The notes under the pieces: model-generated
Seen by the model: the letters and a program-made list of their open reading frames with translations, nothing else
What the model was told of the DNA's origin: nothing
Database searches by the model: none
Part shown: in pieces, positions 1 through 64,000 of the stretch
Layout: each line of letters begins with the position of its first letter
Numbering within the stretch: position 1 is the stretch's first letter
Translations under genes and position numbers: made by a program
NCBI RefSeq assembly: GCF_002188465.1
Contig: NZ_NINW01000046.1
Span: 1 to 64,000, forward strand
Direction of reading: 5' to 3'
Source of the DNA: Pigmentiphaga sp. NML080357
GTDB lineage: Bacteria; Pseudomonadota; Gammaproteobacteria; Burkholderiales; Burkholderiaceae_B
DNA length: 64,000 nucleotides

Positions 1-1306
1 GGGCCAGATCCGCGGCAGCCGACACCTGGCCTGCGTCGAGCAGGTCGACCGGCGCGACCAGGCAGGCCGACGCATCGATGCCCTCGGGCAGGCGAGGCTC
101 GCGCCGGTCGAGCAGCACGAGATTGGCCCCTTCGCCCGCGACGGCCGCGGCCACGGCGGGCGCCGCCTTCAAGGCCGCGGACCGCGGCGCGGCCGGAGCC
201 GCTTCCCCGGACGCCCCCTGCGGGTCGGCCGTGAACGCCAGCATGCGCAAGCAGGCCATCACAAAGCCCGCATATTCATCGGGCGCCAGCGCGAGCTCGG
301 CCCGGCTGTGCACGGCAATGGAATAGAAAAGCTGGATCTCGTCGGCGCTGAACTGGCCAGCCAGGCGCAGGATGTCGCCTGACAACGGATCGTCGTCGGA
401 CAAGGTGGCGGGAACCCGCTGGGCCATGCCCATGCGCGACAGCATCACCGCCAGATCGGCCAGCGCCCCGGTGTACGACAGGCTTCGCGCCGCCAGTTCG
501 TCGGCCACGCCTACCACTGCGGCCCCGTCCGCCGCGCGGATCGCATCCAGCAGCCGGACCAGGTGGCGCTGGTCGATGGTGCCCAGCATGCCGCGCACGG
601 CCTCTTCCGACAGGTTGCCGGCGCTATAGGCGATGGCCTGGTCGGTCAGCGACAGCGCATCGCGCATGGAGCCGCGCGCCGCCTGTCCGATCAGGCGCAG
701 CGCCGGGATTTCGAAAGGCAGCTGCTCGTGCGCCAGCACGTGCTCGAGGTGGCCGACGATGGCCTCGGGCGGCATCTGCTTGAGGTTGAACTGCAGGCAG
801 CGGCTCAGGACCGTCACGGGGATCTTCTGCGGGTCGGTCGTGGCCAGGATGAACTTGACGTGGGGCGGCGGCTCTTCCAGCGTCTTCAGCATGGCGTTGA
901 ACGCGTGTCCCGTGAGCATGTGCACTTCGTCGATCATGTAGACCTTGAAGCGGCCCGATGTCGGCGAATAGACGGCCTGCTCGAGCAGTTGCGTCATCTC
1001 GTCCACGCCCCGGTTCGACGCGGCGTCCAGCTCCAGGTAATCGACGAAGCGACCGGCGTCGATTTCGGTGCACGCGCGGCATTGGCCGCACGGCGCCGGC
1101 GTGATGCCCGTCTCGCAATTGAGGGACTTGGCGAGGATGCGCGACAACGTGGTCTTGCCCACCCCGCGCGTACCCGTGAACAACCAGGCGTGGTGCAGCC
1201 GCTGCGTAGACAGGGCGTGCGTCAGCGCACGCACCACGTGTTCTTGTCCGACCAGCGTATCGAATGAACGCGGCCGCCATTTGCGCGCAAGCACCAGATA
1301 AGTCAT
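1..1306 (-). CDS. dnaX: DNA polymerase III gamma/tau subunit, 3' end cut off by window edge
   Basis: This is the clamp-loader ATPase of the replicative polymerase, which loads the beta clamp on DNA. About 435 residues are present. The ATG at 1306 begins MTYLVLARKWRP, the usual DnaX start. Walker A GTRGVGKT lies at residues 45-52, the zinc cysteines at 64, 73, 76 and 79, and the DEVHML Walker B and SRC sensor motif follow. The AAA+ module is complete. After about residue 340 the sequence becomes Ala-rich, as in the tau linker, and it runs off the left edge. The programmed frameshift site that gives gamma in some bacteria is not in the visible part. The ffs RNA lies upstream on the same strand. 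Confidence 0.95.
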   Translation of the reverse strand, partial: MTYLVLARKWRPRSFDTLVGQEHVVRALTHALSTQRLHHAWLFTGTRGVGKTTLSRILAKSLNCETGITPAPCGQCRACTEIDAGRFVDYLELDAASNRGVDEMTQLLEQAVYSPTSGRFKVYMIDEVHMLTGHAFNAMLKTLEEPPPHVKFILATTDPQKIPVTVLSRCLQFNLKQMPPEAIVGHLEHVLAHEQLPFEIPALRLIGQAARGSMRDALSLTDQAIAYSAGNLSEEAVRGMLGTIDQRHLVRLLDAIRAADGAAVVGVADELAARSLSYTGALADLAVMLSRMGMAQRVPATLSDDDPLSGDILRLAGQFSADEIQLFYSIAVHSRAELALAPDEYAGFVMACLRMLAFTADPQGASGEAAPAAPRSAALKAAPAVAAAVAGEGANLVLLDRREPRLPEGIDASACLVAPVDLLDAGQVSAAADLA

Positions 1307-1318
1307 GTAGCGATTGTA

Positions 1319-1430
1319 CCCCCCCTACGCGCTTACGCGCGCCCCCCGGGGGGCGATGCGGGTGGACCGGCGGAGCCGGATCCACCGCATCCTGGGGTAC
1401 TGCCAGGCTGGCCGGGAACGGCGTGCTTGC
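1319..1430. repeat. Palindromic intergenic repeat, copy R1
   Basis: A run of Cs and TACGCGC is followed by a C6G6 palindrome, a dyad with GGACCGGCGGAGCCGGATCC at its centre, then GGGGTAC and CAGGCTGG. It lies just upstream of the dnaX start. The same elements recur at 1517-1594, 3892-4081, 49029-49114 and 57689-57782. It has no coding potential of its own. Confidence 0.7.
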
Positions 1431-1516
1431 CTATCCGTGGTGGCTGCTCGATTAGGAATTAGGAACTGGGGGATGGGGATGGGAGAAGTCGCTGGTTCAC
1501 TGCGCCATGCCCCTTG

Positions 1517-1594
1517 ATCCAGGGCACCGCGGATCCGGCTCCGCCGGTCCGCCAGTGCCGCCCCTGGGGGACGCGCGCAAGCGCGTAGGGGGGG
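1517..1594. repeat. Palindromic intergenic repeat, copy R2 (inverted relative to R1)
   Basis: This is the R1 sequence in reverse orientation: the GGATCCGGCTCCGCC dyad, CCCCTGGGGG, then GCGCGTAGGGGGG. Together R1 and R2 form an inverted pair around about 90 bases of unique sequence. The G run of R2 coincides with the 3' end of the SRP RNA. Confidence 0.65.
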
Positions 1595-1696
1595 CAATAG
1601 ATGGCGAGCCTGACTTCGGCACTGACGGGATACGACTATGGCTGCTTCGTTCCCGACCTGACCAGGTTCACCGCTCCGCCATGCGAAGGGGCCCGC
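1588..1696 (-). ncRNA. ffs: 4.5S RNA, bacterial small SRP RNA
   Basis: Read leftward, the sequence contains GGTCAGGTCGGGAACGAAG followed by CAGCC. This matches the conserved SRP Alu-less hairpin with its GGAA-type tetraloop and internal loops (E. coli: GGTCAGGTCCGGAAGGAAG). GGGCCCC at the 5' end can pair with the terminal GCCCCCC, giving the expected single long hairpin of roughly 105-110 nt. It binds Ffh for cotranslational targeting of membrane proteins. The exact ends are estimated from the terminal pairing. It lies upstream of dnaX on the same strand. Confidence 0.88.
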
Positions 1697-2100
1697 CACT
1701 TGCAAGTGTAGCAGGTACGAGAACCTGCCGCCGGCCGCGATGCCCGTGGCAAATACCCAACGCATGCGGTCCGGTGCGGCGCGGGAAGGCGCTCCCTTGA
1801 AAAAAATCGCGCCGTCCGGACACGGACACTTGGAAAAACGGCTTTTTTGCGGTTACCATTGGTTTATCTCGGGCTCTACGCCGACCGATTCCGGCGCCTA
1901 CCTGCCCCGCCCCCTCCGCGCATCGCGCACCCACGCATCGCCAAGGGGTACTCCCGTCAGGATCCGCGCATAAAAAAATTCCCCGCAGGGGTCTGGAATC
2001 CAAGCACTGCCGCCCATATATAGCTATCGAACGACATTACCTTTACCGCGCACTGCACGATTCTTCCCTGCGCTTTGCGCATACCTCCAGAAGGAAAACC
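1697..2100. other. Intergenic region upstream of trxA, no gene seen
   Basis: About 400 bases lie between the divergent ffs and trxA. No credible ORF is present. It is more AT-rich than its surroundings in two patches, around 1795-1870 and 1970-2040, as expected for promoters. A weak trxA promoter candidate has TGGAAT at 1994-1999 and TATATA at 2017-2022 with 17-base spacing. Confidence 0.4.
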
Positions 2101-2427
2101 ATGAGCGACGCGATCAAGCACGTGAGCGACTCCAGCTTCGATGCCGACGTACTTCAAGCCAACGAACCGGTCCTGGTGGATTACTGGGCCGAATGGTGCG
2201 GTCCCTGCAAGATGATCGCGCCCATCCTGGAAGAAGCCGCCACGCAGTACAAGGGCAAGCTGACGATCGCCAAGTTGAACGTCGACGACAACAACGCCAC
2301 GGCCGCCAAGTACGGCATCCGCGGCATCCCCACCCTGATGCTGTTCAAGAACGGCCAGGTGGTCGCCACCAAGGTCGGCGCGCTGTCCAAGTCGCAGCTC
2401 ACCGCCTTCCTGGATAGCTCGCTATAA
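2101..2427 (+). CDS. trxA: Thioredoxin 1
   Basis: A 108-residue cytoplasmic disulfide reductase, recycled by thioredoxin reductase. The active site WCGPC is at residues 32-36, with the cis-Pro region [14 protein letters not shown] near residue 75. The length is exactly that of the family. The start is preceded by AGAAGGAAAA, a good ribosome-binding site. It sits upstream of rho, the same trxA-rho order as in many proteobacteria. Confidence 0.98.
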
Positions 2428-2442
2428 ATCAGTAGCCACGAC

Positions 2443-2463
2443 GGACCGGCTCCCCGCCGGTCC
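2443..2463 (+). terminator. Hairpin after trxA
   Basis: A perfect 8-bp stem (GGACCGGC / GCCGGTCC) with a 5-base loop lies 16 bases after the trxA stop. There is no clear T-run after it, so it may be a weak terminator or part of the rho leader, where attenuation is known in other bacteria. Confidence 0.45.
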
Positions 2464-2619
2464 TTCCGATCAACCCTAACCACGCCCTCTCTTGCGCACA
2501 GGCGGTGCGCCCCGGCCTCGGGAACCAGCCCTCCGCCCCAAGAGCGACAGACTCTCTGCGCAAAGTCCTCTAACGGGGACGTGTCACCACCAAGAACTCC
2601 CCCCGGAGCTTTACCCGAG

Positions 2620-3882
2620 ATGCATCTCAACGAACTGAAGGCGCTGCACGTATCGCAACTGCTGGAAATGGCTGCCACCCTCGAAATCGAGAACGCCAGC
2701 CGCCTGCGCAAGCAGGAACTCATGTTTGCCATCATGAAGCGGCGTGCCAAGCAGGGCGAACCGATTTTCGGCGACGGCGTGCTGGAAGTGCTGCCCGACG
2801 GCTTCGGCTTCCTGCGTTCGCCCGAAACGTCCTATCTCGCCAGCACCGACGACATCTATATCTCGCCCTCGCAGATCCGCCGTTTCAATCTGCACACCGG
2901 CGACTCCATCGAAGGCGAAGTCCGCACCCCCAAGGATGGCGAGCGCTACTTCGCGCTGGTCAAGGTGGACAAGGTCAATGGCCAGGCACCCGAGACCATG
3001 AAGCACCGCATCATGTTCGAGAACCTGACGCCGCTGCACCCGAACAAGCCGCTGCGCCTCGAACGCGACATCAAGAGCGAAGAAAACCTGACCGGCCGGA
3101 TCATGGACATCTTCGCCCCCATCGGCAAGGGCCAGCGCGGCCTGCTGGTGGCAAGCCCGAAATCCGGCAAGACGGTGATGATGCAGCACATTGCGCATGC
3201 CATCACCGCCAACCATCCCGACGTCACGATGATCGTGCTGATGATCGACGAACGTCCGGAAGAAGTGACCGAAATGCAGCGCTCGGTGCGCGGCGAAGTG
3301 GTCGCCTCCACCTTCGACGAACCGGCCACCCGCCACGTGCAAGTGGCCGAGATGGTCATCGAGAAGGCCAAGCGCCTGGTCGAACTCAAGCACGACGTCG
3401 TCATCCTGCTCGACTCCATCACCCGCCTGGCCCGCGCGTACAACACCGTGGTCCCCGCCTCCGGCAAGGTGCTCACCGGCGGCGTCGACGCCAACGCCCT
3501 GCAGCGGCCCAAGCGCTTCTTCGGCGCGGCCCGCAACATCGAGGAAGGCGGTTCGCTCACCATCATCGGCACCGCGCTGATCGAGACCGGCAGCCGCATG
3601 GACGACGTGATCTACGAAGAATTCAAGGGCACCGGCAACAGCGAAGTCCACCTGGAACGCCGCCTGGCCGAGAAGCGCGTCTACCCCGCCATCAACCTGA
3701 ACAAGTCCGGCACGCGCCGCGAAGAACTGCTGATCAAGCCGGACGTGCTGCAGAAGGTCTGGGTGCTGCGCAAGTTCATCTTCGACATGGACGAGATCCA
3801 GTCCATGGAATTCATCCTGGACAAGATGCGCTCGACGAAGAACAACGCCGAGTTCTTCGACATGATGAAAAAGGGCGGTTAG
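2620..3882 (+). CDS. rho: Transcription termination factor Rho
   Basis: A hexameric RNA-dependent ATPase that ends transcription. 420 residues. An in-frame GTG exists at 2581, but the ATG at 2620 gives [15 protein letters not shown], which matches the conserved Rho N-terminus, and GGAG lies upstream. The N-terminal RNA-binding domain includes [13 protein letters not shown]. Walker A ASPKSGKT is near residues 178-185 and Walker [11 protein letters not shown] near 260. The Q-loop/R-loop region [20 protein letters not shown] is intact. About 190 bases of leader separate it from trxA. Confidence 0.98.
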
Positions 3883-3891
3883 GGAAGCCCA

Positions 3892-4081
3892 CCCCCTGCG
3901 CGCTGCGCGCGCCCGGAATGGTAGGCCCCCAGCCGCTACGCGGCAGCCCCCAAGGGGCCGGGCCCCGCCTTGGGGCGGCCCAGCGCCGGGTCCGGGGGGC
4001 GATGCGGGTGGACCGGCGGAGCCGGATCCGCCGCATCCCGGGGTACACCAGGCTGGTGGGGAATGGCGTTCTTTCATGCCT
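3892..4081. repeat. Palindromic intergenic repeat, copy R3 (longest)
   Basis: It begins 10 bases after the rho stop. It carries the CGCGC element, an extra GC-rich palindromic insert (GGGGCCGGGCCCC), the GCGATGCGGGTGGACCGG / GGATCCGCCGCATC dyad, GGGGTAC, and CAGGCTGG followed by GGGAATGGCGT. The same order is seen in R1, so the unit extends beyond the palindrome. Confidence 0.7.
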
Positions 4082-4213
4082 TTCCCTCCTGCGCAGGCCT
4101 CAACGTTTTCGGCTTTTCCTGCTCCTTGCGGCAAAACCTCGGCCGGATAAAGCGCCCGACAGCCCAAAATGATGCATTTACAGCTCAAAATGCTGTTAAA
4201 TCATCGCGGTTGA

Positions 4214-4242
4214 TTGCACAAATCCGAGAATCCCGCGATAAT
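4214..4242 (+). promoter_or_regulatory. Candidate sigma-70 promoter for rpmE2
   Basis: TTGCAC at 4214-4219 and GATAAT at 4237-4242 are separated by 17 bases, in a locally AT-rich stretch. Transcription would start near 4249 and give a leader of about 120 nt before rpmE2. The -35 matches the consensus in only three positions, so this is tentative. Confidence 0.4.
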
Positions 4243-4371
4243 TCAAGGCTTAGCTCTAGAAATTGGGCACGTTGTCGGACCGGCGCTCCAGCAAAGGAAG
4301 CCGCCCTGAAGGGACGCCCGCAAGCGCAAACCTTCGTCCCGGCTGGCGACCCGCACTATCCAAGGAAGACC

Positions 4372-4632
4372 ATGAAAGAAGGCATCCACCCCGAATACCG
4401 CGACGTCGTGTTCCAGGACCTGCAGACCGGCAGCAAGTTCATCACCCGCTCCACCCTGAACACGCGCGAAACCATCGAAATCGATGGCAAGACCTACCCG
4501 CTCTTCAAGTGCGACGTGACGTCTGAATCGCACCCGTTCTACACCGGTGCGCAGACCCGCATCGTCGAAACCGGCCGCGTCGAGAAGTTCCGCGCCCGCT
4601 TCGCCCGCACGACCGGCAAGACGTCCGCCTGA
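4372..4632 (+). CDS. rpmE2: 50S ribosomal protein L31 type B
   Basis: An 86-residue ribosomal protein. [16 protein letters not shown] and the length are typical of the type B (zinc-independent, YkgM-like) form. Only one cysteine is present, so the zinc-binding CxxC of type A L31 is absent. In bacteria that have both forms, type B replaces type A under zinc limitation; whether a type A copy exists elsewhere is not visible. The start at 4372 follows AAGGAAG. It is followed by a strong terminator. Confidence 0.95.
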
Positions 4633-4650
4633 ACGGCACCGTCCTCCACC

Positions 4651-4682
4651 AAAAAGGGCAGCCCTCGCGGCTGCCTTTTTTG
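4651..4682 (+). terminator. Rho-independent terminator of rpmE2
   Basis: AAAAAGGGCAGCC and GGCTGCCTTTTTT form a 13-base A-T/G-C stem around a CTCGC loop, ending in a T-run. It lies 18 bases after the stop. Confidence 0.92.
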
Positions 4683-4747
4683 TCTGGGGCGGCGCTCCGG
4701 GACACTAGAATTCGACTTATCGCCTGTTAGGTAATTCCAGCGGTTCG

Positions 4748-6550
4748 ATGCCCACTCGCTTTCCGTCCTCGTTCTACTCGTCGATCATGCCGCCCACTCC
4801 GGCGCGGCTGACCGCGGTCGCGGCCACCAAGCTCCCGCGCTGGAGCCTGCTGGCCCTGTGCCTGCTCTACATCGTGACCGGCCTGGTCATGCGCGAGCCC
4901 TGGAAGAGCGAAGACGTCATCGGCCTGGCGCAAATGTGGAGCGCCTACGACGGCGGCTGGCAGCAATGGCTGGCGCCCGAGGCGGCGGGGGTCGCGGTAT
5001 CGCAGGAGGGGCCGCTCGCCACCTGGGTCGGCGCCCTGTGCATGTGGCTGTTCTCGCCGGTGCTCGGGCACATCCTGGCGGGACGCATTCCCAACCTGAT
5101 CTGGTTCGGCATCGCCAGCACCAGCCTCTGGTATGGCGCCTATCTGCTTGGCCGCCGCGCCGAGGCGCAACCGCTGGCGCTGCCCTTCGGCGGTCAGCCC
5201 GAGCCTCGCGACTACGGCCGCATGCTGGCCGATGCGGCGCTGCTCCTTCTGCTGGCCACCCTGGGCGTGCTCTGGCGCAGCCACGAAACCTCCGCCGAAC
5301 CGGCCAGCCTGGCCTTTCACGCGCTCGCTTTCTACTCGCTCGCACGCATGCTCGACCACCCCCGGGCGGCGGCATTGACGCTGGGCGTGGCGCTGGGCGG
5401 GGCATTCCTGGCGCGCGGACTCCCGGCCGTGGCGCCGCCCTTGCTCGCGATTGCGCTGCTCGCCTGGCGCTGCCGGGCGCTACGCCCGGCACTGCGCTGG
5501 ATCGCGCTGCTGAGCCTGCCCCTGGGCCTGGCCCTGTCGCTGGCCTGGTGGGTGCCCGCCGCCTTGCTCAAGCCGTACTGGATGAACGGCTGGTGGGAAT
5601 GGAACGCCAGCGTGTTCGGCATTCTCACGCCGAAGGGGCTGTCCAGCGCGATGCGCAACATGCCCTGGTTCCTGTGGCCGACCGGCCCGCTGGCCTTGCT
5701 GGCGCTGTGGCGCTGGCGCGCCTACCTGGATTCGCCTCACGTGCAGATCCCGGGCGCCCTGGCCCTGGCGGGGCTGGTCATGCTTTGCGTGGCGCGCGAA
5801 CCCGTGGACGCCGAATACATGGCGCTCGTCATCCCGTGCGCCATGCTGGGCGCGCTTGCGCTGCCCACGCTGCGCCGCGGCCTGATCAATGCCCTGGACT
5901 GGTTTGCCGTCATGGTGTTCTCGGCCGCCGCGTGCGTCGTCTGGATGGGTTGGATCGCCATCATGACCGGCGTGCCGCCGAAGATCGCCCGCAACATCGC
6001 CCGCCAGACACCGGGATTCGACGCCGACTTCTCATTGTTCGCCTTTACCGCGGCGCTGGCCGCCACCGCCGCATGGATAGCGCTCATCATCTGGCGGTTC
6101 CGCACGCGCCCGACAGGCCTGTGGCGCGGCACCGTGCTCTCGGCGGGCGGCGTGGTCGCGTGCTGGCTGCTGATCATGACGCTATGGCTGCCGTCGATCA
6201 ACTACAACAAGAGCTACCGCAAGGTTTCCAGCAGCGTGGCGTTTGCCTTGGCCGAAGAGCAGGCACGCACCGGCAAGCGGGAATGCGTGCGCAGTTCCGG
6301 CCTGGGGCTGTCGCAGCGCGCCTCGTTCGCGGTCTTCGACGACCTGCGCTTCGAGCTGAGCGGCGATTGCCCGCTCGTCCTGCTGCAAGGCAATGCCAGC
6401 GTCCTGTGGAATGCGGTCCAGCGCGGCGAATATGCCGGCAGCCGCGTGCTGTGGGAAGGCACGCGCGCAGCCGAATTCCGCCGCGCGCCCGAGTTCCGCG
6501 AATACTTCATCCTGCTGCGTCCGGCCCCGCCCGGGCGTCCCGCCTCGTGA
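4748..6550 (+). CDS. ArnT/PMT-like (GT39) membrane glycosyltransferase, putative
   Basis: About 600 residues with roughly 11-13 hydrophobic segments from residue 35 on. The first periplasmic loop, GLVMREPWKSEDVIGLA, resembles the REPW/DE motif of the ArnT/PMT fold, whose members transfer sugars from polyprenyl-phosphate donors at the inner membrane. The C-terminal 130 residues look soluble and periplasmic. The substrate is unknown; in this group it could modify LPS or a surface glycan. The start is uncertain (4748 or the Met at 4790), since no strong ribosome site is visible. Its stop overlaps the next gene. Confidence 0.7.
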   Translation: MPTRFPSSFYSSIMPPTPARLTAVAATKLPRWSLLALCLLYIVTGLVMREPWKSEDVIGLAQMWSAYDGGWQQWLAPEAAGVAVSQEGPLATWVGALCMWLFSPVLGHILAGRIPNLIWFGIASTSLWYGAYLLGRRAEAQPLALPFGGQPEPRDYGRMLADAALLLLLATLGVLWRSHETSAEPASLAFHALAFYSLARMLDHPRAAALTLGVALGGAFLARGLPAVAPPLLAIALLAWRCRALRPALRWIALLSLPLGLALSLAWWVPAALLKPYWMNGWWEWNASVFGILTPKGLSSAMRNMPWFLWPTGPLALLALWRWRAYLDSPHVQIPGALALAGLVMLCVAREPVDAEYMALVIPCAMLGALALPTLRRGLINALDWFAVMVFSAAACVVWMGWIAIMTGVPPKIARNIARQTPGFDADFSLFAFTAALAATAAWIALIIWRFRTRPTGLWRGTVLSAGGVVACWLLIMTLWLPSINYNKSYRKVSSSVAFALAEEQARTGKRECVRSSGLGLSQRASFAVFDDLRFELSGDCPLVLLQGNASVLWNAVQRGEYAGSRVLWEGTRAAEFRRAPEFREYFILLRPAPPGRPAS

Positions 6551-7968
6551 GCGCAGACGCGGCGGGCGCGCTTCCCGCCGGCTGGGGAGCAACCCTGCGC
6601 CGCATCCTGCAACAAGGCTGGCCGGTGCTGGTCGGCCAATGGGCAGGCATGGCCTTCGGCGTGCTCGACACCGCGATGACCGGCCATGCCTCTCCCGTCG
6701 CACTGGCGGCGATGGCGCTGGCCGTTTCGATCTACGTCACCGTTTTCATCGGCCTGACGGGAGTGCTGCACGCGCTGATCCCGATTGCGGCCCAGCACTT
6801 CGGCGGCCGCCGCCTGACGGACATCGGCCATGCCTGGGGCCAGGCGGTCTGGCTATCGCTCGGGTTGTCGGTGCTGGGCGGCCTGGCCATGATGTTTCCG
6901 GACGCCTGGCTGGCGATGTCGGGCGACGTGGATCCCGCCGTGCGCGGGCAGGTGCGCGGCTATCTGTATATGCTCATCCTGGCCTTGCCGGCAGCCCTGG
7001 TGTTCAGAACGGTCTACGCGCTCAATACCGCCGTATCCAGACCCAAGGTGGTGATGGCCATCAACATCGCGGGCATCGGCTTCAAGGCCCTGTTCAACTG
7101 GCTCTTCATTTACGGCAAGTTCGGCCTTCCCGCCCTGGGGGCGGTCGGCGCCGGCCTGTCCACGGCGCTGGTGTTCTGGATCAGCGTCGGGGCAAGCGCC
7201 ATCGTGCTCCGCCGCGATCCGTTCTACCGCCAGTTCGGGCTGCGCATCGGGCGCCCCGACGGAAAGACGCTGGGAGAACTGCTGCGGCTGGGCGTTCCCA
7301 TGGGCGCGTCATACCTGATCGAGGTCACCTCGTTCACCTTCATGGCATTGCTGGTGGCGCGCGAAGGCATCTACGCCACCGGGGGCCACCAGATCATGGC
7401 CAACCTGGTGGCGCTGTGTTTCATGATGCCGCTTGCGCTCGGCGTATCGACCGGCGCGCTCACGGCCCAGGCGATCGGCGCCGGCGATCCGTTGCGCGCG
7501 CGCCGGACGGGTTCGGCAGGGCTGGCCATCGGCACCCTGGGCGCGCTGCTGACCATCGGCGTCGTGATCCTGGCGCGCCAGCCCATCGTCCGGGCCTACA
7601 CCAGCGACGCCGAGGTCGGCGCCGTGGCCGTGGGCCTGCTCGGCATGCTCGCTTTCTTCCACCTGTTCGACGCGCTGCAATGCATGACCAGCTATCTGCT
7701 GCGCGCCTACAAGGTGGCGGTGGTGCCGATGCTGATCCAGGCCGGCGCGCTATGGGGCATAGGCCTGTTCGGCGGCTGGTGGCTGGGGTTCGGGCCGGGC
7801 GCCGGCGCGCTGAGCGGCCTGGTCGCGATGCTGATGCCGGGGGCGCCTGTGGGCGCCGGCACGATGTGGCTGATGGCTGCGTTCAGCATGGCGGTGTCGG
7901 CGCTGATGCTGCAATACTGCTACTGGCGGGTTGCGGGCCGGCGCGAAACCGAACCGGCGCTCGCCTGA
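6547..7968 (+). CDS. MATE-family efflux transporter
   Basis: 473 residues and about 12 membrane segments in two homologous halves, as in the DinF/NorM group. These exchange Na+ or H+ for cationic compounds across the inner membrane. The GTG at 6547 is chosen because it overlaps the stop of the upstream membrane protein (GTGA), implying translational coupling. GQWAGMAFGVLDTAMTGH near residue 30 is the typical MATE N-terminal motif with the conserved Asp, and the second half begins around GVPMGASYLIEVTSF. The two genes probably form one transcript. The drug or metabolite exported cannot be read from sequence. Confidence 0.88.
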   Translation: MSADAAGALPAGWGATLRRILQQGWPVLVGQWAGMAFGVLDTAMTGHASPVALAAMALAVSIYVTVFIGLTGVLHALIPIAAQHFGGRRLTDIGHAWGQAVWLSLGLSVLGGLAMMFPDAWLAMSGDVDPAVRGQVRGYLYMLILALPAALVFRTVYALNTAVSRPKVVMAINIAGIGFKALFNWLFIYGKFGLPALGAVGAGLSTALVFWISVGASAIVLRRDPFYRQFGLRIGRPDGKTLGELLRLGVPMGASYLIEVTSFTFMALLVAREGIYATGGHQIMANLVALCFMMPLALGVSTGALTAQAIGAGDPLRARRTGSAGLAIGTLGALLTIGVVILARQPIVRAYTSDAEVGAVAVGLLGMLAFFHLFDALQCMTSYLLRAYKVAVVPMLIQAGALWGIGLFGGWWLGFGPGAGALSGLVAMLMPGAPVGAGTMWLMAAFSMAVSALMLQYCYWRVAGRRETEPALA

Positions 7969-8001
7969 CGGCGCGGGCGGCGAAATGCCCCGTCCCTGCC
8001 G

Positions 8002-8547
8002 CTACACGCGCAGGAAATGCTCGCGGTAGTACTTGAGCTCGTCGATGGACTCGTAGATGTCGGCCAGCGCCTCGTGCCGGCTTTTCTTCTCGAACCCCTT
8101 GTAGATCTCGGGCTTCCAGCGCCGGCACAGTTCCTTCAGGGTGCTGACGTCCAGGTTGCGGTAGTGGAAGAATGCCTCCAGGCGCGGCATGTAGCGCACC
8201 ATGAAGCGGCGATCCTGGCTGATGGTATTGCCGCACAGCGGCGATTTGCCGGCCGGCACGTACCGGGCAAGGAACTCGAGCAGGATGTCCTCGGCCTGCG
8301 CCTCGGTCAGTGAGGAAGCCTTCACTTTGTCGATGAGGCCGCTCCGGCCGTGCGTCGCCTTGTTCCAGGCGTCCATGCCGTCGAGCAACGCGTCCGGCTG
8401 GTGCAGCACGAGCACCGGCCCCTCGGCGACCACCTCGAGCTGGGCGTCGGTCACCACCACCGCGACTTCGATGATGCGTTCCTTTTCCGGGTCCAGGCCG
8501 GTCATTTCCATGTCGAGCCAAACCAGGTGATTTTCGTTCAACGCCAT
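8002..8547 (-). CDS. orn: Oligoribonuclease
   Basis: A 181-residue DEDDh 3'-5' exoribonuclease that degrades 2-5-nt RNAs, including pGpG from cyclic-di-GMP breakdown. The first acidic pair is in [11 protein letters not shown] (D12, E14). [10 protein letters not shown] and the C-terminal [21 protein letters not shown] motif are intact. It is divergent from the M48 peptidase gene, as in Bordetella and relatives, and convergent with the MATE gene. Confidence 0.97.
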
Positions 8548-8711
8548 ATAATCGGTGCTCCGGAGCTATGCATAGTCGCACGCGCAGCGCCACGGCTGCC
8601 GCGCGCGCATAAATGGCAATTTTCTCACAGGCTGGCGCTTCCGCTCCCCCGAGCGCATTCCGGGAGCGCGTCCGGACTTGTGCGTACGCCCACTGACAAC
8701 GAGCCGCCATC

Positions 8712-9968
8712 GTGTTTACCCTGCTGTTCGTCTTCATGCTGCTGGCGGGGGTCGCCACCCGCCTGTGGCTCGCGACCCGCCAGACGCGCCACGTCGCCCG
8801 CCATCGCGACCGGGTGCCCGCCGAGTTCGCGGACCGCATAGGCGAGGCCAGCCATCGCCGCGCGGCCGACTACACCCTCGCGCGCATCCGCTTCGACGCC
8901 GTGGCCCTAGTCTTCGATACCGCGGTCCTTGTCGGCCTGACGCTGCTGGGCGGACTGCAGGCGCTGAACGAACTGGCCGCCGCCCTGGCCTCGTCCGACT
9001 TCGTCCGGCAGTTGCTGCTGGTCGGCATGGTGGCGGCCTTGCTGGCGGTGCTGGACCTGCCCTTCACCCTGTGGCGGCAGTTCGTGCTCGAAGCCAGGTT
9101 CGGGTTCAACCGCATGACCTTCCGCCTGTTCGCGGCCGATACCGTAAAGGGCGTCGCGCTGGCGTTGCTGTTCGGCTTGCCGCTGCTGTCGGCGCTGCTC
9201 TGGCTCATGGCGGAAGCCGGGCGCTACTGGTGGCTCTGGGGCTGGGGCCTGTGGGTCGTGTTCAACCTTTTCGTCATGCTGCTTTTTCCGACAGTGATCG
9301 CACCGCTGTTCAACAAGTTCACGCCGCTGGCCGACCAGGCGCTGGCCGACCGGATCCAGGCGCTCGCTCGCCGGACCGGCTTCGCCCTGAACGGCCTGTT
9401 CGTCATGGACGGCTCCAAACGCTCCGCGCACGGCAACGCCTACTTCACCGGCCTGGGAAAAAGCAAGCGCATCGTCTTCTTCGACACGCTGCTGGCGCGC
9501 CTGGCGCCCGAGGAAATCGAAGCCGTGCTCGCGCACGAGCTGGGTCACTTCAAGCACCGCCACATCGCCAAGCGGCTGACCTTCGGCTTCGGCATCTCGC
9601 TCCTCTTCTTCGCGCTGCTGGGCTGGCTGTCCCAGCAAGTCTGGTTCTACACCGGCCTGGGTGTCCTGCCCTTGCTCGACGGCCGCAACGACGCCCTCGC
9701 CCTCATCCTGTTCTTCCTCGTGGCGCCGGTATTCACATTCGCCTTCATCCCGGTGGCGAGCTGGTATTCGCGCAAGCACGAGTTCGAAGCCGACCGCTAC
9801 GCCAGCGAGCAGACCGATCCCGCCAACCTGGTCTCGGCGCTCGTCAAGCTGTACGACGACAATGCGGCCACGCTCACTCCCGACCCCGTGCATTCGGCCT
9901 TCTACGACTCGCATCCGCCCGCCAGCATACGCATCGGCAGGCTGCGCCCGAAGCCGCATGCCGCATGA
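8712..9968 (+). CDS. M48-family membrane metallopeptidase (Ste24/CAAX protease type)
   Basis: 418 residues. An N-terminal multi-span region precedes the zinc site HELGHFKHRH, with His275, Glu276 and His279. The third ligand lies in KHEFEADRY near residue 358. Length and layout fit Ste24-type peptidases of the inner membrane, whose bacterial role is probably membrane-protein quality control. It opens a rightward operon with the pterin dehydratase and rsgA. The start MFTLLFVFML fits a first membrane helix, although no strong ribosome site is seen. Confidence 0.9.
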   Translation: MFTLLFVFMLLAGVATRLWLATRQTRHVARHRDRVPAEFADRIGEASHRRAADYTLARIRFDAVALVFDTAVLVGLTLLGGLQALNELAAALASSDFVRQLLLVGMVAALLAVLDLPFTLWRQFVLEARFGFNRMTFRLFAADTVKGVALALLFGLPLLSALLWLMAEAGRYWWLWGWGLWVVFNLFVMLLFPTVIAPLFNKFTPLADQALADRIQALARRTGFALNGLFVMDGSKRSAHGNAYFTGLGKSKRIVFFDTLLARLAPEEIEAVLAHELGHFKHRHIAKRLTFGFGISLLFFALLGWLSQQVWFYTGLGVLPLLDGRNDALALILFFLVAPVFTFAFIPVASWYSRKHEFEADRYASEQTDPANLVSALVKLYDDNAATLTPDPVHSAFYDSHPPASIRIGRLRPKPHAA

Positions 9969-10029
9969 GGTTTCTTCACGCTAACCCGGCCACGCAGGCC
10001 GAAAACTTCGATCCTCTCCAGGAACAGGC

Positions 10030-10374
10030 ATGAATCGCGTATTGAGTCTTGAGCAGTTGCGTGGGGGCCGCTGCGTGCCCATGAAGAACCGCCTCCCCAT
10101 GAGCTCGGCCCACATCGACGAGCAGATCCACGTACTGCCCATCTGGGCGCGCCACGACAACGCCCTCGTACGCGATTACGAATTCAGGGACTATCCGCAG
10201 ACCATCGCGTTCGTGAACGCCGTCGCCGGGGTCGCCAACCAGGAGGATCACCATCCCGAGCTGCTGGTGAACTACGGCAAGGTGCGCGTCAGCTACACCA
10301 CGCACGCGATAGGCGGCATCTCCATCAACGATTTCATCTGTGCGGCCAAGATAGACGCGCTCTACGAATCATGA
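10030..10374 (+). CDS. Pterin-4a-carbinolamine dehydratase (PhhB/PCD family)
   Basis: 114 residues. The enzyme dehydrates 4a-hydroxytetrahydrobiopterin formed by aromatic amino acid hydroxylases. The active-site motif EDHHPE is at about residues 76-81, followed by YGKVRVSYTTHAIGGI, as in the family. No phenylalanine hydroxylase is nearby. The last four bases overlap the rsgA start (ATGA), so the two are probably coupled. Confidence 0.93.
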   Translation: MNRVLSLEQLRGGRCVPMKNRLPMSSAHIDEQIHVLPIWARHDNALVRDYEFRDYPQTIAFVNAVAGVANQEDHHPELLVNYGKVRVSYTTHAIGGISINDFICAAKIDALYES

Positions 10375-11306
10375 AGCCGCGGCGCGCGCCCGCACAGGCC
10401 GGCGCCGGCCTCCGGGGCCGGGTCGTGGCCGCCTTCGGGCGCCATTTCACGGTCGAGTTCGACGACGGATCGACCCGGCAATGCTATCCGCGCGGCAAGA
10501 AGGGCACGGCAGCCGTGGGCGACTGGGTCATGGTTGCGCCGGAGGGGCCGGCTGAAGGGGCGATCCAGTCGGTCCTCCCGCGCCGCAACCTGCTCTATCG
10601 GTCCGACGAGATGCGGACCAAGCAGTTCGCCGCCAACGTCGACCTGCTGCTCATCGTCGTCGCCACCGAACCGGATTTCTCCGACGACCTGGTCGGCCGA
10701 GCCCTGGTGGGCGCGCGCAACGCCGACGTCGAACCCGTCGTAGTGCTGAACAAGATCGACCGCCCCGCCGGCCTCCCCGCCGCCCGAGCCAGGCTCGCCC
10801 CCATCGCGGCGCTCGACGTGCCGGTGCTCGAACTCAGCGCCCGCGACGCGGCCGCGACCCGCGCTCTCCTGGCGCCGAGGCTGGCCGGCCGCACCACCCT
10901 GCTGCTGGGCCAGAGCGGCATGGGTAAATCCACACTGCTCAATGCCCTGGTACCCGGCGCCGCCGCGGCCACCCAGGAGCACTCGCAGGCGCTGGGAGCC
11001 GGCAAGCACACGACCACCAGCACCCGCCTCTACCACCTCCCGGCGGACGTGGCCGCGCGGGCGGACCTGATCGATTCGCCGGGTTTCCAGGCCTTCGGCC
11101 TGCAGCATCTGGACGCATCCCAGATCGTCGACGGTTTCCCGGAATTCGCTCCCTACCTGGGCAAATGCCGCTTCTATAACTGCACCCACACGCACGAGCC
11201 CGGATGCGCCGTGCTCGGCGCCCTGGAGGAAGGCCGGATCGCTCCCCAACGGCATGCGCTGTACCGGCGGCTGCTGGACGACATGCAACTGGGCCAGCGC
11301 TATTGA
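10371..11306 (+). CDS. rsgA: Ribosome small-subunit-dependent GTPase RsgA
   Basis: A 311-residue circularly permuted GTPase that helps late 30S maturation. An N-terminal OB fold is followed by G4 NKID near residue 126, G1 GQSGMGKST near 180-188 and G3 DSPG near 236. The C-terminal zinc knuckle is C-x4-CTHTHEPGC. The motif order (G4-G1-G3) is diagnostic. It overlaps the dehydratase stop by four bases. Confidence 0.97.
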   Translation: MKPRRAPAQAGAGLRGRVVAAFGRHFTVEFDDGSTRQCYPRGKKGTAAVGDWVMVAPEGPAEGAIQSVLPRRNLLYRSDEMRTKQFAANVDLLLIVVATEPDFSDDLVGRALVGARNADVEPVVVLNKIDRPAGLPAARARLAPIAALDVPVLELSARDAAATRALLAPRLAGRTTLLLGQSGMGKSTLLNALVPGAAAATQEHSQALGAGKHTTTSTRLYHLPADVAARADLIDSPGFQAFGLQHLDASQIVDGFPEFAPYLGKCRFYNCTHTHEPGCAVLGALEEGRIAPQRHALYRRLLDDMQLGQRY

Positions 11307-11425
11307 GCGCTTAAAGCCTGAAGAAATATTCGATCAGCAAAACAATCGTTTGGCGTTATGGTGATCGGCGTTACGCTGGACACGGCCCATCCGGGCCGCC
11401 TTCGACGCCCCTTCAGGAGCATCCC

Positions 11426-12235
11426 GTGGCCTACGCGGCAATCCGGAAATTGATCGAAAAACTGTCCAGCCAACCCGACATGCACGCCGCGCTCAGCCTG
11501 GCCAGCGACGGCACCGTGCTCGGCAGGTTTTACGAATTCGAACTGGCCAGCGGCTTCCAGCCGGTCATCCGGCTCGATACCCGCAATCCCGTGGGCTATG
11601 ACGCCTACGCCCGTTCGCACGCGACGGACGGCGACGTCATCAGCCCGTGGGGACTGTTCTCGCGGGCGGCCGACGACGCGACGCTGGTGCGGCTCGACCG
11701 CTTGTGCCGCCTGGTCCATACGCTGAATTACTTCTCGCAGGCCGATGCCGAATTGCCGCTCTACCTGCGCGTCCACGGCAGACTGCTGGCGGCCATCACG
11801 CAGGATCATGGGCAGGCATTCCGCCGGATGATCGAAGCCCTGGGCATCCCGCCCTCGCGCATCGTGCTGCAACTGCCGGCCGAGGCTGCGCGGGACGTGC
11901 TGCTGGCCGGCGTCATCCTCGGCAACTACAAGAAAGCCGGCTTCCAGGCCGGCGTGCACGCCAACGACGCCAGCGAGGCGCAATCGCTGCTGCACCTGCA
12001 TGCGCCCGACGTCATCAAGCTCGATGTCCGCACGATCGCCGATCCGGAGCGGGAACTGCCGCCCCTCTTGCAGGCCGCTTCCGCGCTTTCCAGCCGCGTG
12101 GTGTTCAAGCGCGTGGAAGATGAAGCCACGCTGGAGCGGCTTGCAAGCCTGGGCGCCCGGTATGCGCAAGGCTATCTGTTCGGGCTGCCTTCGGCGTCGA
12201 TCGGCAAGGTGCCGGCCGCCCGCGCCAACGGCTGA
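11426..12235 (+). CDS. Degenerate EAL-domain protein, probably catalytically inactive
   Basis: 269 residues, almost the whole of which is one EAL-like barrel. FQPVIRLDTRNPVGYDAYAR aligns with the canonical start of EAL domains (QPI-x-D-x12-EALxR), but the signature Glu-Ala-Leu is Tyr-Asp-Ala. PDVIKLDVR and the terminal YAQGYLFGLP (usual QGYxFGxP) are kept. Loss of the metal-binding Glu argues against cyclic-di-GMP hydrolysis; the protein may bind ligand or a partner instead. It has its own promoter region (11307-11425) and AGGAGC before the ATG at 11426. It follows rsgA without overlap. Confidence 0.75.
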   Translation: MAYAAIRKLIEKLSSQPDMHAALSLASDGTVLGRFYEFELASGFQPVIRLDTRNPVGYDAYARSHATDGDVISPWGLFSRAADDATLVRLDRLCRLVHTLNYFSQADAELPLYLRVHGRLLAAITQDHGQAFRRMIEALGIPPSRIVLQLPAEAARDVLLAGVILGNYKKAGFQAGVHANDASEAQSLLHLHAPDVIKLDVRTIADPERELPPLLQAASALSSRVVFKRVEDEATLERLASLGARYAQGYLFGLPSASIGKVPAARANG

Positions 12236-12280
12236 GAAGCCGTCCCGTGGCGGCCCGGCCCCGTCGAGCCGCGCCGCTCC

Positions 12281-12841
12281 CTAGCCGCGCTGCAGCAGGT
12301 CCGACATGTCGTCCGCGTGTTCTTCCTCGACCGCCAGGATCTCCTCCAGCATGCGCCGGGTCGTAGGGTCCTTGTCGGCGAGGTAGCGGATCATGGCTCG
12401 ATAGCTGTCGATGGCGATGCGCTCGGCCACCAGGTTCTCCTTGATCATGCTCTCGAGCGTATCGGCCTCGACGTACTGCGAGTGGCTGCGGTCGAGCATG
12501 CCGGCGGGCGAGAAGTCCGGGGCGCCACCCAGCTGGACGATGCGCTGCGCGATCTGGTCGGCGTGCTGTTGCTCCTGGGCCGCATGCTCGGCGAACTCCG
12601 CGGCCACCGGGTCGGCATGGATGCCGCGGGCCATGAAATAGTGGCGCTTGTAGCGCAGCACACAGACCAGTTCCGTGGCCAGCGCCTCATTGAGCATCTT
12701 CAGCACCGCCTCGCGATCCGCGCCATAGTCTTCCGTGACGGCGCCGTCGTCCAGATGTTCGCGCGCCCGGGCGCGAATGGCTTCCACGTCGATCGAGAAC
12801 TTCTGGGCACTGGGGGCTTGCGGCTTCAACGCCTGTTCCAT
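12281..12841 (-). CDS. Ferritin-like/bacterioferritin-type protein
   Basis: 186 residues forming a four-helix ferritin-like domain. Di-iron ligands are suggested by E in NEALATELVCVLRYKRHYFMARG, by EHAAQEQQHAD in the second helix, by ENLVAERIAIDSYR and by EEEHADD in the last. A Met-based haem site typical of classical bacterioferritin is not obvious, so the general ferritin-like label is safer. It probably stores or detoxifies iron in the cytoplasm. AGGAGAGG precedes the start. The first 40 residues are a disordered-looking extension. Confidence 0.85.
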   Translation of the reverse strand: MEQALKPQAPSAQKFSIDVEAIRARAREHLDDGAVTEDYGADREAVLKMLNEALATELVCVLRYKRHYFMARGIHADPVAAEFAEHAAQEQQHADQIAQRIVQLGGAPDFSPAGMLDRSHSQYVEADTLESMIKENLVAERIAIDSYRAMIRYLADKDPTTRRMLEEILAVEEEHADDMSDLLQRG

Positions 12842-13067
12842 GTTCCTCTCCTTTCACGAGTAAACCTCGATCCAGGATAGACCGCGCACCGCGCGCGCGT
12901 TGTAACAACAACTCTCCGCCGCCCCTAGGCAGGCGGAGGATGCGCGGCCCGCGTGCGGGAGACTCTGGCCTGCGGCGACCGGCGGGCGAGCGCCGCCGGT
13001 TACACCTGGACACGCGGCGACGCGGTGCCGGCGCGCGTCCAGGACATGGCAGGACCGGGAACGGCAA

Positions 13068-15158
13068 TCAGAAGGTCAGCCGCACGCCCATGATGATGTT
13101 GCGGCCCATCAGCGGCGCGGCGTTCTTGATGAACGACGTATGCCGGTAGGCGAGCTTGTTGGTGAGGTTGTTGGCGCGCACGTAGATCTGATAGCGGCTG
13201 CCGCCGGCGCGGCCCTCGTAGGCGGCGCCGAGATTGAGCATGGCATAGCCCGGGGTTTCGGTCTCGAATTCGGCGACCTTGTCCTGGCGTCCCACGTACG
13301 ACAGTTCGACATCGCCGCTCCAGGCCTGCCACTTGGCGTCCAGGCGGGTGCCCACGCGGTACGCGGGAATGCGCGGCAGGTTGCCGCCGCCGTCGAGGCG
13401 CGCCCGCACGTAGTCGCCCATCAGCGAAACCGCGAATATCTTGTTGATCTGGTGCCGGACCTGCGCCTCCAGCCCGGTGAAGGTGGCGTCATGCTGCGTG
13501 TACTCCAGCAATTGGAGGCTTTGGTAGACATCCAGCGTGCGGCCGTAGATGAAGTTGTCGACCTTGTTCCGGAATACCGATACCGAGAACGTGGTCGGGC
13601 CGGCGAACTTGCGCAGCGTGAGGTCGATATTGTTGGAGGTTTCCTTCTTGAGGTTGACGTTGCCCACCTCATAAGTGGAGGTGGCAAGGTGCAGGCCGTT
13701 GGCATAGAGCTCTTCCGCGGTCGGCAGGCGCTGCGAACGCGAAATCGACATGCCCAGCGAATACGACGGGGCGAACTTCCATACCGCCCCGCCGGACACG
13801 GAGGTGCCCCGGTGCCGGGTATCGGGCGAATCGCCCTGCGCCTCGATGCGCTGCCATTCATGGCGCAACCCGCCCTCGAAGCGCCAGTTGCCGACGGTGT
13901 ACTCCTCGAGCGCGAATATGCCGTTGTTGCGCGTGATGGTGGGCTGCACATAGGCTTCTTCGCCCAGCGCGCTGAAGTCGCGGCGCGTCGTCTGCGCGCC
14001 GATCACGCCACGCAAGCCGCCTATGGGCGCGTGCTCGAGTTCCACGCGGCCATCGTGCGCCTTGTTCTTGAAGGTGGTGGCAATCGTGTCGCCCTCGATC
14101 TCGTCATGCTGGTAGTCGGTGAAGCCGGCGCGCGCGCGTAGCCTGGTGAAACCGGCGAAAGGATCGCGCAGTTCACCGCGCACGTCCCAGCGCTGGCTGC
14201 GCAGCTTCACGAAGGGCACGCCGTGGCTGTCGCCTTCATCGCCGTGGTCGTGATCGTGGCCATCCTCGTCGCCATGCTCGTGCTCGTGATCGTGGCCGTC
14301 GTCGGGGCAGTGCAGGTGCGCGCCGTGCGTGTGGCAGCCCTCGTAGGCATGGTCGTGGCCGGGTAGGCCATAGCGGTTGCGCTGGCTGGTATAGGCCAGC
14401 CCGATGTAGCCGCGGTCGCCTACCCAGGACAGGCCTACGCTGCCGGTCTCGGTATGGTTGTACGAGCCGTCCACGCGGCTGCCGCCGGCCCAGCCGCGGC
14501 CCACCTTGTAGTCGTTGGCGTTGCGCTTGAGTCCCTCGGCGTGGAAGACCAGGCCCTTGCCGCCGGTGGTCAGCTCGAAAGCCCCCGTGGTTTCGCGCGG
14601 ACCGGTTGCCCCGCGCAATTCCACGCTGCCTTCCACGGCCTTGTCCGGCATCTCGGTGGGAATCTTGTTGTCGAGCACGTTGACCACGCCGCCTACGGCC
14701 CCGCCTCCGTACAACAGCGCCGCCGGCCCGCGCAGCACTTCCACCCGCTGCGACAGCATGGGCTCCAGGCCCACCGCGTGATCGGGGCTGATGGTGGAAG
14801 CGTCCTGGACCTCGGCGCCATCTGATACGACCTTGACTCGCGCGCCATCCATGCCCCGGATGATGGGACGGCTGGCGCCGGCGCCGAAATGGGACGAAGT
14901 GATGCCGGGCTCCCGCTCCAGCGTCTCGCCCAGCGTGGCGGCGCGCTTGGTCAACAGCTCGTCTTCGTCGAGCACGGTAACCGGAGCCGCCAAGTCTTGC
15001 GCGCCGCGCGACAAGGGCGTGGCCGACACGGTCACCTCCTTGAGGATCTGCGGCGCGGCATCGGCGGGCGACGCCGACTGGGCCCAGGCGGCTGCAGGAA
15101 GCCCCCCCCAGGAAACGCTCATCAATGCCAATACGAGGGGATTCAGCCTTCCCAACAT
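13068..15158 (-). CDS. TonB-dependent outer-membrane receptor with His-rich loop, ZnuD-like
   Basis: 696 residues. The ATG at 15158 is preferred over upstream in-frame starts because AAGGA lies just upstream and it directly begins a signal peptide (MLGRLNPLVLALMSVSWG, ending near AWA). A TonB box-like KEVTVSATPL precedes the plug (PVTVLDEDELL, RPIIRGMDGARV, VLRGPAALLYGGGAVGGVVNV). An extracellular loop around residues 265-310 is packed with His, Asp and Glu (DHAYEGCHTHGAH, then repeated HDHEHEHGDED-like units). The last residues, GVRLTF, end in the expected Phe. Such loops are known from zinc receptor ZnuD, so zinc uptake is the likely role. Confidence 0.85.
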   Translation of the reverse strand: MLGRLNPLVLALMSVSWGGLPAAAWAQSASPADAAPQILKEVTVSATPLSRGAQDLAAPVTVLDEDELLTKRAATLGETLEREPGITSSHFGAGASRPIIRGMDGARVKVVSDGAEVQDASTISPDHAVGLEPMLSQRVEVLRGPAALLYGGGAVGGVVNVLDNKIPTEMPDKAVEGSVELRGATGPRETTGAFELTTGGKGLVFHAEGLKRNANDYKVGRGWAGGSRVDGSYNHTETGSVGLSWVGDRGYIGLAYTSQRNRYGLPGHDHAYEGCHTHGAHLHCPDDGHDHEHEHGDEDGHDHDHGDEGDSHGVPFVKLRSQRWDVRGELRDPFAGFTRLRARAGFTDYQHDEIEGDTIATTFKNKAHDGRVELEHAPIGGLRGVIGAQTTRRDFSALGEEAYVQPTITRNNGIFALEEYTVGNWRFEGGLRHEWQRIEAQGDSPDTRHRGTSVSGGAVWKFAPSYSLGMSISRSQRLPTAEELYANGLHLATSTYEVGNVNLKKETSNNIDLTLRKFAGPTTFSVSVFRNKVDNFIYGRTLDVYQSLQLLEYTQHDATFTGLEAQVRHQINKIFAVSLMGDYVRARLDGGGNLPRIPAYRVGTRLDAKWQAWSGDVELSYVGRQDKVAEFETETPGYAMLNLGAAYEGRAGGSRYQIYVRANNLTNKLAYRHTSFIKNAAPLMGRNIIMGVRLTF

Positions 15159-15336
15159 CACGGTTCCTTTCTTCATGAATGGCGCAAGAAAATGCCCTCG
15201 CGCCAGGCCCTTCGGGTCGTCGCCGCCCCCCGCGGGGCGCTTGCCTTGGGACGACCCGGCAGCAAAAAAGCCGCTCCAGCCGGCATGGCAACCCATGCCC
15301 GCCGAGAGCGGCATTCTTGCTCAAAACCGAAGTTAG

Positions 15337-15368
15337 TGCAACTCTATTGCATATGCATGGCTGTTGCA
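15337..15368. promoter_or_regulatory. Perfect dyad upstream of the ZnuD-like receptor gene
   Basis: The outer arms TGCAAC (15337-15342) and GTTGCA (15363-15368) frame a central TGCATATGCA palindrome (15348-15357) with equal 5-base spacers. The whole is symmetric about one centre. A zinc-type (Zur) or iron-type (Fur) operator is plausible given the gene, but the sequence is not an exact match to a consensus I can vouch for. Confidence 0.5.
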
Positions 15369-15393
15369 CATAAGGAACTTCGCGAAAGCGGAA

Positions 15394-15564
15394 TCAAAAC
15401 GCGGAGCAATGTCCCCCGCTGGGCGCCTGTCCCGAGCCTATGGCGAGGATGGCGGGTTCCTTCCGATGGTTGACCGGACTGGAGTGGGTCCAATCCCAGG
15501 CGAAGAAAACGATGAGCACTGCCCAGAAAAGCACGATGGCGGAAGCGCGGGAAGTCATGTCCAT
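15394..15564 (-). CDS. Small single-span membrane protein downstream of YeeE-type transporter
   Basis: A 56-residue ORF starting MDMTSRASAIVLFWAVLIVF. One strongly hydrophobic helix (residues 8-22) is followed by FAWDWTHSSP and a polar tail containing one Cys. It starts 10 bases after the YeeE stop, with GAGAGG just before the ATG, so it would be the third gene of the rhodanese operon. No family recognised. A role as an accessory subunit of the transporter is only a guess from position. Confidence 0.5.
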   Translation of the reverse strand: MDMTSRASAIVLFWAVLIVFFAWDWTHSSPVNHRKEPAILAIGSGQAPSGGHCSAF

Positions 15565-15574
15565 ACCCTCTCGT

Positions 15575-16729
15575 TCAAACGCCCAGGCGGCGGCGCAGGC
15601 GCACGCCGATCAGCGAACCGGCAAACGCCAGCGCGACCCAGATCCAGCCGTGCAGGCTGCCAGTGGAAATGCCGCTGACCATGGCCCCCACATTGCAGCC
15701 GAATGCCAGCCGCGAGCTGTAGCCCAGCAGGAAACCCGCCACCAGCACGGCCGCCCACTGGCGGCCCGTCAGCGGCTTGCCGCTGGATGGCCTGCGCGCG
15801 GCGATCCACAACGCGCCGGCCATGATGCCGATGTTGGTGATCGAGGTGACGTCCAGGAATACGCTTTGCTCGAGCGTGCGCAGATTACCCGCCTGGCCCC
15901 AGAAGGCATTGGCGGCGGGATCGAACACCCCGGCCGCCGTCGCCACCTTGGCGGCCCACAGGCCGAAGCCGTAGACGACTCCCCAGGGCTGGCCGGCCAC
16001 CACCAGATTGGCCACTGCCAGCAGGGCCAGGCCGATGCCGGCCAGCAGCAGCTTGCGGTTCCACGGCGCGGGCGCGGCCACGCCGCCCTTGCGGCTCCAG
16101 ACCCAGGCCGCCAGGCCGCAAGCGACCAGGCCGGCGAAGGTCGCCGCCAGTGCGCCGCCCGCGCCCCAGTCTCGAACCAGGCTGACTGGCGCCACGGCGC
16201 CCAGCGACAGCCAGCCGTGCAGATGCACCGACCCCAGGAAGCTGCCCAGCGCGAACAGCGGCAGCACTCCCATGTTCAGCGGAATACCCAGTCCGGCCTT
16301 GTACAGCGTGCCCGAGCCGCAGCCATCGGCGATTTGCATCGTGATGCCGAACACGAAGGCGCCTATCAGGAGGCTGATGCTGGGCGGCCCCAGGGCCGCG
16401 GCCAGGTCGCCGGGAAAGCTCGCCAGGAGCGGAATGGATATGCCGGCGGCCACGGCCAGCAGCACGATCTGGGCGAACACGCCGCTGGCGTCGCGGGCCT
16501 CGATCAGCCGGCGCCAGCCGGTGGTGAAACCGAAGCGCGCGCCGGCCAGGAGGCCGCCCATGCCCAGGCCGATGACGAACAGCACGGACTGCCGCACAGT
16601 CACGAACCAGGCCAGCGCCAGTACGGCAAGCACGATGGCCACCGTCAGCGGCCAGCGCGCGCGGCCCGGTGCCGACGCGCCAATGGAGGAAACGGCGGGC
16701 GAAGCCGCCGGAGGAAATGTCGCTTGCAT
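15575..16729 (-). CDS. YeeE/YedE (TsuA-type) sulfur-compound transporter
   Basis: 384 residues with about 9-11 hydrophobic segments in two related halves. Each half has the conserved Cys motif: ADGCGSGTLYKAG and AFGCNVGAMVSGIS followed by TGSLHGW. In TsuA such cysteines relay thiosulfate through the membrane. It therefore probably imports thiosulfate or a related sulfur species. It is 12 bases downstream of the rhodanese gene, which could process the imported sulfane sulfur. The start at 16729 is the first Met of the frame; the N-terminal 25 residues are soluble. Confidence 0.85.
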   Translation of the reverse strand: MQATFPPAASPAVSSIGASAPGRARWPLTVAIVLAVLALAWFVTVRQSVLFVIGLGMGGLLAGARFGFTTGWRRLIEARDASGVFAQIVLLAVAAGISIPLLASFPGDLAAALGPPSISLLIGAFVFGITMQIADGCGSGTLYKAGLGIPLNMGVLPLFALGSFLGSVHLHGWLSLGAVAPVSLVRDWGAGGALAATFAGLVACGLAAWVWSRKGGVAAPAPWNRKLLLAGIGLALLAVANLVVAGQPWGVVYGFGLWAAKVATAAGVFDPAANAFWGQAGNLRTLEQSVFLDVTSITNIGIMAGALWIAARRPSSGKPLTGRQWAAVLVAGFLLGYSSRLAFGCNVGAMVSGISTGSLHGWIWVALAFAGSLIGVRLRRRLGV

Positions 16730-16741
16730 CAGGGGGTTCCT

Positions 16742-17692
16742 CTACGACTTGCCGAACAGTTTCTTGAATTTGTCCGCGATCTGGCTGGCCCGCCCCGGCG
16801 CATTGTCCATGGGCAGGGCCTGGTCGGCATTGGTCCAGTCGGCCAGCGATTCCGGGTACATGCGAATGTTCGGCAACCCCGCCAGTTCCGACAGCGCGAA
16901 CCAGTCCGTGGCGGCCCAGTGGCCGGTATTGCAGAACGCGATGTTGTCGCCGGCCACGTCCGGGAACTCCCGGGCCGCGATCGCGCGGGCCTCGGCGGCC
17001 GACACGATCTGGGTGCTGCCGGGCGCGAACCAGACGCTGTGCGGAACGTTCTGCGCCCCGTGGATGGTGCCGGGGACCGAGGCGGTCGGCGCCTTGACCA
17101 GCCCTTCGAAGAAATTCTTGGGACGCGCGTCGATCAACCGGGTATCGCTCTTGTCTATGCCCGCCAGCACGTCGGCCTGGGTAGCGATGATGGCCGTGTT
17201 CAGACGCGGCTCGTACTGGCTGGGCGCGGGCTGGGCCGGCGCATCGTGGCTCAGGGGCTGTTGCGTCTGCTTCCACGCCTGCATGCCGCCGTTCAGGACG
17301 GACAGACGGGTCAGGCCGAGGTACTTGAGCGTCCAGTACACGCGGGCGGCGGCGCCGAAGTCGGTCACATCCGCGCCCGAGGACACCACCACGGCATGCC
17401 GCTCCGGCGTCAGGCCGAGCTTGCGGACCTGGGCGGTCAGCTTGTCCAGCGGCGGCAGCGTGCCGGGGCTGTTGGCCGGCCCGCGCCACGAGCCGTAGGG
17501 AGCGGACAAGGCGCCCGGAATGTGTCCCTGCGCGTAATCGGCCGGCGGCCGGATATCGATGACCGTGACCGAGGGCGAGGCCAGCGTCGCTTTCAGCTCG
17601 TCGGGCGACAGGATGGGAGAAGTGGCCGCATGGGCGCCGGCTTGCGCGGCAAAAGCGATCAGCCAGGCGGAAAAGATGGCGAGGATTCTCAT
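16742..17692 (-). CDS. Periplasmic tandem-rhodanese sulfurtransferase
   Basis: 316 residues from the ATG at 17692; an upstream in-frame Met at 17725 would block the signal peptide. MRILAIFSAWLIAFAAQAG and AHA look like a Sec signal. Two rhodanese domains follow. The first (SVTVIDIRPPADYAQGHIPGA) has Ser where the catalytic Cys would be (VVVSSGADVTDFGA). The second has Cys in AFCNTGHWAATDW, so it is the active one. It would transfer sulfane sulfur to thiols in the periplasm, consistent with the adjacent transporter. It is the first gene of the sulfur operon. Confidence 0.88.
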   Translation of the reverse strand: MRILAIFSAWLIAFAAQAGAHAATSPILSPDELKATLASPSVTVIDIRPPADYAQGHIPGALSAPYGSWRGPANSPGTLPPLDKLTAQVRKLGLTPERHAVVVSSGADVTDFGAAARVYWTLKYLGLTRLSVLNGGMQAWKQTQQPLSHDAPAQPAPSQYEPRLNTAIIATQADVLAGIDKSDTRLIDARPKNFFEGLVKAPTASVPGTIHGAQNVPHSVWFAPGSTQIVSAAEARAIAAREFPDVAGDNIAFCNTGHWAATDWFALSELAGLPNIRMYPESLADWTNADQALPMDNAPGRASQIADKFKKLFGKS

Positions 17693-17778
17693 GATGGTTG
17701 CGCGCGGCGCGCAAAGGGTGGGCATCCTGAGAATTTTAAGGTCTGGCCACGCGGAGGCTCAGACGAAGTATCCATATT

Positions 17779-17799
17779 CATATAACACTAAGTTATATG
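17779..17799. promoter_or_regulatory. 21-bp palindrome upstream of the sulfur operon
   Basis: CATATAAC (17779-17786), five bases, then GTTATATG (17792-17799): a perfect 8-5-8 inverted repeat in an AT-rich patch about 90 bases upstream of the rhodanese start. Its form fits ArsR/BigR-type operators, known to control rhodanese/YeeE operons in response to persulfide. No ArsR gene is in the window. Confidence 0.5.
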
Positions 17800-17866
17800 A
17801 TAAGCACGAGAACATAGCTCCTGGTCATGCTTCCCGTGCCCGGCCAGCGACGCCGGGTCGCGGCGC

Positions 17867-17891
17867 CCCGGCAGCCCTCGAGGCTGCCGGG
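17867..17891 (-). terminator. Hairpin after the decarboxylase gene
   Basis: A perfect 10-bp stem CCCGGCAGCC / GGCTGCCGGG with a 5-base loop lies 19 bases beyond the decarboxylase stop. It lacks a T-run, so termination is likely but not certain. Confidence 0.55.
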
Positions 17892-17909
17892 CAGCGACTG
17901 AAGACCGTC

Positions 17910-18689
17910 TCAGGCCGTTACGTGAAAGCCCACGCGGCCGAGATTCTGCATCTCGAGCTCGACCCAGGTGCCCGCCACGAGGGCCTCGGCGGCGCTGGCG
18001 CCGCCGGCCATCACGATGGAACCCTCGGGCAGGATCTCGCCGGCCTGCGCCACCAGGCGCGCGGCCGCGACCAGCGAGCGCACGGGATGGCCCAGGATGG
18101 CGGCGGTGGTGCCGACCTGCTGGGCCTTGCCATTGCACGACATGATCAGGCCCAGGTTGGAGAAGTCGATGCTGGGCTTGTGCCAGGCGCCCAGCACCAC
18201 ACCCGACGACGAGGCGTTGTCCGCCACGACGTCTTCCAGCGAGAATTTGAAGGCCTTGTAGCGCGAATCGATGATCTCCAGCGCCGGGGCGATGGCCTCG
18301 ACGGCATCCAGGGCCTCGAGCGGCGACACCATGCCCGACAGCGGCTTGCGCAGCAGGAAGGCGATCTCGGGCTCGACGCGCGGGTGCACGCGGGTCGACA
18401 GCTTGAGCTCGCCGCCCTCGTCCACGCGCATGTCATGCGTCAGGCGGCCCCAGATCATGTCGTGCACGCCCATCTGAACCATCTTGGCACGGCTGGTGAA
18501 ACCCATCTTCATGCCGATGCGGCGATGGCCGCGGTCGATGCGGCGCTGGATCAGCATGCGCTGCACTTCATAGGCCTCGGCCAGCGTGAGCGGACGGCGC
18601 TCGACGAACTGTTCGGCGGCGCGCGGCGTGCTGGCGGCTTCGTCCAGCTCGCGGGCCACTTCGGGTAGGGACAACAGCGGACCGCTCAT
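17910..18689 (-). CDS. 2-oxo-3-hexenedioate (4-oxalocrotonate) decarboxylase
   Basis: 259 residues of the MhpD/FAH-like hydratase-decarboxylase family. It converts 2-oxo-3-hexenedioate to 2-oxopent-4-enoate in the meta-cleavage route (XylI/DmpH/NbaG role). Metal ligands are in [11 protein letters not shown] (Glu-x-Glu) with a further acidic residue in [24 protein letters not shown] and [10 protein letters not shown] fit the family. The ATG at 18689 overlaps the stop of the hydratase gene (ATGA). Decarboxylase and hydratase of this route form a physical complex in other bacteria, which fits the coupling. Confidence 0.85.
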
Positions 18690-19507
18690 GCTTGCTCCTT
18701 GGCGCCAAATACCGCGCGCACCGAGCCCAGCCCGGCTATGCGCGCTTCCAGAATTTCCTCTCCCCGCACCGCGACCATGGGGCCCAGCGCACCGCTCAGC
18801 ACCACGTCGCCGGCGCGCAGCGGATTGCCCCGCTCGGCCATCTTGCGCGCCAGCCACAGCGCGGCGTTCAACGGATGGCCCAGGCACGCTGCGCCGGCGC
18901 CGATCGACACCTGGTCGCCGTTGCGCTCCATGACCATGCCGCACAGGCGGGCGTCGAAGTCACCCAGCTTGACCGGGCGGTTGCCCAGCACGAACAGGCC
19001 CGACGAGGCATTGTCGGCAATGGTGTCGACGATGCTGATCTTCCAGTTGGCGATGCGGCTGTCGACGATCTCGATGGCCGGCACGGCATAGGCGACCGAG
19101 GAAATCAGTTCGGCCATGGTGGCCAGGGGCTGGGTCAGGTCGCGCTCCATGACGAAGGCGATCTCGGCCTCGACCTTGGGCTGGATCAGCGTCGACAGCG
19201 GCACCTCCTCGCCGTCGCACACCGACATGTCGGCGAACAGCATGCCGTAGTCGGGCTGGTCCACGCCCAGCTGCGCCTGCACCGCCTTGGAGGTCAGGCC
19301 GATCTTGCGGCCCACCAGGCGGCGGCCCTGCTGGATCCAGTGATCGGTGTTGGCCTGCTGCACCGCGTAAGCGGCGTCCAAGTCGCCGGCCGGCAATTGA
19401 TCGCGAATCGGATCGATGGCGACGCGGCTTTCATGAGCATTGCGCAAGCGCTGCGCAAGCCCGGCGATCGCCTCGGCGGCAACGCCTCCTTGTCCTATCT
19501 GCCCCAT
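18686..19507 (-). CDS. 2-oxopent-4-enoate (2-keto-4-pentenoate) hydratase
   Basis: 273 residues, paralogous to the downstream decarboxylase. It hydrates 2-oxopent-4-enoate to 4-hydroxy-2-oxovalerate (XylJ/MhpD/NbaH role). [34 protein letters not shown] and the C-terminal [14 protein letters not shown] are hallmarks. The ATG at 19507 has AGGA nearby and is better than the upstream in-frame Met at 19540. The next enzyme, 4-hydroxy-2-oxovalerate aldolase, is not in the window. The gene is directly downstream of the MarR gene and of a palindromic site. Confidence 0.87.
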
Positions 19508-19543
19508 GGGTAGTCCTGTTGAAAGTTGAAGAAAAAACACCTT

Positions 19544-19569
19544 TATGCCGTATACGTACGAATATACGG
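19544..19569. promoter_or_regulatory. Operator-like site 1, upstream of the hydratase operon
   Basis: TATGCCGTATACGTAC at 19544-19559, with outer arms CCGTAT / ATACGG. Fifteen of 16 bases (TATGnCGTATACGTAC) are repeated at 20255-20270 in front of the divergent dehydrogenase gene. The MarR gene lies between the two sites. Confidence 0.65.
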
Positions 19570-19601
19570 GAGAAAACGGAACTTCGGCAACGGCGGCCCG
19601 C

Positions 19602-20108
19602 TCATTGCGCCACCCCCGCCATGAGTTTCAGGCATTTGATGAACAACGCCCGGTACTCGGGCGGCAGCACCGCGATGATGGCGTCTTCCACGTCCTTGTC
19701 GCGCGGCAGCACGCGCTCCAGCACGTCCACGCCGGCCTGCGTGATCGTCACCGAATAGGCTCGCTTGTCGTCCGCCGAGCGCCGGCGCTTCAGATACCCC
19801 TTCTTCACCAGGCGGTTGATCATGTCGGCCAGCGAATTGCGGTCGAGCGCGATGTCTTCGGCCAGCTGGTTCTGGGTGGCGCCCGGATGCTTGCAGACGG
19901 TGATCAGCAGCGCCTTCTGGCGCGGCGTCAGGTCCTCGTCGTGGAAGGTCTGCATGAACAGGGCCTCGGCGCGAAAATGCGCGCGCCGCAGCAGGTGCGA
20001 CACGACGTCCGTGAGCTCGAACGCCCGCACGGCATCCGTGCAAGGCACGGTTTCCGGTTCGGGAGACGGCGCGGCGGGCGGGCGTCGCAAGGCGGAGGAT
20101 CGGGTCAT
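19602..20108 (-). CDS. MarR-family transcriptional regulator of cluster A
   Basis: 168 residues. The winged-helix core includes [41 protein letters not shown], then the wing [22 protein letters not shown]. The N-terminal 25 residues are an extension rich in Pro and Ala. It lies between two copies of the same palindromic site that front the hydratase-decarboxylase pair (same strand) and the dehydrogenase gene (opposite strand). It is therefore the likely local repressor, with an aromatic or ring-fission compound as inducer. The exact ligand is unknown. Confidence 0.9.
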
Positions 20109-20254
20109 GGTGGCGAGCCGGAGCGGACTTGAGATCTTAACTGATGTCGCGCGCCCGGCCAGCGGCGCCCTGGCGTTTCTTCGAACCGGCTATGGCTGGC
20201 ACCGAAGTTGTTATGCCCCCGGGGATGGACCGGTCGCGCGAAATTCCACTATAT

Positions 20255-20276
20255 TATGACGTATACGTACTATACC
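20255..20276. promoter_or_regulatory. Operator-like site 2, upstream of the semialdehyde dehydrogenase gene
   Basis: TATGACGTATACGTAC at 20255-20270 contains a perfect 10-bp palindrome ACGTATACGT. It matches site 1 at 19544 and sits about 25 bases before the dehydrogenase start. Confidence 0.65.
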
Positions 20277-20294
20277 TCAACGGAACCCAGCACC

Positions 20295-21752
20295 ATGTCG
20301 GTCAAATCCCTGCGCAACTTCATCGGCGGCCGCTTCGAAGACGGCATCCGCACCTTCGACAAACTCAACCCCGCCAACGGCGAACTGGTGGCGCGCGTGC
20401 ACGAAGCCAGCCGCGACCAGGTGAACGCCGCGGTGGCGGCGGCCCGCCAGGCCTTGCCGGCCTGGGCGGCGCTGCCGGTCAACCAGCGCACGGACTACCT
20501 GTACGCGCTGGCCGACGGCATCGAACGCCGCTTCGACGATTTCCTGGCGGCGGAGATCGGCGACACCGGCAAGCCCGTGGGCTGGGCCAGCCAGATCGAC
20601 ATCCCGCGCGGCGCGGCCAACTTCCGCGCCTTCGCCGAGATCGCCCGCACGCTGGACATGGAAAGCTTCATGACCGATACGCCGGACGGCCGGCAGGCGC
20701 TGAACTACGCCTACCGCAAGCCGCTGGGCGTGGTGGGCGTCATCTCGCCGTGGAACCTGCCGCTGCTGCTGTTCACCTGGAAGGTCGCGCCCGCGCTGGC
20801 CTTCGGCAACACCGTGGTGGCCAAGCCTTCCGAGGTCACGCCTTCCACCGCCACCCTGCTGGCCGAAGTGGCGGCCGAGGTCGGCCTGCCCGCCGGCGTG
20901 TTCAACGTGGTCCACGGCTTCGGCCCGAATTCGGCCGGCGAATTCATCACTACCCACCCTGACATCGACGGCATCACCTTCACCGGCGAATCGGCCACCG
21001 GCAGCACCATCATGAAGGCGGTCGCGCCGGGCGTGAAGCCGGTATCGTTCGAACTGGGCGGCAAGAACGCCGCGCTGGTGTTCGAGGACGCCGACTTCGA
21101 CGCGGCCGTCGCCGGCGTGGCCCGCTCGGTCTTCGCCAACTGCGGCCAGGTCTGCCTGTGCACCGAGCGCGTCTACGTCCAGCGGCCGATCTACGACCGC
21201 TTCGTCGCCGCCCTGAAGCTCGAAGCCGAGAAACTGGTGCTGGGCCGCCCCATGGACAGCGCCACCACCATGGGCCCGCTGGTGTCGCACGAGCACCGCG
21301 AGAAGGTGCTGTCCTACCTGCGCCTGGCGGTCGAGGAAGGCGCCACCGTGGTCACCGGCGGCGGCGTGCCGACCTTCGGCGACGAGCGCGACCAGGGCGC
21401 CTACATCCAGCCGACCATCTGGACCGGCCTGCCCGAGACCGCCCGCTGCATCAAGGAAGAGGTGTTCGGCCCGGTCTGCCACATCGCCCCCTTCGATACC
21501 GAGGAAGAAGCCATCCGGCTGGCCAACGACACCCACTACGGGCTGGCGGCGGCCGTCTGGACCACCAACCTGACCCGCGGCCATCGCGTGGCCCAGGCCA
21601 TGCAGGTGGGCCTGGCGTGGGTGAACTGCTGGTTCCTGCGCGACCTGCGCACGCCCTTCGGCGGCAGCGGCCTGTCGGGCATAGGGCGTGAAGGCGGCCG
21701 CCACTCGCTGCATTTCTATACCGAGCCGACCAACGTCTGCGTGAAGCTGTAG
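20295..21752 (+). CDS. 2-hydroxymuconic/2-aminomuconic semialdehyde dehydrogenase
   Basis: 485 residues of the NAD-dependent ALDH superfamily. Cys287 in NCGQVCLCTERVY is the catalytic nucleophile, and the general-base Glu is in FELGGKNAAL. It is closely similar to the 50.5-kb dehydrogenase (shared TERVYVQRPI, CWFLRDLRTPFGGSGLSGIG versus NSWFLRDLRTSFGGAKQSGIG). Beside a 3-hydroxyanthranilate dioxygenase, the substrate may be 2-aminomuconate 6-semialdehyde (NbaE/AmnC role), but the hydroxy analogue is equally possible. The ATG at 20295 gives the typical N-terminus; an upstream in-frame ATG at 20253 lies within the operator. Confidence 0.85.
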   Translation: MSVKSLRNFIGGRFEDGIRTFDKLNPANGELVARVHEASRDQVNAAVAAARQALPAWAALPVNQRTDYLYALADGIERRFDDFLAAEIGDTGKPVGWASQIDIPRGAANFRAFAEIARTLDMESFMTDTPDGRQALNYAYRKPLGVVGVISPWNLPLLLFTWKVAPALAFGNTVVAKPSEVTPSTATLLAEVAAEVGLPAGVFNVVHGFGPNSAGEFITTHPDIDGITFTGESATGSTIMKAVAPGVKPVSFELGGKNAALVFEDADFDAAVAGVARSVFANCGQVCLCTERVYVQRPIYDRFVAALKLEAEKLVLGRPMDSATTMGPLVSHEHREKVLSYLRLAVEEGATVVTGGGVPTFGDERDQGAYIQPTIWTGLPETARCIKEEVFGPVCHIAPFDTEEEAIRLANDTHYGLAAAVWTTNLTRGHRVAQAMQVGLAWVNCWFLRDLRTPFGGSGLSGIGREGGRHSLHFYTEPTNVCVKL

Positions 21753-21781
21753 GCGCGCGAATGGGCGATAATCGCAGGGGA

Positions 21782-22768
21782 ATGTCCCCTGCGGCCGCCA
21801 TGTCCAACTTCCGTCTGACTCCCAACGCGCTGGGGCACAAGCTCAAGCTGCACCAACTCCAGATCTTCGAGCGGGTGCTCGAGCGCCGGTCGCTGTCGCG
21901 CGCGGCCAATGAACTGAACCTGACGCAGCCCAGCGTCACCAAGGCCATCTACGAGCTGGAGAAGTTCGTGGGCGCGCCGCTGTTCGAGCGGTCCAACCGC
22001 GGCGTGGTCCCGACCGAGCTGGCGCATCTCCTGGGCCGGCGGGTCAAGACGCTGATGGCCGAGCTGCGCTACATGACGGACGAACTCAATGCCGCGCTGA
22101 CGGGGGAAAGCGGGCACGTCATCGTCGGCACCCTGATCGCCGCGTCGGCCAAGCTGCTGCCCGAGGCGATCTCGATGCTGATGCAGGAGCACCCGGGGAT
22201 CCGCGTCACGGTCTCCGAAGGCCCCTCGTCGCAGCTCTTCCCCGCGCTGGCCACGGGCGACCTCGACATCGTGGTGGGACGCCTGCCCGAGCGCGACATC
22301 GCGCTCGGCTATGCCTATCCGCTCACCCACCACACGCTGTACGAGGAAAAGCTGCATGCCGTCGTCGGCGCCCACCACCCGCTGGCGCGCGCGGCGCACC
22401 TGGAACTGGGCCAGTTGATGGAGCAGCCCTGGATCCTGCCTTCGGCCGAATCGCCGCTGCGCACCGCGGTGGAACAGACTTTCCACCGTACCGGGCTGGG
22501 CATTCCGCCCCGCCACATCGAATCCCTGTCGCTGCTGACCAACCTGGGCATCCTGCTGCGCGGCGAGGCCATCGCCCTCATGCCGCAGGACGCCGCCGCG
22601 CAATTCCTGGACCACGGACTGCTCAAGCGCCTGCCGCTGGCCGAATTCGGCCTGTTCGGGCGCGTGGGCTATTCGGTACGGGCGAACCGGCAACTCACTC
22701 CCGCCAGCCAGCACCTGATCGAATACCTGCATCGCATCTGCGACGCCCGGCGCGCCGGCGCCTCCTGA
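21782..22768 (+). CDS. LysR-family transcriptional regulator (GbpR-like)
   Basis: About 328 residues. HTH: LHQLQIFERVLERRSLSRAA through NLTQPSVTKAIYELEKFVGAPLFERSNRG. The C-terminal co-inducer domain follows (VIVGTLIAASAKLLPEA, DLDIVVGRLPE). The start is ambiguous: Met codons at 21761, 21782 and 21800 are in frame. A perfect hairpin encloses the 21782 ATG. Unusually for LysR genes, it is codirectional with both its upstream (dehydrogenase) and downstream (3-hydroxyanthranilate dioxygenase) neighbours. A role in cluster A is likely; the ligand is unknown. Confidence 0.9.
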   Translation: MSPAAAMSNFRLTPNALGHKLKLHQLQIFERVLERRSLSRAANELNLTQPSVTKAIYELEKFVGAPLFERSNRGVVPTELAHLLGRRVKTLMAELRYMTDELNAALTGESGHVIVGTLIAASAKLLPEAISMLMQEHPGIRVTVSEGPSSQLFPALATGDLDIVVGRLPERDIALGYAYPLTHHTLYEEKLHAVVGAHHPLARAAHLELGQLMEQPWILPSAESPLRTAVEQTFHRTGLGIPPRHIESLSLLTNLGILLRGEAIALMPQDAAAQFLDHGLLKRLPLAEFGLFGRVGYSVRANRQLTPASQHLIEYLHRICDARRAGAS

Positions 22769-22874
22769 TCCTTCCTCCGGGCGCAAGGCCCGAACGCGCC
22801 ATAGCCAATGTGCATACCCCGGGCGCCAACTTCTATTTCTCGCCCGGCGCATGGGTCACATAGACTGCAATTAG

Positions 22875-24385
<1,511 letters not shown>

Positions 24386-24414
24386 ACTTAAAACGTAAGT
24401 CCAAGGAACCGCCC

Positions 24415-25590
24415 ATGACTTTGCAGCGCCCGGTCCCGGCCCTGGTGGCCAGCCTTTGCCTCGCGTTCGGCGTCACCGCCGCCGCGCACGCCGACATCAA
24501 GATCGGCTTCCTGGCCACGATGTCCGGACCCGGCGGCACGCTGGGCCAGGACCAGTACGACGGTTTCATGCTGGGCGTGGAAGCCGCCGGCGGCAAACTG
24601 GGCGGGCAGGCAGTCAAGATCATCCAGGAAGACGACCAGCTCAAGCCCGAGGTGGGCCGCCAGGCCGCCAAGAAGCTGATCGAGCGCGACCGCGTGCAGC
24701 TCATCACCGGCCTGAGCTTCTCGAACGTGCTGATGGCGGTCTATCGCGACGTCATCAACAGCGGCACCTTCCTGCTGGTGAACAACGCCGGCCCCAGCCA
24801 GATCGCCGGTTCGATGTGCTCGCCGCTGTATTTCTCCACGTCCTGGCAAAACGACCAGCAGCACGAGGCCATGGGCAAGTACGCCCAGCAGAAAGGCTAC
24901 AAGCGCGTCGCCCTGATGGCGCCGAACTACCAGGCCGGCCGCGAGGCGCTGACGGGCTTCAAGCGCTACTTCAAGGGCGAAGTCCTGAGCGAGACCTACA
25001 CCCAGGTCAACCAGCCCGACTACTCGGTGGAAATCACCCAGCTGCGCACCGCCAGCCCCGACGCCGTGTTCATCTTCTATCCCGGCGGCATGGGCGTGAA
25101 TTTCGTCAAGCAATACCACCAGGCCGGCCTGCTGGGCAAGGTACCGCTGCTGTCGGGTTCCACGGTGGACGGCACGACCCTGCCGGCGCTGCAGGACCTG
25201 GCGCTGGGCGTGATGTCGGGCGGGCCATGGTCGCCCGACCTGCCCAATGCGGCCAACCGCAGCTTCGTCGAGCAGTTCCGCAAGAAATACGGGCGCATCC
25301 CCTCGCACTACGCGGCCTATGGCTACGACTCCGCGCAGGCCCTGAATGCCGCGCTCAAGGCCACCGGCGGCCGCCTGGACGACAAGAAAGCCTTCGAACA
25401 GGCAATGGTCAAGGCGAATTTCCCCTCAGTGCGGGGCAACTTCAAATTTAACAATAATCACTTCCCCGTATCGAACTACTACGCATTCGAAGTGGTGCGC
25501 GACCCCGCGGGCGGCGTGACGCTGGCCACGCGGGAAACCGTGTTCCCGGACCACCAGGACCCCTACCATGGGGAATGCAAGCTGAAATAA
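24415..25590 (+). CDS. Branched-chain-type ABC transporter periplasmic binding protein (LivJ/K family), copy 1
   Basis: 391 residues. A signal peptide (MTLQRPVPALVASLCLAFG to AHA) is followed by a type I periplasmic fold beginning DIKIGFLATMSGPGGTLGQD. AAGGAACC precedes the ATG at 24415. Strongly similar to the two other copies at 25682 and 49115: GQDQYDGFMLG, EDDQLKPEVG, NYQAGREALTGFKR, FYPGGMGVNFVKQY. No permease or ATPase genes are adjacent, so it must use a transporter encoded elsewhere, perhaps the Liv system at 45.6-49 kb. It probably binds an aromatic acid or amino acid; the ligand is not readable. Confidence 0.9.
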   Translation: MTLQRPVPALVASLCLAFGVTAAAHADIKIGFLATMSGPGGTLGQDQYDGFMLGVEAAGGKLGGQAVKIIQEDDQLKPEVGRQAAKKLIERDRVQLITGLSFSNVLMAVYRDVINSGTFLLVNNAGPSQIAGSMCSPLYFSTSWQNDQQHEAMGKYAQQKGYKRVALMAPNYQAGREALTGFKRYFKGEVLSETYTQVNQPDYSVEITQLRTASPDAVFIFYPGGMGVNFVKQYHQAGLLGKVPLLSGSTVDGTTLPALQDLALGVMSGGPWSPDLPNAANRSFVEQFRKKYGRIPSHYAAYGYDSAQALNAALKATGGRLDDKKAFEQAMVKANFPSVRGNFKFNNNHFPVSNYYAFEVVRDPAGGVTLATRETVFPDHQDPYHGECKLK

Positions 25591-25681
25591 CCGTCCGGCA
25601 CCGGCGTCGCGCCGCCGACCGCAGTATCCCGGGGGCCGGGCATCCGGCCTCATCCACCCCGCAGGCAAGCCAGGAGTCCGC

Positions 25682-26848
25682 ATGAAAACCGCCAAACTGA
25701 TAGCCATCGCATCGATACTGCAAGCGGCCTTCGCCGCCCCCTCCTTCGCCGCCGTCAAGATCGGCTTCGTCTCCACGCTGTCCGGTCCGGGTTCGGTGCT
25801 GGGGCAGGACCAGTACGACGGCTTCATGCTGGCCGTGGAACAGGGCCAGGGCAAGCTGGGCGGGGTCGACGTCCAGGTCCTGAAGGAAGACGACCAGATG
25901 AAGCCCGAGGTCGGCCTGCAGGTCGTGCGCCAGTTGCTCGAGCGCGAGAAGGTCCCCCTCATCACCGGCCTGATCTACTCGAACGTCATGATGGCGGTCC
26001 ACCGTCCCATCACCAGCGCGGAGGTCTTCCTGGTCGGCTCGAACGCCGGCCCCACCCCGATCACGGGCAAGGGCTGCTCGCCCTACTTCTTCTCCACCTC
26101 GTGGAACAACGACCAGTTGCACGAGGCCGGCGGCGAGCTCGCCAACAAGATGGGCATCAAGAAGATCCAGTTGCTGGCCGCCAACTACCAGGCCGGCAAG
26201 GACGCCATGGAAGGGTTCAAGCGAACCTTCAAGGGCCAGGTGGTGGGCGAGACCTTCACCCAGGTCAACCAGCCCGACTACTCGGTCGAGATCTCCGCCC
26301 TGGCCTCCAGCAAGCCCGAGGCCATCTACACCTTCTATCCGGGCAGCATGGGCGTGAACTTCGTCAAGCAGTACCGGCAGGCCGGCATGTTCGACAAGGT
26401 CCGCATGCTATCGACCTCGACCATCGACGGCTCCACCCTGCCCGCCCTGCAGGACGCCGCGCTGGGCGCGGTCACGGCCGCTCCGTATTCGCCCGACCTC
26501 GACAATCCGGCCAACAAGAAATTCGCCGAGGCCTTCCGCAAGAAGTACAACCGCGAACCCTCGATGTATGCGGCGCAATCCTACGACGCCGCCAGCCTGA
26601 TCGCCTCGGCCCTGGCCAAGACCAAGGGCAACGTGTCCGACAAGGCCGCGTTCCGCGCGGCGCTGCGGGAAGCCAAGTTCGATTCCGTGCGCGGCTCCTT
26701 CGCGTTCAACACCAACCAGTTCCCGATCGCGCCGTTCTACCGGGTCGACGTGGCCAAGGACGCCAACGGCAAGCCGGCGTTCGTGACCAAGGGGGTGATC
26801 TACGAGCACAGCAAGGACTCGTATGCGGGCGAATGCCAGATGAAGTGA
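25682..26848 (+). CDS. Branched-chain-type ABC transporter periplasmic binding protein, copy 2
   Basis: 388 residues, a tandem paralog of the upstream gene. Signal peptide MKTAKLIAIASILQAAF to SFA, then AVKIGFVSTLSGPGSVLGQD. TQVNQPDYSVEI, FYPGSMGVNFVKQY and the C-terminal SYAGEC match copies 1 and 3 (DAYVAEC). AGGAG lies before the start. It is followed by a hairpin. The same orientation and a 91-base gap suggest cotranscription with copy 1. Confidence 0.9.
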   Translation: MKTAKLIAIASILQAAFAAPSFAAVKIGFVSTLSGPGSVLGQDQYDGFMLAVEQGQGKLGGVDVQVLKEDDQMKPEVGLQVVRQLLEREKVPLITGLIYSNVMMAVHRPITSAEVFLVGSNAGPTPITGKGCSPYFFSTSWNNDQLHEAGGELANKMGIKKIQLLAANYQAGKDAMEGFKRTFKGQVVGETFTQVNQPDYSVEISALASSKPEAIYTFYPGSMGVNFVKQYRQAGMFDKVRMLSTSTIDGSTLPALQDAALGAVTAAPYSPDLDNPANKKFAEAFRKKYNREPSMYAAQSYDAASLIASALAKTKGNVSDKAAFRAALREAKFDSVRGSFAFNTNQFPIAPFYRVDVAKDANGKPAFVTKGVIYEHSKDSYAGECQMK

Positions 26849-26853
26849 CGTGT

Positions 26854-26879
26854 GAATGGGGGCCTCAGGGGCCCCATTC
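26854..26879 (+). terminator. Hairpin after binding-protein copy 2
   Basis: GAATGGGG (26854-26861) and CCCCATTC (26872-26879) form an 8-bp perfect stem right after the stop. There is no T-run. It marks the end of cluster A before the LPS genes. Confidence 0.6.
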
Positions 26880-26926
26880 ATGAGCATGTCCGCGTGCCGG
26901 CAATGCGAATGGCCGATTGAGCTATC

Positions 26927-27970
26927 ATGCGCGGGCAAGCTTCGACTTCCGGCACCGTGCAGACTTCCTCCATTCCTCGGGAAAACACCGCGTTATTGAC
27001 ATCTCTGGCCATCGGCGATTCGCTGCTGCTGATGATCGTCGCCCAGAACCTGAGGCGGCACGGGATTGCGGTCACGGTCTTCGGGCCACATATCCACCGG
27101 CTACGCGCCTGGTTTCCCGGTTTCGATATTCGCGAAGAGTTGCCTGGTGATGCAGCGGAATGCCCGGCGGAATTCCGGACCGTCATCCAATTGCACGAAC
27201 CGGGCACGGATGCGCCGCAGCGGCGCATCGTGGCGCTGGAAAATCTACGCAGGCTGAAGGTACCGGCCTCCCTGGCCCAAAGGCTGGCCAACTTCAGCCG
27301 TGATTCGTTGGGCCTGGCCCAGGCTGACAAATACAACGGCCTTGTCCCGCCTCCCGGACTCGTCTACCGCAAGCATGCCTCCCGTGTCGCCATCCATCCC
27401 ATGGCCAGCACTCCCGACAAGCGCTGGCTGGCGTCCCGCTTCGTCGCTCTGGCCGTTCGGCTCAAGCGCCGGGGCCTGGACCCGCAATTCATCGTAGGCC
27501 CCTCCGAGCGGCCGCAGTGGGAGCACGTCCAGGAACTGGGTATAGGCCTGCCCCGGCTTGGCGCGCTGGAGAATGTCACCGCCTGGCTGTTCGAGTCGGG
27601 ATGGTTCATCGGCAACGATTCCGGCATCGGCCACCTGGCCTCGAATCTGCATGTTCCTGCGTTGTCGCTGTTCATGCGCCGGGGAAGCGCCCGGACATGG
27701 CGCCCCGACTGGGGCCCCGGTCGCATTCTGATCGGCAGCGACGGCATTCCCATGGGCAAGCTCAAAGAAAAGCTCTGGAAATACGCGCTGACGTCAGGAC
27801 GAGTGGAGCGTGCCTTCAACCAGTTGCAGTCGCAGGTTTCCGCGAAACAGACCGATCTCCCCTGGGACAAGGCCCAAGAAAACACGGCCCGGCCCAGCGG
27901 AAACGCGACTCGCGCCATCATGCCCCCAGCCAGGTTCCTGCCTGCTCCGGCCGACGATACGGAATCCTGA
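26927..27970 (+). CDS. GT9-family glycosyltransferase (heptosyltransferase-like), LPS core
   Basis: About 347 residues. The N-terminal Rossmann start LLTSLAIGDSLLLMIVAQNL has the GDxLL motif of ADP-heptose transferases. The C-terminal donor region contains FIGNDSGIGHLASNLHVPALSLF (DSGxxH). This suggests transfer of heptose or a related sugar to the LPS inner core at the inner-membrane cytoplasmic face. The last 60 residues are an extra polar tail. The true start may be internal (TTG near 26996), since the first 23 residues are not typical. It converges with msbA one base apart. Confidence 0.8.
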   Translation: MRGQASTSGTVQTSSIPRENTALLTSLAIGDSLLLMIVAQNLRRHGIAVTVFGPHIHRLRAWFPGFDIREELPGDAAECPAEFRTVIQLHEPGTDAPQRRIVALENLRRLKVPASLAQRLANFSRDSLGLAQADKYNGLVPPPGLVYRKHASRVAIHPMASTPDKRWLASRFVALAVRLKRRGLDPQFIVGPSERPQWEHVQELGIGLPRLGALENVTAWLFESGWFIGNDSGIGHLASNLHVPALSLFMRRGSARTWRPDWGPGRILIGSDGIPMGKLKEKLWKYALTSGRVERAFNQLQSQVSAKQTDLPWDKAQENTARPSGNATRAIMPPARFLPAPADDTES

Positions 27971-27971
27971 T

Positions 27972-29723
27972 TCAGGCCGTCTCACTGAACTGCATCTTGT
28001 AGAGCGCGGCGTACAGCCCGCCGGCCGCCAGCAGATCCGAGTGCCCGCCTTGTTCCACGATACGGCCCTTGTCCAGCACGACAATGCGATCGGCATTCTG
28101 CACAGTCGACAACCGGTGGGCGATGACCAGGGTGGTGCGGCCTTTCATGAGCCGTTCCAGCGAAGCCTGCACCTGCCGCTCGGATTCGTTGTCCAGGGCC
28201 GAGGTGGCCTCGTCCAGGATCAGGATGGGCGCATCCTTGATCAGCGCGCGGGCAATGGCCAAGCGCTGCCGCTGTCCGCCCGATAGCCTGGCGGCGTTCT
28301 CCCCTACCCTGCTATGCATGCCTTGCGGCAGGGAATCGACGAACTCCAACAGATTCGCATCGGCCAGGGCCTGCCGAATGACCTGCTCGGAGGGTTCGCT
28401 GCGGGCGCCGTAGCTGACATTCGCAGCGATGGTCTCGTCGAACAGCACCACGTCCTGGCTGACCAGCGAAATCGCGTCGCGCAAGCTGGTCAATGTCAGC
28501 TCCTCGATCGGCACCCCGTCCACCCGTATCAAGCCCGAAGATGGCAGCGCAAAGCGCGGCAGCATCGATACCAAGGTCGTCTTGCCGCTCCCTGACCGGC
28601 CGATGAATGCCACTGTCTGCCCCGGCTCCACCTTGAACGAAATATCGGCCAAGGTATCCCGGGCAGCCTCGGGAAACCTATGCGACACGTTCTCGAACTC
28701 AATGCGGCCGCGCACCGGCTGGGCCAAGGTGCGCGTACCGGCATCCGGCTCGGGCATCTCGTCCACCAGGGCGAATACACTCTCGGCCGCCACCAGCATG
28801 CGTTGCATGGGGCTGGCGACATTGGCCAGTCGCTTGAGCGGATCCAGTATCTGCAGCATGGCCGTCACGAAAGCGGCGAAACCTCCTACCGTGATCTGGT
28901 TGGCACCCGATTGCCCCAGCGCGGTCGCTACCACGATGGCCAAGGCAACCGCGGAAATGGCTTGAGTGATGGGCGCCGACGCCGCCGTGGCCACGGCATT
29001 GCGCATGGCAAAACGGCGCAACCGGCCATTGACCTGGAGGAACCGGGCCTCTTCGTGCTCGTAGCCGCTGAACAACTTGATCACCCTCTGCCCATCAATG
29101 GCTTCGCTGACAATGCGGGTCAACTCGCCATTCATGGCGATGGTCTCGCGGTTGATCCTGCGGATGCGGCGGGAGATGGCCCGCATGATGAAGGTGGACA
29201 AGGGAAAAGCCACCAGCGCGATCAGCGTGAGCTGCCAGGACAGATACAACAGCACGCAAACCAGCGACACCACGATCAGCGTCTCGCGCACCAGCACGGT
29301 GATGACTTCGGTGGCCAACTGCATCACGCCCGCTGCATCCACCACGAAGCGGTTGAGCAACAACGACGACCCCATGCGCTTGAAATAGGTATCGGGCAGG
29401 CGCAACAGGCGATCGAACATTTCCCCGCGCAGGTCCGCCAGCACATGGTTGGCCGACCACGCCAGGAGGTAGTCACTCAGGAAGTTCAATACACCGCGGA
29501 CCAGGAAAATACCGACGATGGCCAGCGGGATCTTCCAGACATAGTCCGGATTCTGACCATTGAAACCGCCGTCCAGCAGCGGCTTCATCAGCATCGCCAG
29601 GACAGGCTGCGATGCCGCCACCCCTGTCAGGAACAACATGCCGAGCGCGAGCGCTTTCCAATACTTCAGGACCCGCGTATAGACGCGGCGCCACAAATCG
29701 GCTTTGACGGGATGGGAGTTCAC
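27972..29723 (-). CDS. msbA: Lipid A-core flippase MsbA (ABC transporter)
   Basis: 583 residues with fused membrane and ATPase domains. About six helices are followed by Walker A GRSGSGKTT near residue 380, signature LSGGQRQR, Walker B ILILDEATSALD and the H-loop VIAHRLSTV. It flips lipid A-core across the inner membrane. The reading frame extends to 30083, but that would overlap the divergent GT9 gene; the GTG at 29723 gives the normal MsbA length. It shares a 130-base promoter region with the divergent GT9 gene. Confidence 0.95.
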   Translation of the reverse strand: MNSHPVKADLWRRVYTRVLKYWKALALGMLFLTGVAASQPVLAMLMKPLLDGGFNGQNPDYVWKIPLAIVGIFLVRGVLNFLSDYLLAWSANHVLADLRGEMFDRLLRLPDTYFKRMGSSLLLNRFVVDAAGVMQLATEVITVLVRETLIVVSLVCVLLYLSWQLTLIALVAFPLSTFIMRAISRRIRRINRETIAMNGELTRIVSEAIDGQRVIKLFSGYEHEEARFLQVNGRLRRFAMRNAVATAASAPITQAISAVALAIVVATALGQSGANQITVGGFAAFVTAMLQILDPLKRLANVASPMQRMLVAAESVFALVDEMPEPDAGTRTLAQPVRGRIEFENVSHRFPEAARDTLADISFKVEPGQTVAFIGRSGSGKTTLVSMLPRFALPSSGLIRVDGVPIEELTLTSLRDAISLVSQDVVLFDETIAANVSYGARSEPSEQVIRQALADANLLEFVDSLPQGMHSRVGENAARLSGGQRQRLAIARALIKDAPILILDEATSALDNESERQVQASLERLMKGRTTLVIAHRLSTVQNADRIVVLDKGRIVEQGGHSDLLAAGGLYAALYKMQFSETA

Positions 29724-29852
29724 GAGGGAGTTTTCCGGAGCCAGACCGAATGCCGCTTCGACCTTCCCGCGGCGGCAGGCCCGCTTACAATACGAAGCTT
29801 CACATTGTACGCGCAGGCGGCCATCCGCCGGACTGCCCGCCCCTGCCTCTTG

Positions 29853-30818
29853 ATGCCACGCGCCGACTCCATCTACGTACGCCTGCCTAACTGGGTTGGC
29901 GATGCCTGCATGTGCCTGCCCGCCCTCGAGTTGCTGCGGCGGGAAGGCCACCCGCTGGTGCTTTGCGGACGCGCCTGGGCCCAGGACCTGTTCTCCGGCC
30001 TGACGGGCCATGATGGATTCATCGCGCTGGGCCGCTCGTTCGGCGAAATCAGGCAGACGCTGCGCCGCTCGCTGGCCGGTCACGGCTCGGTGCGTGGCCT
30101 GATATTCCCCAATTCACTGTCCAGCGCCGCACTGTTTCGCCTGGCCGGCATCCGATCCGCAGGCTATCGCGGCGATGGCCGGTCGCTGCTGCTGAGCTGG
30201 GCATTGCCCAAGCCGCATGGCCTGCACGAGGTGGAGGTGTTCTACCGGCTGGCCTACGAGACGCTACGGCGCTGGCACCCCGGTCCGGCCAGCCGGCCTC
30301 CGGAACCCGGCAAGCGCCTCGCGCTGCCCCTGACGGCGGCCCACCACGAACACGCCACGCAAACATTGGCGCAGGCAGGCATCACGGGCCCCTTCGTCCT
30401 GCTGGCGCCCATCGCCGCCGGGCTGCACCACGGCCGGCCCAAGGCATGGCCGGGGTTCGGCGCCTTGGCCGAGGCGCTCGGGCAACGCGGATGGACTTGC
30501 GCGATCTGTCCGCCCCCGCACGAGGTGGCCGTCTCGCGCGCGGCCGTCCCGTCCGCCACGGTACTGCCGCCGCTGTCCCTGGGTGCCTTTGCCGCCCTGA
30601 CCACGCACGCCGCCGCGGTGGTATGCAACGACTCGGGTACGTCGCATGTTGCCGCCGCCGCGGGCGCCCGCCAAGTCACCCTATTCGGCGTCACTCGCCG
30701 GGAGCGCACCGGCCCATGGTCGCCCGATGCAGTCTGCCTGGGCGCCGAGGGGCAATGGCCGGCCGTGCCCGAAGTCGTCGCCGCCGTCGAACGGCTGGCC
30801 CAAGGGGACACCGCATGA
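29853..30818 (+). CDS. GT9-family glycosyltransferase (WaaF-like heptosyltransferase)
   Basis: 321 residues. RADSIYVRLPNWVGDACMCLPAL is the WaaF-type start (PNWVGD), and VVCNDSGTSHVAAAAGARQVTLFG is the donor-site motif. It likely adds the second heptose or a related residue to the LPS inner core. The ATG at 29853 places these motifs at their usual distance from the N-terminus. It heads a three-gene coupled operon (ATGA overlaps at 30815 and 31990). Confidence 0.87.
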   Translation: MPRADSIYVRLPNWVGDACMCLPALELLRREGHPLVLCGRAWAQDLFSGLTGHDGFIALGRSFGEIRQTLRRSLAGHGSVRGLIFPNSLSSAALFRLAGIRSAGYRGDGRSLLLSWALPKPHGLHEVEVFYRLAYETLRRWHPGPASRPPEPGKRLALPLTAAHHEHATQTLAQAGITGPFVLLAPIAAGLHHGRPKAWPGFGALAEALGQRGWTCAICPPPHEVAVSRAAVPSATVLPPLSLGAFAALTTHAAAVVCNDSGTSHVAAAAGARQVTLFGVTRRERTGPWSPDAVCLGAEGQWPAVPEVVAAVERLAQGDTA

Positions 30819-31993
30819 GCCGCAGGACTGCCGCGAAGACACCGCGGATCCTGGTCGTCGCCCTGCGCTACCTGGGCGACGTGCTGCTGACCACCCCCCT
30901 GCCCCATGCGCTGCGCCAGCACTATCCTGGCTGCGAGGTCGACATGCTGGTGTTCAAGGGCACCGAAAGCATGTTGCAGAACAACCCGGACATCCGCCGG
31001 GTCTACACCATCCCCGAACGCCCGGCACGCGAGGAAATCCTTGCGCTCGCCCGCCAGCTCTGGCGCCGTTACGACCTCGCCGTGGTGCCGCAACCCGGCG
31101 ACAAACCCCACCTGTTCGGTTTCGTGGCGGCACCTCGGCGGATTGGACTGGTCTCGACCGAACGCAGCCATTCCTGGTGGAAAAGGCTGTTGCTGCGACA
31201 CGCTCTGTCGGTCGACGGGATCACCCATCGCGTTCGCGAAAACGAACGGGTAGTGCAGATGCTGGGCGTGCCGTCCGCCCGCACCGTCATCCCCCCGACG
31301 GGCCAGATAGCTCCTGAGGCGTGGGCGGAAAAACTCTCGCCGTACCTGCACGGCACCGCTCCTTTCGATCCACGCCAGCCTTTCGCGGTGATCCATCCCT
31401 CGCCACGCTGGCGCTACAAGCGATGGCATACGGCAGGTTGGGCCAGCCTCATGGGCGAATTGCGGCAGCAAGGCTTACGCCTACTGTTGAGCGGCGGTCC
31501 GGGCGAAGCGGAAAGCCGGTACCTGGACGAGATCCTGGCCGCGCTGGACGCCCCGACCCGCGCGGCCGTCATCCGCATCCAGGGCTGCCTGGGCCTGGGC
31601 GAACTGGCCGATCTCCTGCATCTGGCCCGGCTGTACGTGGGACCGGACACCGCCACGACCCATCTGGCCGCCGCCTGTGGCACTCCTACCCTGGCACTGT
31701 TCGGCCCAACCGAGCCCCGCCAATGGGGCCCCAGCCCGCCCGACGGGCTGGAGCCGCCCTGGGACCAGCGCGCATCCAGCCAAGTACGCGGCAACGTCGT
31801 CCTGCTGCAGGAACCCTTCCGCGCATGCGTGCCGTGCCAGCAGGAAGGCTGTGAGCGGCACCGCGAAAGCCACTCCGAATGCCTGGACCGCATGGCTCCG
31901 GAACGCGTATGCCAGGAAGCGGTCGCCATACTGCGCCGGCAACCCGGCGGCGGGGATGCTGTCCCTGCCCCACCAGCGGAAACCCAGCCATGA
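30815..31993 (+). CDS. GT9-family glycosyltransferase (RfaQ/WaaQ-like)
   Basis: 392 residues. ILVVALRYLGDVLLTTPLPHAL is the heptosyltransferase N-terminal motif; IHPSPRWRYKRW and LYVGPDTATTHLAAACGTPTLALFGPTEPRQWGP match WaaQ-type enzymes. A Cys-rich stretch near the end (RACVPCQQEGCERH) is seen in this subgroup. It would add a branch heptose to the LPS core. Overlaps both neighbours by four bases. Confidence 0.88.
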   Translation: MSRRTAAKTPRILVVALRYLGDVLLTTPLPHALRQHYPGCEVDMLVFKGTESMLQNNPDIRRVYTIPERPAREEILALARQLWRRYDLAVVPQPGDKPHLFGFVAAPRRIGLVSTERSHSWWKRLLLRHALSVDGITHRVRENERVVQMLGVPSARTVIPPTGQIAPEAWAEKLSPYLHGTAPFDPRQPFAVIHPSPRWRYKRWHTAGWASLMGELRQQGLRLLLSGGPGEAESRYLDEILAALDAPTRAAVIRIQGCLGLGELADLLHLARLYVGPDTATTHLAAACGTPTLALFGPTEPRQWGPSPPDGLEPPWDQRASSQVRGNVVLLQEPFRACVPCQQEGCERHRESHSECLDRMAPERVCQEAVAILRRQPGGGDAVPAPPAETQP

Positions 31994-33054
31994 AACTCGC
32001 TATCGCCTGCCACCGTTTCGGCTACGGCGGCGGCATGGAACGCTACACCATGGACCTGGTGCGTGGGCTGCATCGGCTGGGAGTGCGTCCCCTGGTCTTC
32101 GCCCGCGAATTCGACACGGCCATTCCCGAACATGCCTACGTGGAACCGGTACGGATCAACGTCCGGGCCCTGCCCTCGAAACTGCGCGATCACTATTTTT
32201 CGGCGCGGGTCCGCGCGCTCAAGGACAGCCACGGGGTGGACGTCCTGATCGGATGCAGCCGCACCGCCGCGTCCGACATCGCCATTTGCGGCGGCACGCA
32301 CCAGGGATTCCTCGCCCATGCCCAACGCTCGCCCAAATGGTCGGATCGCTGGCAGATCCGGCTCGAATCGCGCCACTACGCCCATGCCCGCAAGGTGGTC
32401 GCGCACTCCGGCTTCATGGCTCGAGAACTGGAACGGTATTACGACCTCCCCGCCGGCAAACTCCATGTCGCCTATCCGCCGGTCGACGCTACCCGATTCG
32501 TACCCGTGACACCCGAGCGCCGCCTCGAATTGCGGCGGGCGCTGGGCATCTCCGACGGGCAAGTCGCGTTCCTGTTCCCCTCCACCGGCCATGGCCGCAA
32601 GGGATACGAGCAACTCGCCTCGTTCTTCCAGGACACGGCGCTGCCGGTGTGCCTGCTCGTCGCCGGCCGGCCGGTCGACGCGCAGTCGCCCCGGATCCGC
32701 TACATCGGCTACCGGCAGGACATCGAGGACTGCTATCGCGCCGCCGATTTTACGATTCTGGCCTCGCGCTACGAACCCTTCGGCCTGGTCGGTCCGGAGT
32801 CCGTGCTATGCGGCACTCCGGCCGTGCTGCCGCGCGACACCGGCTGCGCCGAGGTGCTGTCGCGCGAGGCATGCGTCACGTTCGACCTGGATAGCCCGGC
32901 GTCGCTGGCTGACGCCATCGCCGGCTGCGTGGCACGGGTCCACGAGGGTCGCGCACGGCTATCGTCGCCGTCCGCCCACCTGTCCTATGCCACTGACGTC
33001 CTGGCCCATGCGCGCATCGTTCTCGACCTGGCCACCGCTCAGGCCGGCGGCTGA
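31990..33054 (+). CDS. GT4-family glycosyltransferase (WaaG-like), LPS core
   Basis: 354 residues. KLAIACHRFGYGGGMERYTMDLVRGL is the GT4 acceptor-domain start, and the donor motif is FTILASRYEPFGLVGPESVLCGTPAV with the E-x7-E pattern. Likely adds the first hexose to the heptose region of the core. The ATG at 31990 overlaps the upstream stop. Its 3' end overlaps the convergent GT25 gene by 16 bases. Confidence 0.9.
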   Translation: MKLAIACHRFGYGGGMERYTMDLVRGLHRLGVRPLVFAREFDTAIPEHAYVEPVRINVRALPSKLRDHYFSARVRALKDSHGVDVLIGCSRTAASDIAICGGTHQGFLAHAQRSPKWSDRWQIRLESRHYAHARKVVAHSGFMARELERYYDLPAGKLHVAYPPVDATRFVPVTPERRLELRRALGISDGQVAFLFPSTGHGRKGYEQLASFFQDTALPVCLLVAGRPVDAQSPRIRYIGYRQDIEDCYRAADFTILASRYEPFGLVGPESVLCGTPAVLPRDTGCAEVLSREACVTFDLDSPASLADAIAGCVARVHEGRARLSSPSAHLSYATDVLAHARIVLDLATAQAGG

Positions 33055-33824
33055 GATGGCGGACGCTGCCGTGCGACCCGCAGGAAGGGCCGCACCAGGA
33101 TCTGATGCAGGAAACGCTGATACAAATAGCGCTTGAGGTAATAGCCGATGCTGCGCCGGGATTTCTCGGCAGTGTCCAGGTCGACCCGCCCGCCCTCCAG
33201 GTACGAGGTCTGCGCGAGTTCGGTCAACCCTATGCAGCTGGGCACGACGGCCCGGACCCGAACGATGCCCCGGCGCTCGAATCCCGCCCAGAAATCGGCT
33301 GCGCTCCAGACCGGCTGCAAGGCCGCCAGCATGCGCTCGGCGGCTCCACGCGTCACGATGTAACCATGGGCAAGCCACCAATGTCCGTATCGCCTTACCA
33401 GATGCCTCTGGCCGTCCAGCGACTGGCGGCCCCAGCGCGTGTACTTGTCGACATGGGACAACAGCACCACCGTCGGGCTCGCCGGGTCCAGTACGCGCTC
33501 TAACTCCCGCAGGACTCGCGGCACGTCGACGCCCGGCGCGGCATCGTCCTCCAGCACCAGAGCCCGGTCGGCGCCTTCGTCCAGCATCCGCCGATAGACG
33601 GCCAGATGGCTCAGGGCGCAACCGAGCTCGCCACGCGACAGCGGCCGGTAATCGCGTGTAGCGGTAACCTCATCGTACAGGGCGGAGACAGCCTGCGCGT
33701 CAAGTTGCGCTCCATCCACGGCCTGGCAAAGCACGTAGGACAGCCCCAAACGATCCAACTGCGTCCCGATTTTCCGTCGACGCTCGGCGGCACGCTCGAG
33801 ATTGATGACGTATATCGGCATCAT
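33039..33824 (-). CDS. GT25-family LPS glycosyltransferase
   Basis: 261 residues. MPIYVINLERAAERRRKIG is the typical GT25 start, LSRGELGCALSHLAVYRRML and the acidic ALVLEDDA motif follow. This family adds galactose or other hexoses to LPS core (LgtB/LpsA type). Two consecutive Met codons start the protein; the first overlaps the ligase stop. The C-terminal 20 residues are basic, as if membrane-associated, and end inside the convergent GT4 gene. Confidence 0.9.
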   Translation of the reverse strand: MMPIYVINLERAAERRRKIGTQLDRLGLSYVLCQAVDGAQLDAQAVSALYDEVTATRDYRPLSRGELGCALSHLAVYRRMLDEGADRALVLEDDAAPGVDVPRVLRELERVLDPASPTVVLLSHVDKYTRWGRQSLDGQRHLVRRYGHWWLAHGYIVTRGAAERMLAALQPVWSAADFWAGFERRGIVRVRAVVPSCIGLTELAQTSYLEGGRVDLDTAEKSRRSIGYYLKRYLYQRFLHQILVRPFLRVARQRPPSQPPA

Positions 33825-35107
33825 GAGTGAACGGCCTCCTGGCTCATCGCGCCTCTCGGGGCCGGCTCCCGGCAAACGATGAATGCCACCAGCCACGCCA
33901 TGATCAGAACGTAGAAGGCATTGGTGATCGAAATACTGAACATGGCCTCGGTCAGCCCGAAAATGAAGAAACTCACAGCCGTGGTCAGTCCCATTGCCGC
34001 CGCACACGCAACACGAGGGTCCGCACGGCGCAACCTCCTGCCGAAGAAAACCGCGGGAGCCAGATAAAGCGTCAGTACCGCGATGAGACCGGGAACGCCG
34101 TAGGCGGCCATCGCATACAGAATATCGTTATGGGAATGGGCAAGCTCTGCGGCTTCTCGTGTGATCAGCCCCGCCTTGGCCTGTTCCCTGAGCGCATCTC
34201 TGAAATGCTCCCTTCCCACCCCGGTCCAGGGATGTTCTGCAAAAAGTCTCAGCGATGCGTGCCACACCTGGATGCGACCACCGCTCGAACTATCCAGCGT
34301 GTTCTTGCCGCCCGCCAGTGCCGCCACGCTTTCGGCCACCCGCTCCCGCACCATGTCGCTGGTACCCGCAATCGATACGCCGACGACCACCAGCGCGCTC
34401 AGCGCCATTACCCGCAGCTTGCGGGAACCATGACGATATGAGGCACATACGACACAGACCAGCACCGGGACGGCCAGCCAGCTACCGCGGGTCTGCCCCG
34501 AATACGCGACATACATGCCGGCCAACATCGCCAGCAGCTTCACCCCATGGATCGCATACTGCCGAGGCTCGTCCCATCCGATGGAGATGGCCGCCAGCGC
34601 CCCCATCAACAAAGCCAGGTTGGAAAAAGGGATGATGTTGTAGATTCCCACGTGGTCCGGTCGCATCTCGAGGGTGGCGAAATGAATCCACACCGCGGCA
34701 TAGCAAGCCGCCGCGGCACACCCCCAGGCCATCCACTCCAGTCGTTTCGCCCCCAGCCTGGTCAGGCCCCAGGCCAGCACGAACAGCAGGACGAAGCGTG
34801 TGAACAGGTAAGGAATGTTGATCGGCTGCCCGGCCACTGCCTGCTGGATGGCCACCGCCAGCGGCCACAGCAGAAATGCCAGGCTCAGGCCACCGGCGCT
34901 GCGCCAGTAAGTGCCCCAGCGCTCCCGGTCGCGTCCGGGCATGAGCAGGCATCCAAGCCCCCAACAAGCCAGCACGGTGAACAGCGCGTTGGAAACCGAC
35001 ATCTTCGGCAGCAGGAACACCGGGAACAGCGCCAGCAATACCGCGAGCAGCCCCTGCAGACCCGCGAACCCCATCGCCGAACGAACAGCCCTCGACAGAC
35101 CAACCAC
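33821..35107 (-). CDS. waaL: O-antigen ligase (WaaL family)
   Basis: 428 residues with about 10-12 membrane helices. The Wzy_C periplasmic loop between late helices contains GGRIQVWHASLRLFAEHPWTGVGREHF and AHSHNDILYAMAAYGVPG, the Arg and His motifs typical of ligases. It joins undecaprenyl-linked polymer to lipid A-core in the periplasm. It could also be a protein O-oligosaccharyltransferase, but the LPS context favours WaaL. Four bases separate it from dnaE upstream, and it overlaps the GT25 gene (ATGA). Confidence 0.85.
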   Translation of the reverse strand: MVGLSRAVRSAMGFAGLQGLLAVLLALFPVFLLPKMSVSNALFTVLACWGLGCLLMPGRDRERWGTYWRSAGGLSLAFLLWPLAVAIQQAVAGQPINIPYLFTRFVLLFVLAWGLTRLGAKRLEWMAWGCAAAACYAAVWIHFATLEMRPDHVGIYNIIPFSNLALLMGALAAISIGWDEPRQYAIHGVKLLAMLAGMYVAYSGQTRGSWLAVPVLVCVVCASYRHGSRKLRVMALSALVVVGVSIAGTSDMVRERVAESVAALAGGKNTLDSSSGGRIQVWHASLRLFAEHPWTGVGREHFRDALREQAKAGLITREAAELAHSHNDILYAMAAYGVPGLIAVLTLYLAPAVFFGRRLRRADPRVACAAAMGLTTAVSFFIFGLTEAMFSISITNAFYVLIMAWLVAFIVCREPAPRGAMSQEAVHS

Positions 35108-35111
35108 GCCG

Positions 35112-38100
35112 CTAGTACTCCAGCCCGACGTCGGCCGGCTGCCCCGTCAGCTTGCCCAGTTGCTGGATCAGCACGTCGGGCACCCGTACCCGCCAGTCCT
35201 CGCTCAGGCGCACCACGCACTTGGCATCGCCGCGGTTGTAGACGATCTCGACCGGCGTACCCGGGAAGCCGTTCTCGGGGTCGGCGCGATGCGGGTTGAG
35301 GACTTCACGCAGGGAGTCCGCGTGCGCGTTGCCGTTCAGGCGGATGGACAGCGCGCGGGCCTTGGCCTCGCGCGCCATCTGCAGGTCGAACAGTTCGTCG
35401 GCCACGATACGCATGCCGCCGGAGTACTCGTCGTTGCTGACCTTGCCGGAGACGATCAGCAACTGGTCTTCGCGCAGCCGGCTGCGGTGCCGCTCGTACA
35501 GCTCGTTGAACACCGAGATCTCGACCTGCGCCGTGCCATCGTCAAGCACGGCGAACACCATCTTCCCGCGCCGTGTCATCTGCGTGCGCACGGCCGACAG
35601 GATGCCCGCCATCCATTGCAGGTCGCGGCTGGGCTGCAGGTTGGACAGTGGGGTGCGCACGAACCGGCGGACTTCGGTGCGATAGGCGTCGAACAGGTGG
35701 CCGCTGAAGTAGAAACCCAGCGCGGTCTTTTCCTGGCCGAGGCGCTCGCGCTCGTCCCAGGGCTCGACATCGGCCAGCTCGCCCGCCAGGTCGGCGTGGT
35801 CGTCGCCGCCGAACAGCGACACCTGGCTGGCCGCGCGGGCGGCCTGTTCCGCGGCGTCCATCGCCGTGCCCAGGGTCGCCAGGACCGCGGCGCGGTTGGG
35901 CGACAGCGTGTCGAATGCGCCGGCCTTGATCAGGGCCTCGATGGCGCGGCGGTTCACCACGTGGCGATCGATGCGCCGGCAGAAATCGAACAGGTCGGTG
36001 AACGGCCCCTTCTCGGCCCGCGCGCGCAGGATTTCCTCGACCGCGCTCTGCCCGGTGCCCTTGACCGCCCCCAGCCCGTAGCGGATGGTGCGCGGCGGCT
36101 GCCCGCGCGCCGAATATTCGTCCAGCACCGGCTCGAAGCGGTAATTGGACAGGTTGATGTCGGGCGGCAGCACCTTGACCTTGTTGGCCACGGTATCGGC
36201 CCAGAAGATCTGTACCTTGTCGGTGTCGTCCATGTCGGACGACATGGTCGCGGCCATGAACTCGGCCGGATGGTGGGCCTTGAGCCAGGCGGTCTGGTAG
36301 GCGATGAGCGCGTACGCGGCGGTGTGCGACTTGTTGAAGCCGTATTCCGCGAACTTCTCCATCAGGTTGAACAGCGTGACCGCGATGTCCGGGTCGTAGC
36401 CCTTCTTCTCCGCGCCGGACTGGAAGATCTCGCGGTGCTTGGCCATTTCCTCGGGCTTTTTCTTGCCCATGGCCCGCCGCAGCATGTCGGCGCCGCCCAG
36501 CGTGTAGCCGCCGATGATCTGGGAGATCAGCATCACCTGTTCCTGGTAGACGATGACCCCGTACGTGCTCTTGAGGACCGGCTCCAGGTCGGGATGGAAG
36601 TATTCGGCCTTGGCGCGGCCGTGCTTGCGGTTGACGAAGTCGTCCACCATGCCCGAGCCCAGCGGGCCGGGGCGATAGAGCGCCAGCACGGCGATGATGT
36701 CTTCGAAGTTGCTGGGGCGCAGCTTCTTGAGCAGTTCCTTCATGCCGCGCGATTCCAGCTGGAACACGGCGGTGGTGTTGCCGTCGCTCAGCAGCTTGTA
36801 GGAATCGAGATCGTCCAGCGGCAGCGCCATGACGTCGAAATCGCGCATGCCCTCGTTGAACTCGCGCACGTAGCGCACGGCCCAGTCGAGAATGGTCAGG
36901 TTGCGCAGCCCCAGGAAGTCGAACTTCACCAGGCCCACGGCCTCGACGTCGTCCTTGTCGAACTGGGACACCGCGATGTGGCTTTGCCCGGGCTGGCAGT
37001 ACAGCGGGCAGAAATCGGTGAGCTTGCCCGGCGCGATCAGCACGCCTCCCGCATGCATGCCGATGTTCCGGGTCAGGCCCTCGAGCGGCTTGGCCAGGTC
37101 GATCAGCGCCCGGGCCTCCTCGTCGTTGTCATAGCGTTCCTTGAACGCGGGTTCTTCCTTGAGCGCGCGTTCGAGGTCCCACGGGTCGGCCGGCGAATGC
37201 GGGATGATCTTCGAGAGCCCGTCGCAGAACAGGTAAGGCAGGTCCAGCACGCGCCCGGCGTCGCGGATCACCGCCTTGGCGCCCAGGGTACCGAAGGTGG
37301 CGATCTGGCTCACGGCGTCGCGCCCGTATTTCTGCTTGACGTATTCGATGACCTTGTCGCGGTTGTCCTGGCAGAAGTCGATATCGAAGTCGGGCATCGA
37401 TACCCGTTCCGGGTTCAGGAAGCGCTCGAACAGCAAGTCGTAGCGGATCGGATCGATGTCGGTGATGCCCAGGCTGAACGCCACCAGCGAACCGGCGCCC
37501 GAACCCCGCCCCGGCCCCACGGGCACGCCGTTGTTCTTGCCCCAGTTGATGAAGTCCTGCACGATGAGGAAGTAACCAGGAAAGCCCATGTCGATGATGG
37601 TCTGGCATTCCTTGTCGAGCCGCTGGCTGTATTCCTCCCAGTGCGCCTGGCGTTCCTTCTCGTCCGGAAAGAGCTGCGCCATGCGCCGCTCCAGGCCCTC
37701 CCTGGACAGCTGCACCAGGTATTCGGCCAGCGTCACCCCTTCGGGCGTGGGGAAGTTGGGCAGCTTGGGATTGCCCAGCTCCAGCGTCAGGTTGCAGCGG
37801 GTGGCGATGGCCACGGTGTTGGCCAGCGCGGACGGCACGTCGGCAAAGCGCTCGGCCATTTCGTCGGAGGACAACAGATACTGTTCCTCCGTGTAGACGC
37901 GCTGGCGCCGGGGATTGGCCAGGATCTCGCCCTCGGCGATGCAGACGCGGGCCTCGTGCGCGCGGAAGTCGCCGCGCTCCAGGAACTGCACGGGATGCGT
38001 GGCGACCACCGGCGCTCCGCATTCGGCCGCCAGCCGCATCGCGGCCTGGACATAGGTTTCGTCGCCTTCGCGCCCGGCGCGCTGCAGCTCGATGTAGTAG

Positions 38101-38603
38101 CCGTCCGGGAACACCTTCATCCAGTGGCGCGCGAACGCCAGCGCCGCCTCCTGGTTGCCGGTCTCCAGCGCCTGTCCCACGTCGCCCTGGCGGCCGCCGG
38201 ACAGGGCGATCAGCCCCGCTCCGTAGGTTTCCAGCCATTCGGGCCGGATCTCGCCGCGTCCGCGATGCTGGTTGGTCAGGAAAGCCTGGGTCAGCAGTTC
38301 GCACAGATTGAGGTACCCTCCCCGGTCGCGCACCAGCAGCAGCATCCGGTAGGGTTTGTCGCGGTCGGCGTCGTTGGAAACCCAGACGTCGCAGCCGGCA
38401 ATGGCCTTGATGCCCTTGCCCCGCGCCGCCTTGTAGAACTTGATCAGGCCGAACAGGTTGGACAAGTCGGTCAGGGCGACCGCCGGCTGCTCCAGGGCGG
38501 CCACGCGCTTGACCAGGTCGGGAATGCGGACGATGCCGTCCGACACCGAGAACTCGGAGTGGACGCGCAGGTGGACGAAGGGAGGAGTAGGCGACTGTAA
38601 CAT
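35112..38603 (-). CDS. dnaE: DNA polymerase III alpha subunit
   Basis: 1163 residues, the replicative polymerase. The PHP domain begins [15 protein letters not shown], and the C-family palm motif [16 protein letters not shown] carries the catalytic Asp pair. [32 protein letters not shown], the tandem HhH region and the OB fold ([20 protein letters not shown]) follow in the usual order. The very short gap to waaL suggests readthrough from dnaE into the LPS genes. Confidence 0.98.
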   Translation of the reverse strand: [1163 protein letters not shown]

Positions 38604-38680
38604 GCCGGCATTTTAGCCTCCTGCGGGCCGACGGAAAGACCTATCGGCCATCCGGACGAATCCCCTCTCCGGGCCGGCCG

Positions 38681-39130
38681 TCAGCGCGCCGGGGAAGACC
38701 TCCGCAGGGACTGCATCAGCTTGTCCAGCAGGCCATCCAGCATGTCCAGCTCCTCCTGGCTGAAATCGCCGAACATGACCTCCTGCTCGTGGGCCGCGCC
38801 GATCCGGTCGGCGCGCTCGCGCACCTTGCGCCCCTTGGCCGTCAGCGTCAGCTCGAACGCGCGGGCGTCGCGCGGACTGATGGCCCGTTCGACCAGCCCC
38901 AGTTCGATCAGCCGGGCCACGACCTTGGAAAGCACGGTTTTCTCGATGAAGGTGGCCGCCTGCAACGCCGACACGCTGATGCCGGGCGCGTCGCCGATCT
39001 GCCTCAGGACGCGCAGGTCGCGCACGACCAGCCCCAGGTCCTTGCGATAGAGCTCGTTGACCTGCCGCACCGCCTCGCTCTTGATGAGGTCGAGCTTATA
39101 CGTGAAATAGGTCTCTAGCTTCTTGGTCAC
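38681..39130 (-). CDS. MarR-family transcriptional regulator
   Basis: 149 residues from a GTG at 39130 (VTKKLETYFTYKLDLIKSEA); an upstream Met at 39205 is in frame, but the added 25 residues do not look like the family. HTH: DLRVLRQIGDAPGISVSALQAATFIEKTVLSKVVARLIELGLV, with the wing ISPRDARAFELTLTAKG. It is divergent from the M20 amidohydrolase gene, with an inverted repeat between them, so it probably controls that hydrolase and its binding protein. Confidence 0.87.
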   Translation of the reverse strand: MTKKLETYFTYKLDLIKSEAVRQVNELYRKDLGLVVRDLRVLRQIGDAPGISVSALQAATFIEKTVLSKVVARLIELGLVERAISPRDARAFELTLTAKGRKVRERADRIGAAHEQEVMFGDFSQEELDMLDGLLDKLMQSLRRSSPAR

Positions 39131-39207
39131 GGCGGTCTCGGGCCTTGGAGAAGGATCGGCGCATTGTATGCCTCTCGCCCCGGGCGGGGTAAATACTGAG
39201 TGCAAAA

Positions 39208-39220
39208 TTCAATAGTTGAA
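39208..39220. promoter_or_regulatory. Inverted repeat between MarR and M20 hydrolase genes
   Basis: TTCAA-TAG-TTGAA at 39208-39220, in an AT-rich part of the 131-base divergent promoter region. The size and place fit a MarR operator; no second copy was noticed. Confidence 0.4.
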
Positions 39221-39261
39221 ATAGCATCCTATTTTTTGGCAGCAACCGATACAGGATCGCA

Positions 39262-40416
39262 ATGAATATCGAGGTGCCCGACACCCACGCCCACGACATG
39301 ACCACGTGGCGACGCATGCTTCACCGCAACCCGGAACTCGGCTTCGAGGAACACGAAACGGCCGCCTTCGTCGCCGCCCGGCTGCGCGAGTGGGGCATCG
39401 ACACCCACACCGGCATCGGCGGCACCGGCGTGGTCGGCGTCATCCATGGCTCGCTGGGCCCCGGGCGCAACGTCGGCCTGCGCGCCGACATGGATGCGCT
39501 GCCCATGCAGGAGCAGACAGGCCTGCCCTACCAGTCGGTCAAGCCCAACCTGTTCCATGGCTGCGGCCACGATGGGCATACGGCCATCCTGCTCGGCGTC
39601 GCGCGGCACTTCGCCGCCCGGCGCGACTTCCGCGGCACGCTGCACCTGATCTTCCAGCCGGCCGAGGAAACCTTGCGAGGCGGCTCCTCGATGATCCAGG
39701 ACGGGCTCTTCGAGCGCTTTCCGTGCGACGAGGTCTACGGCCTGCACAACCATCCCCCGCTCGAACCCGGCCGCGTGGGCGTGCGCAACGGCGCCATCCT
39801 GTCGGCGTGCGACCTGTTCCGCATCCGCATACATGGCGTCGGCGGCCACGCGGCCAGCCCGCACCGCACCGTGGATCCCGTGGTGGTGGGCAGCGCGCTG
39901 GTGCAGTCCCTGCAAACCATCGTGAGCCGGTCGGTGGATCCGCTCCAGACCGCGGTGGTCAGCGTTTGCCAGTTCCACGCCGGGACCGCCATCAACGTCA
40001 TCGCCGGCGAGGCCGTGCTCGAAGGCACGGTGCGCACGCTGGACCACGGCGTCCAGGCCGAGATCCTCAAGCGCCTGAAAGAGATCTGCGCCGGCGCCGA
40101 ACAAACCCACCGCTGCCGCATCGAGTTCGAGCACCTGCAGACCTCGCCCGCGACCATCAACAGCCCGGAACAGGCCCAGGTCGTGCGGGACGCGGCGCTG
40201 GCCGTGGTGGGCCTGGCCGGACTGGAGCCCGACATCGCGCCGCTCATGGCGTCGGAAGACTTCGCCTACATGCTGCAGGAAAAACCCGGGTGCTACTTCT
40301 TCCTCGGCAATGGCGGCCACATGTGCCATCACCCCAAGTTCGACTTCAACGACGACGTGCTGCCCGTCGGCATGTCGGTCATGGTCGAGATCGCCCGCCG
40401 ACGCCTGCAGGCCTGA
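39262..40416 (+). CDS. M20 amidohydrolase (hippurate hydrolase/N-acyl amino acid hydrolase type)
   Basis: 384 residues. Metal-binding motifs: NVGLRADMDALPMQEQTGLPY, FHGCGHDGHTAILLGVARHF, IFQPAEETLRGG and a late His in GLHNHPPLEPGRVG; LMASEDFAYMLQEKPGCYFFLGNG closes the fold. It removes an acyl or aroyl group from an amino acid or a related amide. It is followed 30 bases on by a Bug-type binding protein, suggesting uptake and hydrolysis of one compound. The divergent MarR gene is the likely regulator. Confidence 0.92.
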   Translation: MNIEVPDTHAHDMTTWRRMLHRNPELGFEEHETAAFVAARLREWGIDTHTGIGGTGVVGVIHGSLGPGRNVGLRADMDALPMQEQTGLPYQSVKPNLFHGCGHDGHTAILLGVARHFAARRDFRGTLHLIFQPAEETLRGGSSMIQDGLFERFPCDEVYGLHNHPPLEPGRVGVRNGAILSACDLFRIRIHGVGGHAASPHRTVDPVVVGSALVQSLQTIVSRSVDPLQTAVVSVCQFHAGTAINVIAGEAVLEGTVRTLDHGVQAEILKRLKEICAGAEQTHRCRIEFEHLQTSPATINSPEQAQVVRDAALAVVGLAGLEPDIAPLMASEDFAYMLQEKPGCYFFLGNGGHMCHHPKFDFNDDVLPVGMSVMVEIARRRLQA

Positions 40417-40446
40417 CCCCTTACCCGCCAATCGCCAGGACCCGCC

Positions 40447-41421
40447 ATGTTCAATACCCGCCGTCTCGCCGCCCCGCTGCTGGGGCTCGCCATGCTGGCC
40501 GCCGCGCCGGCCCAGGCCCAGACCTATCCGGCCAGGCCCATCCACCTGATCGTCAACGGCGCGCCGGGCAGCCTGCCCGACCTCTTCGCCCGCCCCATCG
40601 CCGAGAAAATGCGGCAATCCCTGGGCCAGGCCGTGGTGGTCGAGAACAAGCCCGGCGCCGGCGGCCTGGTGGCAATGACGCAATTGAAGAACGCCCCGGC
40701 CGACGGCTACACGCTGGCCATCGTCACCAATGCCCACGCGGTCTGGAACCAGTACCTGTTCAAGAACCTGCCCTACGATCCCAGCAAGGACCTGCAGGCC
40801 GTCAGCCCGGTCGCGACGATCCCGATGGTGATGGCCGCCAGCCCGGCGCTCCAGGCCAACTCGCTGAAAGCCCTGGTGGCGCTGGCCAAGGAAAAGCCCG
40901 GCACGCTGAACTATGCGTCGTCGAGCAACGGCTCGCCCCCGCACGTGCTGTTCGAGATGTTCAAGCTGCAAACCGGCGCCGACATCGTCCACGTGCCGTT
41001 CAAGTCAGGCCCCGACGCGCTGAACTCCACCATCGCCGACCGTACCCAGCTCTACCTCGCGGGCTCGGCGCTGATCGAGGCGCAGATCAAGGACGGCCGC
41101 CTGAAAGGCCTGGCCGTCAACACGCGCGAGCGCCTGGCCAACCTGCCCAACGTGCCCACCTTCGCCGAGCAGAACCTGCCCGGCTACGAAGACTCCGTCT
41201 GGCTCGGCATCGTCACCCGCACCGGCACGCCGGCCGCCGTGGTGAACAAGCTCAACGCCGAAATCGCCAAGGCCGTGCAGGCCGAAGACATGAAAAAGCT
41301 CTACGCTTCGCACGGCTCGGAGGTCTACCTGTCCAGCGCCGAACGATTCGCCGCCCGGATCCAGGCCGACCACGAACTGTGGGGACCGGTGATCCGGAAG
41401 GCGAATATTTCGCTGGATTGA
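40447..41421 (+). CDS. Bug/TctC-type tripartite tricarboxylate transporter binding protein
   Basis: 324 residues. Signal peptide MFNTRRLAAPLLGLAMLAAA to AQA, then the family start TYPARPIHLIVNGAPGS. ENKPGAGGLVAMTQLKNAPADGYTLAIVTNAHAV and VPNVPTFAEQNLPGYEDSVWLGI-like blocks (NVPTFAEQ, GYEDSVWLGI) are diagnostic. The family is greatly expanded in Bordetella and relatives. No TctA/TctB membrane genes are adjacent. Probably cotranscribed with the M20 hydrolase. Confidence 0.93.
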   Translation: MFNTRRLAAPLLGLAMLAAAPAQAQTYPARPIHLIVNGAPGSLPDLFARPIAEKMRQSLGQAVVVENKPGAGGLVAMTQLKNAPADGYTLAIVTNAHAVWNQYLFKNLPYDPSKDLQAVSPVATIPMVMAASPALQANSLKALVALAKEKPGTLNYASSSNGSPPHVLFEMFKLQTGADIVHVPFKSGPDALNSTIADRTQLYLAGSALIEAQIKDGRLKGLAVNTRERLANLPNVPTFAEQNLPGYEDSVWLGIVTRTGTPAAVVNKLNAEIAKAVQAEDMKKLYASHGSEVYLSSAERFAARIQADHELWGPVIRKANISLD

Positions 41422-41447
41422 TTGCTCGGCGCGCACCCGCGCCCGCG

Positions 41448-41924
41448 CTACAGCGGCAGGTGGGTGAAAGCATCGAGCACCCGGGTGTCCAGAACCGCGC
41501 GGTGCGTCCGGTAGCGCCAGGCGCCGTCGGCAGCGCGCGCCAGCATGTCTTCGTAGCGCCCGACGACATACAGGCTGGTCTCGCCTTCCGGCGTGGTCCG
41601 GTAAACCGCGAACGGCGACTCGACCCGGGCGCGTCCGTCCTCGATCTCCACGACGCCTGCGCCTACGACGCGCCGGCGCCGGGCCGGATCCCTGACGTGC
41701 TGCGGCACTTCGGCCAGAATCTTGCCCAAGCCCGCCGCGTCCGAACGCCACCACGACTGCGGAAGACGCAGCTCCGGCGAATAAGACGCTATTTCATAAA
41801 CGCCGTCGGCTTCGAACAGCGCGAGCCAACCATCCAGGTCTTCCTGGTCCAGCAGACGCGCCGTACGCTGGACCAGGGCCTGCGCCTCCAGTTTGTCCGT
41901 CATCGTTGTCGGCCATTCCATCAT
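41448..41924 (-). CDS. Aromatic-ring-hydroxylating dioxygenase beta subunit
   Basis: 158 residues of the cone-shaped NTF2-like beta subunit. ALVQRTARLLDQEDLDGWLALFEADGVYEI and the C-terminal WRYRTHRAVLDTRVLDAFTHLPL (usual end of these subunits) support it. The ATG at 41924 overlaps the alpha-subunit stop (ATGA), the normal alpha-beta coupling. It lacks catalytic residues and structures the alpha3-beta3 enzyme. The last gene of its operon. Confidence 0.9.
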   Translation of the reverse strand: MMEWPTTMTDKLEAQALVQRTARLLDQEDLDGWLALFEADGVYEIASYSPELRLPQSWWRSDAAGLGKILAEVPQHVRDPARRRRVVGAGVVEIEDGRARVESPFAVYRTTPEGETSLYVVGRYEDMLARAADGAWRYRTHRAVLDTRVLDAFTHLPL

Positions 41925-43120
41925 GCGGCCCCTTGCAGTTGCTCGAACGGCGCGGCCGCCCTGCGGCCCATGCGCCGCCCCCATTCGACGTAATAGGCGC
42001 GCAGGTTGGCATCGTCGGTAGGATTCAAGTCCTCTTCGCGGGCCAGGATGCTATAGCGCACGGAGTCCGTCCGCATCGTGCGGTATTGGGACTCGACTGC
42101 CAACAGATCCTCCGGCAGATTGCGTCCCGCGGGCCCCCAGAACATATTGTGGTGCTTCAGGCGCAGGGAACGCATTTCATCGCTGTCGCCCTTCACGCCC
42201 AAGCCCCGCCATTCCACCAAGGTGCGGCCGGCATCGAGCGGGATCATCCGATCCAGGCGGACGACGTTCGAGCGGATATTGATCATGAGATCGGGAAACA
42301 GGTTCAACACCCGCATTTCCTGGTCGCGCAAACCTGGCAAGGTGCCGTCCCGGGTCACATCCTGGTAGCCGCCGCGCTCGTAAGCCACGGTGGCTTCGCC
42401 GTCTGACCAGTATCCGCTATGGGCGTTCGGGAACAGGCGCAGCTTCATGGGGCTAGTCTTGCCCAGCACCCAAGGCTGGGTGGCCCGATTGATGGCGTGC
42501 AGCATGCTGTGATAGCGCTCGCTATTGTTGTCCTGCCACAGCTTCCAGTTCGTATGGATGACCGCCTTGTGAAAATGGAACACTTCCATCGGCGCGCTGC
42601 CCAGCGGCTCGAGAATGGGCCGGATGCTTTCTCCGAGAAAGGCTTCGAGCGGCTCGCATTCGGGATCGAGGCACATGAACACCAAGCCCGCCACGCTTTC
42701 CGTACGCACGGGGACCAGACCCAACTCGGATTTATCCAGGCCGGCGCGCTCGTAGCCTTCGGCCTTGGCGACGGCGCGCAGCCTGCCTTCCAGGCTGTAG
42801 GTCCAGTGATGGTAGAAACAGGTGAAGGAACGGGCATTGCCCGATTCGGTCCGCACCACTTCCGCCGCGCGATGGCGGCAAACGTTATAGAAACCCCGAA
42901 TCTTCCCGTCCGTGCCGCGCACGACCAGCACAGGCTTGCCCGCCAGGCTGGTACGGCGAAAATCGCCCGGCTGGGCGACCTCGCTTTCGTGACAGACGAA
43001 TTGCCACACTTTCGAAAAAATGCGTTCCTGCTCTTCTTGAAAAATCGTCTCGTCAGTAAAGATCCGGTTGTCCAGATAATGGGTATCCGGCAGCGCCGGA
43101 GGGTGATGTCCTTGATGCAT
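41921..43120 (-). CDS. Rieske aromatic-ring-hydroxylating dioxygenase alpha subunit
   Basis: 399 residues. Rieske ligands: Cys81-x-His83 and Cys101-x2-His104. The mononuclear iron site is DNNSERYHSMLH near residue 205, where the usual bridging Asp is Glu. With its beta subunit it should form a dihydrodiol or monohydroxylation product from an aromatic acid. No ferredoxin or reductase is adjacent, so electrons must come from elsewhere, possibly the 54.7-kb reductase. It follows a Bug-type binding protein, an arrangement like tphC-A2-A3 of terephthalate degraders, but the substrate is not established. Confidence 0.92.
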   Translation of the reverse strand: MHQGHHPPALPDTHYLDNRIFTDETIFQEEQERIFSKVWQFVCHESEVAQPGDFRRTSLAGKPVLVVRGTDGKIRGFYNVCRHRAAEVVRTESGNARSFTCFYHHWTYSLEGRLRAVAKAEGYERAGLDKSELGLVPVRTESVAGLVFMCLDPECEPLEAFLGESIRPILEPLGSAPMEVFHFHKAVIHTNWKLWQDNNSERYHSMLHAINRATQPWVLGKTSPMKLRLFPNAHSGYWSDGEATVAYERGGYQDVTRDGTLPGLRDQEMRVLNLFPDLMINIRSNVVRLDRMIPLDAGRTLVEWRGLGVKGDSDEMRSLRLKHHNMFWGPAGRNLPEDLLAVESQYRTMRTDSVRYSILAREEDLNPTDDANLRAYYVEWGRRMGRRAAAPFEQLQGAA

Positions 43121-43151
43121 TCGATGCTCCAGAAATTGCCATGCCTAACCG

Positions 43152-44141
43152 TTACTCGATGCTGACGCCGGCACGGTCGGCAACTTTTTCCCACGTCGCA
43201 GTTTCACGTTCGATGAAACGTCCGAACGCTTCGGGCGTGCTGGCGACGATGTCGAAATCGTCGCCCTCGATGGCTTTGCGGATGTCCGGCATGCCCAGAA
43301 TCCGGGCGATCTCGCGCTGGTACTTGTCGACGATGGTCGCCGGCGTGCCCTGAGGCGCCGAAAAACCGATCCAGATGGTGGCGTCGAAATCGGGAAAACC
43401 CGCCTCCGCCATCGACGGCACGTCGGGCAGCGACTTCAGGCGCTTGCTCCCCGTCACCGCCAAGGCTTTCAGGCGTCCCGTCTTGACGAACTGGATCACG
43501 TTGGCCACGGCGAAAAAACCCGCATCAGTGCGCTTACCGAGCAGGTCGCTGATGGCCGGCGCCGCCCCTTTGTAGGGAATGTGCTTGATATCCACGCCGG
43601 CCCGGGTCTTGAAAAACTCCATGGTGAGATGCGAGGCGCTGCCTGGGGAAATCGAGGCATAGTTCAAGGCGCCCTGCTCGCGCTTGGCCAGCGCGATGAA
43701 ATCGGCCAGATCGTCCGCCGGCACGTCCGGGTTCACCACCAGGACCTGCTCGGAAGACACGGCGCGCGTGATCGGCTCGAAATCCGCGAAGCGGTACTTC
43801 AGGTCTTTCCGGAGAAAGGCATTGATGACCAGTGGGTTGTAGCTGACCAGCACCGTATAGCCGTCGGGAGGAGACTGCGCCACCATCGCGGCGGCGATGC
43901 TGCCCGAAGCCCCGGCCTTCGTATCCACGACCACCGGCTGCCCCCAGGCTTCCGACAGCTTGGGCGCGACGTAGCGGGCGATGAGGTCCACCGTTCCACC
44001 GGCCGTGGGCACGACCATGCGGATGGGCTTGGACGGAAATGCGGTATCCGCGGCAACGGCGGCAATGGGAAGCGCTGCCAGCAGGCCGGCGAGCGCTCCC
44101 CATCGACAGGCCCTGCGGCGGGAATGCGATAGGCAATCCAT
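43152..44141 (-). CDS. Bug/TctC-type binding protein of the Rieske operon
   Basis: 329 residues from the ATG at 44141, with AAAGGAGAG just before it. A basic N-terminus and hydrophobic stretch (GALAGLLAALPIAAVAA) form the signal peptide; FPSKPIRMVVPTAGGTVDLIARYV and VDTKAGASGSIAAAMVAQSPPDGYTVL fit the Bug fold. It likely binds the aromatic acid used by the downstream Rieske enzyme in the periplasm. Divergent from a MarR gene with palindromic DNA between them. Confidence 0.93.
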   Translation of the reverse strand: MDCLSHSRRRACRWGALAGLLAALPIAAVAADTAFPSKPIRMVVPTAGGTVDLIARYVAPKLSEAWGQPVVVDTKAGASGSIAAAMVAQSPPDGYTVLVSYNPLVINAFLRKDLKYRFADFEPITRAVSSEQVLVVNPDVPADDLADFIALAKREQGALNYASISPGSASHLTMEFFKTRAGVDIKHIPYKGAAPAISDLLGKRTDAGFFAVANVIQFVKTGRLKALAVTGSKRLKSLPDVPSMAEAGFPDFDATIWIGFSAPQGTPATIVDKYQREIARILGMPDIRKAIEGDDFDIVASTPEAFGRFIERETATWEKVADRAGVSIE

Positions 44142-44200
44142 GTTCTCTCTCCTTTGGGTCAATGCCGGCAATCGCGTTGCCGGTTCCTGGTTTTCTTCCT

Positions 44201-44228
44201 TACATATGTATGCATACTTATATATGTA
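44201..44228. promoter_or_regulatory. Nested palindromes between Bug/Rieske operon and MarR gene
   Basis: TACATATGTA (44201-44210) and GTATGCATAC (44208-44217) are perfect overlapping palindromes, and TACATA / TATGTA form wider arms out to 44228. The region is strikingly AT-rich. It lies about 60 bases upstream of the Bug start and 41 bases upstream of the MarR start. Confidence 0.6.
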
Positions 44229-44268
44229 CACTTACTTTAATGGATTGCGGTTAAGATTGTCAACGACC

Positions 44269-44790
44269 ATGACGAATACAGGCTCAAAAAAACGGGAGGC
44301 CGGCTCGCCCAGGGCAAGTGGGATGGACGAGCTGTACATGCGGCCAGGCGTGCTGTTCCGGCGCGCCCACCAGATCGCCGTGGGCGTCTTCATGCACGAG
44401 GCCGCGGCGCTCAAGCTCACCCCGCCTCAGCATTCGATCCTGTTCACCATCGACCGCTGCCCGGCCCTGAACCAATCGGAAGTAGCCCGGGCGCTGGGGT
44501 TCGATCGCGCCACGACCGGGCAGATCATCGCCGGCCTGGAAGCCCGAGGCCTGATCAAACGCAGCCCATCCGCCACCAGCAGGCGCAAGAACGCCCTCTA
44601 CATCACGACGGACGGCGTGCGCCTGCTGAGCGAAGCGGAGGAACCGAGCCGACGCAGTTCCAAACGCCTGCTCTCGCCCCTGAGCACCAGCGAACAACGC
44701 CAGCTCATGGGCCTGGTCGCCAAGCTGACCACGGCGCTCAACGACGAATCGAGAACCCCGCTGACACCCATCGCCCCGGGCGAAAACTAG
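44269..44790 (+). CDS. MarR-family transcriptional regulator of the Rieske operon
   Basis: 173 residues. MRPGVLFRRAHQIAVGVFMHEAA, LTPPQHSILFTIDRCPALNQSEVARALGFDRATTGQIIAGLEARGLI and the wing SRRKNALYITTDG form a typical MarR fold. The ATG at 44269 gives a 24-residue polar leader. It is divergent from the Bug-Rieske operon with palindromes between, so it is the probable repressor. It converges with the SDR gene with one base between stops. Confidence 0.9.
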   Translation: MTNTGSKKREAGSPRASGMDELYMRPGVLFRRAHQIAVGVFMHEAAALKLTPPQHSILFTIDRCPALNQSEVARALGFDRATTGQIIAGLEARGLIKRSPSATSRRKNALYITTDGVRLLSEAEEPSRRSSKRLLSPLSTSEQRQLMGLVAKLTTALNDESRTPLTPIAPGEN

Positions 44791-44791
44791 C

Positions 44792-45571
44792 TTATTGCAA
44801 TGCCGAATCCGGCACCGGCACGGTGTAGTTCAGCGCCAGGCGGCCGCCGTCTACATACACGGTCTGGCCGGTGACGTAGCTGGCGTCGTCGCTGGCGAGG
44901 AAAACGGCGGCGCCGGCGACTTCTTCCGGACGGCCCAGCCGCGTCATGGGAATGCGCGACAGCACGGTGCGCAGGGCATCCTTGTTGTCGGTGATGGTGG
45001 CCATGATGTCGGTATCGATGCTGCCCGGGCCGAGCGCGTTGACGCGCACGCCGTGCGGCGCCATCGCCAGGGCCATCGACTTGGTCATCTGCCGCACCGC
45101 GCCCTTGCTGGCGCCGTAGGCGAGCTGGTTCGACATGGCGACTTCCGCGGTCATCGACGACAGGGTGATGATGCTGCCCCCGCGAGCACCGCGCACCATG
45201 GCCTTGGCGGCGGCCTGCGCCACCAGGAAGGTGCCGCGCACGTTGACGTTCATCACGAAATCGAGGTCTTCGGGCGTCAGGTCGAGGAACTCGGCGGCGC
45301 GGATCACGCCGGCATTGCAGACGCAGATGTCGAGGCCGCCGAACTCGCGTTCGCACAAGGCCACCATCTCGGCCACCTGGGCAGGATCGGTCACGTCGCC
45401 CACCATGGCGCGGGCAGGCCAGGCCATCTGCACCAGGGCTTCGGTCTTGACCTTCTCGGCGCGATCGACCAGCACGACCTTGGCGCCTTCCTGGCTGTAG
45501 CGCCTGGCGATCGCCAGCCCGATGCCACCGGCGGCGCCCGTTACCAAGGCGACTTTATCTTTCAGTCTCAT
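44792..45571 (-). CDS. Short-chain dehydrogenase/reductase (classical SDR), possible dihydrodiol dehydrogenase
   Basis: 259 residues. Cofactor motif TGAAGGIG, NAG motif CVCNAGVIRA and catalytic Ser plus YGASK are intact, so it should be an active NAD(P)-dependent enzyme. Its start follows the livF stop directly (TGAATG), so it is the last gene of the cluster C operon. Given a Rieske oxygenase on the other side and an extradiol enzyme in the same operon, oxidation of a cis-dihydrodiol to a catechol is a reasonable proposal, but other alcohols are possible. Confidence 0.88.
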   Translation of the reverse strand: MRLKDKVALVTGAAGGIGLAIARRYSQEGAKVVLVDRAEKVKTEALVQMAWPARAMVGDVTDPAQVAEMVALCEREFGGLDICVCNAGVIRAAEFLDLTPEDLDFVMNVNVRGTFLVAQAAAKAMVRGARGGSIITLSSMTAEVAMSNQLAYGASKGAVRQMTKSMALAMAPHGVRVNALGPGSIDTDIMATITDNKDALRTVLSRIPMTRLGRPEEVAGAAVFLASDDASYVTGQTVYVDGGRLALNYTVPVPDSALQ

Positions 45572-46267
<696 letters not shown>

Positions 46268-46301
46268 TCGTCTTCCCCTCTGGATATGGTTGTGGCCGGC
46301 C

Positions 46302-47056
<755 letters not shown>

Positions 47057-47060
<4 letters not shown>

Positions 47061-48064
47061 CGCGTTTCTCCCGCGGGAACGGCGGCCGGCTCGGCCGCGG
47101 TTTCGGGCGCGGACGGCTGCGGCGCCGCGACCCCGCGCAGGCGTTCCAGCCAACTGAAATTGCTCTTGGCCAGCAGCGCGATGACGACGATGACCGGCCC
47201 CATGATCAGCATCCAGTGCTGGGTCAGCCCCTTGAAGAATTCTTCCATGACCAGGAAGGCGATCGCGCCGACCACCGGCCCGGCGATGGTGCCCAGGCCG
47301 CCGATCACCAGCATCACGATCAGTTCGCCCGACACCGGCCACGACATGTAGCTGGGCGACGCGAAGGCCGTGAGATTGGCCAGCAGCACGCCGGCGATGC
47401 CGGTCAGCACGCCCGACATCACATAGGCCGCCAGTTGCACGCGGAACACCGAGTAGCCGAAGGCGTTCACGCGCCGCGGGTTGATGTGCGTGGCCTGCAG
47501 CACCATGCCGAACGGCGACTTCTTCAGCCGCGCCAGGAACACGCACGAGGCCAGCAGGACCGCCCATGCCGCCCAGTAGACCTCGGTGCTGCCTGTGAGC
47601 TCGAACAGGCCGAAGTTGCTGGCCTCGTTGATGTTGAGGCCGTCGTCGCCGCCGAAGGTCGTCATGCTGACCATCAGGAAATAGAACATCTGCGCGAAAG
47701 CCAGCGTGATCATGATGAAGCCGATGCCCGAGGTGCGCAGGCAGACCGCGCCCACGACCAGCGCCACCAGGGCGCAGACGGCCACCGCCGCCAGCAGTTG
47801 CAGCCAGCCGTCGCTGATGCCGTAGTAGCTCAGGATGCCCACGGCATAGCAGCCCAGGCCGATGAACATGGCGTGGCCGAAGCTGACCAGGCCGGCAAAG
47901 CCGAGGACGATGTTCAGCGCGCAGGCGGCCAGCGCGTAGACCAGGACGCGGGCGAAGAAGGTGACGTAGAAAGGCTCGCCCACCGCCTCGGCGACGAAAG
48001 GCACGCAAGCCAGGACGAGGAACAGGATCGGCACGACCCATGCTCCGAGTTTGACGCGATTCAT
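47057..48064 (-). CDS. livM: Branched-chain-type ABC transporter permease LivM
   Basis: 335 residues with about 9 helices. LNIVLGFAGLVSFGHAMFIGLGCYA is the standard LivM motif, and the coupling region MLVIGGLGTIAGPVVGAIAF is intact. The last 35 residues are Ala/Pro-rich. It overlaps livG by four bases. Confidence 0.93.
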
Positions 48065-48083
48065 AGAAAACCCTTGCAGTAGG

Positions 48084-49004
48084 TCAGCGCTTGGCCGGCG
48101 CCAGGATGCCATCGGGCTTGAAAGCCAGCACCAGGGCCATCAGCACGTAGATCAGCATGGAGGCCAGTGCCGGGCCGACGGCATTGGCGGAGGCAGGCCC
48201 CATGAAGGCGCCCAGCAGTTGCGGGATGTAGGCGCGGCCCAGGGTATCGATGACGGCGATCACCACGGCCGCGACCAGCGCGCCGCGGATCGAGCCGATG
48301 CCGCCCACCACGATCACCACCAGCGCCAGGATCAGCACCGGCTCGCCCATGCCCGACTGCACCGACAGGATCGGCCCCGCCAACGCGCCGGCCAGCCCCG
48401 CGAGGCCGGCCCCCAGCATGAACAGCAGCTTCTTCAGCAGGTCGATGTTGACGCCCAGGACGCTGACCATGGACGAATTGCTGGCGCCCGCGCGGATCAG
48501 CATGCCGAAGCGGGTTTTCTGGATCAGGAACCATGCGCCCAGCGCGACCAGCACGCCCACGGCGATGATGAGGATGCGGTAGACCGGGTACGGCGAACCG
48601 AAGATCGTCACCGCGCCTTCCAGGCTGGGCGGAATGGCGGCGTAGTACGGCCGGTTGCCGAACATGACGATGGCCAGTTCGTTGAAGAACATCATCAGGC
48701 CGAAGGTGGCCAGCACCTGGTAGAGGTGGTCGTGCCGGTACAGGGGCTTGGCCACCAGGTGTTCCAGCAGCAGGCCGACCAGGCCGGCCGAGACGATGGC
48801 CGCGACGATTGCGAACGCGAACGAGCCGCTGGCGTTGTAGCTGGCCGCGCCGATGAAGGCGCCCACCATGTACAGCGAGCCGTGCGCCAGGTTGATGAAA
48901 TTCATGATGCCGAAGATCAGGGTCAACCCCGACGACAGCAGGAACAACAGCACGCCCAACTGCAAGCCGTTGAGCAACTGCGAAAGAAACAGAGAACTAT
49001 TCAT
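48084..49004 (-). CDS. livH: Branched-chain-type ABC transporter permease LivH
   Basis: 306 residues with about 8 helices. SGLTLIFGIMNFINLAHGSLYMVGAF and VVGGIGSIRGALVAAVVI are diagnostic. The ATG at 49004 is the natural start (MNSSLFLSQLLNGLQLG). An intergenic palindromic repeat (R4) separates it from the upstream binding-protein gene. Confidence 0.93.
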   Translation of the reverse strand: MNSSLFLSQLLNGLQLGVLLFLLSSGLTLIFGIMNFINLAHGSLYMVGAFIGAASYNASGSFAFAIVAAIVSAGLVGLLLEHLVAKPLYRHDHLYQVLATFGLMMFFNELAIVMFGNRPYYAAIPPSLEGAVTIFGSPYPVYRILIIAVGVLVALGAWFLIQKTRFGMLIRAGASNSSMVSVLGVNIDLLKKLLFMLGAGLAGLAGALAGPILSVQSGMGEPVLILALVVIVVGGIGSIRGALVAAVVIAVIDTLGRAYIPQLLGAFMGPASANAVGPALASMLIYVLMALVLAFKPDGILAPAKR

Positions 49005-49028
49005 GAGCCTTCCGTAACAAACATCACC

Positions 49029-49114
49029 AGCCCCCAGACGGGGCCTGGCGGAGTCGGGCTCCGCCCGCCCGCCAGGCCGCCCCCTGGGGGGCGCGCGCAG
49101 CGCGTAGGGGGGCC
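49029..49114. repeat. Palindromic intergenic repeat, copy R4, inside the liv operon
   Basis: CCCCAGACGGGGCC, GGCGGAGTCGGGCTCCGCC, CCCCCTGGGGGG and GCGCGCAGCGCGTAGGGGGG occupy nearly all of the 110-base gap between the binding-protein stop (49115) and livH. In transcript sense it directly follows the stop codon and can fold strongly. Confidence 0.7.
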
Positions 49115-50281
49115 CTACATTTTGCACTCGGCGACGTAGGCGTCCTGATGGTCGGTCAGGACCTGGGCCAATTGCTTATACGTGATTTTCCCGCCTTCCT
49201 GCACGACCTGGTATGCGTAGAAGTGCTGAATCGGCATATTGTTGCTGTTGAAGGCGAACTTGCCGCGCACGGTCGGGAATTCCGCGCCCGCTTTCTTGAC
49301 GGCCGCGGCGAAAGCCTTGTTGTCGTTCACCTTGCCGCCCAGGCTGGCGACGGCCGCGTTGAGCAGGTTGGCGGCATCGTAGCCGTTGACCGAGAACTCC
49401 GTCGGGGTGCGCTTGTACTTGGCCTCGTAGGCCTCGACGAATTTCTTGTTGGCCGGGTTGTCGAGGGTGGGTGCCCACGGCGTGCCGTAGATGGCGCCCA
49501 CGGCCTGTTCTTTCAGCGCCGCGACCGAGTTGGCATCGATCAGGCTTTCCGAGAAGAACGGCAGCTTGCCCATCAGGCCGGCCTGGTTCAACTGGCGCGT
49601 GAAGTTGATGCCGATGCCGCCGGTGTAGAACACGAACAGCGCGTCGGGCTTGGCGTTCTGCGCGGCCGCGATCTCGGCCGCGTAGTCGAGCTGGCCCAGC
49701 GGCGTATAGACTTCGTTGGCGACCTTGCCGCCATAGAAGCGCTTGAAGCCGTTGAGCTTGTCCTTGCCGGCCTGGTAGTTCGAGGTCATCAGGTAGACGT
49801 TCTTGTAGCCCTGGTCCTTGACGTACTTGCCCATGGCTTCCGACATGCCGTCGTTCTGCCATCCCAGCACGAACAGGTTGGGCAGGCATGCCTTGCCGGC
49901 GATCGGCGCGGGACCGGCATTGGTGGACAGCGCCACCACGCCCGCGTCCTTCAGGCGGCGGGTCTCGGCCATCAGCACGTTGGAAAAGCCCAGGCCGACA
50001 ATGGCGTTGACCTTGTCGCGCTCGATGAACTTCTGCACGATCTGCGCGCCCACGTCGGGCTTGAGCTGGTCGTCCTCGCGCAGCACGGTGACGGGCTGGC
50101 CGCCGAACTTGCCGCCCAGTTGCTCCAGCGCCAGCATGAAGCCGTCGTACTGGTCCTGGCCCAGCGCGGCCATCGGCCCCGACAGCACGCCCGAAAAGCC
50201 GATCCTGACTTCGGCCTGCGCCGCGCCGGCGGCCAGAGTGGCCGCCAGAGCCAGGGCCAGCGTCGTTTTCTTCATCATCAT
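49115..50281 (-). CDS. Branched-chain-type ABC transporter periplasmic binding protein, copy 3
   Basis: 388 residues. Signal peptide MMMKKTTLALALAATLAAG to AQA, then EVRIGFSGVLSGPMAALGQD. It is the cognate binding protein of the downstream livHMGF genes and is paralogous to the two orphan copies at 24.4 and 25.7 kb. The start has several possible Met codons (50281 to 50275). Its transcript ends at, or passes through, repeat R4. Confidence 0.93.
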   Translation of the reverse strand: MMMKKTTLALALAATLAAGAAQAEVRIGFSGVLSGPMAALGQDQYDGFMLALEQLGGKFGGQPVTVLREDDQLKPDVGAQIVQKFIERDKVNAIVGLGFSNVLMAETRRLKDAGVVALSTNAGPAPIAGKACLPNLFVLGWQNDGMSEAMGKYVKDQGYKNVYLMTSNYQAGKDKLNGFKRFYGGKVANEVYTPLGQLDYAAEIAAAQNAKPDALFVFYTGGIGINFTRQLNQAGLMGKLPFFSESLIDANSVAALKEQAVGAIYGTPWAPTLDNPANKKFVEAYEAKYKRTPTEFSVNGYDAANLLNAAVASLGGKVNDNKAFAAAVKKAGAEFPTVRGKFAFNSNNMPIQHFYAYQVVQEGGKITYKQLAQVLTDHQDAYVAECKM

Positions 50282-50319
50282 TATTGGTGTCTCCTGCTAC
50301 TGGAAAAGTACGGAACGCG

Positions 50320-50511
50320 CTAGCGCCCGAGCGCCTTGGCGGTTTTCCCGCCAATGCCGAAATTCGTCTTGGGCACTTCGACGAGAACCACCCGCACCGA
50401 TTCGCGCGGCGCGCCGATGGCGCGGTGGGTGGCCTCGGTCAGTTCCTCGATCAGAGCCGCCCGCTGTTCGTCGGTCCGGCCCTCCATCATCTGCACGGAA
50501 ATGATAGGCAT
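50320..50511 (-). CDS. 4-oxalocrotonate tautomerase family enzyme
   Basis: 63 residues. The start MPIISVQMMEGRTDEQ gives the catalytic Pro1 after Met removal, with Arg11 and the late NFGIGG (Phe50 region) also present, and the length is canonical for 4-OT (XylH/DmpI). It isomerises 2-hydroxymuconate to 2-oxo-3-hexenedioate. This links the upstream semialdehyde dehydrogenase to the decarboxylase in cluster A. Confidence 0.93.
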   Translation of the reverse strand: MPIISVQMMEGRTDEQRAALIEELTEATHRAIGAPRESVRVVLVEVPKTNFGIGGKTAKALGR

Positions 50512-50545
50512 GCATGCTCTCCTTGGAGCGTCTTGAAGCGTGGAC

Positions 50546-52000
50546 TCAGAGCTTCACGCAAACGTTGCGCAGCTCGGTGTAGAACTCCAGCGAATGTACC
50601 CCGCCCTCGCGCCCGATGCCGGATTGCTTGGCACCGCCGAACGAAGTGCGCAGGTCGCGCAGGAACCAGGAATTGACCCAGCAGATGCCCACGTTCAGGG
50701 CCTTGCCCAGGCGGTGCGCGGTGCCGACGTTCTGCGTCCAGACCGTGGCGGCCAGGCCGTAGGGTGTGGCATTGGCCAGGTTGATGACCTCTTCCTCGGT
50801 GTCGAAGGGCTGGATGTGGCAGCAGGGGCCGAAGATTTCCTCGCGCACGACGGCGGCGGTTTCGGGCAGGCCGGTCCAGATGGTCGGCTGCACCCAGGCG
50901 CCCTCGGCCATCTTGCCGGGCATGTCGGGCACGCCGCCGCCGGTCACGATGGTGGCGCCCTCCTCGCGCGCCTTGGCGTAGTAGCCCAGCACCTTCTCGC
51001 GGTGGACCTGCGAGACCAGCGGACCGAAATTGGTGGCGTGATCGTTCGGGTCGCCCAGCTTGAACGACTCGGCCTTGGCCTTCAGCGCGGCCACGAACTT
51101 CTCGAAGATCGGGCGCTGCACGTAGACGCGCTCCGTGCCCAGGCAGACCTGGCCGCTGTTCTCGAAGGCGGCACGGGCGATGCCGGCCACGGCCTTGTCG
51201 AAGTCGGCGTCGGCGAACACGATGCCGGGGTTCTTGCCCCCCAGTTCGAAGGAAACCGGGCGCACGCCGTTGGCGGCGGCCTTCATGATGACCTCGCCGG
51301 TACGGGTTTCACCGGTGAAAGTGATGCCATCGACGTCGGGATGCGAGGTCAGGAATTCGCCAGCGGAATCCGGGCCGAAGCCATGCACGACGTTGTAGAC
51401 GCCCGGCGGCACGCCGACCTCATTCATCACTTCGCCCAGCAGCGTGGCCGTGGCGGGGGTTTCTTCCGAGGGCTTGACCACCACGGTGTTGCCGCAGGCC
51501 AGTGCCGGCCCCACCTTCCAGGTCATCAGCAGCAGCGGCAGGTTCCACGGGCAGACCACGCCGATCACGCCGCGCGGCACGCGCACCGAGTAGTTGAGCG
51601 CGAAGCCATTGTCGGGCGTTTCCATCTCGAAGGTTTCGCCAGGCACGTTGCGGATCAGGTCGGCGAACACCTTGAAGTTGGCGGCGCCGCGGGGAATGTC
51701 CACGTGGCTGGCCAGCACGTGGGGCTTGCCGGTGTCGGCCATCTCGGCCGCCAGGAAATCGTCGAAGCGGCGGTTGATGCCATCGGCGATGGCATGCAGC
51801 ATCTCGACGCGCTGCTGCACCTTCATCGTGGCCCAGGGGCCGGACAAGGCGGCGCGCGCGGCCTTCACGGCGGCATCCACCTCGGCGCGGCCGGCCTCGT
51901 AGACCGGCCCGATCAGGCTGTTGTCGACCGGATTGCGGTTCTCGAAGGTCTTGCCGGTGGCGACCCACTGGCCGTTGATGAAGTTCTTGAACTCGTTCAT
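50546..52000 (-). CDS. 2-hydroxymuconic semialdehyde dehydrogenase
   Basis: 484 residues of the ALDH superfamily. Catalytic Cys286 in NSGQVCLGTERVY and Glu in FELGGKNPGIVF are present. The ATG at 52000 has GGAGAGG at good spacing. Placed between a tautomerase and an extradiol dioxygenase, it fits the XylG/DmpC role, oxidising 2-hydroxymuconic semialdehyde to 2-hydroxymuconate. It is a close paralog of the 20.3-kb enzyme. Confidence 0.9.
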   Translation of the reverse strand: MNEFKNFINGQWVATGKTFENRNPVDNSLIGPVYEAGRAEVDAAVKAARAALSGPWATMKVQQRVEMLHAIADGINRRFDDFLAAEMADTGKPHVLASHVDIPRGAANFKVFADLIRNVPGETFEMETPDNGFALNYSVRVPRGVIGVVCPWNLPLLLMTWKVGPALACGNTVVVKPSEETPATATLLGEVMNEVGVPPGVYNVVHGFGPDSAGEFLTSHPDVDGITFTGETRTGEVIMKAAANGVRPVSFELGGKNPGIVFADADFDKAVAGIARAAFENSGQVCLGTERVYVQRPIFEKFVAALKAKAESFKLGDPNDHATNFGPLVSQVHREKVLGYYAKAREEGATIVTGGGVPDMPGKMAEGAWVQPTIWTGLPETAAVVREEIFGPCCHIQPFDTEEEVINLANATPYGLAATVWTQNVGTAHRLGKALNVGICWVNSWFLRDLRTSFGGAKQSGIGREGGVHSLEFYTELRNVCVKL

Positions 52001-52031
52001 GAATGCCTCTCCGTTCAATGCGGGGGATGAT

Positions 52032-52733
52032 TTAGATGACTTCGTTGAATTCGGGATCGCCGTCGCACAGGTATTCCCACATGCGTTCGTAGATGCGGCC
52101 GGCCCAGGTGGCGCGGCGCTCGCACTCCTCCGGCGACAGCACCGGGCCGCCGGCCAGGCCGGCGGCGCGCAGTTGCAGCTCGATGCGCGCCGCGTCTTCC
52201 AGGTACCAGGTCAGCGTCACGGCCTGCTCGAGACCGGCCGCGGCCACCACCGCGCCATTGCCGCGCATCACCACCGCGGGCGCCTGGCCCATCGCGGCGG
52301 CGACACCGGCCGCCTGTTCCTCGGTGCGCACCAGTTGCGGGTCGTCCCACAAAGGCACGCCGGGCGAGAAATACGAGCCCATGCCGTGGCGCGGCGCGGG
52401 CGTGACGCCGGCGCTGGAAAGCGTCATCACGTCGCGCGGCATGCTACGGATCACGGCGCCGACGTCTTCCCGCAGGCGGTAAATATGCTGATGGATGCGG
52501 ACTTCGCCGAGAACGCCTTCGGGCAGCTCTCCGTGGACGGGAACCACCGTCCCTGCCTCGTGCGGCGCAATCATGCCCATGGGCTTGGCAGCGCAGACGA
52601 GGAAATGATCTTTGTCCAGGCGCAGGCTGCAGTGGCCGTACGCGTGGGCCAGGTTGGCACGCGCCAGGGCGCGGGCCGCCGCCCGCACCAAGCTTTGCTG
52701 GCGCGGGGTCGGCACGATGGAGGGCGCGCTCAA
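52032..52733 (-). CDS. Class II aldolase/adducin-fold protein, possible ring-fission-product decarboxylase
   Basis: About 233 residues. The fold is shown by NLAHAYGHCSLRLDKDHFLVCAA, VLGEVRIHQHIYRLREDVGAVI and PAVVMRGNGAVVAAAGLEQAV. The TTG at 52733 overlaps the extradiol stop (TTGA) and is the likely start; a GTG at 52718 is an alternative. Family members such as CmtD and DhbB decarboxylate carboxylated ring-fission products. Here, however, the metal HxH motif is RSM (AVIRSMPRD) and RGHG is RGNG, so the usual metal site is lost. Function is therefore uncertain. Confidence 0.75.
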   Translation of the reverse strand: MSAPSIVPTPRQQSLVRAAARALARANLAHAYGHCSLRLDKDHFLVCAAKPMGMIAPHEAGTVVPVHGELPEGVLGEVRIHQHIYRLREDVGAVIRSMPRDVMTLSSAGVTPAPRHGMGSYFSPGVPLWDDPQLVRTEEQAAGVAAAMGQAPAVVMRGNGAVVAAAGLEQAVTLTWYLEDAARIELQLRAAGLAGGPVLSPEECERRATWAGRIYERMWEYLCDGDPEFNEVI

Positions 52734-53617
52734 GACTTGAACTCCGGAATGTCGGGTTTGGAGCCCCACATGCAGAACCCCGTGGGATCGGCCGGGAAAT
52801 TGCGCGGACGATAGTTCTTCTCGTCTTCCTCAGTGATGAGGCGCACGCCCGTCGAATACTCGTAGATCATGCCATCCGGGCCTTCGAAGTACAGGAAGAT
52901 GGCGCTCGACGTCGGATGACGGCCCGGTCCGAAGCGGATGGGAATGCCCTTTTCCTGCAGCACGTAGAAGGCACGCATGATGTCGTCGATGCTTTCTACT
53001 TGGTGATTGATGTGCTGCACGCCCGGATAGGCGGAAGGGAAGAGCGCGATCTTGTGGTGTACCTCGTCGATGCGCAGCAGCGGCGCTTCGTCGATGCGCA
53101 GCAGCGGCGCTTCGCCGATGCGGTCGCTGACCTTGGCGCTCAGCAGGCGCGTCCAGAAAACTTCGTCGCGCCGCGCGTCCAGCGTGCGCAGCCCGATATG
53201 GCTGAACCCCGTGATGCCCGCATCCCGCGAAGGGAAGTAGCGGCGGCCGCTATGCAGGGGCGCATATACGAGGTCGACGCTGTTCCCCGAGGGGTCCTTG
53301 AAGTTGATGAACTCGCGGACATAGCGCTGCTCGGCTTCGGCGGCCTTGCCGCGCGTGGCCTGGTAACCCGCCCGCTCCAGTTGCTCCAAGGCCTGCTCGA
53401 GCTCTTCAGGAGTGTCGACTTCAAAGCCCGTGGTGTGATCGCGGGGATCGCCTTCGAAATAGCAGAGCGTGTGATCCCGGCTGTCCGACTTGAAGTAAAC
53501 GGCCTTGCCTTCGCGCCGCGCCACTTGCAGGCCCAGGATCTCCGTGGCGTAGCGAACGGCGCCGTCCAGGTCGGGCGTGCCGAGCCGCACGTAGCGGATG
53601 TCGTGTAGATGAATCAC
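52730..53617 (-). CDS. Type I extradiol dioxygenase (VOC superfamily), cluster C
   Basis: 295 residues in two VOC domains. The likely metal ligands are His in GFSHIGLRTLD, His in GVQHINHQVE and Glu in MIYEYSTG; GPGRHPTSSAIFLYFEGPDG is a typical active-site block. The GTG at 53617 has GGGAGA upstream; a Met at 53680 is less likely. Ring cleavage of a catechol is indicated; with the downstream aldolase-fold gene the substrate may be a carboxylated catechol. The protein carries an exact eight-residue tandem duplication (EAPLLRID twice). Confidence 0.87.
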   Translation of the reverse strand: MIHLHDIRYVRLGTPDLDGAVRYATEILGLQVARREGKAVYFKSDSRDHTLCYFEGDPRDHTTGFEVDTPEELEQALEQLERAGYQATRGKAAEAEQRYVREFINFKDPSGNSVDLVYAPLHSGRRYFPSRDAGITGFSHIGLRTLDARRDEVFWTRLLSAKVSDRIGEAPLLRIDEAPLLRIDEVHHKIALFPSAYPGVQHINHQVESIDDIMRAFYVLQEKGIPIRFGPGRHPTSSAIFLYFEGPDGMIYEYSTGVRLITEEDEKNYRPRNFPADPTGFCMWGSKPDIPEFKS

Positions 53618-53678
53618 CAATGTCTCCCAGCTTGGGCCTAGAGGCCCGCCATCTTTCGTAGCGAACACAATACGCCAC

Positions 53679-53713
53679 AAAATCTCGGTTGAAAATATTT
53701 TTATCGAGATTTT
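53679..53713. promoter_or_regulatory. Inverted repeat between cluster C operon and GntR gene
   Basis: AAAATCTCG (53679-53687) and CGAGATTTT (53705-53713) are perfect 9-base arms 17 bases apart, in the AT-rich divergent region. This would fit a GntR/FCD dimer site or two half-sites. It lies 62 bases upstream of the extradiol start. Confidence 0.45.
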
Positions 53714-53810
53714 ATGGTTTTCCCTAATGCTGACGGTTTTACTCGATAATCCACTAGAATTTCACCAGTAAACAACGAGAGGGGGCAATAAGCCGCCCGT
53801 ACCATCAGAC

Positions 53811-54557
53811 ATGCCTGGAAGCCCATTGGAACTGCCCCCGCTGGCTCACTCGGCCACCCCCACTACGCTGGTCGGGACGGCTTACGCGGCATTGCGCCGC
53901 GACATCATCGAAGGCCGGCTCGCCCCGGGTTCGCGCCTGCGCGTCGAGCATTTGAAAGATTCGTACGGCGTGGGGGCCGGCACGCTGCGCGAAGCCCTGT
54001 CGCTGCTCGTCTCAGACGCCCTGGTGGTCTCCCAGGGGCAGCGCGGCTTCCACGTAACGCCGATTTCGATGGAGGATTTCTACGACATCACGCGCAACCG
54101 CATCCTGCTGGAATGCGAAGCGCTGCGCCAGGCCATCCAAACCGGCGACGACGTCTGGGAAAGCCGCATCATCGCTGCCTTCCATCGGCTGAGCCGGGCC
54201 GAGGAGCGACTCGCCTCCAATCCAATCAATCGCTTCGACGAATGGGAAGACCGCAACCGGGAATTCCATCAAGCGCTGATCAGCGCCTGCACCTCGCGCT
54301 GGATGCACCACTTCCTCGGCATCCTGTACCAGCAGGCCGAGCGCTACCGCCGGCTGGTCGTCACCCGCAAGCCCATCCCGCGCGACGTGCATGACGAACA
54401 TCGCGCCATCCTGGAAGCCGCCTTGGCTCGGGACGCAGATCGCGCCAGCGCCCTGCTGGCCGACCACATCAGCACGACCTACGAGGCCGTCAAGCACCTG
54501 CCTCCGGACCTCTTCACCAACCACGGACAGGCAGCGGAAAGCGCACCGGCCGCCTGA
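53811..54557 (+). CDS. GntR-family (FadR/FCD) transcriptional regulator
   Basis: 248 residues. The winged HTH has AYAALRRDIIEGRLAPGSRLRVEHLKDSYGVGAGTLREALSLLVSDALV; the all-helical FCD ligand domain has ILLECEALRQAI, EWEDRNREFHQAL and the metal-type His in HDEHRAILEAAL. It is divergent from the cluster C operon and is its likely regulator, with a pathway acid as effector. A strong terminator follows. Confidence 0.92.
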   Translation: MPGSPLELPPLAHSATPTTLVGTAYAALRRDIIEGRLAPGSRLRVEHLKDSYGVGAGTLREALSLLVSDALVVSQGQRGFHVTPISMEDFYDITRNRILLECEALRQAIQTGDDVWESRIIAAFHRLSRAEERLASNPINRFDEWEDRNREFHQALISACTSRWMHHFLGILYQQAERYRRLVVTRKPIPRDVHDEHRAILEAALARDADRASALLADHISTTYEAVKHLPPDLFTNHGQAAESAPAA

Positions 54558-54572
54558 GGCGGGCGACCTTGC

Positions 54573-54614
54573 AAAAAAAAAGGACGATGCCTGGAGAGGC
54601 GTCGTCCTTTTTTC
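54573..54614. terminator. Bidirectional terminator between GntR and reductase genes
   Basis: An A-run plus GGACGATGCC pairs with GGCGTCGTCC plus a T-run (one mismatch pair). With A- and T-runs on both sides it can end both the rightward GntR transcript and the leftward cluster D transcript. Confidence 0.88.
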
Positions 54615-54656
54615 GCTTCGGCAGTGGCGGCCCGCACGGTGGCCGCCCAGGCATGA

Positions 54657-55613
54657 TCAAAGATCCAGCACCAGCTTGCTTCCCTTGCAACCCGAGACGC
54701 AGACCATCATGGTCTTGTTCGACTCACGCTCGCGCTCGGTCAGCACCGAATCCCGATGGTCGGGGATGCCGTCCAGCACGGCGGTCTCGCAGGCGCCACA
54801 CACCCCTTCGCGGCAGCTGTAGTCGGCATCGATGCCCGCTTCCAGCAGCGCATCGAGCAGCGACATGCCGGCCGGCACGTCGATGACCTTGCCGGACTTG
54901 GCCAGCTCGACCTGGTAGCTGCCCTCTTGCGAGGCCGTCACCTCGCCCGCGGCGGCAAAGCGTTCGATGTGGACGTTGGGATAACCCAATTCCTTGCAGG
55001 CGGCCTCGAAGGCGTCCAGCATGGGCGTGGGACCGCAGCAATAGAAGTGCGTATCGGCCGGATGCGAGGCCAGCAGCTCGCGCAGGTTCGGCGGACCGCC
55101 CGCCTCGTCGTCGAAGCGCAGCGTGACCTTGCCGCCGGAGGCGACGAGCTCATCGACGAAGGCGGCCTCTTTGCGGCTGCGGGCGCAATAAATCAACTCG
55201 ACCGGCTTGCCGATGTCGCGCAGCCGGTTGTACATGCAGAAAATGGGCGTCACGCCGATGCCGCCGGCCAGCAGCACCGATTTGGGCGCCGACTCGTCCA
55301 GCTCGAAGTTGTTTCGCGGCGGCGCGATCTTGATGGTCGATCCCACGCGCAGCTGCTCGTGCACGAAGCGCGAGCCCCCCCGGCTATTACGGTCGTTCAG
55401 CACCCCGACCACATAGCGATGGCGCTCTTGCGGCGAATTGAAAAGCGAGTAGCTGCGCACGAGGCCGTTGGGCAGATGCAGGTCGATGTGGGAACCGGCC
55501 TCGAAAGGCGGCAGTTCATCGCCAGTGGGCGAGCGGAGCTCGACACTGACAATGCCCTGCGCTTCAAGGCGGATGGTGTGAACCAAAACCGTTAGGAGTG
55601 AGCTGCTGTTCAT
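54657..55613 (-). CDS. Phthalate dioxygenase reductase-type oxygenase reductase (flavin + 2Fe-2S)
   Basis: 318 residues. The flavin-binding motif VRSYSLFNSPQE, the NAD-binding VLLAGGIGVTPIFCMYNRL and the plant-type 2Fe-2S motif CREGVCGACETAVLDG with a distant CVSGCKG Cys give the class IA (VanB/PDR) order: flavin, NAD, ferredoxin. It passes electrons from NADH to a Rieske oxygenase. The obvious partner is the Rieske enzyme at 56.1 kb in the same operon. It is the last gene of cluster D. Confidence 0.93.
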   Translation of the reverse strand: MNSSSLLTVLVHTIRLEAQGIVSVELRSPTGDELPPFEAGSHIDLHLPNGLVRSYSLFNSPQERHRYVVGVLNDRNSRGGSRFVHEQLRVGSTIKIAPPRNNFELDESAPKSVLLAGGIGVTPIFCMYNRLRDIGKPVELIYCARSRKEAAFVDELVASGGKVTLRFDDEAGGPPNLRELLASHPADTHFYCCGPTPMLDAFEAACKELGYPNVHIERFAAAGEVTASQEGSYQVELAKSGKVIDVPAGMSLLDALLEAGIDADYSCREGVCGACETAVLDGIPDHRDSVLTERERESNKTMMVCVSGCKGSKLVLDL

Positions 55614-55633
55614 GAAGGGTCAACAAAAAGCGG

Positions 55634-56053
55634 TTATGCGTCGGCACGCAGGGCGATGTCGAGCCGCGCGAAGGCGTCGATCTCCACGGTCAGCCCGGGG
55701 AAGACGAGGCCACGCACCTCGACCAACGTGGAACACGGATAAGGCGACCGGAAGAACTCCTTGCGGGCCCGCCCGACTTCCTCCTTGTCCTGGATGCTCG
55801 TCACGTAAATCACCAGTTTATAAATATTTTGCACCCCTCCGCCAGCCGCCTCGACCAAAGCGCGGATTTTGCCCAGCACAATAAGGGTTTGTTCGTAGGT
55901 GCTCAGCGGGGCGGCTGCGGTCGACTCCGGGTTGGCGGTCATGCCCGACATGGCGATCTCGTTGCCCAGGACCAGGCAGTTGGACCAGGTCGCCGTCTCG
56001 CGCTCGGGCACGGACGGCGCGACCACGCGCCGGGCTACGCTAGCTTGATTCAT
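55634..56053 (-). CDS. RidA/YjgF-family protein, possible 2-aminomuconate deaminase
   Basis: 139 residues. The RidA barrel is shown by CLVLGNEIAMSGMTANPESTAA, ALVEAAGGGVQNIYKLVIYVTSIQDKEEVGRARKEFF and LVEVRGLVFPGLTVEIDAFA; the conserved Arg is in VEVRGL. GGAGG precedes the ATG at 56053. RidA proteins hydrolyse enamines/imines, and one branch is the 2-aminomuconate deaminase of aminophenol routes (AmnD/NbaF). In an oxygenase operon that role or a related deamination is plausible. Confidence 0.85.
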   Translation of the reverse strand: MNQASVARRVVAPSVPERETATWSNCLVLGNEIAMSGMTANPESTAAAPLSTYEQTLIVLGKIRALVEAAGGGVQNIYKLVIYVTSIQDKEEVGRARKEFFRSPYPCSTLVEVRGLVFPGLTVEIDAFARLDIALRADA

Positions 56054-56102
56054 CGCGTCCTCCGTTGGCGGAGGCGATTCCCCAGACGGGGAATCGCCCC
56101 TC

Positions 56103-57122
56103 TCACAGCGCCTTGCCCTTGAGCTTCTCGAACTGGTCGGTAGCGAGGTTGCGCAGGTGGCGACGCAGGCGCACCAGCCCGATGTCGTGCTGGTACAGGT
56201 TTTCACGCTGGTTGGCGTCGGGCTCCATCACCTCCAGCACTTCGCGATCCTGCTCCAGCACGGCCCAGTGGCGGGCTTCCAGGCGGTTGCGGTACAGGAA
56301 CTGCCAGGCGTGGCGCTGCCAGCCCGAGACCTTGCGGCAGCGCCAGTGGAAAACGGCAGCCAGGTTCTCGGAGATAGGCGTGTAGGTACCGACGATGGCG
56401 AAGCTGCCGCCGGGGCCGCCGGTAGCCGGATACGGAATCTCCAGGCGCAGCCAGTGCAGGCCGGTATTGGCCCACTCGGTCCAGTCGAAGTTCACGCCGC
56501 GCTGGCCCTTCTTCTCGAACACGAAGCCGTGCTCGGTGTCGCGCACGCCGAACTCGGCCACGGAAGACCCTTCGGCCATCGAGTGCGACTGCTTGTGCAG
56601 GTAGGTCCCGTGCATGGGATCCATGACGTTGTCGATGACGTAGCGGTAGTCACCGCGCCATTCGGTGTAGCACAGGAAGGAAGCGAACTCGTCCGAGGTC
56701 AGCTCTTCCGGCAAGGTGAAGTCGGGCGCTTCGTCGACGTTGGTGGCCGAGTTGTACAGGAACACCGCGCCGTTGCGCTCGACCACGTGGAAGGCGCGCG
56801 CGGCGCGCTTGCCTTCGAGGCTGCAGCCGGGGCTGCCCGGCACGCTGGTCACCACGCCATCGTTGCGCACCTGCACGCCGTGGTAGCCGCAGGCGATGCG
56901 GTCGCCCAGCAGGATGCCGCGCGACAGCGGCGCGCCGCGGTGCGGGCAGTGGTCTTCCAGCGCGTACAGCTTGCCGGCCTCGTCGCGCCAGAACACGAGT
57001 TTCATGCCCAGGCGGCGCAGCGAAACCGGCTTGTCGGCGATGAAGTGGGACGGACAGATCGCGTACCACGTGTCTTTCAGGCCGTTCGCCAGCAGGGCGT
57101 CGGGGCTATCGATCTTGGTCAT
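56103..57122 (-). CDS. Rieske oxygenase (VanA/phthalate-oxygenase type), cluster D
   Basis: 339 residues. Rieske ligands: Cys59-x-His61 and Cys78-x2-His81. The iron site DNVMDPMHGTYLH near residues 168-180 keeps Asp and both His. The start ATG at 57122 has GAGGAG upstream. No beta subunit is present, so this is the alpha-only class IA type with a PDR-like reductase, encoded two genes downstream. Such enzymes O-demethylate or hydroxylate aromatic acids. The substrate is unknown. Confidence 0.92.
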   Translation of the reverse strand: MTKIDSPDALLANGLKDTWYAICPSHFIADKPVSLRRLGMKLVFWRDEAGKLYALEDHCPHRGAPLSRGILLGDRIACGYHGVQVRNDGVVTSVPGSPGCSLEGKRAARAFHVVERNGAVFLYNSATNVDEAPDFTLPEELTSDEFASFLCYTEWRGDYRYVIDNVMDPMHGTYLHKQSHSMAEGSSVAEFGVRDTEHGFVFEKKGQRGVNFDWTEWANTGLHWLRLEIPYPATGGPGGSFAIVGTYTPISENLAAVFHWRCRKVSGWQRHAWQFLYRNRLEARHWAVLEQDREVLEVMEPDANQRENLYQHDIGLVRLRRHLRNLATDQFEKLKGKAL

Positions 57123-57132
57123 GACGGACTCC

Positions 57133-57360
57133 TCAGGCGGTCTCGGCCAGGCGGGCCAGTTCGGATTGCAGCAGTTCCTCGGTCCAGGGCACGCCATTGG
57201 GTGCCGGGGGTCCGGCCTGGTTCAGGTATTCGACGATCGGCGCGAGCTCATGCTTGCCCGCCGCGAAGGCGCGCTCGAGCGAGTCGCCCAGCAGGCTTTC
57301 CCATTCGGTGGGGGGACGGCGCCGCGCCTGATGCGGTTCCAGATAGCGATCTTGCATCAT
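57133..57360 (-). CDS. Small protein of unknown function between Rieske and 107-residue genes
   Basis: 75 residues, mostly helical by eye: RPPTEWESLLGDSLERAF, HELAPIVEYLNQAG, WTEELLQSELARLAETA. Short proteins like this are sometimes labelled recombinase-like helix-turn-helix, but nothing here shows DNA binding. It overlaps the upstream gene's stop by four bases and ends 10 bases before the Rieske start, so it is tightly coupled to the oxygenase. A role in assembly or electron transfer is only a guess. Confidence 0.7.
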   Translation of the reverse strand: MMQDRYLEPHQARRRPPTEWESLLGDSLERAFAAGKHELAPIVEYLNQAGPPAPNGVPWTEELLQSELARLAETA

Positions 57361-57680
57361 TTACCTCCGTTGCGTACGCGTTCGCGGATGCGTTCGCGAA
57401 CGGGAACAAAGTCATAAGTGGGATAGCACTCGGTGCGGAACACCCCCCAGGCCGAGCGCTCGAGTTCGACATTGACCGTGGCCAGCAGATGCGGCGGCAC
57501 CTCGAGCGTCACGATCTGCCCCAGCCCCATCGCCACGGTCCAGGACACGATCTTCACGCCTTCGGGCGGGAACCGCTCCCACCAGTCGGCTTCCTTGAGC
57601 TTGGTCTGGACCGCGTCCAGATTGTTCGACTGATCGTGCTTGAGCAGCACGGTCAGCATCACATTCGATGATTCAGCCAT
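57357..57680 (-). CDS. Small protein of unknown function, possible ferredoxin-like-fold partner
   Basis: 107 residues from the ATG at 57680 (MAESSNVMLTVLLKHDQSNN). Features: a short hydrophobic strand NVMLTVLLK, LDAVQTKLKEADWWERFPPEG, strand VKIVSWTVAMGLGQIVTLEV and a Arg-rich tail ending ERVRNGGK. This beta-alpha-beta look resembles dimeric alpha-beta barrel proteins (EthD/Dabb/muconolactone isomerase-like), but no family is clear. It overlaps the 75-residue gene (ATGA) and is preceded by repeat R5. Confidence 0.7.
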   Translation of the reverse strand: MAESSNVMLTVLLKHDQSNNLDAVQTKLKEADWWERFPPEGVKIVSWTVAMGLGQIVTLEVPPHLLATVNVELERSAWGVFRTECYPTYDFVPVRERIRERVRNGGK

Positions 57681-57688
57681 GGTTTCTC

Positions 57689-57782
57689 CAACGTCCCCCA
57701 GACGCAGGATGCGGCGGATCCGGCTCCGCCGGACCACCCGCATCGTCCCCCTGGGGGGCGCGCGTCAGCGCCTAGGGGGGGT
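57689..57782. repeat. Palindromic intergenic repeat, copy R5, reaching into the VOC gene
   Basis: CCCCCAGACGCAGGATGCGG, GGATCCGGCTCCGCC, CCCCCTGGGGGG and GCGCCTAGGGGGG lie between the 107-residue gene and the extradiol gene. The right edge overlaps the last codons of the extradiol gene, whose terminal Pro-Pro-Arg-Arg and stop are encoded by repeat sequence. Confidence 0.7.
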
Positions 57783-58736
57783 CTTGTCCGTCAGAAACTT
57801 GCCGTCGGGCGCTTTCGCGTTCTTCTGGCGGCGAGTGTTGCCGTCCAGGCCGCCGTCGATCGCCCATTCGGCGAACACCGTCGGACCGGGCTCGAAATCG
57901 CGGGCTTCCCACTCGGCATCGAGGTAGTCGTCGTCGGCGTAATACTCGATGAGGCCACCGCCCGGGAAATTGAAGTACCAGAAGTAGGCCGACGATATCG
58001 GATGCCGGCCCGGACCGAGCTGCGTGCTCCAGCCATGGCGGGCCATCGCCATGCCGCCGCCGAACACCTCGTGGATATCGCGCACCGCGAACGCAACGTG
58101 GTTCAGGCCGGCGCGCGGCTCGGGCGGCTGCAGCAGGAACAGGTCGTGGTGGCCGCCTTCGGGCGCGCAGCGCATGAAGGCGCCCTTGCCCGGATAGCGG
58201 TCGGAAGCCACGAAGCCGAAGTTCTCGGCGTAGAACTGCTCGCAGGCCTTCACATCCTTGACGAAGAACACCACGTGCCCGACTTCGATGGGCGTGGCGC
58301 GCTCGTAGATCGGGCTGCGCTGGTTGCGGCGGGCCTTGGTTCCCCAGGTATTCATGCCCGGGCTGTCGAGATCGATGTCGATCTTGCGGGTGGTCTGGAA
58401 ACGCACGGCCAGACCGTTGGGATCGGTACAACCGACCCGGCCGCCGTCGTTCACGTAGCCCGGCTTGTCCTTCAGGCGAGCCGCGAAACGCTCCAGCACT
58501 TCGTCGCTGGACACGCCCCACACCACTTCACGCAGCGTCGGGCCATCCTCGATCGCCGGCGGCAGCCCAGGGAAATCGGTGGTCTTCACGATCACCCGGC
58601 ACTTGTTCAGCGATTCGAACACCAGCGACTTGTCCGTTTCCTCGACCAGCGTCAGGCCCCAGTCGGACAAGAACTGTTTGCACGCGGCCAGATCGTCGGC
58701 CCCGTAGGTGATTTCGTCTATACCCAATACGTCCAT
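57765..58736 (-). CDS. Type I extradiol dioxygenase (VOC superfamily), cluster D
   Basis: 323 residues, two VOC domains. Ligands: His in EVGHVVFFVKD, His in GLNHVAFAVRD and Glu in GGLIEYYAD. GPGRHPISSAYFWYFNFPGG parallels the cluster C enzyme. The start has AGGAGAG at 58738-58744. The N-terminal domain (MDVLGIDEITYGADDLAACKQFL) is divergent. It likely cleaves a catechol or aminophenol-type ring made by the cluster D Rieske enzyme. The C-terminus is formed by repeat R5. Confidence 0.85.
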   Translation of the reverse strand: MDVLGIDEITYGADDLAACKQFLSDWGLTLVEETDKSLVFESLNKCRVIVKTTDFPGLPPAIEDGPTLREVVWGVSSDEVLERFAARLKDKPGYVNDGGRVGCTDPNGLAVRFQTTRKIDIDLDSPGMNTWGTKARRNQRSPIYERATPIEVGHVVFFVKDVKACEQFYAENFGFVASDRYPGKGAFMRCAPEGGHHDLFLLQPPEPRAGLNHVAFAVRDIHEVFGGGMAMARHGWSTQLGPGRHPISSAYFWYFNFPGGGLIEYYADDDYLDAEWEARDFEPGPTVFAEWAIDGGLDGNTRRQKNAKAPDGKFLTDKTPPRR

Positions 58737-58750
58737 TTGGCTCTCCTACC

Positions 58751-60229
58751 TCAGTTTGCCCAAGGCAAAGGATTCTGGTTCAGACCCCAGTACATGCCCT
58801 TCTGTTCCATGTACTGCAGGATGCCGAGTCGGCCCTTCTCGCGGCCGATGCCGCTGTCGCGCCAACCGCCGAACGGCGTGGAGATCGAGAAGAACTTGTA
58901 GGTGTTGATCCACACCGTGCCGGCCTGCACGGCGCGGCCCACGCGCCAGGCGCGCTTGTAGTCGCGGGTCCAGATGCCGGCGGCCAGCGCGTACACGCTG
59001 TCGTTGGCCTGCTCGATCAGGCTTTCTTCATTGTCGAACGGCATCGCCACCAGCACCGGCCCGAAAATCTCTTCCTGGCTGATCCGCGCCTGGTTGGTCA
59101 GGCCTTCGATGATGGTGGGGCGATAGAAATATCCCTTGTCATAGATGCCGCCCTCGGGACGCTGGCCACCCGTGCGGATGTGCCCACCTTCTGAGACACC
59201 CATCTCGACGTAACGTTCGATGGATTCGCGATGGCGGCCCGTGATCAGCGGCCCCATCTGGGTACGCTCGTCGGCGGGATCGCCCACGCGCAGCGCCGCG
59301 GCGCGCTGGGTCAGGCGGTCGAGGAATTGTTCGTAGATCGACGAGGCGACGAACAGTCGCGAGCCGGCGATGCAGGACTCGCCAGAGGAGCTGAAGATGC
59401 CGTACAGGACGCCGTTCACGGCGTGGTCCAGGTCCGCGTCCTCGAACACCATGGTGGGCGACTTGCCGCCCAGTTCCAGCGACACGGGCATCATCTTGTC
59501 CGCGGCGATGTGGGCGATGTGCTTGCCGGTGGTGGTGCCGCCGGTGAACGACACGCGCTTGACCAGCGGATGCTTGGTGATGGCGTCGCCGATGACCGAG
59601 CCCTTGCCCGGCAGCACGCTGATGATGCCCTTGGGCACGCCCGCTTCTTCACAGATGCGGGCCAGGTCCAGCGCCATGATGGGCGTGACTTCGGCCGGCT
59701 TGACGACCACGGCGTTGCCCGCGGCCAGGGCGGGGGCCAGCTTCTGCGCCTCGCTGGCGATGGGCGAGTTCCACGGCGTGATGGCAGCCACCACGCCCAT
59801 GGGGTCGTACACGCTCATCGACACATAGTCCCCGCGCGACGGCGTAATGACTTCTTCCAGCGTTTCGCAGGCCGCGGCGAAGAACTGGAAGGTGCCGGCG
59901 GCGCTGGCTACCAGCGCGCGCGTCTCGTTGATGGGCTTGCCGTTGTCCAGGCGCTGGCGCTGGGCGAGGTCCTCGGCGCGCTCCCGGATCAACTGGGCGA
60001 TGCGGTAGAGCACGGCGGCCCGCTCATGCGGCTTGCGCTGGGCCCAGCCGCTGGTGCGGAACGCCTTGTCGGCGCCTTGTATCGCTTCTTCCACGTCGTC
60101 CAGGCTGGCCGCGTTCAGATAGGCCACCGGTTCGCCGGTGGCGGGATAGAGCGTGGCGTAGCGTTCGCCGCCGCCCTCGCGCCAGGTGCCGGCGACGCAG
60201 ATCGGAAGGGTCTTGTCGGAAATCATCAT
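58751..60229 (-). CDS. Aldehyde dehydrogenase, cluster D
   Basis: 492 residues. Cys286 in GESCIAGSRLFV and Glu in SLELGGKSPTMVFEDADL are the catalytic residues, PWNSPIASEAQKLAPALAAGN the cofactor region. It is clearly different from the two semialdehyde dehydrogenases in clusters A and C and is more like aromatic or general aldehyde dehydrogenases. Two Met codons start the protein. Three bases separate its start from the ThDP enzyme's stop. The aldehyde could be the product of that decarboxylase or a ring-fission product. Confidence 0.92.
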   Translation of the reverse strand: MMISDKTLPICVAGTWREGGGERYATLYPATGEPVAYLNAASLDDVEEAIQGADKAFRTSGWAQRKPHERAAVLYRIAQLIRERAEDLAQRQRLDNGKPINETRALVASAAGTFQFFAAACETLEEVITPSRGDYVSMSVYDPMGVVAAITPWNSPIASEAQKLAPALAAGNAVVVKPAEVTPIMALDLARICEEAGVPKGIISVLPGKGSVIGDAITKHPLVKRVSFTGGTTTGKHIAHIAADKMMPVSLELGGKSPTMVFEDADLDHAVNGVLYGIFSSSGESCIAGSRLFVASSIYEQFLDRLTQRAAALRVGDPADERTQMGPLITGRHRESIERYVEMGVSEGGHIRTGGQRPEGGIYDKGYFYRPTIIEGLTNQARISQEEIFGPVLVAMPFDNEESLIEQANDSVYALAAGIWTRDYKRAWRVGRAVQAGTVWINTYKFFSISTPFGGWRDSGIGREKGRLGILQYMEQKGMYWGLNQNPLPWAN

Positions 60230-60232
60230 GGT

Positions 60233-61912
60233 TCAGGCTCCCGCCTTCTCGGCCGCGGCCTTGACCGGAGGGCCGGCGAACTTGGTGTTGAAACCGCCCA
60301 CCGACAGCATGTCGATCTCGACGATGAACGGCCCCTTGACGGCCAGGCCCTGCTTGATCGCGCCTTCCAGTTCGTCCAGGTGCCTGACCTTGGCGTGGCC
60401 CAGTCCCATGGACTGAGTCAGGAGCGCATAGTCGGGGGTATGCAGTTGCACGTAGTGCTTGCGGCCGCCGTAGACGGCGTCCTGGATGTTCTTGATGACG
60501 CCGTACGACTGGTCGTTCATCAGGATGATGAGCATGTCGGCCTGCTCCTGGACGGCGGTCGCCAGCTCGCCCAGGTTCAGGATAAAGCCGCCGTCGCCGG
60601 CCAGCGTGAAAGTCTTCTTGCCGGAAGCGGTCACGGCCGCGCCGACGGCGGTACCCACCCCCATCGCCAGGCCCAGGCCGATGCCGCCGCCCAGCGCGTG
60701 CACGCCGGCCTTCGGATCGTGCAGGCACGGCAGGCGGTTGCCCCAGATGCTGTTGGACAGCGTCACGTCGCGCACCCAGTTGAAGGACTCGCCCACCACG
60801 GACTGCAGGGTGTCGATCAACTTGGTGTAGGGACCGACGTCGTCGCGCAGCTTGGCCATCGCGGCCTGCTTGGTGGTCTGGAGGTCGTCGATGAATTTCG
60901 GATCGACGGCCATCCGGCCTTCCAGGCGGTCGGCCAGGCCCTTGAGCGCCAGCGTGGCGTCGCCATTGACGAAGAAGTCGCTGGTGTAGGCGCGGCCATC
61001 GGCCTGCGGATCGGCGTCGATGCGATAGCGCGTGGCGGGCAGCTTGAGCGCGTACTTCAGCGTTTCGTTGCTGCGCAGCCGCGAGCCGACCACGACCAGG
61101 GCGTCCACGGTCTGGTACAGGTTCTCGACCGGCTTGACCGCGGTGAACGACCCCAGGCAGGCGGGATCGTTCTCGGGAATCACGCCGCGGCCCTGGGTGC
61201 TTGTGATCACGCCGAAGCCCAGCTTGACCAGGCGGCGGACCTGTTCGCCGGCCTTGCGGGCGCCGCCGCCCAGCCACAGCAGCGGGCGCTTGGCCTGCGC
61301 CAGGCGGTTGGCCAGCTCGTCCAGGGCGGCTTCCGAGGGTACCAGGTCGGCGACCGGCAGCGGGTTCAGGTCGGCGGGCATGTCGATCAACGCGGCCTGC
61401 ACGTCGATCGGGATCTCGATGCTGACCGGGCCGGTGGGCGCCGTCATGGCGATCTGTACGGCGCGCTTGATCGTGCCGATGGCGGTTTCCGGCGTACGGA
61501 TGCGGAAAGCGGCCTTGGACACGGCCTTCAGCATTTCGAGCTGGTGGTTGGCCTCGTGGATGAAGCCCAGGTTCTGATCCAGGTAGGGGCTGTCGATCTG
61601 GCCGGTGAGGTGCAGGAGCGGCGTACCGGCGGTGATGGCTTCCACCATCGAGCCGGCGGCGTTGCCGGCGGCCGTGCCGGTGCTGGTCACGGTCACGCCC
61701 AGGCCGCCCGTGGTACGCGCGTAGGCGTCGGCCATGTTGGTGGCGCCCGCCTCGCCACGCGCCATCACGAAGCGGATGTTGCCGCGTTCGCCGAAGGCGT
61801 CGAGGATAGGCATGTTGTGAATCGAGATGACGCCGAACGCCGCCTTGACGCCGCAGTTTTCCAGAAACTGCGCGATGGCGGCGCCCACGGTGATGCGGTT
61901 GGCATTAGGCAT
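60233..61912 (-). CDS. Thiamine-diphosphate-dependent enzyme (acetolactate synthase/2-oxoacid decarboxylase family)
   Basis: 559 residues. Pyr domain: FGVISIHNMPILDAF and the cofactor-activating Glu54 in ARGEAGATNMADAYART. PP domain: LAGDGGFILNLGELATAVQEQADMLIILMND (GDG-x-N motif) near residue 440. The ATG at 61912 lies within the end of the SDR gene (8-base overlap). Known members make or break bonds next to a 2-oxo acid carbonyl (benzoylformate decarboxylase, benzaldehyde lyase, acetolactate synthase). The reaction here is not determinable from sequence. Confidence 0.88.
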   Translation of the reverse strand: MPNANRITVGAAIAQFLENCGVKAAFGVISIHNMPILDAFGERGNIRFVMARGEAGATNMADAYARTTGGLGVTVTSTGTAAGNAAGSMVEAITAGTPLLHLTGQIDSPYLDQNLGFIHEANHQLEMLKAVSKAAFRIRTPETAIGTIKRAVQIAMTAPTGPVSIEIPIDVQAALIDMPADLNPLPVADLVPSEAALDELANRLAQAKRPLLWLGGGARKAGEQVRRLVKLGFGVITSTQGRGVIPENDPACLGSFTAVKPVENLYQTVDALVVVGSRLRSNETLKYALKLPATRYRIDADPQADGRAYTSDFFVNGDATLALKGLADRLEGRMAVDPKFIDDLQTTKQAAMAKLRDDVGPYTKLIDTLQSVVGESFNWVRDVTLSNSIWGNRLPCLHDPKAGVHALGGGIGLGLAMGVGTAVGAAVTASGKKTFTLAGDGGFILNLGELATAVQEQADMLIILMNDQSYGVIKNIQDAVYGGRKHYVQLHTPDYALLTQSMGLGHAKVRHLDELEGAIKQGLAVKGPFIVEIDMLSVGGFNTKFAGPPVKAAAEKAGA

Positions 61913-62702
61913 GACGGCAAACCCCTCCGGAGATATCGATATGGCTGCCCGTCGTGTAGGAAGACAAGGGCGTGGCAAGGAAAAAGATGGCGCGCGCGGG
62001 CTCTTCCGGGCGGCCGAGGCGGCCCAGCGGGATCTGTTTCTCGGCGGCGATGCGGGCCGTCCACTGTTCCCACGTGAGCGAGCGGTCTTTGCGTTCTTCG
62101 TAGCGGCGGCGCCACTGGCCCGATTCCACCAGGCCCAGCAGGATGCCGTTGACGCGGATCTTCTTGGGGCTCAGTTCGAAAGCCAGCGAACGGACCAGGT
62201 TGTGGATGCCGGCGCGCGCGGCCGAGGTGGCGACCATGTGGGGCTCGGGCTGGATTGCCAGGAGCGAGTTCACGCAGACGATGGCGGCGTCCTCGCTCCG
62301 CTCCAGTTGCGGAATGAAGCTGCGCGTCGGGTTGATGACCGAGAAGAACTTCAGTTGCACTTCATCGAGCCATGCCGAATTCTCGGTGCTGGCAAAGGTC
62401 GAGACGCGCCCCTGGCCCGCGTTGTTGACCAGGATGGAGGCCGTCCCGAGTTCCCGCTGCACGTCGGCGGCGAAGGCCTCGACCTGCTCGGGAACCAGCA
62501 CGTCGCAGCGCGACGCGAAGATGCGGGCCTGGGGAAAGCGCGCCAACAGGCCGTCCTTGGCCTGCTGGAGCTTTTCCTCGTTGCGGCCGCAGAAGGCAAC
62601 GGCCGCGCCGGCCTCGAGCAGCAGTCCCACCGTCGCCAGTCCGATGCCCGAGGTCCCCCCGGTGACGACGGCGACCTTTCCGGCCAGGTTATACATAGTC
62701 AT
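61905..62702 (-). CDS. SDR-fold protein with catalytic Tyr and Lys replaced
   Basis: 265 residues. The Rossmann motif TGGTSGIG, NNAGQGR and the C-terminal SSYTTGSHIDISGGV are normal. At the active site, the Ser is present (VNSLLA), but the YxxxK motif reads T-S-A-A-R (HMVATSAARAG), so both the Tyr acid-base and the Lys are substituted. It may bind NAD(P) without classical dehydrogenase chemistry, or use other residues. The ATG at 62702 shares a base with the IclR stop (TAATG). Confidence 0.87.
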   Translation of the reverse strand: MTMYNLAGKVAVVTGGTSGIGLATVGLLLEAGAAVAFCGRNEEKLQQAKDGLLARFPQARIFASRCDVLVPEQVEAFAADVQRELGTASILVNNAGQGRVSTFASTENSAWLDEVQLKFFSVINPTRSFIPQLERSEDAAIVCVNSLLAIQPEPHMVATSAARAGIHNLVRSLAFELSPKKIRVNGILLGLVESGQWRRRYEERKDRSLTWEQWTARIAAEKQIPLGRLGRPEEPARAIFFLATPLSSYTTGSHIDISGGVCRHA

Positions 62703-63544
62703 TAGGCAACCATTCCGTTCAGTTTTTTATCGAAGCCGTAGGCGTCGTCCTGCCCACGGTAATTAAGCAGTGAAGAAAGCTCGGCGGCGCTGTCGCAAAC
62801 GCTGCGCGCCAGGCGTTCGAGCCTCGAGTCTTCCAACGGCACGGCCGGCATCGCCACGCCCAGCGCGGCGACGATGGCCCCGCCCTGGGTGCGGACCGGC
62901 GCGGCCAGGGTGGAAATACCGGACTCGAAAAACCCCTCGTGCAACAGGTAGGGACGCCTCCGGTCCCGCTGCAGCAGCGCATGAAGCTCTTCGACGCTGC
63001 GCGGCGTAAAGGAATTCACCGCGGCCAGCGTTCCGTCGGGATAGAGCGCGCGCAGCTCGTCCAGCGCCATCTCCGCCATGAGCACGCGCCCCAGCACCGT
63101 CGCGTGGGCGGGCAGCCGTGTACCGACGTTGACGGAACTGGCCAGCGGCGTGTTCGCCGCGGCCTTCGCCACATAAACGATATCCGGACCATCGCGCACG
63201 ACCAGATGGCACGACAGGTTGAATTCATTGCGCACGCGCTCGAGCAGCGGCGCGCCCAGCTGCGTGAGTTCCAGGGATGCGAGGTATTCGAAACCCAGGC
63301 GCAGCACCGCCATGCCCAGGGAATAGTCGCGGCCGTTCTCGGCGCGCTGGACGAACCCCAGGCGCTCGAGCGTCGCCAGCAGGCGAAAGACCGTGGTGCG
63401 CGGCACGCCCAGGCGGCGCGCCAGGTCGGGCGCCGTGACCGTGCCGTCCCCCTTGCCTACTTCGCAGAGCACGCGCAGCCCCCTTTCCAGCCCTGGAACG
63501 ACATATTTTTCCTGCGCGGCGTCCGATGAGGAGAGGGGTTTCAC
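62702..63544 (-). CDS. IclR-family transcriptional regulator, first gene of cluster D
   Basis: 280 residues. HTH: VPGLERGLRVLCEVGKGDGTVTAPDLARRLGVPRTTVFRLLATLERLGFV; the effector domain follows with VRDGPDIVYVAKAAANTPL, LPAHATVLGRVLMAEM and GISTLAAPVRTQGGAIVAALGVAMP. It lies in the same direction as the catabolic genes and overlaps the first by one base, so it is part of the operon it probably controls. Confidence 0.92.
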   Translation of the reverse strand: MKPLSSSDAAQEKYVVPGLERGLRVLCEVGKGDGTVTAPDLARRLGVPRTTVFRLLATLERLGFVQRAENGRDYSLGMAVLRLGFEYLASLELTQLGAPLLERVRNEFNLSCHLVVRDGPDIVYVAKAAANTPLASSVNVGTRLPAHATVLGRVLMAEMALDELRALYPDGTLAAVNSFTPRSVEELHALLQRDRRRPYLLHEGFFESGISTLAAPVRTQGGAIVAALGVAMPAVPLEDSRLERLARSVCDSAAELSSLLNYRGQDDAYGFDKKLNGMVA

Positions 63545-63815
63545 GGCGAGAGACGAGTAAAGGAGCGATCCCGGGCGTCCGTTTCAAATATGAACTATCA
63601 AACCATCCACGGAACAAGACAGAATATAGCGGTTGAAAAGAACGTGTGCGACTAGGGTAAACCCTCGAAATGTGGGGAATTCAGCTTGGGCCTCGCCGCG
63701 GGCAAACGGCACGGGTCCGCTGGATCGGCGAAGGCCGGCGCGCTCGGTGAACGACGGGGAACCCCGACGACGCGCGCCAATGTCCAATGTCTCGCCGGGA
63801 CAAGGCCCGCGTGCG
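63545..63815. promoter_or_regulatory. Promoter region of cluster D, no gene
   Basis: About 270 bases between the IclR start and the cbpM-like gene. A near-palindrome GTTTCAAATATGAAC at 63581-63595 could be an IclR operator. AGGGT-AA-ACCCT at 63654-63665 is a second small inverted repeat. The stretch 63580-63660 is AT-rich. Confidence 0.45.
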
Positions 63816-64000
63816 TCAGATGGCGTTGACGTCGACGCCGAGCACGCGCAATTTCGTCTTGAGCCGGCGTATTTCGTTGCTCATGTCCAGAATCAGCGCG
63901 GCGGCGTCCAGGCTGGCGTCGAAGTCGCGCTGCAGGCTGCGCGCCGCCAGCGCCCGCTGGAGCGCCCCGCTGTCGAAGCGCCAGTCGGCCGGGCGGCCGC
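63816..64000 (-). CDS. cbpM: C-terminal part of a CbpM-like chaperone modulator, cut by window edge
   Basis: Sixty codons and the stop are visible. ADWRFDSGALQRALAARSLQ, then RDFDASLDAAALILDMSNEI and RRLKTKLRVLGVDV align by eye with the end of E. coli CbpM (WVFDDHA, LTLMDDIAHLK, coiled C-terminus). CbpM binds and modulates the DnaJ homolog CbpA, whose gene would be expected to the right of the window. The assignment rests on the C-terminal half alone. Confidence 0.6.
   Translation of the reverse strand, partial: GRPADWRFDSGALQRALAARSLQRDFDASLDAAALILDMSNEIRRLKTKLRVLGVDVNAI

Follow-up and report, generated by a model that had tools for sequence, protein, structure and literature searches.

The window analyzed here, a stretch of 64,000 nucleotides from Pigmentiphaga sp. 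NML080357 (contig NZ_NINW01000046.1), hosts a gene cluster for the degradation of amino-aromatic compounds, arranged in two arms around a gene for a MarR-type regulator (marR). The genes, predicted promoters and putative operators of this cluster are the following.

17910-18689, minus strand: 4-oxalocrotonate (2-oxo-3-hexenedioate) decarboxylase-type gene, amnE-like, second gene of the left arm (TIGR03218, PF01557)
18686-19507, minus strand: 2-keto-4-pentenoate hydratase-type gene, amnF-like, first gene of the left arm (NF008461, PF01557)
19544-19559, no strand: putative operator site 1 (exact pattern match; present in 9 of 9 aligned genus sequences)
19561-19590, minus strand: predicted sigma-70 promoter of the hydratase-decarboxylase arm, TTGCCG-18-TATATT (promoter scan)
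19602-20108, minus strand: marR, predicted AmnR-type regulator of 168 amino acids (PF12802 and PF01047, orthologues, tree)
20226-20255, plus strand: predicted sigma-70 promoter of the dehydrogenase arm, TGGACC-18-TATATT (promoter scan)
20253-20280, minus strand: predicted promoter towards marR, TTGAGG-16-CATAAT (promoter scan)
20255-20272, no strand: putative operator site 2, dyad TATGACGTATACGTACTA (pattern match; present in relatives, flipped in loci L015 and L020)
20295-21752, plus strand: 2-hydroxy/2-aminomuconic 6-semialdehyde dehydrogenase gene, amnC-like, first gene of the right arm (TIGR03216)
21800-22768, plus strand: LysR-type regulator gene (PF00126 and PF03466)
22956-23492, plus strand: 3-hydroxyanthranilate 3,4-dioxygenase gene (NF009763, TIGR03037)
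23489-24385, plus strand: metallo-beta-lactamase-fold hydrolase gene (PF00753)

The two left-arm enzymes both belong to the fumarylacetoacetate hydrolase superfamily. The hydratase-type gene falls just under the cut-off of its profile (NF008461, 347.9 bits, cut-off 350), and the decarboxylase-type gene under the equivalog cut-off of its own (TIGR03218, 221.4 bits, cut-off 350.55). On the right, the dehydrogenase scores over the cut-off (TIGR03216, 843.5 bits, cut-off 693.25) and is possibly co-transcribed with the LysR gene behind it. The 3-hydroxyanthranilate 3,4-dioxygenase, an enzyme that marks 3-hydroxyanthranilate degradation clusters, is present with scores over both cut-offs (NF009763, 284.3 bits, cut-off 220; TIGR03037, 263.8 bits, cut-off 145.95). 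ACMSD and 2-aminomuconate deaminase are not in the window cluster, and the best matches of both lie at positions 21033-22498 of contig C28 of the same genome (G000). The hydrolase gene overlaps the dioxygenase gene by 4 bases, and its place is occupied by ACMSD in loci L032-L034. A second dehydrogenase of the same type lies in the window at 50546-52018; it is 65% identical to the amnC-like one and has counterparts in the other genus genomes with the pathway.

By scanning the window with the 16-base pattern TATGnCGTATACGTAC, we found it with no mismatch at 19544-19559, where it reads TATGCCGTATACGTAC, and at 20255-20270, where it reads TATGACGTATACGTAC. Site 1 falls in the gap that separates the stop of marR (19602) from the start of the hydratase gene (19507), and site 2 in the gap from the start of marR (20108) to that of the dehydrogenase gene (20295). 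The initial annotation had described twin sites that flank the MarR gene in front of both arms, and both the coordinates and the zero-mismatch matches bear this out. Even when up to three mismatches are allowed, the two sites are the only matches in the window, against an expectation of 0.24 (100 shuffles, 2 of which reached two matches). No copy of the pattern was found near the second dehydrogenase in the window scan.

We extended the scan to the whole of G000 (genus Pigmentiphaga, 5,734,860 bases or 5.73 Mb, 59 contigs), which contains the window. The pattern occurs there twice with no mismatch, never with one, three times with two and 46 times with three. The initial annotation had named many random copies in the genome as evidence against the operators; at zero to one mismatch they did not appear. 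With up to three mismatches, reversed controls outnumber both TATGnCGTATACGTAC (76 versus 51 for the pattern read forwards) and its palindromic form TANNACGTATACGTNNTA (81 versus 21 places), and the loose matches are therefore background. When the palindromic form is limited to two mismatches, only three places remain, namely site 2 (none), site 1 (two) and a place near a MarR paralogue on contig C34 (two). The case rests on two exact 16-base matches and on their positions. A chance or non-regulatory repeat could draw on the self-complementary core of the sites and on the plentiful loose matches in the genome, which are however no more frequent than in the reversed control. This explanation is practically negligible, given the low expectation in the window, the lack of a third genome copy within one mismatch and the conservation across genera beside the same regulator that we report below.

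The promoter scan returned three sigma-70-like sites, as compared to 0.3 in shuffles. Each arm has one of them, and the third is directed towards marR. All three overlap or abut an operator; their -35 boxes are poor. In both arms of the window, the TATATT of the -10 box ends 3 bp before the operator core, ACGTATACGT (TATATT-n3-core), so that a protein bound there would sit over the predicted start. The placement of an operator over the start site is the usual layout for a start-blocking repressor. In addition, the core of site 2 falls in the spacer of the predicted marR promoter, which suggests that marR probably limits its own expression.

To follow the sites within the genus, we compared seven relatives, all Pigmentiphaga, two of which were assigned to the genus by kinship. 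Loci that repeat others were counted once (L017, L018 and L019 repeat L009, L011 and L015; L021-L026 and L081-L084 repeat longer loci). Both sites are present in all eight other genus loci examined, corresponding to 7 of 7 relatives plus L020. Two loci with a 72% identical regulator, L015 and L020, carry site 2 in reverse. This suggests that its orientation is immaterial, as expected of a symmetric operator. In an alignment of the marR-hydratase region from nine genus sequences, all nine agree in 25 of the 27 columns of the stretch around site 1, TATATT among them, and in just two columns elsewhere. TATATT itself is invariant at site 1 (9 of 9), while at site 2 only five of the nine sequences have it and the other four have an A+T-rich variant.

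This conservation bears on the possibility that MarR controls only site 2, and hence itself and the dehydrogenase, with site 1 being weaker or residual and the left arm expressed mainly by read-through from marR. Such a layout would account for the two site 1 positions at which the full dyad is broken (TATGCCGTATACGTACGA), and for L032-L034, where the sole core near marR lies before the dehydrogenase. It would leave the near invariance of site 1 and its TATATT, in an alignment with two other invariant columns, without a reason, and we regard it as unlikely.

At up to one mismatch, the dyad was detected in 10 of 11 genus genomes, and in each of these ten it precedes the dehydrogenase frame by 14-48 bp. 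G155, one of the genus genomes with a match to site 2, comes without a longer locus and stands outside the site 1 counts. In the remaining genome, G116, no dyad was found at this threshold, and the regulator, the dehydrogenase and the dioxygenase are absent as well at the thresholds used. Since the reversed control also matches 5 of the 11 genus genomes, the number of dyads alone means little; outside the genus, the dyad occurs in 3 of 50 genomes and the reversed control in 19 of 50. The evidence lies in the position of the site and not in its count.

We then characterized the regulator. The marR product scores above the gathering score of two MarR family profiles (PF12802, 46.0 bits versus 27; PF01047, 44.6 bits versus 24.6), and reaches no NCBIfam cut-off in the profile search. 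Identity as HpaR (38.7 bits), BilQ (50.5 bits) or Saro_0803 type (71.2 bits) was rejected, as the NCBIfam equivalog cut-offs are 121.2, 125 and 200, respectively. In a tree, the regulators of the window, of the 3-hydroxyanthranilate type and of the amn type form one group of 22, with four paralogues outside; its support of 94/93 is just under the level of 95 that the tool stars. The tree is midpoint-rooted, does not resolve several inner forks, and was built without L030 (incomplete frame) and without AmnR of LB400. As judged from these comparisons, the window regulator groups with those of 2-aminophenol clusters apart from the paralogues, and is predicted to be of AmnR type.

The putative recognition helix supplies further detail. 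D89, R90, N91, A94 and M96 are invariant in all 22 orthologues, and position 90 is L, V, A or S in the four paralogues and R in both outgroup proteins. The best solved-structure match by sequence is PcaV of Streptomyces coelicolor (4fht, 4g9y; E = 6e-12 only), whose ligand, protocatechuate, belongs to another pathway. His38 and Arg41, also invariant in 22 of 22, align with H12 and R15, two of the PcaV ligand contacts named in the accessible part of PMC6882365; this assignment assumes that the structure chain is numbered 3 ahead of that paper, which fits the five N-terminal residues listed there. At the places of PcaV H21 and Y38, the alignment, read by hand, has Glu48 and Lys65, each invariant in the 22 orthologues; Glu48 is also found in the four paralogues, and Lys65 is not. 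Glu48 might hold the amino group of the ligand.

A sister site accompanies MarR paralogues that are approximately 40-47% identical to the window regulator (L038, L039 and L040). In L038 it reads TTTAATACGAATACGTA (L038:6751-6768, corresponding to G000:C34:225750-225767) and lies 43 bp behind the paralogue gene, and in L039 and L040 it reads TTTAATACGTATTCGTA (L039:1503-1512 and L040:2912-2921), approximately 4.8 kb from the paralogue gene. The cores of the two are reverse complements of each other, and the site is absent in L041. Residue 90 in these three paralogues is L, V and A, as opposed to R in the orthologues, a difference suggesting that this residue may have changed in step with a base of the operator.

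Genomes with a match to the regulator are uncommon, amounting to 13 of 151 in the family at E 1e-20 or better and to 5 of 399 in the order at E 1e-30 or better. Weaker family matches (L027-L031, 38-46% identical) were treated as paralogues. A MarR match was found in 66 plasmid records; among these, only H1-H3 were counted as orthologues (49-51% identity), H4 and H8 (L116 and L117) served as the outgroup and the others were left unused. Altogether, orthologues of marR are 49-95% identical and lie near the same enzyme types. In the 13 loci outside the genus the regulators are 49-65% identical, and a relative of the dehydrogenase is found in 12 of the 13 fetched stretches, L085 being the exception.

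We searched these loci for the core ACGTATACGT with up to one mismatch, and defined as near marR the zone from 450 bp upstream to 150 bp downstream of its frame. A core lies near marR in 18 of the 22 orthologous loci, the window included. Overall, the 25,715 bases near marR contain 29 cores, and the remaining 240,755 bases contain four. Judging by position, two of these four cores could be genuine sites, one in L079 and the other in L080. In L080, a core lies 488 bp from the marR frame and hence outside the counted zone. Outside the core, distinct sites share a T at -8 (23 of 24) and a T at +8 (20 of 24), while the constancy inside it is partly due to selection, as sites were picked by their core. 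Operator-like cores also occur on the far side of marR at L079:9740-9749 and L080:11184-11193, the former approximately 570 bp before a methyl-accepting chemotaxis gene that is possibly, but not necessarily, part of the regulon.

The genes around these cores differ between loci. In L032-L034 the order is marR, site, dehydrogenase, 2-aminomuconate deaminase, LysR, 3-hydroxyanthranilate dioxygenase and ACMSD. In L035, L036, L078 and L079 it is marR, site, amnJ, amnB, amnA and dehydrogenase, that is, the 2-aminophenol pathway. L085, L087 and L088 come from one genus and have regulators 58-62% identical. In these loci marR stands between the hydratase and amnBA, with the dehydrogenase present in two of the three, much like the layout of the window. 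No core within one mismatch was found in these three loci, which contain only weak candidates at three mismatches. In L087, a near-palindrome, GCCGTGTACGGC, precedes the dehydrogenase and is perhaps a drifted operator.

The same loci allow us to weigh the LysR product as the main switch of the right arm, in which case the palindromes would serve another protein. In favour of such a role, the window has a LysR gene behind the dehydrogenase, and L032-L034 have one after the gene for the deaminase. The core, however, goes with marR: L035, L036, L037, L078, L079, L080 and L086 have a core near marR and lack a close orthologue of LysR, no match in the fetched stretch exceeding 27% identity. We therefore consider a leading role of LysR very unlikely.

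The initial annotation had proposed that a single regulator controls both arms and thereby switches the pieces of the route together. The first part is favoured by the uniqueness of the sites, the link across genera, the promoter overlap and the match to a published operator. The annotation had not recognized the regulator as one of a described type. The predicted regulon falls short of the complete route. The deaminase and ACMSD are encoded on C28 and the aldolase on C1 of G000, and no dyad within two mismatches was found at the ACMSD-deaminase genes (C28), at an amnBA pair (C4) or at the aldolase gene (C1). This pattern suggests that marR is a local switch of the lower-pathway module rather than of the whole route. 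A core on C28, ACGTATTCGT (one mismatch), lies approximately 2.7 kb from the ACMSD gene and was not taken as an operator.

The set on C4 (G000:C4:70000-84000, L090:2924-7493) comprises a second MarR gene, a sulfatase, the amnBA-like pair (two LigB-type dioxygenase subunits, 57-78% identical) and a 2-aminomuconate deaminase. The 14 kb fetched around it contain no match to the dehydrogenase, the hydratase or the decarboxylase, and no core within one mismatch. This set may drain into the cluster of the window. We also considered kynurenine as a source of 3-hydroxyanthranilate in the strain and rejected it, as no kynureninase over the cut-off was detected in G000 or G073; G043 and G116 have one.

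Taken together, the two sites, their uniqueness at zero to one mismatch, their conservation, their link to the regulator and their overlap with promoter-like sequences are best explained by an AmnR-type repressor that acts at two dyads and controls both arms, a reading to which we assign a probability of approximately 0.85. From these observations we infer binding, repression, autoregulation and a ligand, in the following way. A dimer of the MarR protein would occupy the dyad TA-n2-ACGTATACGT-n2-TA at each of the two sites. As the core lies 3 bp downstream of TATATT, at the presumed transcription start, the bound protein would block the hydratase-decarboxylase arm on the left from site 1 and the dehydrogenase arm on the right from site 2. 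The block of the right arm would perhaps extend through the LysR and 3-hydroxyanthranilate dioxygenase genes. An amino-aromatic compound or a ring-cleavage product would free the repressor and turn both arms on together; 3-hydroxyanthranilate, a 2-aminomuconate compound and 2-aminophenol are the candidate ligands. Other modes of action of MarR proteins include activation and the sensing of oxidants.

The regulator-operator pair may have been kept while the ring-opening enzyme was exchanged, being a 2-aminophenol dioxygenase in some lineages and a 3-hydroxyanthranilate dioxygenase in others. Hence the regulator may sense something that both routes share. The signal could be the o-aminophenol group; a bolder candidate is a 2-aminomuconate intermediate. 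The Pigmentiphaga version might then guard a common lower-pathway hub, which would serve separate upper routes encoded on other contigs. We put this forward tentatively, at somewhat less than even odds. No new kind of regulation is opened by these results, and the circuit is a credible variation on a known theme. They back a published prediction of AmnR and its site through comparison across genera and extend it to 3-hydroxyanthranilate clusters. Two short sites and one small protein also make a potential sensor for amino-aromatic compounds.

The type of regulator and the site were already known as predictions. According to the accessible text of Chirino et al. 2013 (PMC3790839), AmnR is a MarR-type protein proposed to act on TAGTACGTATACGTTTCA as repressor of the amn operon. 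The same study describes divergent promoters in the region from amnR to amnJ, and a consensus, TAG(G/T)ACGTATACGTACTA, that five other 2-aminophenol degraders share upstream of amnJ. The response of amnB to 2-aminophenol, an induction, was measured there, and repression by AmnR was proposed. Among the literature matches listed, we found no experimental proof of AmnR and its site. A full-text search for ACGTATACGT returned, among the matches listed, only PMC3790839 as on the subject by title. No MarR regulator of 3-hydroxyanthranilate genes was found among the matches listed, as judged by title or the start of the abstract, in a search whose scope leaves most subscription journals outside.

As far as that text describes it, the amnRJBACDFEHG cluster of Burkholderia xenovorans LB400 and relatives resembles the window cluster in having a MarR-type gene divergent from the enzyme genes, and a dehydrogenase, a hydratase and a decarboxylase of the same types. 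Sequences close to TAG(G/T)ACGTATACGTACTA precede the enzyme genes of the window too, site 2 fitting 17 and site 1 15 of the 18 positions by eye. The two differ in that LB400 has one proposed site and one operon, whereas the window has two sites around the regulator and two arms, and in that the 3-hydroxyanthranilate dioxygenase gene adjoins the arms of the window where LB400 has amnBA. As the window cluster has no amnBA (2-aminophenol 1,6-dioxygenase) next to its regulator, we filed the latter as a variant and not as the AmnR of an amn operon.

In the cnb cluster of Comamonas testosteroni CNB-1 (plasmid pCNB, NC_010935, L078), the product of the MarR gene is 49% identical. An exact ACGTATACGT precedes the enzyme genes, and a second core with one mismatch lies between it and marR, that is, on the same side of marR, whereas the second site of the window is on the far side. 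Unlike the window, this cluster is annotated with a 2-aminophenol 1,6-dioxygenase.

Comparable known systems also include the nba-type 3-hydroxyanthranilate clusters, and the onb route of Cupriavidus ST-14 reportedly runs through 3-hydroxyanthranilate. The onb cluster, for degradation of 2-nitrobenzoate, has enzyme genes and a putative regulator gene, onbR1; the accessible part of PMC5817917 describes its genes as transcribed as one unit, with the promoter-operator not identified. In the genome of the window, unlike in the onb cluster, ACMSD and the deaminase are encoded on another contig. With respect to these systems, what is new is the AmnR-type pair in 3-hydroxyanthranilate clusters, the split arrangement with two operators and the conservation over 22 loci, in a setting that is also new: a lower-pathway module in two arms around its regulator, beside a 3-hydroxyanthranilate dioxygenase.
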